A stretch of DNA of 34,572 nt, taken from Burkholderiales bacterium. GTDB taxonomy: Bacteria > Pseudomonadota > Gammaproteobacteria > Burkholderiales > Burkholderiaceae. The notes under the pieces are model-generated. The model saw only the letters and a list, made by a program, of their open reading frames with translations, was not told where the DNA came from and did no database searches. Where the stretch lies: the NCBI GenBank assembly GCA_947371645.1, contig CANBQJ010000013.1, forward strand, positions 1 through 34,572, read 5' to 3'. Positions 1 to 34,572 of the stretch are shown in pieces (the first letter of the stretch is position 1; every line of letters starts with the position of its first letter). The position numbers were made by a program, and so were the translations under genes.

Positions 1-1
1 G

Positions 2-130
2 AAGGTCACCGAGGTGCCGGGCAAGGCAGGCGCATACCGTGCGGTTGCCTTCTTGCGGCCGCACTTCCAGCTCGATGAGCTGTCGGTGTCGCTGCGTTTG
101 GTGGCCGAGCTGCCGTCGGCCGCAGGCTGA
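2..130 (+). CDS. tssC: TssC (VipB) contractile sheath large subunit, C-terminal 42 residues only
   Basis: The 3' end of a gene that enters from the left edge. The visible reading frame has no start and ends at TGA 128-130. The tail contains FLRPHFQLDELSVSLRLVAE, which matches the conserved C-terminus of TssC/VipB, the large subunit of the T6SS contractile sheath. TssC assembles with TssB around the Hcp tube in the cytoplasm and is later disassembled by ClpV. The identity is supported by the genes that follow in the same direction (hcp, tssE, tssF, tssG, clpV), which is the usual Burkholderiales order. The upstream tssB is expected just outside the window. Confidence 0.88.
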   Translation, partial: KVTEVPGKAGAYRAVAFLRPHFQLDELSVSLRLVAELPSAAG

Positions 131-150
131 CCAGCTGGGTCATGAGAAAC

Positions 151-167
151 GGCCGCTTCTCGCGGCC
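151..167 (+). other. Small hairpin between tssC and hcp
   Basis: Perfect 6-bp inverted repeat (ggccgc / gcggcc) with a 5-nt loop in the 63-bp gap between tssC and hcp. There is no T-tract, so it is not a typical terminator. It could be an mRNA processing or stability element that helps give hcp its own transcript level. That role is inference; only the repeat is seen. Confidence 0.35.
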
Positions 168-193
168 CACAAACTCACTTTGAGAGGAAAAAC

Positions 194-700
194 ATGAAAG
201 ACATCTACGTTCAGTTCAAAGGCCGCTACACCATCGACGGCGAATCGCGTGACAGCGAACACAGCAAGTGGCTGGAAGTCAGCACCTGGTCTCACGACAT
301 TCGCCAACCCAAGTCGGCCACGTCGTCGAGCGCCGGTGGCCACACGTCGGAGCGCACCGAGCACGGTGAAATGGTATTCACCAAAGACCTGGACCTGACC
401 AGCCCCAAGCTGTGGGAAGCATCGTCTGCAGGCTACACCTTCGACGAAGTGACCATTGAGTTCTTCCGTGCCGATGGCTCGACCCGCGTCAAGTACCTGG
501 CCATCAAGCTGAAGAACGCCCTGATCTCGGAAGTGACGCCAGTGGTGGACTCGGAAGGCCTGCCCACCGAAACCTTCAAGCTGAAGTACGCTGCCGTGCA
601 GTGGATCTACCAGCAACAAAAAATCGAAGGTGGTGGCTTCTCTGGCAGCGTGACCACGGCCTGGAGCCTGGCCAAGAACGTGGCCAAGTACGAAGTCTGA
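194..700 (+). CDS. hcp: Hcp (TssD), T6SS inner tube protein
   Basis: 168 residues, the usual Hcp length. Hcp forms hexameric rings that stack into the T6SS inner tube and is ejected with the spike, carrying effectors. It starts MKDIYVQFKG and contains the conserved block around MVFTKDLDLTSPKLW, followed by a beta-rich C-terminal half typical of Hcp1-type proteins. No signal peptide or extra C-terminal effector domain is present, so it is a structural rather than an evolved Hcp. The ATG at 194 follows a clear Shine-Dalgarno (GAGAGGAAAAAC). The gene is bracketed by hairpins at 151-167 and 725-752, consistent with expression in excess over the baseplate genes downstream. Confidence 0.95.
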   Translation: MKDIYVQFKGRYTIDGESRDSEHSKWLEVSTWSHDIRQPKSATSSSAGGHTSERTEHGEMVFTKDLDLTSPKLWEASSAGYTFDEVTIEFFRADGSTRVKYLAIKLKNALISEVTPVVDSEGLPTETFKLKYAAVQWIYQQQKIEGGGFSGSVTTAWSLAKNVAKYEV

Positions 701-724
701 TGACTGGGGCTTCCTGAGCCTCGA

Positions 725-752
725 CAAAGCCGCGCTGTGCCGCGGCTTTGTT
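725..752 (+). terminator. Hairpin terminator or attenuator downstream of hcp
   Basis: Perfect 11-bp stem (acaaagccgcg / cgcggctttgt) with a 6-nt loop, followed by a short T-run (ttttg), located 24 bases after the hcp stop. It has the form of a rho-independent terminator. Because tssE, tssF and tssG follow at once on the same strand, partial termination would lower baseplate transcripts relative to hcp. Read-through level cannot be judged from sequence. Confidence 0.75.
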
Positions 753-772
753 TTGCGCCCCCCCACTTTGCC

Positions 773-1264
773 GTGAAGTTCGAACCCTTCTTGCTGGACC
801 GCCTGTGTCAGACCGCCGACCCGTTGTCGCGCGGCGATGCGGCGCGCTCGCGTTTCAACCTGGACCAGATCAAGGACAGTGTGGCCAAAGACCTGGAGTC
901 CTTGCTCAACACCCGCAACGCACACCAGCCCGAGCACATGAAATCCTGGCCTCACGCTGCACGCTCGGTCATGACTTTCGGGCTGATGGATTTCGTGGAC
1001 CTGAGCCTGGACAACCCCGATCACCGTGAATTGATCTGCACCTCGATCGCCGACGCCATCCATTGCCACGAACCCCGCCTGCGGCAGGTCACGGTGCGTC
1101 TGGATGCCGCCAAGCAACTGGGTCTGGGCCTGCGCTTTGCCATCCACGCCAAGCTGGTGGTCAACCCGCTGGTGGAAGCGGTGAGCTTCGATGCCTTGCT
1201 GCAGCCCACCACCCAACGCTACGCCGTCAAATCGGCCCGCAACCCCCTGGAGCGCTCGGCCTGA
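773..1264 (+). CDS. tssE: TssE, T6SS baseplate protein (gp25/lysozyme-like)
   Basis: About 163 residues. TssE is a wedge component of the T6SS baseplate, homologous to phage T4 gp25, and works with TssF, TssG and TssK in the cytoplasm. The N-terminus (FEPFLLDRL), the arginine-rich stretch after it and the central NTRN segment fit the gp25-like family. The frame is open from a GTG at 737, but that codon lies in the loop of the hcp terminator hairpin, so I place the start at the GTG at 773, which yields the family-typical VKFEP beginning. No strong Shine-Dalgarno is seen before 773, so the start remains uncertain. The stop is 2 bases before the tssF ATG. Confidence 0.88.
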   Translation: MKFEPFLLDRLCQTADPLSRGDAARSRFNLDQIKDSVAKDLESLLNTRNAHQPEHMKSWPHAARSVMTFGLMDFVDLSLDNPDHRELICTSIADAIHCHEPRLRQVTVRLDAAKQLGLGLRFAIHAKLVVNPLVEAVSFDALLQPTTQRYAVKSARNPLERSA

Positions 1265-1266
1265 AC

Positions 1267-3216
1267 ATGGACCAGTTGCTGCCCCATTACGAACGCGAAC
1301 TCTCGCTGCTGCGCGAGCGCTCACAGGCCTTCGCGCAGCGCTACCCCAAGGTGGCCGGCGCTTTGCAGATGCGGGGCGACATCGCGCAAGACCCCCACGT
1401 CGAGCGCATGATCGAATCCTTCGCGTTGCTGGCTGCCCGCGTGCACAAGCGCCTGGATGACGATTTCCCGCTGTTCACCGAATCGCTGCTGGAAGTGCTC
1501 TACCCGCACTACCTGCGGCCCTTTCCATCGTGCTCGGTGGTCCACATGGACGCGGGCCCTCTGGCTGGTCAGATGAGCAAGCCCGTCACGGTCGAGCGCG
1601 GCACCATGCTGCACTCCAGGCCGGTGCGTGGCGTGCCCTGCCGCTTCCGCACCACGCAAGATGTGCAACTGCTGCCCATCAAACTGACGCATGCCAGCTT
1701 TCGCAACGCCGTCCAGGCCCCCAGCGGCACGCGATTGCCGGCGCAGGCCACCTCGGTGCTGTCGGTCACGCTGGCCTTGCAGTCGCCACAAGCCTCGTGG
1801 GCCTTGCTCACGGAGCAGCCCTTGCGCCTCTACCTCGATGGCGAACCTTCGCAAGTCAGTGTGTGGCGCGAAGCCTTGTTGCGTCGTGTGGTGGGCACGA
1901 TGGTCCAGCGCACGACGCACCAGCCCTGGCAGGCAGCCGACCAGGGCCCCGATGGTGCACGCCTGTGTCCCAAGCTGGTGGGTTTTGACGACAATGAGGC
2001 GCTGATCGACGCCGATGCGCGCTCGCATCCGGCCTATCGCTTGCTGACCGAATATTTCGCCTTCCCCGACAAGTTCAATTTCATTGATTTGCCGCTGAGC
2101 GGGGCAATGGTTTCGTCGCTGGGCGAGCCCGCCGCCGAAGTCGGTGTCGATGCATCGCCCGTCAGGCACATGACGGTGCACCTGCTCATGTCGGGCATCC
2201 GGTCAGATTCTGACGAGGCCCGACTGCTGGAGACGGTGCACGCCCGCAACCTCATGCTGGGCTGCACGCCCGTGGTCAACCTCTTCCAGCAACCGGCCGA
2301 TCCCATCCGCATCACCCACACCACGACGGCTTACCCGGTGCTGGTGGACAGCCGGCGCGCCTTTGCCTACGAGGTCTACAGCATCGACCGTGTGTACCGC
2401 GTGCAGCAAACGCCGCAAGGCGAGTCGGTACAGGCGTTCAAGCCCTTCTTTTCCTTGCAACACGACGAGTTGCTGGGACCAGGCGAGGCCGACGCCGATG
2501 CCGATGCGCCAGTGCTCGGCCAGGCGGGCCGGGCAGGTGGCCGCTACTGGTCCACCCACCGCGACGAAGATGTGGCCCAGGCCAGCCCGGGCTACGAGCT
2601 GGAACTGTCCATCGTCGACATCGACTTCGACCCGGCCGCGCCGCAGACCGATACGCTGTCGCTCACGGTGAGCGCCACCAACCGAGACCTGCCCTCGTTG
2701 CTGCCTTTTGGTGCGGTGGGTGGCGACCTGTTCATGGAGGGCGGCGGCCCCGCCAAGGAGATTCGCTTGCTGCGCAAGCCCACGGCCAGCCAGCGCTTTG
2801 ACCTGGGGCATGGCGCGCTGTGGCGCTTGATCTCACACCTGTCCCTCAACCACCTGTCGCTGTCGGCGGGCGGGCTGGATGCCCTCAAGGAAATGCTGCG
2901 CCTGTATGACCTGCCGCGCAGCGCCATCAACCGCCGCCAGGTCGATGGCCTCAGCGAAATCGCTTTCAAACCCACCACCGCCTGGCTGCCTGGCGAGCCT
3001 TACGCCACCTTCGTGCGGGGCACCGAGGTGCGCCTGACGGTGGACGAAGACAGCTTCGTGGGCACGGGCCTGGGCCTGTTCGCCGCGGTCCTGGACCGCT
3101 TTTTCGGTTTGTACGTGCATGCCAACAGCTTCGTCCAGTTGACGCTGGTGTCGGCCCGCACACAGGAAGTGGTGCTCACATGCCCGCCTCGAAACGGCGA
3201 CCTGACCTTGCTGTGA
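1267..3216 (+). CDS. tssF: TssF, T6SS baseplate protein
   Basis: 649 residues. TssF is a large baseplate wedge subunit that forms a TssF2-TssG complex and links to TssK. It begins MDQLLPHYERELSLLRE, and continues with QRYPKVAGAL and DPHVERMIESFALLAARV, the hallmark N-terminal blocks of the TssF/VasA (ImpG) family. The C-terminal region also follows the family (DRFFGLYVHANSF). The frame is open further upstream over tssE, but the ATG at 1267, 2 bases after the tssE stop, matches the family start. The 3' end overlaps tssG by 37 bases, suggesting translational coupling. Confidence 0.95.
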   Translation: MDQLLPHYERELSLLRERSQAFAQRYPKVAGALQMRGDIAQDPHVERMIESFALLAARVHKRLDDDFPLFTESLLEVLYPHYLRPFPSCSVVHMDAGPLAGQMSKPVTVERGTMLHSRPVRGVPCRFRTTQDVQLLPIKLTHASFRNAVQAPSGTRLPAQATSVLSVTLALQSPQASWALLTEQPLRLYLDGEPSQVSVWREALLRRVVGTMVQRTTHQPWQAADQGPDGARLCPKLVGFDDNEALIDADARSHPAYRLLTEYFAFPDKFNFIDLPLSGAMVSSLGEPAAEVGVDASPVRHMTVHLLMSGIRSDSDEARLLETVHARNLMLGCTPVVNLFQQPADPIRITHTTTAYPVLVDSRRAFAYEVYSIDRVYRVQQTPQGESVQAFKPFFSLQHDELLGPGEADADADAPVLGQAGRAGGRYWSTHRDEDVAQASPGYELELSIVDIDFDPAAPQTDTLSLTVSATNRDLPSLLPFGAVGGDLFMEGGGPAKEIRLLRKPTASQRFDLGHGALWRLISHLSLNHLSLSAGGLDALKEMLRLYDLPRSAINRRQVDGLSEIAFKPTTAWLPGEPYATFVRGTEVRLTVDEDSFVGTGLGLFAAVLDRFFGLYVHANSFVQLTLVSARTQEVVLTCPPRNGDLTLL

Positions 3217-4358
3217 TCCCGCAGCTGCTGCAAGAGCCGCAGCGCTTCGGGTTCTTCCAGGCCGTCCGCTTGCTGGACCAATGGCTCTCTCAGGGTGCAC
3301 CCGGCGGGCAGGGCCTGTCGCGGGTGCAGTTTCGCAACTCGCTGGCCTTGTCGTTCCCGCCCAGCGAGATCGAGGGCCTGCGGGTGCACTGGCGAGCCCA
3401 CAATCAGCCCCATGCCGACCCCGAGTCCGTGGCGGCGCCGGTGGGCCTGGGCGATGCCTTGTCGCAGGTGCTCGCAGCCCGGACGGGCGCAGGTCCGCTG
3501 CAGGCCGGTCGTGCTGCGCTGGGCGTCGGCGATGTGGATCACATCGAGCTGACGCCCGCCTTCATGGGCCTTCTGGGCGTGGCCGGCACCCTGCCTCACC
3601 ACTACACCGAGACCCTTGCACACCGCGAGCTCTACCAGAAGGACCTTGCCCCGCGCGCCTTCATGGACGTGTTCAGCCACCGGGCGGTGACGCTGTTTGT
3701 CGAGGGCTGGCGCAAGCACCGTTTGCACCTGCAGTTCGAGGCCAATCGGCGTCGGCATTTCTTGCCGATGGTCTTGTCCCTGGCCGGGCTGGGCCATCAA
3801 GGCCTGCGTGGTGGCAAGGGCACGCCACACGGCGCGGTGGCCGATGAGTCGCTGGCCTATTTCGCAGGGGCATTGCAGCAGCGCACACGGTCCCCCAAGC
3901 AGCTGCAGCAGATGCTGCAGCACCACCTGAGCGTGCCGGTGACGGTTGAGCAGTTCGTGGGGCGTTGGTACCACCTGCCACGGCAACGCATGCCCAGTCT
4001 GGGCGGCGCGGGTGCGCCGGCCATCCTGGGGCGCACCACCACGCTGGGTGAGCGCGTGTGGCAACGTGACTTGCGCCTGCGTCTGGTGCTGGGGCCCTTG
4101 TCCCACCAGCGCTTCCAGCGCTTCCTGCCGGGCGGAAGTGGGGCAGCGGCCCTGGAAGAGATGCTCACGCTGTTCAGCGGCGTCAGCCTGGAGTACGAAG
4201 TGAACCTGCGCCTGCGCCAGGCCGATGTGCAGGGCTGCCGCCTGGACAGCCAGCGTGCGCCCACACTGGGCCGTCTGGGCTGGGACACCTTTTTGCAAAC
4301 CCGGCCGGCCAACGACGACCGGGCCGACGTGCGCTACGACATCCACGCCGCCGCCTGA
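3180..4358 (+). CDS. tssG: TssG, T6SS baseplate protein
   Basis: 392 residues. TssG partners TssF in the baseplate wedge. The N-terminal block LLQEPQRFGFFQAVRLLDQW and the central segment GLLGVAGTLPHHYTE are classic TssG/ImpH signatures. FMDVFSHRAVTLFVEGWRKH and the later LRLRLVLGPLSHQRFQRFLP also fit the family. The ATG at 3180 lies within the 3' end of tssF, a common arrangement in these operons. The protein is somewhat longer than many TssG proteins, partly from a central basic stretch around residues 180-240. Confidence 0.94.
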   Translation: MPASKRRPDLAVIPQLLQEPQRFGFFQAVRLLDQWLSQGAPGGQGLSRVQFRNSLALSFPPSEIEGLRVHWRAHNQPHADPESVAAPVGLGDALSQVLAARTGAGPLQAGRAALGVGDVDHIELTPAFMGLLGVAGTLPHHYTETLAHRELYQKDLAPRAFMDVFSHRAVTLFVEGWRKHRLHLQFEANRRRHFLPMVLSLAGLGHQGLRGGKGTPHGAVADESLAYFAGALQQRTRSPKQLQQMLQHHLSVPVTVEQFVGRWYHLPRQRMPSLGGAGAPAILGRTTTLGERVWQRDLRLRLVLGPLSHQRFQRFLPGGSGAAALEEMLTLFSGVSLEYEVNLRLRQADVQGCRLDSQRAPTLGRLGWDTFLQTRPANDDRADVRYDIHAAA

Positions 4359-4406
4359 GCGGGGCAGACCAACCTCATCACATCGCCAAAGAAGAACAGG
4401 GACACC

Positions 4407-7127
4407 ATGAGCCAGAACCTCAAGACCCTCATCACCAAGCTCAACGACCTGAGCCGCAAGGCCGCCGAGCGCGCCGCCAGCCTGTGCATGGCCCGGGGCC
4501 ACTATGAGGTCGACCTCGAGCACTTCATGCTGGCCCTGCTGGAGCAAGCCGACAGCGATGTGGCCGTGCTGGCCCGCCGCTTTGGCATCGCCCTGCCCGC
4601 GTTGCAAAGCGACCTGGAAGCCGAGCTCAGCCGCTTCAAGTCGGGCAATGGCCGCACGCCGGTGTTTTCTGCGCACCTGCCGGTGCTGCTGGAGCATGGC
4701 TGGCTGATCGCCTCCCTGGCTTCACACACCGCCCGCATCCGCAGCGGCCACCTGCTGCTGGCCCTGCTGACCGAGCCCACGCTCAGCCAGCTGGCCCGGC
4801 GATCGTCGCCCTTGTTTGGCCGTTTCCCTGTGGACGAGCTCAAGCACAAGCTGGCCGAACTCAGTGCGGATTCGGTGGAGGGCATTCAGGCCGAGCGTGA
4901 TGCGGCGCAAGCTCAGGACGCGGAGCGGGACATCGCGGGACAGGGTGATGAAGCCGGCGGCACGCGGGCCCAGCCCCAAACGCCCGCGCTGGACCAGTTC
5001 ACCACCAACCTGACCCAACGCGCGCGAGAAGGCCAGGTGGATCCGGTGATCGGCCGCGACACGGAGATCCGGCAGGCCATCGACATCCTGATGCGCCGTC
5101 GCCAGAACAACCCGATCCTCACCGGTGAGGCCGGCGTGGGCAAGACGGCGGTGGTCGAAGGCCTGGCCTTGCGGGTGGCCCAAGGCGAGGTGCCGGCGCC
5201 ACTGCAAGGTGTGGCCATCCACGTGCTGGACATGGGCCTCTTGCAAGCGGGCGCCTCGGTCAAAGGCGAGTTCGAGAACCGACTCAAGGGCGTGATCAAC
5301 GAGGTCAAGCAGAGCCCGCACCCCATCATCCTGTTCATCGACGAGGCCCACACCATGGTCGGCGCGGGCGGTCAGGCCGGCCAGAACGATGCCGCCAACC
5401 TGCTCAAGCCGGCCCTGGCGCGTGGCGAGCTGCGCACCATCGCTGCGACCACCTGGGGCGAGTACAAGAAGTATTTCGAGAAGGACGCGGCCCTGGCCCG
5501 GCGCTTCCAGGTCATCAAGGTGGAAGAACCCACAGAAGAGCTGGCCTGCGCGATGCTGCGCGGCATGGCCCCGCTGATGGAGAAGCACTTCAATGTGCGC
5601 CTGTTTGACGAGGCCATCCAGGAAGCGGTGCGGCTGTCCGCGCGCTACATCAGTGGCCGGCAGTTGCCCGACAAGGCCATCGGCGTGCTGGACACCGCCT
5701 GCGCCAAGGTGGCCCTGGGCCAGAGTGCCACGCCCGCCCGCATCGAAGACGCACGCAAACGGCTGGAGCGCCTGGATGCGGAATCTGCGGCGCTGCGCCG
5801 TGAAGAGGCCTCAGGTGGCCAGCACCCCGCCCGATTGGCGGAACTGGCCACGACGCGTGGCGAGATCACGGTCGGGCTCAAGGCCGACGAAGAACGCTGG
5901 GCCTTCGAGCGGCAACTGGTGAGCGACATCCTGGGGCTGCGCAGCAAGCTGGAGCAGCAGGCGGGCGCAGGCGCCGCCGCGGTCACCTCGCCCCGTTACG
6001 CCAGCCCCGATCACGAACTGCTGGCCATGAAGCAAGCCGAGCTGGCTGCGCTGCAAGGCGAAGCCCCGCTGGTGCCCATGCAGGTTGACGGCCACGTCGT
6101 GGCCGAGATCGTCGCCGCCTGGACGGGCATCCCGCTGGGCAAGATGGTCAAGGACGAAATCAAGACCGTGCGCAACCTGCAGGCCACGCTGCAGGAGCGC
6201 GTCATCGGGCAAGACCACGCGATGGGGGCAGTAGCCCAGCGCGTGCGCACGGCCCGCGCCGGCCTGGAAGACCCCAACAAGCCCAAGGGCGTCTTCCTCT
6301 TCGTGGGCCCCAGCGGCGTGGGCAAGACCGAGACCGCGCTGGCCCTGGCCGACATCCTCTACGGTGGCGAGCGCAACCTCATCACCATCAACATGAGCGA
6401 GTACCAGGAGGCCCACAGCGTCAGCGGCCTCAAGGGCTCGCCCCCCGGCTATGTGGGCTATGGCGAAGGCGGCGTGCTCACCGAGGCCGTGCGCCGCAAG
6501 CCTTACAGCGTCGTGCTGCTCGATGAAGTCGAGAAGGCCCACCCGGACGTGCTGGAGATGTTCTTCCAGGTCTTCGACAAGGGCCTGATGGACGATGCCG
6601 AAGGCCGAGAGATCGATTTCCGCAACACGGTGATCATCCTCACCTCCAACGCCGGCTCGCAGCAGATCATGCAGGCCTGCTTTGCCCACGACGAGGCCGC
6701 AGGCGGCACGGTGATGAAGTCGCCCGAGGCGCTACCGGCTGCCGACGACCTGGCCGAGGCCCTCCGCCCCGTGCTCTACAAGACCTTCAAGCCCGCTTTC
6801 ATCGGCCGCACGAAGGTCGTGCCCTATTACCCGCTGAGCGACGACGTGCTGGTCGAAGTGATCAAGCTCAAGCTGGACCGCATCGCCGCGCGCGTGAAGG
6901 GCAACCACCAGGCGCACCTGGTTTATGACGAAGCCCTGGTCGACACCGTGCTGGCCCGCTGCACCGAAGTCGACACCGGGGCCCGCGCCGTCGACCACAT
7001 CCTCAATGGCAGCCTGCTGCCTCAAGTGGCCGATGCCGTGCTGGCGCGCATGGCCGAAGGTCAGGCCATCGCCCAGATCAAGGTGTCGGCCGGGAAGGGC
7101 GGCCAGTTCAAGTTCAAGGTCAGCTGA
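4407..7127 (+). CDS. clpV: TssH/ClpV, AAA+ ATPase that recycles the T6SS sheath
   Basis: 906 residues, the usual ClpV length. ClpV is a hexameric unfoldase that pulls TssC out of contracted sheaths so that they can reassemble. Order: Clp-N repeats (about 1-160), first AAA+ domain with Walker A GEAGVGKT (about 240-247) and Walker B ILFIDEAH, middle coiled-coil domain, then second AAA+ domain with GPSGVGKT (about 634-641), Walker [12 protein letters not shown], and a C-terminal D2-small domain. Both ATPase sites look intact. ClpV rather than ClpB is supported by the position at the end of the T6SS operon and the diverged N-domain. The ATG at 4407 is 48 bases after tssG. The 3' end overlaps the small minus-strand gene by 8 bases. 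Confidence 0.96.
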
Positions 7128-7377
7128 GCACCAGCAGGGCTTCTTCGCGCCAGCAGTGGGCGGCCTCATAGAAGCCTTCCCACACGCAGCCGTTGCAGCC
7201 GCGCCCGCAGCAGGTCGTGGGCTCGGGCGGCGGTGAGCGCAGGCCCAGGCCGCGCGCGCTGGCGGCGCGGCTCAGGGCCTCGAACACCTTGCGCGTGGTC
7301 GGCAGGTCGGGCAGGGGGGCGACGCGTTCGGCGTCGGTCAAATCGAACACGGTGGGCATGCCGGCATTGTCGGGCAT
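7120..7377 (-). CDS. Small oxidoreductase-like domain protein (CCGxGC...CVW motif)
   Basis: 85 residues starting at ATG 7377 (a second in-frame ATG is at 7359). The C-terminal half has PTTCCGRGCNGCVWEGFYEA, the cysteine-rich signature of the oxidoreductase-like domain family found in small bacterial proteins and in a mitochondrial protein of unknown mechanism. The four cysteines (residues 56, 57, 61 and 64) suggest metal or redox binding, but no reaction is established. The same frame stays open far upstream, antisense to the next gene; that extension is a GC-rich shadow because the recognisable protein begins here. The gene converges on clpV with an 8-base overlap and starts 15 bases from the divergent gene at 7393. 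Confidence 0.72.
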   Translation of the reverse strand: MPDNAGMPTVFDLTDAERVAPLPDLPTTRKVFEALSRAASARGLGLRSPPPEPTTCCGRGCNGCVWEGFYEAAHCWREEALLVLS

Positions 7378-7392
7378 GGCATCATCAAGCCG

Positions 7393-8241
7393 ATGTCTGA
7401 CGCCCCTTCGACCACAGCCCCGCAAGCTGGTGACGCACCCCCCGTGCTGGCCGTATACGGCCATTCGCTGAGCTGGGGCGTGCTCATTGGCAGCGCTGCC
7501 GTCTTGCTGTTGCTCATGACCGCCGTGTCGGTGGGCGCGGCCTGGTGGGCCTGGCACCACCTGGCGGCACAGGTCACCCTGACCGAACAGGATGCCGACA
7601 TCCGCCTGCCCGCCAGCCTGCAGGTGCAGGCGCAGGTGGAGCGCCAGGTCAAGGTCAAGATCGACCAGAGCTTTCCTGTGCGTGTGCCCATCCACCAGTC
7701 GCTCAACCTGCCCATCCGCGAGACCCTGCCCGTGCAGGTGACACTTGACACGGTGGTGCCCGTGAACGTGGACGTGCCGGTGCACCAGGTGCTCAAGGTG
7801 GACCAGCTCATCCACGTGGACACCCAGGTGCACACCCGGTTCATGGGCATCCCCCTGACCTTGCCCATCCAGGGTGAGGTGCCGGTCAAGGCCGACGTGC
7901 CTGTGGACATGGTCATTCCGATTCGACACCAGTTGCCCCTGGCCCTGTCGGCGCCGGCCACGGTCAACCTGGAGGCGCCGCTGCACGCCGACATCGACAC
8001 GGTGATCGAGACGCGCGTGCCTTTCAAGCAGACCTTGTCGATGCCGGTCACCGCGCCGGTCGACGCCCTCTTGCGCTTCCCGGACCAGCACGTGCACGCC
8101 GGGCTGAACCTGATGACGCTGACCGTGCCCTTCCAGGCGGTCCGCATCCTGCCTCGTGTGGATGCGCCTGCGGCAGCATCCGCCGCTGCATCGCTTGCCT
8201 CGCCCGCGCCAGCCAGCCATGCCAGCAGCCGCCCCCGCTGA
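7393..8241 (+). CDS. Membrane-anchored beta-repeat protein, paralogue 1 (unknown function)
   Basis: 282 residues, not recognised as a named family. A short cytoplasmic N-terminus is followed by one transmembrane helix (about residues 31-55, LIGSAAVLLLLMTAVSVGAA) and then a long, probably periplasmic, region. That region consists of alternating hydrophobic and polar residues with recurrent VPV, LPV, PVxV and VxxP units, as in PVRVPIHQSLNLPI and VPVNVDVPVHQVLKV. The pattern suggests an extended beta structure such as a beta-helix or stacked hairpins. The C-terminus is an Ala/Ser/Pro-rich tail. The next gene is a clear paralogue and overlaps by 23 bases, so the two are probably co-translated and may form a complex. 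No catalytic motif is seen. Confidence 0.82.
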   Translation: MSDAPSTTAPQAGDAPPVLAVYGHSLSWGVLIGSAAVLLLLMTAVSVGAAWWAWHHLAAQVTLTEQDADIRLPASLQVQAQVERQVKVKIDQSFPVRVPIHQSLNLPIRETLPVQVTLDTVVPVNVDVPVHQVLKVDQLIHVDTQVHTRFMGIPLTLPIQGEVPVKADVPVDMVIPIRHQLPLALSAPATVNLEAPLHADIDTVIETRVPFKQTLSMPVTAPVDALLRFPDQHVHAGLNLMTLTVPFQAVRILPRVDAPAAASAAASLASPAPASHASSRPR

Positions 8242-8971
8242 ACCACCGGCTGAACACAACAAGGCGATGCCCTGGTGGCGCCGTCCTGTGGGCCTGCGTG
8301 GGTTGTTGTGGGTGGGCCTGGCCGTGGCCCTGATATGGGGCAGCGTGCTGGCGGCGGGCGTGTGGTCTTTTTACCGGCACTGGCAGGTGCAGGTGTCCCT
8401 GCGCAACCAGCCTGTCGAGCTGCGCCTGCCCGCTGGCTTGCGTGCCATCGCCACGGTGGACGAGCCCATGGTGGTGCCGCTCAAAGTTCACCCGACCATG
8501 GATGTGCTGCTGGACCAGCCCATGCAGGCCAGCCTGGACCAGCCCCTGCTGGCGCGGGTCAAGCTGCAGGCCGAGTTGCCCATCGTCACCACGGTGTCGG
8601 TGCAGCAAGACATCCCGGTGCAGACCACCTTGCACATGAAGGTGCCGCTGCGCAGCTGGCTGCCGCCGGTGGAGGTGGCGCTGCCCGTGCAGTTCAAGGT
8701 GCCGGTGAACTGGCAGCTGCCGGTGCGTGCCCAGGTGCCGCTGCGGCTGGACGTGCTCATCAGTGGCCAGATTCGCCACAAGCTGTCGGTGCCGGTGAAG
8801 GCGCACTGGCGCTTGCAGCCCCAGATCGACACGCAGCTGAGCGCCCGCATGGTGGGGCAGACCGTGTTCGCGATGAAGAACGAGGTCCTTCGCTTCCCGG
8901 TGGACATCGAGCGGGCCGATCTGCGCCTGCCCTTCAACCTCCAGCTCACGCGGGCCGTCGTGTCACCCTGA
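8219..8971 (+). CDS. Membrane-anchored beta-repeat protein, paralogue 2 (unknown function)
   Basis: About 250 residues from the ATG at 8219 (MPAAAPAEPPAEHNK); another possible start is the ATG at 8267 (MPWWRRP). One transmembrane helix (about residues 28-52, GLLWVGLAVALIWGSVLAAG) precedes a beta-rich region with the same VPL/LPV/IPV periodicity as its upstream neighbour, for instance LPVQFKVPVNWQLPV and RAQVPLRLDVLI. Both proteins begin the repeat region with a similar motif just after the helix (RLPASLQV versus RLPAGLRA). This supports tandem duplication. The open frame extends upstream to 8156, but that part overlaps paralogue 1 and lacks similarity. Function is unknown. Confidence 0.82.
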   Translation: MPAAAPAEPPAEHNKAMPWWRRPVGLRGLLWVGLAVALIWGSVLAAGVWSFYRHWQVQVSLRNQPVELRLPAGLRAIATVDEPMVVPLKVHPTMDVLLDQPMQASLDQPLLARVKLQAELPIVTTVSVQQDIPVQTTLHMKVPLRSWLPPVEVALPVQFKVPVNWQLPVRAQVPLRLDVLISGQIRHKLSVPVKAHWRLQPQIDTQLSARMVGQTVFAMKNEVLRFPVDIERADLRLPFNLQLTRAVVSP

Positions 8972-9313
8972 AGCTGGTGTCATCTTCGTTCCGTAAAACG
9001 ACGTGCGTTCTGGTGCGGTGTCGCGACGGTTCGCCCCCCCTGTTCAAGGAGGGTCAAGGCCCTGAGGCGTGCCGCTTGCCACGGATCCGCTGCAAGCGGT
9101 GCACATTGGGCTTTCGGACGTGTCCACGGTTGGTTTGCTGCCCGCACAATGCGTGCGAACCGGACGGGTCTGCCCACTGATCTGCGTCAAGCTTGCTTGA
9201 CGCTCACGTAAACCCCCAAACGTTGACGTGAGCGAGCAGGCATCATTCGGGCAAACCGATGAAGGCTGGGATGAACGTCCGGTGAAGTGGTTTCATCGGT
9301 CAGGAGTGGTGGT
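8972..9313 (+). promoter_or_regulatory. Gene-free leader with several inverted repeats before the diguanylate cyclase operon
   Basis: 342 bases with no convincing gene. It contains four inverted repeats: ccgcttgc/gcaagcgg (9072-9099, 12-nt loop), gcgtcaagc/gcttgacgc (9184-9203, 2-nt centre), cgctcacgt/acgtgagcg (9201-9234, 16-nt loop) and accgatgaa/ttcatcggt (9255-9300). The second and third share bases and are mutually exclusive. The last ends 1 base before the AGGAG at 9302-9306 that probably serves the next gene. The arrangement could be a regulated leader or operators. A GGGCAAACC string at 9249-9257 recalls c-di-GMP-I riboswitches, but the rest of that consensus is absent. Confidence 0.4.
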
Positions 9314-10561
9314 TTGGTCAACGTGGATGTATTGCGTGAGAGTCAGCTGTCAGACACCGTCATCGATGACGGTGAACTGCTGGACCGCGCCATCGACAGC
9401 GGCATCCCCACCCTGATTTTTCCCGGTCGGCTGGAGCGCGAGTTCGTTCACCACTGCGCCGATCACCGCTTGCAGATCATCACCGGCTTTGGTGTGGCGT
9501 CTACCGTGCTGATCACGGGCCACCTGATTGCCGACTGGTTCTTGCTGCCCGACGTGTTCATGCTGGCGGTCTGGATGCGCGCCGTCGTGTTTTCCGTGCC
9601 TGTGCTGATTGGGCTGTGGGCGTTCCATCAGGTGCGCGTGCCCGTGATCTGGGAATGGCTGGTGGCGGGCACGGGCGTGTATGCGGGCATGGTCATGTCC
9701 TACCTGATTTGGCGCTCACGCGAACCGCTGGCCATCACTACCGTGGTGGAGCTCAACCTGATCGTGGCCTATGTGTGTGCCTTTGCACGGTTCTGGCCGG
9801 CGGTGATGATGTCCGTGGGCATGCTGTGCCTGCACGCGCTGACCGTGTTGCACGTGCCGGATTTCACGGGCGTGCTGGCAACCAACACCTCGGTGCTGCT
9901 GGGTGCCACCGTGGTCTTCTGCCTGTATGCCAATTACAAGCTCGAGCACGACGAGCGCATGGGCTACCTGCTGGACCGGCGCGAACAGATGCTGGACGCG
10001 CAGTTGCAGGAAGCGCATGACCTGCTGGCCCGCCAGGCGACCACCGACCCGCTGACCGAAGTGGCCAACCGGCGCTTCTTCGAGTCCTACCTGCAGGATT
10101 ACTGGCGCCGCGCACTGGAACTGCACCACCCGGTGTCGCTGCTCATGCTCGACATCGACCACTTCAAGCGCTACAACGACCATTACGGCCACCAGGCCGG
10201 CGACCGTTGCCTGGTGGCCGTGACCCAGGCTGTGCAGGGTTGCCTGCGCCGCACGGGTGACATGGTGGGCCGCCTGGGCGGAGAAGAGTTTGCCGTGGTC
10301 ATGCCCGAAGTGAACGAGACGGCGGCGCTGGCCGTGGCCCAGCGTGTGCTGGTGGCCGTGGAGGCGCGCGCCTTGCCGCATGCCACCTCGCCGAGTGCCC
10401 GCGTGGTCACCGTCAGCGTGGGCGTGGTCACCTTGTGGCCTTCCGAAGGCCTGGCCACGGGGCCGCAGGCCCTGTTCGCCCAGGCCGACGACGCCTTGTA
10501 CGAGGCCAAGCGCGGTGGCCGCAACCGCGTGGTCGTCGCCCGCCAGGACATGCAACCATGA
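9314..10561 (+). CDS. Membrane diguanylate cyclase with intact inhibitory site
   Basis: About 415 residues from TTG 9314, chosen because AGGAG (9302-9306) sits 7 bases upstream; GTG 9287 and GTG 9323 are alternatives. Diguanylate cyclases make cyclic di-GMP from two GTP. The N-terminal half has about five to six hydrophobic segments, an uncharacterised membrane sensor. After a short coiled linker (EQMLDAQLQEAHDLLARQA), the GGDEF domain begins at DPLTEVANRRFF, has DIDHFKRYNDHYGH for metal and nucleotide binding, and carries the active-site GGEEF at about 322-326. RTGD, five residues before it, is an RxxD product-inhibition site. Its stop overlaps the start of a second cyclase (ATGA), so the two are coupled. 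Confidence 0.93.
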   Translation: MVNVDVLRESQLSDTVIDDGELLDRAIDSGIPTLIFPGRLEREFVHHCADHRLQIITGFGVASTVLITGHLIADWFLLPDVFMLAVWMRAVVFSVPVLIGLWAFHQVRVPVIWEWLVAGTGVYAGMVMSYLIWRSREPLAITTVVELNLIVAYVCAFARFWPAVMMSVGMLCLHALTVLHVPDFTGVLATNTSVLLGATVVFCLYANYKLEHDERMGYLLDRREQMLDAQLQEAHDLLARQATTDPLTEVANRRFFESYLQDYWRRALELHHPVSLLMLDIDHFKRYNDHYGHQAGDRCLVAVTQAVQGCLRRTGDMVGRLGGEEFAVVMPEVNETAALAVAQRVLVAVEARALPHATSPSARVVTVSVGVVTLWPSEGLATGPQALFAQADDALYEAKRGGRNRVVVARQDMQP

Positions 10562-11793
10562 TCGGCCTTGACGAAAGCCGTGCCCGATGGAGCAGCGCCT
10601 GGTTGCGCTGGCGGCCGCCGCGCCTGCATTTCGATGATGCCCAGGAGGCCCGTTTCATCAACATGAACCGCGACAGCCGCGTGGCGCATTTCCTGCGCAG
10701 CGGTGTCGTGGCCTTGCTGGTGTACGACTTGTTCCTGCTGTCCGACAAGATGATGGCGCCGGACATGTACGACCAGGCCGTGTGGATACGGCTGGGCCTG
10801 TTTTCGCCCTTCGCGCTGGCCCTGCTGTTGATCGGCTGGCGCTTGCCCAAGGTGCTCGCGTTCTTCCCGGCCTGGCTCACGGAAGGGGTGGTGGCCTTGA
10901 CCGGTGTGCTGGCTGCGGCCACCTTGTGCGTGGTGCTGGTGCAGACCAACAGCCCCTGGAGCGTGATGTACCGCGCAGGGCTCATGCCCATCCTCATTTA
11001 CGGCAACGTGGTGCAGCGTTTCCGCTTCCGCCTGGCCGTGGTGTTCACGCTGTTCGTGCTGGCGGTGTACGCCTTGAGCGTGGTGGCCGTGATCGGCAGG
11101 ACCAGGCCCTTCCCGGAGCTGGAAATCCCCATGGCCTTGCTGATTTTCATCATGGCCTGCCATTCGCTGATGATCAACTTCCGGCTGGAGCTGGAAGAGC
11201 GGCGGCGCTTCTCCCGCACGGAGCGCGCCAAGGTGCTGCGTGACCAGTTGCGGGCGTCCCAGTCGCAGCTGACCGAGCAGTCTCGCCAGGACGTCCTCAC
11301 CGGGCTGCCCAACCGCCGCTCCTTTGACGACGCCATGGCCCAGCAGTGGCAGCAGCACCGGCAGACCCAGCGTGCGCTGGCCTTTGCGGTGATCGACGTG
11401 GACCATTTCAAGGCCTACAACGACCGCTACGGCCACCTGGCAGGTGACCAGTGCCTCAAGCTGGTGGCACAGGCGCTGAAGGAGTGCGCCTCGGCCCAGG
11501 GCGGCTTCACGGCCCGCTGGGGCGGCGAAGAATTTGTGGTGTTGTGGCCCGACATGGACGTGCCCCGTGCACGCCGCTGCGCCGACGAACTGGTGAACGC
11601 CGTGCGTCAGCTGGGCTTGCGGCATGAAGCCTCGACCACGGGTGACTGTGTGACGGCCAGCCTGGGTGTGGCCCTGGCCCACCCTGCCGCGCCTGACCTG
11701 CGCTTCGAGGCGGTGCTGGCCACGGCCGATGCCGCGCTCTACCGCGCCAAGCAGGCCGGACGCAACCGGGTCGAGTTCGACCACATGGGCTGA
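10558..11793 (+). CDS. Membrane diguanylate cyclase lacking the inhibitory RxxD site
   Basis: 411 residues from ATG 10558, which overlaps the preceding stop (ATGA). The frame is open further upstream, but that part only shadows the first cyclase. The N-terminal half holds about six hydrophobic segments, followed by a charged helix (LELEERRRFSRTERAKVLR) and a GGDEF domain starting DVLTGLPNRRSFD. DVDHFKAYNDRYGH and GGEEF (about 322-326) indicate an active cyclase. The four residues at the RxxD position are AQGG, so product feedback by the classical I-site is probably lost. The membrane part resembles that of the upstream protein, suggesting an old duplication followed by divergence. Confidence 0.93.
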   Translation: MIGLDESRARWSSAWLRWRPPRLHFDDAQEARFINMNRDSRVAHFLRSGVVALLVYDLFLLSDKMMAPDMYDQAVWIRLGLFSPFALALLLIGWRLPKVLAFFPAWLTEGVVALTGVLAAATLCVVLVQTNSPWSVMYRAGLMPILIYGNVVQRFRFRLAVVFTLFVLAVYALSVVAVIGRTRPFPELEIPMALLIFIMACHSLMINFRLELEERRRFSRTERAKVLRDQLRASQSQLTEQSRQDVLTGLPNRRSFDDAMAQQWQQHRQTQRALAFAVIDVDHFKAYNDRYGHLAGDQCLKLVAQALKECASAQGGFTARWGGEEFVVLWPDMDVPRARRCADELVNAVRQLGLRHEASTTGDCVTASLGVALAHPAAPDLRFEAVLATADAALYRAKQAGRNRVEFDHMG

Positions 11794-11814
11794 AGGGCTG
11801 CGGGGTGGCCCCAG

Positions 11815-12351
11815 TCAGCGGGCCTTGAGCACCTTCAAGGCTTCGATCGTCCAGTTCAGCCATGACTCCTCGTACATGATGCCGGTCTGAAGGATGAGCC
11901 GCTGGATGCGGCCTTCGCGGCTCAGGCGTTTGCCCGCCGGGAAGTCGCGCGCCTCGATGGCACGGTAGGCCGCCAGCTTGCCGGCGTGCAGCGTCTGCCT
12001 GCTTTGCAGCTCGTCGTCCAGCCCCAGGGGGCCGATGGCCGCATCGGCACGCATGCGCACCATGAGGTCATCGCGCAGGTCGGGTGGTGGCGACGGCTCA
12101 CGGGCCCAGCGGGTCAGTTCGGTCTGGCCATCGGGCAGCACGCGGTAGAGCTTCTTGCGGGTCTTGCCACCATCGGGGGCGGCCTCCGAGGCGATCCAGC
12201 CGGCTTCTTCCATGCGCGACAGTTCGCGGTAGATCTGCTGGTGGGAGGCGTGCCAGAAGTAGCCAATGGACTTGTCGAAGCGCCGGGCCAGGTCATAGCC
12301 GGATGAGGGCTTTTCGATCAGGGAGGTGAGCAGGGCGTGCGACAGGGCCAT
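11815..12351 (-). CDS. PadR-family transcriptional regulator
   Basis: 178 residues. The N-terminal winged helix begins MALSHALLTSLIEKPSSGYDL and includes HASHQQIYRELSRMEEAGWI, the PadR recognition-helix signature. The C-terminal half is helical (the Vir_act_alpha_C type dimerisation region), ending TIEALKVLKAR. PadR proteins are usually repressors released by small ligands, often aromatic acids or acyl compounds. The gene is divergent from the dienoyl-CoA reductase gene, and a palindrome with PadR-like spacing lies in the 126-base gap. That makes control of the fatty-acid genes and of itself likely, though this is inferred. It converges on the second cyclase with 21 bases between the stops. 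Confidence 0.92.
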   Translation of the reverse strand: MALSHALLTSLIEKPSSGYDLARRFDKSIGYFWHASHQQIYRELSRMEEAGWIASEAAPDGGKTRKKLYRVLPDGQTELTRWAREPSPPPDLRDDLMVRMRADAAIGPLGLDDELQSRQTLHAGKLAAYRAIEARDFPAGKRLSREGRIQRLILQTGIMYEESWLNWTIEALKVLKAR

Positions 12352-12403
12352 GTCGCCGAGTCTAAGACAGCCACCATGGCGACGGGCCTTCGGCTTCGCG
12401 TTT

Positions 12404-12417
12404 AACTATGCAACCAG

Positions 12418-12427
<10 letters not shown>
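12404..12427. promoter_or_regulatory. Palindromic operator candidate for the PadR regulator
   Basis: Perfect 11-bp inverted repeat with a 2-bp centre: aactatgcaac, ca, gttgcatagtt. Inside it is ATGC-N8-GCAT, close to the ATGT-N8-ACAT consensus known for PadR-family sites. It lies between the divergent padR-like gene (start 12351) and fadH (start 12478), 50 bases from the fadH ATG. The right arm overlaps a possible -35 (TTGCAT), so binding would block fadH transcription. Binding itself is inferred. Confidence 0.72.
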
Positions 12428-14502
<2,075 letters not shown>

Positions 14503-14522
14503 CACCAGACCAGGACCGCACC

Positions 14523-15362
14523 ATGATCGAAGCGTTTGAGACCATCCCCAAGCTGGAGACGATCAGCCTGTCTCTGGTCGGCAAGGTGGCCACCGTCACC
14601 CTCAACCGCCCTGACAAGGCCAACGCCATGAACTGGGCGATGTGGCAGGACATCCGCAGCGCCATGCAGTGGGCCGACCGCACGCCACATGTGCGTGCGG
14701 TGGTGCTGCAAGGCGATGGCAAGCACTTCACCTCAGGCATCGACCTGACGATGATGATGGGCCTGCAGGCCCAGATCAAGGACGACTGCGACGGGCGCTC
14801 GCGCGAGAAGCTGCGCCAGCTCATCCTGGAGCTGCAAGACACCCTGAGCAGCATCGAGCGCTGCCGCAAGCCCGTGCTGGCCGCCATCCACGGCGGCTGC
14901 GTGGGCGGTGGGGTCGACCTGATCTGCTGCACCGACATGCGCTACGCCAGCGCCGACGCCTACTTCACCATCAAGGAAATCGACATCGGCATGGTGGCCG
15001 ATGTGGGCACCTTGCAGCGCCTGCCCAAGCTGATTGGCAACCAGGGGCTGGTGCGTGAAATGGCCTTCACCGGCCGCAAGGTGGGTGCCGAGGAGGCCCA
15101 GCGCATCGGCCTGGTCAACCAGGTGTTCGACACGCGCGAGGCGCTTTATGTGGGCGTGCACGAGCTGGCTCAGACGATCGCGACCAAGTCGCCGCTGTCC
15201 ATCCGGGGCACCAAGGAGATGCTGAACTACAGCCGCGATCACTCGGTGGCCGACGGGCTCAACCACATCGCCACCTGGAACGCGGCCATGCTGATGTCGC
15301 AAGACCTGATGGGCGCCATGATGGCCTCGATGGCCAAGCAGGCGCCAGAGTTCAAGGACTGA
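14523..15362 (+). CDS. Delta3,5-delta2,4-dienoyl-CoA isomerase (crotonase fold)
   Basis: 279 residues of the enoyl-CoA hydratase/isomerase family. It closely follows mammalian ECH1: FTSGIDL, AAIHGGCVGGGVDLI, IKEIDIGMVADVGTLQRLPK and YSRDHSVADGLNHIATWNAAML. The three acidic residues used by ECH1 (Asp176, Glu196, Asp204 in rat) are present at 132, 152 and 160 with identical spacing. This makes a 3,5- to 2,4-dienoyl-CoA isomerase much more likely than a plain hydratase. Its product is the substrate of the FadH encoded just upstream, so the pair forms a reductase-dependent route for fatty acids with odd-numbered double bonds. The 3' end overlaps the minus-strand AraC gene by 11 bases. Confidence 0.9.
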   Translation: MIEAFETIPKLETISLSLVGKVATVTLNRPDKANAMNWAMWQDIRSAMQWADRTPHVRAVVLQGDGKHFTSGIDLTMMMGLQAQIKDDCDGRSREKLRQLILELQDTLSSIERCRKPVLAAIHGGCVGGGVDLICCTDMRYASADAYFTIKEIDIGMVADVGTLQRLPKLIGNQGLVREMAFTGRKVGAEEAQRIGLVNQVFDTREALYVGVHELAQTIATKSPLSIRGTKEMLNYSRDHSVADGLNHIATWNAAMLMSQDLMGAMMASMAKQAPEFKD

Positions 15363-16431
15363 GCTTGTCCGTGCTTTCTGCACGGTCGGTCCGGTCTGCC
15401 TCTTGCCGCAGGGCCAGGGGCGTCAGCCCCGTCCAGCGCTTGACGGCGCGGTGCATGGAGCTGGGCTCGGCGTAGGCGGCGCGCTGCGCCACCTCGTGCA
15501 GGGGCAGCGGCGTGTGGCGCAACTCGTGCAGCACCTGCTCGCGGCGCACCTGCTCCAGCAGTTCCTTGAAGTTCAGGCCCTGTTCGGCCAGGCGGCGCTG
15601 CACCTGGCGCGCGCTCAGGCCCAGGGCGTCCTCGAGGTCAGGCGCCAGCGAGTCCAAGGTGGGCAAGGTGCCGGCTTGCAGGTTGCGGCACATGTGCTCG
15701 CGCAGCACGCCCACCAGCGGCGTCGGGTCTTGCTGCAGCTGTGCCCATTGCTGGTCGATGGCGGCGCTCATCAGCCGGTGCACGGTGGCGTCGGCATGGG
15801 GGTTGGGCAAGGTCAGCCAGTCAAAAGGCACGCGCTCGCCGGCCTGGGGGGCATCGAAGGCCACCGGACCACCGATGTAGTTCAACAAGGGTGCCGGGTT
15901 GGCCGGGGCGGCGCAGGGCAGCCAGGTCTGCACGGGGCTCAGCGGCCGGCCGGCCACCCAGCGGGCAAAGGCCAGGCGCGAGACCATCATGAACACCCAC
16001 AGCTGGGTGTCGCGCGGCAAGGGGGAGATGGTCTCCAGGCGGCTTTCCAGGAAGGCGCCCTTGCGCACGTGGCGGGCCTGCACGGCGGTGCACACCAGGG
16101 ACTGCAGGCGCTCGAACAGGGCCAGGCCGTCTTGCAGGTCGCCGCAGCTGATGAGCGCGTAGCCCAGGCTGCCCATGTTGGCGGGGCGCACCTGCTGCCC
16201 CACGCTCAGGCCGATGTCCGGGTCGCGGCACAGGCGGCCGGCCAGGTGCAGGGCGGCCACCAGTTGATCGGCGCTGACCCAGCCCTCCTGCACGTCATCG
16301 CCTCGGGGCAGGCCCAGTGCGTCCAGCACGGCCTGGTGGTCCAGGTCCTGGGCTTTGACGTGGTCCACCACCAGGCGCGCCACGCGCACATGGAAGCCAG
16401 GGTTGGGGTGAGGCGACGAGGGGGAGGACAT
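15352..16431 (-). CDS. AraC-family transcriptional regulator
   Basis: 359 residues. The N-terminal two thirds resemble the arabinose-binding-like (OruR/ArgR-type) sensory region of long AraC proteins, with MGSLGYALISCGDLQDGLALFER as a typical block. The C-terminal HTH_18 domain runs from about residue 250, with LSARQVQRRLAEQGLNFKEL and PLPLHEVAQRAAYAEPSSMHRAVKRWTG giving the two helix-turn-helix units. The gene is divergent from a cytochrome P450 gene across 100 bases, the usual place for a regulated target. It also converges with the dienoyl-CoA isomerase gene. The inducer is unknown; a lipid or hydrophobic substrate would suit both neighbours. Confidence 0.92.
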   Translation of the reverse strand: MSSPSSPHPNPGFHVRVARLVVDHVKAQDLDHQAVLDALGLPRGDDVQEGWVSADQLVAALHLAGRLCRDPDIGLSVGQQVRPANMGSLGYALISCGDLQDGLALFERLQSLVCTAVQARHVRKGAFLESRLETISPLPRDTQLWVFMMVSRLAFARWVAGRPLSPVQTWLPCAAPANPAPLLNYIGGPVAFDAPQAGERVPFDWLTLPNPHADATVHRLMSAAIDQQWAQLQQDPTPLVGVLREHMCRNLQAGTLPTLDSLAPDLEDALGLSARQVQRRLAEQGLNFKELLEQVRREQVLHELRHTPLPLHEVAQRAAYAEPSSMHRAVKRWTGLTPLALRQEADRTDRAESTDKLSP

Positions 16432-16464
16432 CAGGTGCAGATGTTAGGGCAGGCTGGGGCCGGT

Positions 16465-16499
16465 GCGTGCCGACCATGTGCCGGCGTGTGCGGACAATG
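16465..16499. repeat. Imperfect direct repeat in the araC/P450 promoter gap
   Basis: Two similar segments, gcgtgccgaccatg (16465-16478) and gcgtgtgcggacaatg (16484-16499), begin 19 bases apart. Two near-identical half-sites about two helical turns apart are what AraC-family activators usually bind. The match is imperfect and could be chance in GC-rich DNA. Confidence 0.35.
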
Positions 16500-16531
16500 A
16501 CAGCCTTCGTCGGACAGGCGACAGTGCGCAG

Positions 16532-17995
16532 ATGCCCCAAACAGCCACCGACGTCGCCAACCCGGCCGATGCCCCGCCCACCACCCGCAGCCTGCGCGAC
16601 CTGCCCGGGCCCCGCCCCTGGCCCCTGGTGGGCAACGCCTTGCAGGTGCGGCTGTCGCGCCTGCACCTCGACATGGAAGACTGGGTGCGCCAGTACGGGC
16701 CCGTGATGCGCGTGCAGCTGGGTGGCATCCCCATCCTGGTGGTGTCCGACCATGAGCTGTTCCACACCTTGCTGCGCGACCGGCCAGAACAGTTTGGCCG
16801 GCCTTCTCGCATGGCCGAAGTGATGCTGGAAATGGGCATGCCCCCGGGGGTGTTCGTGGCCGAAGGCGAGCAGTGGGCGCGGCAACGCCGCATGGTGATG
16901 GCCAGCTTCGCGCCGGCCCGCGTGCGCAGCTACTTCCCGGCCTTGCTGGGTGTGACCCAGCGCCTGCGCCAGCGCTGGCAACCCGCCGCTGCAGCCGGGC
17001 ACGACATCGACCTGCAGGCCGACCTGATGCGTTTCACCGTGGACGCCGTGGCCGGGCTGGCCTTTGGCGTGGAGGTGGACACCTTGTCATCAGATGGCGA
17101 CGTGATCCAGCGCCACCTGGACCAGATCTTCCCCACCATCTGGCGGCGCGCCCAGGCCCTGGTGCCTTACTGGCGCTACCTCAAGCTGCCGCGCGACCGC
17201 GCGCTGGACCGCAGCGTCCAGGCCGTCAACGTGGCCATCGCCGGCTTCATGGCCGAGGCCCGCGAGCGCCTGCAAGACCCTGCCCGCCGCGCCGCGCCGC
17301 CCAACCTGCTGGAGGCCATGCTGGTGGCCGCCGACGAGCCCGGCAGCGGCGTCAGCGATGGCGACGTGGCGGGCAATGTGTTCACGATGCTGCTGGCCGG
17401 CGAAGACACGACGGCCACGAGCCTGTCCTGGCTGATCCACTTGCTGTGGGGCAACCCGGCCTGCCTGGCCCAGGCCCGCGCGGAGGTCGACCGCGTGATG
17501 CCCGCCGAGTTGAGCGACTGGACGAGTGATCACCTGTCGCAGCTGGATTTCATGGAGGCCTGCATCCACGAGAGCATGCGCCTCAAGCCCGTCGGGCCCT
17601 TCAACGTGGTCGAAGCCTTGAGCGACACCGAAGTGGCGGACGTGCGCATCCGCAAGGGCACGCCGGTGCTGCTGGTGATGCGCCACGATTGCCTGCAGGA
17701 GCGCTACTTCGCGCACGCGCGGCAGTTCAAGCCCGAACGCTGGCTGGCCGGTGCCGAGGCCTCGGCGCAGCATGGCCTCAAGCGCGTGTCCCTGCCTTTT
17801 GGCGCGGGCCCGCGCATCTGCCCAGGCCGCTACCTGGCGCTGATGGAAATCAAGCTGGCCCTGGCCATGCTGCTGCAGCACTTCGACATCACTGCCGTGG
17901 GTCGCCCCGACGGGCAGGCACCGCCCGAGCACATGGCCCTGACCATGGTGCCGCTGGGCCTGCACATGAGGCTCAAGCCCAGGCAGCCATGGTGA
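16532..17995 (+). CDS. Cytochrome P450 monooxygenase
   Basis: 487 residues from ATG 16532; the open frame reaches back to 16463 but that part is in the promoter gap. P450s insert one oxygen atom from O2 into a substrate using electrons from NAD(P)H through redox partners. The proline-rich start LPGPRPWPLVGN, the I-helix AGEDTTA (about 289-295), the K-helix ESMRLKP (ExxR) and the heme loop FGAGPRICPG with Cys at about 430 are all intact. The sequence looks more like fatty-acid or eukaryote-type P450s than camphor types. No transmembrane anchor, fused reductase or adjacent ferredoxin is seen, so the electron donor must be encoded elsewhere. Substrate unknown. Confidence 0.95.
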   Translation: MPQTATDVANPADAPPTTRSLRDLPGPRPWPLVGNALQVRLSRLHLDMEDWVRQYGPVMRVQLGGIPILVVSDHELFHTLLRDRPEQFGRPSRMAEVMLEMGMPPGVFVAEGEQWARQRRMVMASFAPARVRSYFPALLGVTQRLRQRWQPAAAAGHDIDLQADLMRFTVDAVAGLAFGVEVDTLSSDGDVIQRHLDQIFPTIWRRAQALVPYWRYLKLPRDRALDRSVQAVNVAIAGFMAEARERLQDPARRAAPPNLLEAMLVAADEPGSGVSDGDVAGNVFTMLLAGEDTTATSLSWLIHLLWGNPACLAQARAEVDRVMPAELSDWTSDHLSQLDFMEACIHESMRLKPVGPFNVVEALSDTEVADVRIRKGTPVLLVMRHDCLQERYFAHARQFKPERWLAGAEASAQHGLKRVSLPFGAGPRICPGRYLALMEIKLALAMLLQHFDITAVGRPDGQAPPEHMALTMVPLGLHMRLKPRQPW

Positions 17996-18007
17996 CCGTG
18001 CCCGCCT

Positions 18008-19939
18008 TCACAGCATGACCTGCGTGCCCAATTCCACCACCTGGTTGGCAGGCAGGCGGTAGTAGGTGGCGGCGCCTTCGGCCTGCCGCGTCATCCAACT
18101 GTACAGGGCGCAACGCCAGGCCGGCAAGGCGCCTGGCCCATCGACGATGGTGGAGCGGGCCACGAAGAAGGTGGTGGCCATCGGCTCCAGCATCAATCCG
18201 GGGTGATTCAGCAGCGCCAGGGCCCGCGGGATGTCGGGCTCTTCGCGGAAGCCGAAGTGCAGGTTCACATCGAACAGGCCGCGCCCCAGGTCACGACAGC
18301 TCAGGCGTTCGGCATCGCGCACATAGGGCACGTTGTCGTTCATCACGTGCAGGAACACGGTCTGTTCGTGCATCACCTTGAAGTGCTTGAGGTTGTGGAA
18401 GAGCGCGCTGGGGACGATGCTGGGGTCGGACGTGAGGTACACGGCGGTGCCGAAGACGCGGGGTACATCCGGCATGGGGCTGCTGATGAAATCGTCCATG
18501 GGGATGTCGATCTGGCGGCGCTGGTCGGCGACCATGCCGCTGCCTTCTTTCCATGTGGTCAGCATCAGGAAGATGAGGCCGCCCAGGCTCAGCGGGAACC
18601 AGCCGCCTTCGCCCAGCTTACTGAGGTTGGAGGCAAAGAAGCCCAGTTCCAGCAGGGTGAACACGCCCAGGACGATCAGCGTGGGGCGGCGCAGCGTGCG
18701 GGCCTGGATGCGCGTCACGAAGGCCGTCAGCAGCGTGGTGATGATCATGGTGCCCGACACCGCAATGCCGTAGGCCGCTGCCAGGGCACCGCTGGACTTG
18801 AAGGACAACACCAGGGCGATCACGGCCAGCAGCATCATCCAGTTGACCGAGGGCACGTAGATCTGGCCGCGCTCCACATCGGAGGTGTGCAGGATGCGCA
18901 CGCGAGGCAGGTAGCCCAGCCGGCTGGCCTGCAAGGTCATCGAGTAGGCCCCCGAGATGGTGGCCTGAGATGCGATCACGGTGGCGGCCGTGGCCAGCAC
19001 CACCAGGGGGATCAGCAGCATGGGCGGCGCCATCAGGAAGAAGGGGTTCTCGGCGGCCTCCGGGTGCATCAGCACCAGGGCACCCTGGCCGTAGTAGTTG
19101 AGCATCAGGCAGGGGAAGACCAGCGCGAACCAGCCCAGGCGCACCGCCTTGCTGCCGAAGTGGCCCATGTCGGCATACAGGGCCTCGCCACCGGTGAGCG
19201 CCAGGAACACAGCCGACAGCAGCACGAAGGCCTTGCTCGGGTGGTCCACGGTGAATTGCCAGGCCAGCAGCGGGTTGAGCGCGGCCAGCACCTGCGGGTG
19301 TTGCACGATGCTCCACAGGCCCAGTGCGCCCAGGCAGGCGAACCACACGACGGTGACCGGCCCGAACAGGCGGCCCACGCTGCCCGTGCCGTGCTTCTGG
19401 ATCAGGAACAGGCCGATGAGGATGCCGATGGTGATGGGCTCGATGAAGTGCTCGAAGCGGGGCGTGGCCACGCTGATGCCCTCTACGGCAGACAGCACCG
19501 AGATGGCCGGTGTGATGATGGCATCGCCGTAGAAAAGGGCCGCAGCGAAGACGCCCGCACTCACCACCAGCAGGGAGCGGCGTGGTGCGTCGTGCGTGAG
19601 CCGGTGGGCCAGGGCGGTCAAGGCCAGCACGCCGCCTTCACCCTCGTTGTCGTACTTGAGCACGATCCACACGTACTTGACCGACACGATGGCCATCACC
19701 GCCCAGAAGAGCGCAGACAGCGTGGCCAGCACGTTCTCGGGGCTCACGGCCAGGCCGTGCGGCCCGTTGAAGGCCTCCTTGAATGCGTACAGCGGGCTGG
19801 TGCCGATGTCGCCAAACACGATGCCCAGCGCCGCGACGGTCAGGGCGCCCAGGGTAGAGCTGTGGTGGCCAGGCGCTGCCGTGGTGCCGGCTGAAACGTC
19901 GGCGGTGGCCTTCGGTGTGCCTTGCAATGATGCGGACAT
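18008..19939 (-). CDS. kup: Kup potassium uptake permease
   Basis: 643 residues, typical for Kup/HAK/KT proteins. Kup imports K+ with protons across the inner membrane. After a short variable N-terminus the protein starts LGALTVAALGIVFGDIGTSPLYAFKEAF, with the signature GDIGTSPLY, followed by about twelve transmembrane helices and a C-terminal cytoplasmic domain of about 180 residues. LKYDNEGEGGVLALTALA and GDAIITPAISVLSAVEG are conserved family blocks. It is the last gene of kdpD-kdpE-kup, 48 bases after kdpE on the same strand. This suggests control by that two-component system in place of the usual KdpFABC target. It converges on the P450 gene with 12 bases between the stops. Confidence 0.96.
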   Translation of the reverse strand: MSASLQGTPKATADVSAGTTAAPGHHSSTLGALTVAALGIVFGDIGTSPLYAFKEAFNGPHGLAVSPENVLATLSALFWAVMAIVSVKYVWIVLKYDNEGEGGVLALTALAHRLTHDAPRRSLLVVSAGVFAAALFYGDAIITPAISVLSAVEGISVATPRFEHFIEPITIGILIGLFLIQKHGTGSVGRLFGPVTVVWFACLGALGLWSIVQHPQVLAALNPLLAWQFTVDHPSKAFVLLSAVFLALTGGEALYADMGHFGSKAVRLGWFALVFPCLMLNYYGQGALVLMHPEAAENPFFLMAPPMLLIPLVVLATAATVIASQATISGAYSMTLQASRLGYLPRVRILHTSDVERGQIYVPSVNWMMLLAVIALVLSFKSSGALAAAYGIAVSGTMIITTLLTAFVTRIQARTLRRPTLIVLGVFTLLELGFFASNLSKLGEGGWFPLSLGGLIFLMLTTWKEGSGMVADQRRQIDIPMDDFISSPMPDVPRVFGTAVYLTSDPSIVPSALFHNLKHFKVMHEQTVFLHVMNDNVPYVRDAERLSCRDLGRGLFDVNLHFGFREEPDIPRALALLNHPGLMLEPMATTFFVARSTIVDGPGALPAWRCALYSWMTRQAEGAATYYRLPANQVVELGTQVML

Positions 19940-19987
19940 GTTGGCTTGTGAGGTGAGGGGTGAATCGGAGGCGAGGCGGGGCCGATG

Positions 19988-20698
19988 TCAGGGCGCTTGC
20001 AATTGAAATCGGTAGCCTACGCCAATCTCGGTCAGCAAATGCCTGGGTTGGGCCGGGTCCACTTCCAGCTTTTGCCGCAAATGGCCCACGTAGATGCGCA
20101 GGTAATGGCTGCTGTCGACGTGGCTGGGCCCCCAGACCTCGCGCAGGAGGTGACGGTGGGTGAGCACCTTGCCCGGATGGGCAGCCATGGCGCACAGCAG
20201 GCGGTACTCGATGGGCGTGAGGCGCAGGTCTTCACCATTGCGACGCACCAGCCGGTGAGGGAAGTCCAGCTCGATCTGTCCGAAGCGCAGCACCGGCGCT
20301 TCGGCGGCCGTGCCCAGGCGTGCGCGGCGCAGCATGGCCCGCACGCGGGCCAGCAGCTCGCCCACCGCAAAGGGCTTGGTGAGGTAGTCGTCTGCGCCAG
20401 CGTCCAGCACCTGGATCTTGTCTTGCTCTTGCGCACGGGCCGACAACACCAGCACGGGCATGGTGCTCCATGTCCGCAGCTCGGAGACAAATTGCAGGCC
20501 GTCGCCGTCGGGCAGGCCCAGGTCCAGGATCACCAGGTCCGGCTTGCGGGTGCCCGCGTCGATCAGGCCCTGGCGCAGCGTGTCGCTCTCGGCCACGCGG
20601 CACGGCTCGCCCTCCAGCGCGGCGCGCACGAAGCGCCGGATGTGCGGATCGTCTTCAACCAGCAGCACCAGGGGCAATGAGGCGTTGGGGTCAGGCAT
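19988..20698 (-). CDS. kdpE: KdpE-type response regulator (OmpR family)
   Basis: 236 residues from ATG 20698. The frame is open much further upstream but that is antisense-frame shadow over kdpD. The receiver domain has the acidic pair ED at 15-16, phospho-acceptor Asp at about 59 (LVILDLGLPDGDG), a conserved Ser (VLSAR) and Lys (YLTKPF). The winged-helix output domain includes LTPIEYRLLCAMAAHPGKVLTHRHLL and ends with HLLTEIGVGYRF, close to KdpE of E. coli. The start overlaps the kdpD stop by 8 bases, so translation is coupled. It probably controls its own operon and kup; no kdpFABC is in the window. Confidence 0.93.
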   Translation of the reverse strand: MPDPNASLPLVLLVEDDPHIRRFVRAALEGEPCRVAESDTLRQGLIDAGTRKPDLVILDLGLPDGDGLQFVSELRTWSTMPVLVLSARAQEQDKIQVLDAGADDYLTKPFAVGELLARVRAMLRRARLGTAAEAPVLRFGQIELDFPHRLVRRNGEDLRLTPIEYRLLCAMAAHPGKVLTHRHLLREVWGPSHVDSSHYLRIYVGHLRQKLEVDPAQPRHLLTEIGVGYRFQLQAP

Positions 20699-22304
20699 CT
20701 GCTTCGGTCTCGATGCCCGGTGGGGTGCCCAGCGGCAAGGTGAACGTGATGCGGGCGCCCCCTTCGGCAGGGTTGTCTGCGCGGATGCGGCCACCGTGGG
20801 CTTCAACGATGGCGCGGCAGATGGACAAGCCCAGCCCCATGCCAGGCGTGGTGGATTCTGGTTCGCCACGCTCGAACACATCGAACACCTGCTGCAGCTT
20901 GTGGGCCGGGAAGCCGGGGCCACCGTTGCGCACGCTGATGCGCAGCTGCTGCCCTTGCACCGCCACGTCCACCTGGATGGGGCCGGGCGGGCTGTACTTG
21001 GCAGCGTTTTCCAGCAGGTTGCCAAACACGCGCTCCATGAGCACCGCATCGATGTTCACCAGAGGCTGGCCTACAGGCAGTTGCACGTGCACCGGGTGAG
21101 CGTCCAGCGCCTGGCCCAGCAGCTGGATGCTGGCGCCGATCACCTCTTCAATGGGTTGCCACTCCTGGCGCAGCTTCACGCGGCCACCCTCGCCATCTTG
21201 TTGGCTGTGCAGGCGTGCCATGTCCAGCAGGTTGCTGACCATGTGGTGCAGCCGCAAGGCCTGGTCGCGCATGGCGCCCACCAGCTCGCGTGCAGCTTGG
21301 GGTAGGGCATTGGGCATGAGCGACAGGGCGTCGGCACTGCCCACGAGGGACGTCAGCGGGGTGCGCACGTCGTGCGACAAGGCCGTGAGGATGGAGCCGC
21401 GCAAGCGCTCGTCGTTCATCTCCAGCTGGGTGCGGTGGGCCACGTCCACAAAGTGCAGGCGCTCAAGAGACGTGGCGACCAGGGTGGACAGGGTCTCCAG
21501 CATCGGCGCTTGCGCAGGCGCCATCCAGTCGTTGTGGGCCGCCTGGGGGCGCAGGATCAGCACCCCGCGCGAGCGCGTGGAGCCCGCCAGTGGCAGCAGC
21601 ACATGGCCACGGGCATCTTCGTCGGTGAGGCGCCCGATGTGGCCTGGCCACTGGCGGTGCATGGCCTGCGCCACCTGCAGCACAGAAGATGACAGGCGCA
21701 ACTCGGGTGGGGTGTCGGTGCCCGGGTACACGGCGGCAGGCACGGCGAGGGCATGGCCCAGGCGGTCTGCGGGCAGCAGCAGCCAGCAGCGCGCGCCCAC
21801 CTGGGTCTGGGCAAAGTTGTCCAGCGCTTCCTGCGCTTGTTCGAGTGTCATGGCGCCAGCCAGTCGGCGGGCCAGGTCGTAGAGGGCGCGTGACCGCCGG
21901 GCTTGGGCCTGGGCATCGGCCGCGCGCTGTCCCAGGCCGTGGGTGAGCTGGCCAATGGTCAGCGCCACCGTCAGCATCACCAGCAGGGTGACCAGGTACT
22001 GGGGGTGGCCCACCGCGAAAGACCAGCGCGGCGGCACGTGCACGAAGTCGAACAGGGCCACGCACACCACGGCGCTCAGCAGGGCCGGGCCGCGTCCCAG
22101 CCGGGTGGCCACCAGGACGACAGCCAGCAGGTCGAGCATGACGATGTTGGCCAGGTCCAGCCGGTCGTGCAAGGGCAGCGTCACGAGGGTGACCCCGACG
22201 CTGGCGGCCAGCGCCCAAAGGTGACGCCCTGGGGTGGAAGCGGTGGCGGTGACAGGGGCAGGCACGGACAAGGCGGTGGGGCTGTGACATGGAAATTCTG
22301 ACAC
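20691..22304 (-). CDS. kdpD: Short KdpD-type sensor histidine kinase lacking the N-terminal KdpD/USP region
   Basis: 537 residues, against about 890 for E. coli KdpD. It begins almost directly with the four-helix DUF4118 membrane domain (about 28-120, including LANIVMLDLLAVVLVATRLG). A GAF-like region follows (about 140-280), then HisKA with the phospho-acceptor His at about 311 (ALSHDVRTPLTSLVG), and an ATPase domain with NLLENAAKYSP and GMGLGLSI. The N-terminal KdpD sensor and universal-stress domains are missing and no remnant is seen upstream, so this looks like a natural short form rather than a fragment. The start is GTG 22304 without a clear Shine-Dalgarno; a start a few codons later is possible. 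Linked to kdpE by an 8-base overlap. Confidence 0.9.
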   Translation of the reverse strand: MSEFPCHSPTALSVPAPVTATASTPGRHLWALAASVGVTLVTLPLHDRLDLANIVMLDLLAVVLVATRLGRGPALLSAVVCVALFDFVHVPPRWSFAVGHPQYLVTLLVMLTVALTIGQLTHGLGQRAADAQAQARRSRALYDLARRLAGAMTLEQAQEALDNFAQTQVGARCWLLLPADRLGHALAVPAAVYPGTDTPPELRLSSSVLQVAQAMHRQWPGHIGRLTDEDARGHVLLPLAGSTRSRGVLILRPQAAHNDWMAPAQAPMLETLSTLVATSLERLHFVDVAHRTQLEMNDERLRGSILTALSHDVRTPLTSLVGSADALSLMPNALPQAARELVGAMRDQALRLHHMVSNLLDMARLHSQQDGEGGRVKLRQEWQPIEEVIGASIQLLGQALDAHPVHVQLPVGQPLVNIDAVLMERVFGNLLENAAKYSPPGPIQVDVAVQGQQLRISVRNGGPGFPAHKLQQVFDVFERGEPESTTPGMGLGLSICRAIVEAHGGRIRADNPAEGGARITFTLPLGTPPGIETEADA

Positions 22305-22310
22305 CCGCCG

Positions 22311-22327
22311 CGTAAAAAGCGCGTAAA
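22311..22327 (-). promoter_or_regulatory. KdpE-box-like direct repeat upstream of kdpD
   Basis: On the minus strand this reads TTTACGCGCTTTTTACG, a tandem TTTA-rich repeat followed by a GC-rich stretch. It resembles the KdpE site of the E. coli kdpFABC promoter (from memory TTTATACTTTTTTTACA followed by C/G-rich sequence). It lies within 25 bases of the annotated GTG start, so if functional it may act in autoregulation, or the real start may lie further downstream. Site identity is inference. Confidence 0.4.
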
Positions 22328-22377
22328 GCCTGTGCGCCTCGGTGCCACGGGCCCCAAGGGACCTCGAGGGCTGGGTG

Positions 22378-23658
22378 TCAGGCCGGGTGCATCAGGGCCG
22401 GGAGCTCGCCTGGCTCTGTGGCGTCGCCAGCCGTCCTGGGGAACACGGCCTTCAGCTCGGCATGGTTCAGGTCGAAGGTGGCGCGCAGCACCTGGCCCAC
22501 CACATCGCGGAAGTCGGTGGTGATGGCCAGGTCGCGGCCCTCGAACAGCTGGTGCGGGGCCAGGCCGGGCCAGCGGCCATGCACGCGCCCGCCCTGGACC
22601 CGACCACCCAGCAGCCACATCACGTTGCCGTGGCCATGGTCGGTGCCGCCGTTGCCGTTTTCGTGCACGGTGCGGCCAAACTCGGACAGCACAACGATGG
22701 TGGTCTGTCCCAGCACCGGCCCCAGCCCCTTGGCCAAGGCATCCAGGCCTTGGGCCAGGGGGCTCAGGCGCCTGGCCAGTTGCCCCTGAGCGCCGCCCTG
22801 GTTGATGTGGGTGTCCCAGCCGCCCAGGGCCACGAAGGCCAGTTGGGCTGCGGGTTCGCGGCGCATCAGCTGGGCCAGCCTGGCGGCGTCCTGGGCAAAG
22901 CCCTGCGGCAGCGGTGCACCCTGGTTGGCCGCCTGCATCTCTGCGTCCAGGCTGGTCTGGTCCAGGTCGGCCAGCAAGGTGCGGTGGTTGGTTTGGGCCG
23001 TGCGGTAGGCCTGGCTGAGGGCGTCCTGGCCGTCGTACAGGCGTGAGAAGGCTTCGGCCACGCGGGGGCGGTCCATGGCCGTCGGTTTGCCGGCCTGCTT
23101 GCCTTGAGGCAGGGTGGACACGGCCTGCGGCCCCCGCAGGATGCGCGTGGGCGCGACGCCCAGTTGCCAGGCCAGGGTGGCCACGTTGGCTGAAGGCGTG
23201 GCCGATGGGGCGCCGCCTGCGCGCATGGCCAGGATGCCCGCCAGGCGGTTGAGCCAGCCGTCGCCTTGGCCATGGTGGCCTGGGGTGCCGGACTCGATGT
23301 CGTCTTGCGCATCGAAGTGAGACCGCGACGAAGCCGGTGAGCCGCAGGCGTGAACGAAGCCCAGCTGGCCTTGCTGCCACCAGGGCATCAGCGGGGACAG
23401 GGCGGGGTGCAGGCCAAAGCGCTCGTCCAGGGCCAGCACACCATCTGCCTGGCCAGGCGAGGCCAGCGCCAGCGAGGGGCGGGCGCTTCGGTACGCCGCG
23501 TCGGCATGGGGCACGACGACGTGCAGGCCGTCCACGGCCCCCCGCAACAAGACCACCACCAGGCGAGGCGGTGTGGCCTCTTGTGGCGCGGCCCAGCCCA
23601 GGGTCCAGGGGCTGCTCAGGCCAGCGGCTGCGGCAGCAAGGAAGTGACGGCGTTGCAT
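22378..23658 (-). CDS. DUF1501 family protein with Tat signal
   Basis: 426 residues. DUF1501 proteins are exported, sulfatase-like-fold proteins of uncertain function, commonly encoded beside DUF1800. The N-terminus MQRRHFLAAAAAGLSSPW has a twin-arginine motif and Ala-rich hydrophobic core ending near GWA, so Tat export is likely. Family blocks include LVVVLLRGAVDGLHVVVPH, SRSHFDAQDDIESG, ALGGWDTHINQGG, VVLSEFGRTVHENGNGGTDHG and MWLLGGRVQGG; the Asp and His residues in these may bind metal. It lies 28 bases after the DUF1800 gene on the same strand, so the two probably form an operon. Substrate and reaction unknown. Confidence 0.93.
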   Translation of the reverse strand: MQRRHFLAAAAAGLSSPWTLGWAAPQEATPPRLVVVLLRGAVDGLHVVVPHADAAYRSARPSLALASPGQADGVLALDERFGLHPALSPLMPWWQQGQLGFVHACGSPASSRSHFDAQDDIESGTPGHHGQGDGWLNRLAGILAMRAGGAPSATPSANVATLAWQLGVAPTRILRGPQAVSTLPQGKQAGKPTAMDRPRVAEAFSRLYDGQDALSQAYRTAQTNHRTLLADLDQTSLDAEMQAANQGAPLPQGFAQDAARLAQLMRREPAAQLAFVALGGWDTHINQGGAQGQLARRLSPLAQGLDALAKGLGPVLGQTTIVVLSEFGRTVHENGNGGTDHGHGNVMWLLGGRVQGGRVHGRWPGLAPHQLFEGRDLAITTDFRDVVGQVLRATFDLNHAELKAVFPRTAGDATEPGELPALMHPA

Positions 23659-23686
23659 GGCGATGGGGCTCTAATGGGTGGTGTGG

Positions 23687-25156
23687 TCAATGGCGCATGA
23701 AATCCGGGCTGCCCAGGATGAGCCCCACTTGCAAGGGCGTGGCCGCTTGCTGAACCAGGGCCCAGGTGCGCGGCGACAGGCCGGGGCCCAGGGTGCTGGC
23801 CAGGGACGCCGGGGTGGGCTCTGTGTTGCCTGCCATGGCGGCCAGGTTTCGACCGGCGCCCAGGGTGACGGCCAGGTTGATGCGGCGGGCCAGTCCTTCG
23901 GGGTTCAGCCAGGCCGCTTCGGTGTCGGGCCAGCCATCTGGCGTGAGGCAGCCGTACAAGGGCATGCCCAGCTGCTGGAAGGCGCGCAGGGCGGGTTGCA
24001 CGTCGCCCAGGTCAGCACCGGTGGCCCGCAGCGCCGACAAGACGTACCGCTGTGGGCTTTTGAACTTCTGGCCCTGGGCCTGGCGGAAGGCGGGGCTGTC
24101 GAACAAGGTGCCCAGCACGGCGCGGATGTCGCCATCGGTCTGGGTGAAGCGCTGGGCCAGCGACTGGACGAGCTCGGGCGGGGGCTGGTCGCTCACGAAA
24201 TGCCGCGCCAGTTTGAAGGCGATGTGCCTGGCGGTGGCAGGGTGGCGGGCCAGCACGTCCAACGCCCACTCGCCTTCCGCCTCGCCCTGGTCGTGCACAG
24301 TCTGGCCCAGCCACTGCTTGTCGCCGTGGTCGTGGCGGCGGGCATCGAAGGCCTCCACTTCGTTGCGGCCGCGTGCCCCTGGCTTGCGCAGCGTCCAGCC
24401 AGTGAAGATGCGCGCCAGCTCGGTCACGTCCATCTGCGTGTAGCCGCCGTCCACACCCAGGGTGTGCAACTCCATGAGCTCGCGCGCGTAGTTCTCGTTG
24501 AGGCCGCTGGCCTTGCCTTTGGCGGCGCGCACCTCTGCACCGGGCGCGGCAGACAGCCAGTTGTCCAGGTAAAACAACATGGCGGGGTGGTGTGCCGTGG
24601 CGCCGAGCAGGTCTCGGAACCGTCCCAGGGCATGCGGCCGGATGGCTTGCGCCTCAAAGGCCCCCGCCCAGGCCTTGTCCAGGCCCTTGCCCTGGTACAC
24701 ATTGAAGTGGTTGAACCAGAAGTCCGTCATCACCTCTTCCAGCTGCCGCGGGCTCTGGGTGGCCCGCCACAGGCGCGCGGATGCCGCGTCCAGCATCAGG
24801 CGCTTGGCGCCGGGGAGCTCGTCTGGCTTGGCCTCTGTGGCCTGCGCCTGCCCCTGGCGCAGCAACTGTGCGCGCTCGGCCAGGCTCATGCCGGCGGTGC
24901 TCAGGCCGTCCAGCCGGGCTTGCAGGCTGGCGGGCAGGGGCAGCCGCTCCGGGTGGAGCTGCTCGTCGATGTAGGCGTCGGCACCCATGGCCATGACGCG
25001 CTGCAGCTCACCTGGCGCGGGTCCGAAGCTCAGGCGTTGCAACAGGTGCAAGGCTTCGGGGGCGCTGCTGGGGGCCGCACACAAGGGCGCGGCCAGCAAC
25101 AGGCCACCCAGCATGGCCAGCAGGGGCATCGCCCATGGGCGTGAAGACAGACGCAT
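23687..25156 (-). CDS. DUF1800 family exported protein
   Basis: 489 residues. A Sec signal peptide is seen (SRPWAMPLLAMLGGLLLAAP, cleavage near CAAP), then the DUF1800 body: LLQRLSFGPAPGELQRV, LRQGQAQATEAKPDELPG, MTDFWFNHFNVYQGKG, NENYARELMELHTLGVDGGYTQ and ARIFTGWTLR. These are hallmark segments of this family, whose function is unknown but which is strongly associated with DUF1501. It is the first gene of the DUF1800-DUF1501 pair and is divergent from mgtA; a near-perfect dyad lies between them. No catalytic assignment is possible from sequence. Confidence 0.93.
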   Translation of the reverse strand: MRLSSRPWAMPLLAMLGGLLLAAPLCAAPSSAPEALHLLQRLSFGPAPGELQRVMAMGADAYIDEQLHPERLPLPASLQARLDGLSTAGMSLAERAQLLRQGQAQATEAKPDELPGAKRLMLDAASARLWRATQSPRQLEEVMTDFWFNHFNVYQGKGLDKAWAGAFEAQAIRPHALGRFRDLLGATAHHPAMLFYLDNWLSAAPGAEVRAAKGKASGLNENYARELMELHTLGVDGGYTQMDVTELARIFTGWTLRKPGARGRNEVEAFDARRHDHGDKQWLGQTVHDQGEAEGEWALDVLARHPATARHIAFKLARHFVSDQPPPELVQSLAQRFTQTDGDIRAVLGTLFDSPAFRQAQGQKFKSPQRYVLSALRATGADLGDVQPALRAFQQLGMPLYGCLTPDGWPDTEAAWLNPEGLARRINLAVTLGAGRNLAAMAGNTEPTPASLASTLGPGLSPRTWALVQQAATPLQVGLILGSPDFMRH

Positions 25157-25184
25157 GAGGCCCTCTGCGGCAAGGTGGATGCAG

Positions 25185-25216
25185 TGTCAACGCTGGGTGG
25201 GCACCCAGGGTTGACA
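25185..25216. promoter_or_regulatory. 32-bp near-perfect dyad between DUF1800 gene and mgtA
   Basis: Inverted repeat tgtcaacgctgggtg, gg, cacccagggttgaca: 15-bp arms with one mismatch. It lies in the 97-base divergent promoter gap, and the right end contains TTGACA (25211-25216), a consensus -35 directed towards mgtA, although no good -10 is seen at the proper distance. Probable regulator-binding site or strong hairpin at the 5' end of a transcript. The regulator is unknown. Confidence 0.55.
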
Positions 25217-25253
25217 GGGCCATGTCACCTGGCGGTGGCACACTGGACCGAAC

Positions 25254-27962
25254 ATGAACCTCCAACACCTGCGCAACCTGGTGGCCCGCTTCCTGCGGGC
25301 CCACAACATGGCACGGCATTTCCGCAGCCTGCAGGTGTGGGAAAACCTCTGGCAGGGCGATGTGGTGCCCAGCATGCCCCAGGGGGTGTCTGACGCCTTG
25401 GGCCAGGCTGCGCGGCAGGACTGGCCGGCCTTGTGGGCGGCATTGGCCTCATCCCCCGAAGGCCTCGCAGACGAGCAGGTGCCTGGCTTGCGTGCACAGT
25501 GGGGCGAGAACGCCGTCGCGCCTGAGGGCCGTCAGCCCTGGTGGCGCCACCTGCTGGCCTGCTACGCCAACCCTTTCAACCTGCTGTTGTCGGTGCTGGC
25601 CGGCGTGTCGGAGGCCACAGGTGACGACCGTGCCATGTGGGTCATCCTGATCATGGTGCTCTTGTCGACGCTGGTGCGCTTCGTTCAGGAGACGCGGTCC
25701 AGCCGCGCGGCCGATGCACTGAAGGCCATGGTCAGCAACCAGGCATCGGTGTTGCGCCGGGTGGGCGGGCAGGCCACCACCCTCGACTTGCCCATGCGGG
25801 CCCTGGTGCCCGGTGACGTGGTGCACCTGGCCGCCGGTGACATGGTGCCGGCAGACGTCCGCCTCATCCAGGCCAAGGACCTGTTCCTGAGCCAGTCGGC
25901 CATGACCGGCGAAGCCCTGCCCATCGAAAAACACGCCCTGGTTTCGCCGCCCGGTGTCAGCGCGCTGGAAGTCGACAACCTCGTGTTCATGGGCACCAAC
26001 GTCACCAGTGGCACGGGCCTGGCAGTGGTGCTGGCCACCGGCGTGCACACTTACTTTGGCCAGCTGGCGCACCGCGTGAGCTCGGAGGACACGCGCACCA
26101 CGGCCTTCCAGGCGGGCATCAACAAGGTGAGCTGGTTGCTGATCCGCTTCATGCTGGTCATGGTGCCCCTGGTGTTGCTGCTCAATGGCCTGATCAAAGG
26201 CGACTGGGTGGAGGCCTTGCTGTTCGCCCTGTCGATCGCCGTCGGCCTCACGCCCGAGATGCTGCCCATGATCGTCACGTCGACCCTGGCCAAGGGCGCC
26301 GTGGCGATGTCGCACAAGCAGGTGATCGTCAAGCGCCTGGACGCCATCCAGAACTTTGGTGCCATGGACGTGTTGTGCACCGACAAGACGGGCACCCTCA
26401 CGCAGGACAAGATCTGCCTGGAGCGCTACACCGATGCCTATGGCCATGACGACCCTCAGGTGCTCAGCCTGGCCTACCTCAACAGCCACTTTCAGACCGG
26501 CTTGAAGAACCTGCTGGACGTGGCCGTGCTGGACAACGCTGCCCTGCACAAGGAGCTCGACGTCTCCACCCACTACCGCAAGGTCGACGAGATCCCGTTT
26601 GACTTCCAGCGGCGGCGCATGTCGGTGGTGGTGTGCGAGCGCGAAGACCACCATGAGTTGATCTGCAAGGGCGCCATCGAAGAGGTGCTGCAGGTGTGCA
26701 CGCATGTGCGCGAAGGGCAGCTTGACCAGCCGCTGGACGCCGAGCGCCTGGCGCGCATCCAGGCCGCTGCCGCGTGGTTCAACGACCTGGGCTTGCGGGT
26801 GGTGTCGGTGGCCATGAAGGAAGAGCCGCCCGAGGCGCGTGCCTACAGCGTGGCCGATGAAGCCGGCCTGGTGCTGGTGGGCTACATCGCCTTCCTGGAC
26901 CCGCCCAAGGAGTCGACGGCACCGGCGCTGGCGGCGCTGCAGGCCCATGGCGTGACCGTGAAGATCCTCACCGGTGACAACGAGCGCGTGACCGCCAAGG
27001 TCTGCCACGACGTGGGCTTGTCGCCGCAAGGCATCTTGCTGGGCGGCCAGATCGCGAAGATGGACGATGCCGCACTGGCCGAGGCCGTGAAGCACACCCA
27101 GGTCTTTGCCAAGCTCAGCCCGGATCAGAAAGAGCGCATCGTCATGGCGCTGCAGTCGCAAGGCCACGTGGTGGGCTACATGGGCGATGGCATCAACGAT
27201 GCGCCGGCGCTGCGCCGTGCCGACATCGGCATCTCGGTGGACTCTGCCGTGGACATCGCCAAGGAGGCCGCCGACATCATCTTGCTGGAGAAGTCCCTGA
27301 TGGTGCTGCAAGAGGGCGTGGTGGAAGGGCGCCGGGTGTTCGCCAACATGGTGAAGTACATCAAGATGACGGCCAGCTCCAACTTCGGCAACGTGCTGTC
27401 GGTGCTGCTGGCCAGCGCCGTGCTGCCCTTCCTGCCCATGTTGCCCATGCAGCTGCTTGTGCAGAACCTGCTCTATGACTTCTCGCAGACGGCCATCCCT
27501 TTTGACCGCGTGGACGCCGATCAGCTGGTGAAGCCACAGGCCTGGGCCGCGGCCGACATCGGGCGCTTCATGGTCTGGTTCGGGCCCGTGAGTTCGGTGT
27601 TTGATGTGGCCACCTTCGCCTTCATGTGGTGGGGCCTGGGCTGGCAAGGCGCCCCGCACATCGGCTCCTTCCAGACGGGATGGTTCGTCGAAGGCCTGTT
27701 GTCTCAGGTGCTCATCGTGCACCTCATCCGCACGCGCTTGCTGCCCTTTGTGCAAAGCCGCGCCGCGCCGGCCCTGACCTTCACCACGATGGCGGTGGCG
27801 GTGCTGGGCCTGCTGCTGGCGCAAGGCCCCTGGTCTGCGGCCTTTCACATGCAGGCCTTGCCCTGGGCCTACTTTGCCGGCCTGGCGGCGTTGCTGGCGG
27901 GCTATGTCGCGCTGGCCCAGGTGGTCAAGACGCGCTTCGCGGCCCGGCACGGCTGGACGTGA
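25254..27962 (+). CDS. mgtA: Magnesium-translocating P-type ATPase (MgtA)
   Basis: 902 residues, the usual length for MgtA/MgtB (type IIIB P-type ATPases), which import Mg2+ across the inner membrane at the cost of ATP. Visible: the first membrane block with NPFNLLLSVLAGVSEATGD, the actuator TGEALPIEK, the phosphorylation site DKTGTLTQDK with Asp at about 377, the nucleotide domain ending in GDGINDAPAL, and the C-terminal block NLLYDFSQTAIPFDRVD, characteristic of Mg2+ transporters. ATG 25254 has only a weak Shine-Dalgarno. The upstream gap is too short to hold an mgtL-type leader as in Salmonella. It converges on the hydrolase gene with about 20 bases between. Confidence 0.95.
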   Translation: MNLQHLRNLVARFLRAHNMARHFRSLQVWENLWQGDVVPSMPQGVSDALGQAARQDWPALWAALASSPEGLADEQVPGLRAQWGENAVAPEGRQPWWRHLLACYANPFNLLLSVLAGVSEATGDDRAMWVILIMVLLSTLVRFVQETRSSRAADALKAMVSNQASVLRRVGGQATTLDLPMRALVPGDVVHLAAGDMVPADVRLIQAKDLFLSQSAMTGEALPIEKHALVSPPGVSALEVDNLVFMGTNVTSGTGLAVVLATGVHTYFGQLAHRVSSEDTRTTAFQAGINKVSWLLIRFMLVMVPLVLLLNGLIKGDWVEALLFALSIAVGLTPEMLPMIVTSTLAKGAVAMSHKQVIVKRLDAIQNFGAMDVLCTDKTGTLTQDKICLERYTDAYGHDDPQVLSLAYLNSHFQTGLKNLLDVAVLDNAALHKELDVSTHYRKVDEIPFDFQRRRMSVVVCEREDHHELICKGAIEEVLQVCTHVREGQLDQPLDAERLARIQAAAAWFNDLGLRVVSVAMKEEPPEARAYSVADEAGLVLVGYIAFLDPPKESTAPALAALQAHGVTVKILTGDNERVTAKVCHDVGLSPQGILLGGQIAKMDDAALAEAVKHTQVFAKLSPDQKERIVMALQSQGHVVGYMGDGINDAPALRRADIGISVDSAVDIAKEAADIILLEKSLMVLQEGVVEGRRVFANMVKYIKMTASSNFGNVLSVLLASAVLPFLPMLPMQLLVQNLLYDFSQTAIPFDRVDADQLVKPQAWAAADIGRFMVWFGPVSSVFDVATFAFMWWGLGWQGAPHIGSFQTGWFVEGLLSQVLIVHLIRTRLLPFVQSRAAPALTFTTMAVAVLGLLLAQGPWSAAFHMQALPWAYFAGLAALLAGYVALAQVVKTRFAARHGWT

Positions 27963-28006
27963 AAGTCCTCCTCTTGCCAGGCATCAAGGCGCCGGCAAGG
28001 CTTTCA
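27960..28006. terminator. Possible two-way terminator between mgtA and the hydrolase gene
   Basis: Nested inverted repeats tgaaag/ctttca (outer) and cttgcc/ggcaag (inner) span the 21-base convergent gap and the end of the hydrolase gene. They could serve both transcripts. No T-tract is seen on either strand, so the call is weak. Confidence 0.3.
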
Positions 28007-28838
28007 GGGTGTCCATCAACACCTGCCGATACAGCGTGAAGTTCTGGATGTCGTTGTGGCCGGCGCCGGGCACCGCCACGAAGCGGGCCGAAGGGTAGAG
28101 CGCCTGCAGGTCGCGCCCATGGGCAATGGGGATGAGGGCGTCCATGTCGCCATGGAAGATCAGGGTGGCGCTGGCCTTGGTGTGGGGCAGATCCTGGTCG
28201 GTGTGCAGCGGGTACTTCAGCGCAAAGCCGGGCACCCAGCTGTACATCTCGCTGGCCATGCGTTGCATGCTGGCGTAAGGCGAGACCAGCACCAGCAGGT
28301 CGGAGGCCACTTCGGTGGACAGGTGCGCGGCCGGGCCGGTGCCGATCGATCGGCCCAGGATCACCACCCGCTTGCCCACATAGGCCGCAGACACCGCCTG
28401 CCAGGCCCGCAGCACGTCATCGTGCAACTGCGCCTCGGACTCAATCTCGCCCGTGCTGCGGCCAAAGCCGCGGTAATCGAGCATGAACACGTCAAAGCCC
28501 GCCTCGTCCCAGAAGCCGGTTTGCGTCAGCCAGGTGGCCACGTTGCCGGAATTGCCGTGCAGGTACATCACCAGGCCCTTGCTGCCACCGGGGCGGTGGT
28601 AGAGCCAGCCATGCAGGCGCGCGCCAGGCACATCGAGGTAGCGGTCTTCGATGTGGGGCGGCGGCTGAACCTGCTCGGGCAGCGGTGAGCCGTGAAACAG
28701 CAGGGCCTCCTGGTTGAGCGACACCGTGGTCACGGCACCGGCCCACAACACGAGCGCAGACGTCAGAACGGGCATGAAAAGCATGGCCGCGAGCCTACCC
28801 GATCGGCGATGGGTCTCCCCGATGGTTTGGATCGTCAT
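27984..28838 (-). CDS. Membrane-anchored alpha/beta hydrolase (BEM46/FSH-like)
   Basis: 284 residues. An N-terminal hydrophobic helix (about 17-40) probably anchors the enzyme on the periplasmic or cytoplasmic face of the inner membrane. The hydrolase fold follows: LVMYLHGNSGN (oxyanion-hole HGN), DYRGFGRSTG, the nucleophile elbow GRSIGTG with Ser at about 164, Asp at about 231-233 (FHGDMDALIP) and His at about 261 (PGAGHNDIQ). This triad and the order of blocks match the BEM46-type serine hydrolases, whose natural substrates are mostly unknown. A later start at residue 19 or 22 would still keep the helix. It is divergent from the chemoreceptor gene across an AT-rich gap. Confidence 0.9.
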   Translation of the reverse strand: MTIQTIGETHRRSGRLAAMLFMPVLTSALVLWAGAVTTVSLNQEALLFHGSPLPEQVQPPPHIEDRYLDVPGARLHGWLYHRPGGSKGLVMYLHGNSGNVATWLTQTGFWDEAGFDVFMLDYRGFGRSTGEIESEAQLHDDVLRAWQAVSAAYVGKRVVILGRSIGTGPAAHLSTEVASDLLVLVSPYASMQRMASEMYSWVPGFALKYPLHTDQDLPHTKASATLIFHGDMDALIPIAHGRDLQALYPSARFVAVPGAGHNDIQNFTLYRQVLMDTLKALPAP

Positions 28839-28884
28839 TTATTACACGTATTTTTCGAAATGCAAATATGTAGCGAATAAATGA

Positions 28885-28911
28885 TTCATTTTGAGTTCAT
28901 GCTGACGATAA
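28885..28911 (+). promoter_or_regulatory. Possible sigma-28 (FliA) promoter for the chemoreceptor gene
   Basis: TTCATTTT (28885-28892), 11-base spacer, GACGATAA (28904-28911). The -10 matches the FliA consensus GCCGATAA in 7 of 8 positions, the -35 matches TAAAGTTT in 5 of 8, and the spacer is exact. Chemoreceptor genes are commonly class III flagellar genes, so the context fits. It lies in the most AT-rich stretch of the window. Confidence 0.5.
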
Positions 28912-29045
28912 GTGACTAAGCTCATGCCGAAGTGAGTCAGGTCGGTGCAGACCCTGGCAGCTTGTTTGCCCGGTCCGGGGACTTGAAGTGCCTTGGTAGC
29001 AAGGTACGGGTGTGTGAACGATGCAAATCCGTCAAAGGTGACCCC
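28912..29045 (+). other. Long 5' leader of the chemoreceptor gene with several short hairpins
   Basis: About 130 bases between the likely promoter and the GTG start. Small inverted repeats include cccgg/ccggg near 28971-28982 and ccttg/caagg near 28990-29003, ending with a good Shine-Dalgarno AAAGGTG (29035-29041). No gene is apparent. The leader may simply be untranslated sequence; a regulatory role is unproven. Confidence 0.3.
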
Positions 29046-30638
29046 GTGAATCAATTGATCGCAACAGTCAAAGCAAAACTGACGCTCGCCTTTGGCGTGT
29101 TCTCTCTGCTTGTCCTGCTTTTGGCTGGCACCGCGGTCAAGTCATTGGGTGACGCCAACGACCGGTTTGTGAACTATGTCGATGGGGTGAACGCACGCGC
29201 CAACCTGGCCGTCCAGGTGCGCACGGCGGTGGACCGACGTGCCATTGCGGCGCGCAACCTCGTGTTGGTCACCACAGAGGCAGATCTGGACGAGGAGGCG
29301 GTCCTGGTGCGCAAAGCACACCAGGACGTGCAGACCCATCTGGACAAGCTCAATGGCGCGATCGCAGCGGCCAAGGACGTGCCTCAACAGGCGCGACAGC
29401 TGGTGGTGGCGATCGACGCGGTCGAGCAAAAATACACCCCGGTGGCCCTGGCCATTGTGGCGCTCGCGCTGAACCATCAGCACCAGCAAGCCATCGACAA
29501 AATGAACAATGAGTGTCGCCCATTGCTCGCCGCCCTGGTGAAAGCGACGGACGACTACGCGGCCTACACCACCCTACGTGCGCAACACCTGACCCAGGAG
29601 TCCGAAGCGCACTTTGCAAGCCAACGGGGCGTTTTGATCGCCGGTTGTGTGTTGGCTTTCCTGATTGCCATCGTGAGCGGTGCCATGATTCACCGCAGCC
29701 TCAGCCGAGCACTGGGGGCAGAGCCCCATGAACTCGGGGCCATTGCGCAGCTGGTTGCCCATGGTGACCTTCGTCGGGTCGCTGGTGGCGATCAGGCAGC
29801 CCCCGGCAGCGTGCTGGCCTCGTTGTCTGCGATGCAGGTGAATCTGGCGCGGATTGTGGACGGTGTGCGCACCTCGACCGACTCGATCGCCACCGGCGCC
29901 TCGCAGATCGCATCCGGCAGTGCGGACCTGAGTCAGCGCACCGAAGAACAGGCCAGCAACCTTCAGCAGACCGCAGCGTCAATGGAGCAGATGACCAGCT
30001 CCGTGAAGCAAAACACCGACACGGCTGCGCAGGCCAGCCGCCTGGCCACCCGGGCTTCTCTAGCGGCTGAGGAGGGTGGGCACGTGGTCAATGAGGTGGT
30101 GGCAACGATGCAGGGCATCTCGGCTTCCTCCAAACAGATCGCCGACATCATTGGTGTCATTGACGGGATTGCCTTTCAGACCAACATCCTTGCGCTCAAT
30201 GCCGCCGTGGAAGCCGCTCGGGCAGGTGAGCAAGGGCGAGGTTTCGCGGTCGTGGCCGGCGAAGTGCGCTCGTTGGCGCAACGATCGGCGCTTGCCGCCA
30301 AGGAAATCAAGACCCTGATCATCGACAGCGTGGAAAAGGTCGAGCTGGGTACCCGCCAGGTCAACAACGCGGGGCAGTCGATGTCCGGCATCGTGCAGCA
30401 GATTGCCCACGTTAGCCAGTTCATCGACGAGATCTCGAAAGCAACTTCCGAGCAATTTGGTGGCATTGGCCAAGTGCACGATGCCATCTTCCTGCTGGAT
30501 CAGGTGACCCAGCAGAACGCGGCGCTGGTCGAAGAGAGTGCGGCAGCAGCAGAGAGCTTGCGGCATCAGGTCGAGCAGCTGGCCGATTCTGTCAAGGTCT
30601 TCGACCTGAGCCGGGCCCAGCTTGGCGCCACAGTGTGA
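29046..30638 (+). CDS. Methyl-accepting chemotaxis protein (4HB sensor type)
   Basis: 530 residues from GTG 29046, chosen because AAAGGTG (29035-29041) lies just upstream and the first helix then starts at residue 10. The frame is open to 28932 without similarity. Order: transmembrane helix 1 ([17 protein letters not shown]), a periplasmic four-helix-bundle sensor of about 165 residues, transmembrane helix 2 (about 196-217), a short HAMP region, and the signalling domain with the invariant hairpin tip [20 protein letters not shown] and [19 protein letters not shown]. The receptor signals through CheW/CheA to the flagella. There is no C-terminal NWETF-like pentapeptide for CheR/CheB binding. 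Ligand unknown. Confidence 0.94.
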
Positions 30639-30697
30639 GCATGCAAGGCGAAAAGGTGGATTACAGTCACCACCGATGACGATGCCCTGACGCCCAC

Positions 30698-31384
30698 ATG
30701 CTCCCCAAGACACTTGCATTGATCGATGATGACCGCGAGTACACGGAGTTCCTCGCCAAGGACCTGTCTGGGCGGGGTATCCATGTCGACGTGTTTGGCG
30801 ACAGCAACGACCTGCTGGTGCACGACGCCGCGTACGGTTTCGATTTCTACGTGGTCGATTTGATGTTGCCCGGTGTTGACGGCATCGACCTCATCAAACT
30901 GCTGCGCCGCCGCACCGACGCGGGTGTGCTGGTGGTGTCTGGCCGGCTCGCCCCAGATGTGTTCGAGACGGCCATCACCAGTGGTGCCGACATGTACCTG
31001 GCCAAGCCCGTGCGGTTTGAGCAGGTGGCGGTGGCCATTCAAGGTGTGCGTCGCCGGGTCGTGGCCGTGAACGTGGCGAATTCGCCGTGGTGTCTCGACC
31101 GCCAGGCTAGGCAACTGATGGCGCCAGATGGCACCCGCATTGACCTGAACGAAGTGGACTTCGCCGTGATGCAAAGCCTGCTGGAGGCCAACGGGGAGGC
31201 GGTCACTCGGGAGGCACTGCACGCGACACTGGGGCAGTCCGCCGATTGCCCGGCTGAGGGCAGCCTCAACGCAGTCATTTACCGGCTGCGGCGCAGAATC
31301 GAGCGGGCCACGCCCATGGTCGTGCCCTTGCAATCCAAATCTCGCGTTGGCTATGTCTTTCGGGCACCGCTCAAGGCCATTTGA
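30698..31384 (+). CDS. OmpR-family response regulator
   Basis: 228 residues. The receiver domain has acidic residues at 10-12, phospho-acceptor Asp54 (FYVVDLMLPGVDG), Ser81 and Lys103 (YLAKPVR), so phosphorylation should be normal. The C-terminal winged helix (about 130-225) has DLNEVDFAVMQSLLEANGEAV and ends SKSRVGYVFRAPL. It is diverged from the PhoB/OmpR core sequence, with a short linker. It follows the chemoreceptor gene by 59 bases on the same strand and converges on a PAS histidine kinase gene 32 bases away. That kinase is the likely partner, although convergent rather than co-operonic. Target genes unknown. Confidence 0.9.
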   Translation: MLPKTLALIDDDREYTEFLAKDLSGRGIHVDVFGDSNDLLVHDAAYGFDFYVVDLMLPGVDGIDLIKLLRRRTDAGVLVVSGRLAPDVFETAITSGADMYLAKPVRFEQVAVAIQGVRRRVVAVNVANSPWCLDRQARQLMAPDGTRIDLNEVDFAVMQSLLEANGEAVTREALHATLGQSADCPAEGSLNAVIYRLRRRIERATPMVVPLQSKSRVGYVFRAPLKAI

Positions 31385-31394
31385 CCGCGGCGCA

Positions 31395-31413
31395 CAGCGC
31401 AGCGTCTGCGCTG
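31395..31413. terminator. Hairpin between the convergent regulator and kinase genes
   Basis: Perfect 8-bp stem (cagcgcag / ctgcgctg) with a 3-nt loop, sited exactly in the 32-base convergent gap. It may act as a shared terminator for both strands, though no T-run follows on either side. Confidence 0.5.
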
Positions 31414-31416
31414 GCG

Positions 31417-32553
31417 TCAATCACTGAGGCCCTGGTTGACCAGCAGCCGCATCGTGACGCCTTGGGGTGTGTTGCGTGTCAGGACCACCGACCCGCGGTG
31501 CAGGGCCATCACCCGCCCGACGATGTACAGCCCCAGCCCCAGCCCTTGCTTGTTGCGTTGCCTGCCCGTATTGAGTCGACGCTCGAAAAGCTGAGGCAGG
31601 AGGTCATCGGGGATGCCGCTGCCCGCGTCGATCACATCGATGACCAGGGCCAGTGGCTCATCAGAGTCACTCAAGCGAAGGGTCACCGGGGCATCGGGCG
31701 GGCTGTTGTTCAACGCATTGCTCAGCAGGTTGCGCACGGCAAGTCGCATCAAGCTGATGTCCATGGCAGCGGTTCGCGTCTCGGTGGCGCGTTCAATTTT
31801 CACCCGCATGCGATGGGCATCTGGTAGCTCGGCGATCACCAGTGCCAGCAGCATGTCCAGGTCGGCGTCTTCACGGTGGACGGGTCCGGGCAGGGCCAGG
31901 AGCGAGGCCACAGCCAGGGTGTTGTCGATGCTGCCCATGACCTGTGCCATCACACCCTGTGCCCTGGCCAGGCGCGCGGATGCCGCCCCCTCATCCAGAC
32001 CAGCCAGTGCGGTGGCTGCGCTTTGCAAGGCCGCGGACGCGTTGTTCAAGGGCTGTCGAACTTCATGGGCCAGCACGTTGAGCATTTCCGTTCGCTCCCT
32101 CAGCAGCGCCTGGAGACGCTTGGCGTGTTCTTCGATGTGGGCTCGAAGTTGACTTTCCCGGAGCAAAGCTGCCTTTGTCGCCTTCAGTTCTGTCAGATTG
32201 GTGACCTGTACAAGAAAGCCACGCACTACACCATCGACGTCGTCCGGTATGTATTCGGCCAGGCTGTGACGTTTGACACCGCCTGGTCCGGGCACGATGC
32301 GCTCAAACACCTGGCGCTCACCGGCCAGGGCCCTGCGCATGAGGGGTTCGTTCATGGCGAACAGCTCGGGGCCGAGCAGGTCCTGAACTGATGTGCCCAG
32401 GAGGTGATCGGGGTTGACGCCAAACCATGCCTCATAGGCGCGGTTCGCAAACCGGCATTTCAGATCCCGATCCCAATAGGCCAGCATCGACGGCACGCGA
32501 TCAACAAGGAGGCGCATGTAGTCAGTTGCGCTTGAAGTGAGATCGTCTGTCAT
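31417..32553 (-). CDS. PAS-domain sensor histidine kinase
   Basis: 378 residues with no transmembrane segment, so a soluble cytoplasmic kinase. The N-terminal PAS domain (about 12-125) has LLVDRVPSMLAYWDRDLKCRFANRAYEAWFG, a common PAS_4 pattern able to hold a small ligand or cofactor. A coiled coil leads to the HisKA region with His at about 163 (VLAHEVRQPLNN). The HATPase domain has NLLSNALNNSPP, DAGSGIPDDLL and GLGLGLYIVGRVM. All catalytic boxes are present. It is convergent with the OmpR-type regulator gene, a plausible partner. The gene is the last chromosomal-looking gene before the integrase, so the integration site may lie just upstream of it. Confidence 0.92.
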   Translation of the reverse strand: MTDDLTSSATDYMRLLVDRVPSMLAYWDRDLKCRFANRAYEAWFGVNPDHLLGTSVQDLLGPELFAMNEPLMRRALAGERQVFERIVPGPGGVKRHSLAEYIPDDVDGVVRGFLVQVTNLTELKATKAALLRESQLRAHIEEHAKRLQALLRERTEMLNVLAHEVRQPLNNASAALQSAATALAGLDEGAASARLARAQGVMAQVMGSIDNTLAVASLLALPGPVHREDADLDMLLALVIAELPDAHRMRVKIERATETRTAAMDISLMRLAVRNLLSNALNNSPPDAPVTLRLSDSDEPLALVIDVIDAGSGIPDDLLPQLFERRLNTGRQRNKQGLGLGLYIVGRVMALHRGSVVLTRNTPQGVTMRLLVNQGLSD

Positions 32554-32567
32554 AGGGCCTCAATCGG

Positions 32568-32650
32568 TGGCAATTTGCGTGCATATTCTGCTGCCGGAGC
32601 ACCGACTGATCGCAGCCCCTCAGGGCGCCGAGTCGCTTCTGGCAATTTGC
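32568..32650 (+). repeat. 11-bp direct repeat TGGCAATTTGC, two copies upstream of the integrase
   Basis: Copies at 32568-32578 and 32640-32650, 72 bases apart; ten of the bases (ggcaatttgc) recur at 34532-34541 inside the last partial gene. The core is a small dyad (gcaa-t-ttgc). It could be an integrase- or excisionase-binding site, or part of an attachment site. The role is inferred from position only. Confidence 0.4.
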
Positions 32651-32695
32651 CTCAGAACACCCATGAACAAAGGGTGTCTGGTGGACCGAAGGTCC

Positions 32696-32789
32696 GCCGA
32701 TATCGAACTTCAATGCGTGTCATGGCGTCTCAAAGTTGTAGGCGTTACCTAGGGGAATGGCCGATATGTTGACTCAAGGCGTGTCATGG
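32696..32789 (+). repeat. Imperfect 30-bp direct repeat with 64-bp spacing before the integrase gene
   Basis: 32696-32725 and 32760-32789 match at 23 of 30 positions in perfect register. They share gccgatat, then tcaa, then gcgtgtcatgg. The second copy covers the ATG at 32786 that is one candidate integrase start. This looks like a degenerate tandem duplication or paired recombinase arm sites at the end of an integrative element. Confidence 0.5.
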
Positions 32790-32836
32790 GGCATCATCCA
32801 ATCACACCACGTTTGGTGGGTTTTTGGGTGGGTGGA

Positions 32837-34072
32837 GTGCCGAAAAAGGTCAAGGAGATGTCTGCTCTGGAGGTGGGTAGGCTGAAGGAGTCAGGACTGC
32901 ACGCAGTTGGCGGGGTGGCCGGCTTGTGCCTGCAGGTGCTCGACTCTGGCGCGCGTAGCTGGATCCTACGCCTGACCGTAGGCGGCAAACGCAGGGAGAT
33001 GGGCCTGGGCGGCTTTCCCGATGTGCCCCTGGCCGACGCCCGCCGCCGGGCTCGCGAAGAGCGTGAAAAGGCAGACCAGGGGGTCGACCCGATCGCTGCG
33101 CGCAAGGCCGCATCGGGCGCTCTCCGCGCCCAGCGGGCCAAGGCCATCACCTTCAAGCAGGCGGCCGAGGCGTACATCAAGGCCCATGAGCCCACCTGGC
33201 GCAACGCCAAGCACGCCGAGCAGTGGTCCAACACCCTGGCCAGCACGTATCCCAAGATCGGCTCGCTGAGCGTGGCCGACATCGAGCTGGCTCATGTCCT
33301 GTCCGTGCTGGAGCCTATGTGGCGCACCCGCACTGAAACCGCCACCAGGCTGCGCGGCCGCATCGAGTCGGTGCTCGATTGGGCGACCGCACGCGGCCAT
33401 CGGGATGGCCTGAATCCGGCGCGCTGGCGTGGGCACCTGGACAAGTTGCTGCCAGCGCCGGCCAAGATCATGAAGCCCAAACACCTGCCTGCCGTGGCAG
33501 TCGCTGACGTTGGGGCGTTCATGGCCGAGTTGCGTCAGCAAGCAAGCATGGGCGCCAAGGCCTTGGAGTTCGTGATCCTCACGGCGGCACGCTCAGGCGA
33601 GGTGAGGGGCGCGACCTGGGAAGAAATCGACCTGGCCGAGGCTGTCTGGACCGTCCCCGGCGAGCGCATGAAGGCAGCCAAGGAGCATCGCGTGCCCCTG
33701 AGTCCTCAGGCCGTGAAGCTGCTCAAGGCGTTGCCTCGACACGCGGAAACGCCTTACGTGTTTCCGGCGCCGCGCGGAGGCCAGATGTCCGACATGACCC
33801 TGGTGGCCGTGATGCGCCGCATGGGTCGCGAGGAAGTGCCCCACGGCTTCCGGTCAACGTTTCGGGACTGGGTGGCCGAGTGCACCAACTACCCCAACGA
33901 GGTGGCCGAGATGGCTCTGGCGCACGTGATCGCCAACAAGGTCGAGGCGGCCTACCGGCGCGGGGATCTGTTCGACAAGCGCCGCCGAATGATGCATGAA
34001 TGGGCTGCGTTCTGCGCCAAGGCAGGGGGCAGCGCCGGCAAGGTGATTCCAATGAAGAAAACCGCCGCCTGA
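32837..34072 (+). CDS. int: Tyrosine site-specific integrase (P4 type, DUF4102 N-terminus)
   Basis: 411 residues from GTG 32837, which gives the family-typical start VPKKVKEMSALEV. An ATG at 32786 would add 17 residues without similarity and lies in a direct repeat, though it has an AAGG upstream. The enzyme inserts and excises an integrative element. The DUF4102 arm-binding domain (LHAVGGVAGLCLQV, MGLGGFPDVPLADARRRARE) is followed by a core-binding region and the catalytic domain. Arg is in LTAARSGEVRGATWEEIDL, HxxR in VPHGFRSTFRDW, and His and Tyr in ALAHVIANKVEAAYRRGDLF. All catalytic residues are present, so it is probably active. The stop codon sits within the first copy of the hairpin element that follows. 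Confidence 0.93.
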   Translation: MPKKVKEMSALEVGRLKESGLHAVGGVAGLCLQVLDSGARSWILRLTVGGKRREMGLGGFPDVPLADARRRAREEREKADQGVDPIAARKAASGALRAQRAKAITFKQAAEAYIKAHEPTWRNAKHAEQWSNTLASTYPKIGSLSVADIELAHVLSVLEPMWRTRTETATRLRGRIESVLDWATARGHRDGLNPARWRGHLDKLLPAPAKIMKPKHLPAVAVADVGAFMAELRQQASMGAKALEFVILTAARSGEVRGATWEEIDLAEAVWTVPGERMKAAKEHRVPLSPQAVKLLKALPRHAETPYVFPAPRGGQMSDMTLVAVMRRMGREEVPHGFRSTFRDWVAECTNYPNEVAEMALAHVIANKVEAAYRRGDLFDKRRRMMHEWAAFCAKAGGSAGKVIPMKKTAA

Positions 34073-34132
34073 CGGCCTCAGGCAAAGCGGGCCTGAAGGC
34101 TGCGTCAACAGCGTCCAGGCCCTGACCAAAAC
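34067..34132 (+). ncRNA. Structured RNA element, copy A (two-hairpin leader of the 83-residue gene)
   Basis: Hairpin 1: gcctga, loop cggcc, tcaggc (34067-34083). Then aaagc and a larger hairpin 2: outer stem gggcctg/caggccc (34089-34095 with 34116-34122) enclosing an inner stem gctg/cagc with loop cgtcaa (34099-34112). It ends with tgaccaaaac, then a Shine-Dalgarno and the ATG at 34152. Copy B at 34415-34483 has the same layout with different stem sequences. Hairpin 1 includes the integrase stop codon. It is probably a cis-acting mRNA leader; an attenuator or protein-binding role is possible but unknown. Confidence 0.65.
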
Positions 34133-34151
34133 CGATCACAAGGAGATCGAA

Positions 34152-34403
34152 ATGGCTGAAATGACTTTAACCGACGATGCCCAAGGCCTGTTCTATGAGG
34201 CCGTCTACGAGCTGGACAAACTGAGCCGCATCCTGCCCGGGCTGGTGCCACTCACGGATGACCAAACGCATTACGCGGTCAAAGGTGTGGCCGGTCGAAT
34301 GGTCCGACTGTCTGGGGTGTTGATGCAATTGCTCGGAGCCCCGGGCGTGGTCGAAGGCAATGTGAAGCACATCATCAACTTCGAATCGACAGGACAGGGC
34401 TGA
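34152..34403 (+). CDS. Hypothetical 83-residue protein of the integrative element
   Basis: 83 residues, acidic at the N-terminus (MAEMTLTDDAQGLFYEAVYE), not recognised. A likely helical segment (LFYEAVYELDKLSRIL) is followed by a loop and a second helical stretch (GVAGRMVRLSGVLMQLLGA). No transmembrane helix, signal peptide, helix-turn-helix or cysteine motif is clear. The ATG has a strong Shine-Dalgarno (AAGGAGATCGAA), so it is probably well translated. It lies between two copies of the hairpin element, 79 bases after the integrase, and is expected to be an accessory gene of the element. It could be a small regulator or a DNA-associated protein; that is guesswork. Confidence 0.75.
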   Translation: MAEMTLTDDAQGLFYEAVYELDKLSRILPGLVPLTDDQTHYAVKGVAGRMVRLSGVLMQLLGAPGVVEGNVKHIINFESTGQG

Positions 34404-34414
34404 TATCTGAAGGC

Positions 34415-34483
34415 GCCTCAGCGGTTCTGAGGCAAAGCGACCCGAAGCAGCGGCGGCAACCGCTGCCCGGGTCTGACCACAAC
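34415..34483 (+). ncRNA. Structured RNA element, copy B (two-hairpin leader of the last gene)
   Basis: Hairpin 1: gcctcag, loop cggtt, ctgaggc (34415-34433). Then aaagc and hairpin 2: outer stem gacccg/cgggtc (34439-34444 with 34468-34473) enclosing gcagcgg/ccgctgc with loop cggcaa (34447-34466). It ends with tgaccacaac. It shares ggcaaagcg, the CGGYY and CGNCAA loops and the TGACCAnAAC tail with copy A, while the stems differ by compensatory changes. It lies 12 bases after the 83-residue gene and 27 bases before the next ATG. Confidence 0.65.
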
Positions 34484-34510
34484 GCACTTACCCTGAAAGG
34501 ACCGTGCACA

Positions 34511-34572
34511 ATGGCTATCCAAGATCGTAAAGGCAATTTGCATCAGCTTTTTCCGAGAGCCACCATCACCTC
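34511..34572 (+). CDS. Start of an unidentified gene, cut by the window edge
   Basis: An ATG at 34511 preceded by AAAGGA at a 9-base distance opens a frame that runs off the right edge after 20 full codons (MAIQDRKGNLHQLFPRATIT). It is too short to identify. Its position behind a second copy of the hairpin element, in the same layout as the 83-residue gene, suggests another gene of the integrative element under the same type of control. Confidence 0.6.
   Translation, partial: MAIQDRKGNLHQLFPRATIT

What the first reader, a model, noticed from the sequence alone, without database searches (positions are those of the whole stretch)
34067..34483. Two copies of a two-hairpin RNA element with compensatory changes in an integrative element
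Copies at 34067-34132 and 34415-34483 share ggcaaagcg, a CGGYY pentaloop, a CGNCAA hexaloop and a tgaccanaac tail. The stems differ but still pair: hairpin 1 is gcctga/tcaggc in one and gcctcag/ctgaggc in the other (a G-C pair replaced by C-G). The outer stem of hairpin 2 is gggcctg/caggccc versus gacccg/cgggtc, and the inner stem is gctg/cagc versus gcagcgg/ccgctgc. Covariation within one window is strong evidence that RNA structure is conserved. Each copy sits just before a small gene's Shine-Dalgarno. A shared leader before successive genes of a mobile element could be an attenuator or regulator-binding site that switches the element's genes together. Published surveys describe RNA motifs between integrase genes and neighbours (for example int-alpA); I cannot say whether this is one of them.
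Basis: partly seen in the sequence, partly recalled or inferred. Interest (0 to 1): 0.8.

Follow-up and report, generated by a model that had tools for sequence, protein, structure and literature searches.

The report
Antisense RNA switches in mobile DNA
The two hairpin elements next to a DNA-integrating enzyme gene are best read as two small RNA genes on the opposite strand, which probably silence the genes that follow by covering their start signals; similar RNA genes were found in many other bacterial genomes and viral sequences.

Summary
In detail: two copies of a structured element, 34067-34132 and 34415-34483, each before a small gene. Hairpin 2, and a third hairpin it missed that holds the Shine-Dalgarno, look like the two stem-loops of an antisense RNA on the minus strand. 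In 67 related copies hairpin 2 is interrupted by 41 A.C against 8 G.U mismatches (A.C on + is G.U on -). The minus strand folds better in 65 of 67. A minus-strand -10 box lies in codons 5-7 of unrelated genes in 64 of 68 copies and 38 of 41 further ones. A minus-strand model, built without window, IncQ or SymR sequences, finds both window copies, the RepX locus of IncQ plasmids and E. coli SymR, two known antisense RNAs. SymR's annotated 5' end is base 6 of symE, where the family predicts it. The model hits 39 of 299 sampled genomes of the phylum. Most likely: a portable SymR/RepX-type antisense cassette controlling mobile-element genes. Not shown: transcription or repression here, and what hairpin 1 does.

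The parts
34083..34159 (-). antisense RNA gene, copy 1 (SymR/RepX type; two stem-loops, linker, CGCUUU end)
   Evidence: R2 match 59.3 bits, E 1.2e-13, window not in the model
34433..34518 (-). antisense RNA gene, copy 2
   Evidence: R2 match 48.2 bits, E 1.3e-10, window not in the model
34164..34169 (-). -10 box TAAAGT of antisense RNA 1, inside codons 5-6 of the 83-aa frame
   Evidence: minus-strand TANNNT at +13 from the ATG; TANNNT at +13 or +14 in 64 of 68 copies and 38 of 41 further ones
34524..34529 (-). -10 box TACGAT of antisense RNA 2, inside codons 5-7 of the next frame
   Evidence: minus-strand TANNNT at +14 from the ATG
34157..34157 (-). predicted 5' end of antisense RNA 1 (base 6 of the reading frame)
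   Evidence: inferred from annotated SymR, whose 5' end is base 6 of symE; base 6 is T in 66 of 68 copies
34516..34516 (-). predicted 5' end of antisense RNA 2
   Evidence: inferred as for copy 1
34133..34149 (-). hairpin 3 of copy 1 (SLI of the antisense RNA; covers the Shine-Dalgarno of the 83-aa gene)
   Evidence: folds; SLI helix: 6 of 6 pairs with changes on both sides in 28 other copies
34484..34508 (-). hairpin 3 of copy 2 (SLI), approximate ends
34089..34122 (-). hairpin 2 of copy 1 (SLII of the antisense RNA)
   Evidence: covariation; A.C 41 against G.U 8 on the + strand over 67 copies
34439..34473 (-). hairpin 2 of copy 2 (SLII)
   Evidence: as copy 1
34123..34132 (-). conserved linker (tgaccaaaac; GUUUUGGUCA on the antisense RNA), copy 1
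   Evidence: invariant and near-invariant columns in 67 copies; also in RepX and SymR
34474..34483 (-). conserved linker, copy 2 (GUUGUGGUCA on the antisense RNA)
   Evidence: as copy 1
34067..34083 (.). hairpin 1 of copy 1, CGGNN loop, holds the integrase stop codon; terminator-like on the minus strand
   Evidence: terminator-like match on - at 34085-34065; strand undecided (G.U 6, A.C 10)
34415..34433 (.). hairpin 1 of copy 2, CGGNN loop
   Evidence: no terminator-like match here
32786..34072 (+). tyrosine integrase upstream of copy 1
   Evidence: Pfam PF00589, PF13356, PF22022
34152..34403 (+). 83-aa reading frame, proposed target of antisense RNA 1
   Evidence: no Pfam or PHROGs family; the protein search returned only itself
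34511..34572 (+). start of the next frame (cut by the window end), proposed target of antisense RNA 2

Best explanation
Each copy is a small cis-antisense RNA gene on the minus strand, of the SymR/RepX type. Transcription starts near base 6 of the downstream reading frame from a promoter whose -10 box lies in codons 5-7. It yields an RNA of about 75-85 nt with stem-loop SLI (complement of hairpin 3), the linker GUUGUGGUCAG, stem-loop SLII (complement of hairpin 2) and a short U-containing 3' end (complement of AAAGCG); it may read on through hairpin 1. The RNA is complementary to the Shine-Dalgarno and start codon of the following gene, so pairing should block its translation, as reported by others for SymR on symE and proposed for RepX on repA. 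The cassette is portable: it sits in front of unrelated genes of integrative elements, viral contigs and plasmids, and the window carries two successive ones. Shown here by computation: structure, strand, -10 box, family relationship, distribution. Inferred: transcription and repression in this element, the exact ends, and the idea that the RNA keeps the genes silent until the element enters a cell lacking the RNA.
For: Covariation of SLI and SLII: 94.9% of cells paired, 13 of 15 pairs with two-sided changes, 0 of 500 shuffles. Strand: helices defined by Watson-Crick pairs only, interruptions in hairpin 2 are 8 G.U against 41 A.C in 67 copies, most of them found with a plus-strand model, and 7 against 34 in 39 further copies (found with the minus-strand model, so less independent); minus strand lower in MFE in 65 of 67 and in shuffle z-score in 60 of 67. 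Promoter: minus-strand TANNNT at +13/+14 in 64 of 68 copies against a mean of 1.26 and a maximum of 5 in control windows, in 38 of 41 further copies (neither model contains these bases; the 41 were not de-duplicated among themselves), in 7 of 369 other gene starts. -35 score highest at spacer 16 of 44 spacers in 38 further copies (z 2.9). U enrichment at the antisense 3' end: 0.68 and 0.83 at two positions against 0.28 in the further copies, 0.79 against 0.23 in viral ones. Relationship: R2 hits the pSRC15 RepX locus at 59.5 bits, pDN1 at 44.2, the window copies at 59.3 and 48.2, E. coli SymR at 38.4 bits, E 3.4e-9 in 10 kb; 19 loci with chance pattern matches gave nothing below E 0.2 (best 0.21). 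Annotated SymR starts at base 6 of symE. Known function of relatives: passages of PMC1891008, PMC4147584, PMC8136791.
Against: No transcript data for this organism. The window region has no consensus -35/-10 promoter on either strand; the first 63 copies show no -35 signal, and in 33 viral copies spacer 16 is only fourth (z 1.5). The U-run after SLII is short in the window (CGCTTTGCC), and one of three terminator-like matches there falls on SLI of copy 1, where it would end the RNA early. RNAalifold did not separate the strands. Rfam's own models do not place the window copies in RF01809 or, at gathering score, in RF00043. The linker is more conserved than simple pairing needs. Hairpin 1 was not seen (by eye) in RepX and SymR loci and is unexplained. 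4 of 68 and 3 of 41 copies lack the -10 box by the regular expression (one of the 4, L056, by a wrong start codon).
Confidence: 0.87

Rival explanations
1. A plus-strand mRNA leader (attenuator, riboswitch or protein-binding site); the minus strand is only its shadow.
For: The plus strand also folds and covaries; hairpin 3 holds the Shine-Dalgarno; hairpin 1 could act on the mRNA (G.U 6, A.C 10, undecided); the consensus folds of both strands have near-equal energies.
Against: A.C exceeds G.U 41 to 8 in hairpin 2; conserved minus-strand -10 box in unrelated reading frames; matches on the minus strand to two known antisense RNAs.
Confidence: 0.06
2. The antisense RNA exists but acts mainly otherwise: in trans on sister copies through the shared linker, by interfering with transcription of the mRNA, or as the antitoxin of a type I toxin-antitoxin pair.
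For: The linker and the AGCCAU start are shared by nearly all copies, so copies could pair with each other's targets there; 9 of 75 downstream proteins of further and viral copies match SymE_toxin.
Against: SymR is reported to block translation at the ribosome-binding site of the gene opposite it, and RepX overlaps that of repA (passages); at least 58 of 64 downstream proteins of the first set match no Pfam family and none matches SymE.
Confidence: 0.1
3. A DNA-level element: recombination or integrase-binding sites that happen to be palindromic.
For: 39 of 68 upstream frames match PF00589 integrase; copies occur in tandem in one element.
Against: 29 of 68 upstream frames have no PF00589 match, though some frames are cut or wrongly chosen; a DNA site gives no reason for A.C over G.U, nor for fixed spacing to start codon and -10 box.
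Confidence: 0.03

Closest known systems
SymR, antisense RNA of symE in E. coli (Rfam RF01809)
   Same: [quoted passage not shown] R2 finds it at 38.4 bits.
   Different: The 83-aa target in the window matches no Pfam family, so is not a recognised SymE; hairpin 1 is extra; RF01809 does not hit the window region at E up to 10.
RepX / R1162 antisense RNA of IncQ plasmids (Rfam RF00043, whose model matches the complementary, mRNA strand)
   Same: 75 nt, two stem-loops, overlaps ribosome-binding site and start of repA; TAGGCT at +14; R2 59.5 and 44.2 bits.
   Different: Controls plasmid replication; no hairpin 1 seen; RF00043 scores only 27.9 and 26.4 on the window against a gathering score of 55.
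FinP (IncF plasmids)
   Same: Two-stem-loop antisense RNA, likened to RepX by its authors (passages).
   Different: Not compared by sequence here.
int-alpA motif
   Different: No Rfam family of any kind at gathering score in the window; presence of int-alpA in that library not checked.

Membership tests
SymR/RepX-type cis-antisense RNA (as defined here) | two covarying stem-loops on the antisense strand joined by a linker like UUGUGRUYAG | tested here: met
SymR/RepX-type cis-antisense RNA (as defined here) | promoter -10 box inside codons 5-7 of the target | tested here: met
   64 of 68 and 38 of 41 copies, both window copies included in the 64
SymR/RepX-type cis-antisense RNA (as defined here) | RNA starts near base 6 of the target, is transcribed and blocks translation | not testable with these tools
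   reported by others for SymR and, in part, RepX
Rfam RF01809 symR | score at or above 61 bits | tested here: not met
   no hit in window 33900-34572 at E up to 10; E. coli symR scores 95.3
Rfam RF00043 Plasmid_R1162 | score at or above 55 bits | tested here: not met
   27.9 and 26.4 bits, plus strand
IncQ RepX system | downstream gene is the repA helicase | tested here: not met
   83-aa frame has no Pfam family; the second gene is cut by the window end
SymE/SymR type I toxin-antitoxin | downstream gene is a SymE toxin | tested here: not met
   no Pfam hit for the 83-aa protein; the second gene is cut by the window end
FinO/ProQ-dependent antisense RNA | FinO/ProQ-domain protein in the host | tested here: inconclusive
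   PF04352 in 7 of 13 genomes that carry the element; the window's own genome is not held
mRNA leader / attenuator / riboswitch | plus-strand structure under selection (G.U kept, A.C avoided) | tested here: not met
   hairpin 2: G.U 8, A.C 41; hairpin 1 undecided

The most novel reading that the evidence does not exclude
SymR and RepX, two RNAs that Rfam files in separate families, are outliers of one large family of portable antisense-RNA cassettes. A unit of promoter, start-codon region, two stem-loops and terminator is grafted in front of arbitrary genes of integrative elements, prophages and plasmids. It holds them silent in a settled host and releases a burst when the element enters a cell that lacks the RNA (zygotic induction). 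The over-conserved linker UUGUGRUYAG would be a common handle for a protein or for cross-talk between resident elements.
Probability: 0.35. Interest if true: 0.86.

Novelty: new variant of a known kind. Interest (0 to 1): 0.73.

Why it matters
Two studied cases of antisense control (a toxin and a plasmid replication gene) would become members of one family present in about one in eight sampled genomes of the phylum (39 of 299), often in front of genes that Pfam does not name (at least 58 of 64 in the first set). It would give a simple, testable rule for how many mobile elements gate their first genes, a -10 box to mutate silently in each case, and candidate antisense pairs for engineering. It also shows that strand should be tested, by A.C against G.U counts, before a conserved intergenic structure is called a leader.

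Tried and rejected
BLAST of the 523-base region against plasmids and phages found nothing. The protein search with the 83-aa frame returned only itself, from 2 candidates. The pattern scan of viral contigs gave 6 loci, 2 real by eye; the scan of genome contigs gave 29 loci, 14 real by eye and then by R1, but 11 of those 14 are in R1's training set. The other 4 + 15 loci served as controls. A -35 box in the first copies was looked for and not found. RNAalifold on the rough alignment gave near-equal energies on both strands (-7.84 and -7.78), so it does not separate them. Phage records for three viral contexts: no match. A whole-genome control in E. coli with R2 was not possible, because that genome is not held. 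A DNA-site reading and an mRNA-leader reading were set aside for the reasons under rivals. Structure prediction of the 83-aa protein was not run. Two early paper searches gave listings without use, one listed mostly unrelated cystic fibrosis papers.

Training overlap: R2 has 28 training sequences; window, IncQ and SymR sequences are not among them, but several come from genomes in the samples (L010 and L054 both from G001, the centre). R1 contained window copy 1.

Rows dropped: of 80 R1 matches 10 were left out, 9 for want of ATGGC or ATGAC behind them and L087 by hand; 2 near-duplicates were removed, leaving 68. That choice fixes most of bases 1-5 of the frame, so their conservation is not evidence. 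Some of the dropped look real with other starts (L075, L085, L103). L111 lacked the linker anchor, leaving 67. The 41 further copies are 57 matches less 16 re-finds; loci are held only for the best matches of each genome search. In one search, 5 of 68, 3 of 41 and 1 of 34 copies were not used for the -35 score (no -10 box or too little sequence), and the 34 viral copies are a hand-thinned part of the 60 matches. For one search three short viral frames (L182, L224, L234) were left out. Upstream frames were picked as the longest ending nearby and some are probably spurious.

Full report
WHAT IS THERE. The window ends just inside what looks like an integrative element. A tyrosine integrase (32786-34072) is followed by an 83-aa frame of no known family (34152-34403) and by the start of another frame (34511 on). 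The match to its two anchors occurs twice and never in 100 shuffles. Rfam gives no hit at gathering score. With relaxed thresholds both copies resemble RF00043, the R1162 plasmid antisense RNA, at 27.9 and 26.4 bits against a gathering score of 55. That weak hint led to the rest.

MORE COPIES. A pattern scan of the genome contigs (84,980 species by the tool's description) gave 29 loci, 14 of them real by eye, in records titled Roseateles, Castellaniella, Thiobacillus, Accumulibacter, Azoarcus, Zoogloeaceae and others; a scan of viral contigs gave 2 real ones of 6. A model of hairpins 1 and 2 on the plus strand (R1) found 33 of 399 genomes of the order, 7 of 369 of the class and 16 of 250 of the family of one host. 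In the window and 76 held loci there are 80 matches, of which 68 distinct ones with a start codon were analysed (drops are listed under tried and rejected). Upstream frames match PF00589 integrase in 39 of 68 and HTH_3 in 8 of 68. The first genes downstream are unrelated to each other: 64 proteins gave six Pfam families, each in one member only, among them ArdC anti-restriction, RadC and GIY-YIG.

A THIRD HAIRPIN AND A BLOCK INSIDE THE GENES. Between the tgaccaNaac tail and the ATG there is a third hairpin that holds the Shine-Dalgarno. Although the proteins differ, the DNA of their first codons is alike: base 6 is T in 66 of 68, and bases 14, 15, 18 and 19 are A, T, T, A in 53, 51, 51 and 55 of 68 (bases 1-5 are largely fixed by the choice of rows). 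Read on the minus strand this is a -10 box. TANNNT at +13 or +14 is present in 64 of 68 copies, against a mean of 1.26 and a maximum of 5 in control windows, and in 7 of 369 other gene starts with a Shine-Dalgarno-like stretch in the held loci, 1 of 50 among those that begin ATGGC. The two registers speak against a protein motif.

WHICH STRAND. An A.C mismatch on one strand is a G.U wobble on the other. With helices defined by Watson-Crick pairs alone, single interruptions in hairpin 2 are 8 G.U and 41 A.C in 67 copies, spread over positions and contexts; hairpin 3 has 1 and 29, but in few columns; hairpin 1 has 6 and 10, undecided (binomial p for hairpin 2 2e-6, which treats copies as independent). 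These copies had been found by pattern or with a plus-strand model, so any search bias should run the other way. In 39 further copies found with the minus-strand model the counts are 7 and 34. The minus strand has the lower free energy in 65 of 67, and after correction for composition in 60 of 67. The consensus fold of the rough alignment did not separate the strands.

THE FAMILY. A minus-strand model (R2, 28 sequences, without window, IncQ or SymR) shows covariation in 13 of 15 pairs. It finds both window copies (59.3 and 48.2 bits), the RepX locus of IncQ1 plasmid pSRC15 (59.5 bits) and that of pDN1 (44.2 bits), and nothing below E 0.2 in 19 control loci. It finds E. coli SymR at 38.4 bits. 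SymR is annotated as 77 nt starting exactly at base 6 of symE, and a TAGAAT lies at +14 to +19 of symE. R2 finds 39 of 300 genomes of the order, 39 of 299 of the phylum and 35 of 274 of the class of one host, up to 8 copies in one genome (these samples share some genomes, and strict filters lose weak matches). In 41 further copies the -10 box, which is not part of R2, is present in 38. In these 38 the -35 score is highest at spacer 16 of 44 spacers tried (z 2.9); in the first 63 no -35 signal is seen, and in 33 viral copies spacer 16 is only fourth. The antisense 3' flank is U-rich. Of 75 downstream proteins of the further and viral copies 9 match SymE_toxin, 8 HNH_3 and 4 Cpn10.

HOW IT WORKS. 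For SymR, a silent change of the -10 box inside symE abolished the RNA and raised SymE protein, and SymR in trans repressed it (PMC1891008, passages; PMC4147584, passages). For RepX, a 75-nt antisense RNA with two stem-loops overlaps the ribosome-binding site and start of repA, mutations in it raise copy number, and FinO binds it (PMC8136791, passages; PMC9977716, passages). The founding R1162 paper was not held. The window copies have the same parts in the same order at the same spacing, so translational repression of the 83-aa gene and of the next one is the best inference. It has not been shown here. A FinO/ProQ protein is not always at hand: 7 of 13 host genomes have one.

WHAT STAYS OPEN. 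Hairpin 1 was not seen in the RepX and SymR loci (by eye). CGG stands in the place of its loop in 57 of 68 copies. In copy 1 it is terminator-like on the minus strand, and its outer flank is U-rich on that strand over 58 copies (0.69 at the nearest base against 0.22), but copy 2 shows no such match, and another terminator-like match falls on SLI of copy 1. The linker is conserved more than pairing needs. The window's own genome is not held.

NOVELTY. Antisense RNAs over start codons are known, and SymR and RepX are known. Not found in print: no held paper names both SymR and RepX, none holds RepX, antisense, integrative and FinO together, and the five papers with the text RF00043 do not bear on it by their titles (one was opened and no passage was found). 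A search for any two of SymR, R1162, RepX, RSF1010 and IncQ gave 168 papers, of which 15 were listed, none of them with SymR. These searches cover only open-licence papers. The new part is the unification, the strand, the spread, and the use in front of unrelated mobile-element genes.

Noticed in passing
window 34088-34159 and L036 384-458: Rfam RF00043, named R1162-like plasmid antisense RNA, matches the mRNA-sense strand of repA leaders, i.e. the complement of RepX as described in PMC8136791.
   Followed up: partly
L290 4836-4912 and L036 379-458: SymR (RF01809) and RepX (RF00043) are found by one minus-strand model and look like one family; the Rfam tables show no clan for either.
   Followed up: yes
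window 34067-34083, 34415-34433; just upstream of the matches in L124 and L130: Hairpin 1 keeps a CGGNN loop while its stem changes, also in more distant copies (by eye); its role is unexplained.
   Followed up: partly
L170, L187, L189 (viral contigs): The antisense cassette sits in front of HNH endonuclease genes (L170, L187) and a chaperonin-10-like gene (L189) of viral contigs; 8 and 4 of 75 downstream proteins match these families.
   Followed up: partly
window 32710-32732 and 32774-32796: Imperfect 23-base direct repeat (83%) just upstream of the integrase start, a candidate integrase arm site.
   Followed up: no
L018, L084, L125, L157, L214: Tandem copies of the cassette about 350 to 1060 bases apart, as in the window.
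   Followed up: partly
G1119, G1272, G1275: Genomes with 8, 5 and 5 matches of the antisense model; most of their contexts were not examined.
   Followed up: no
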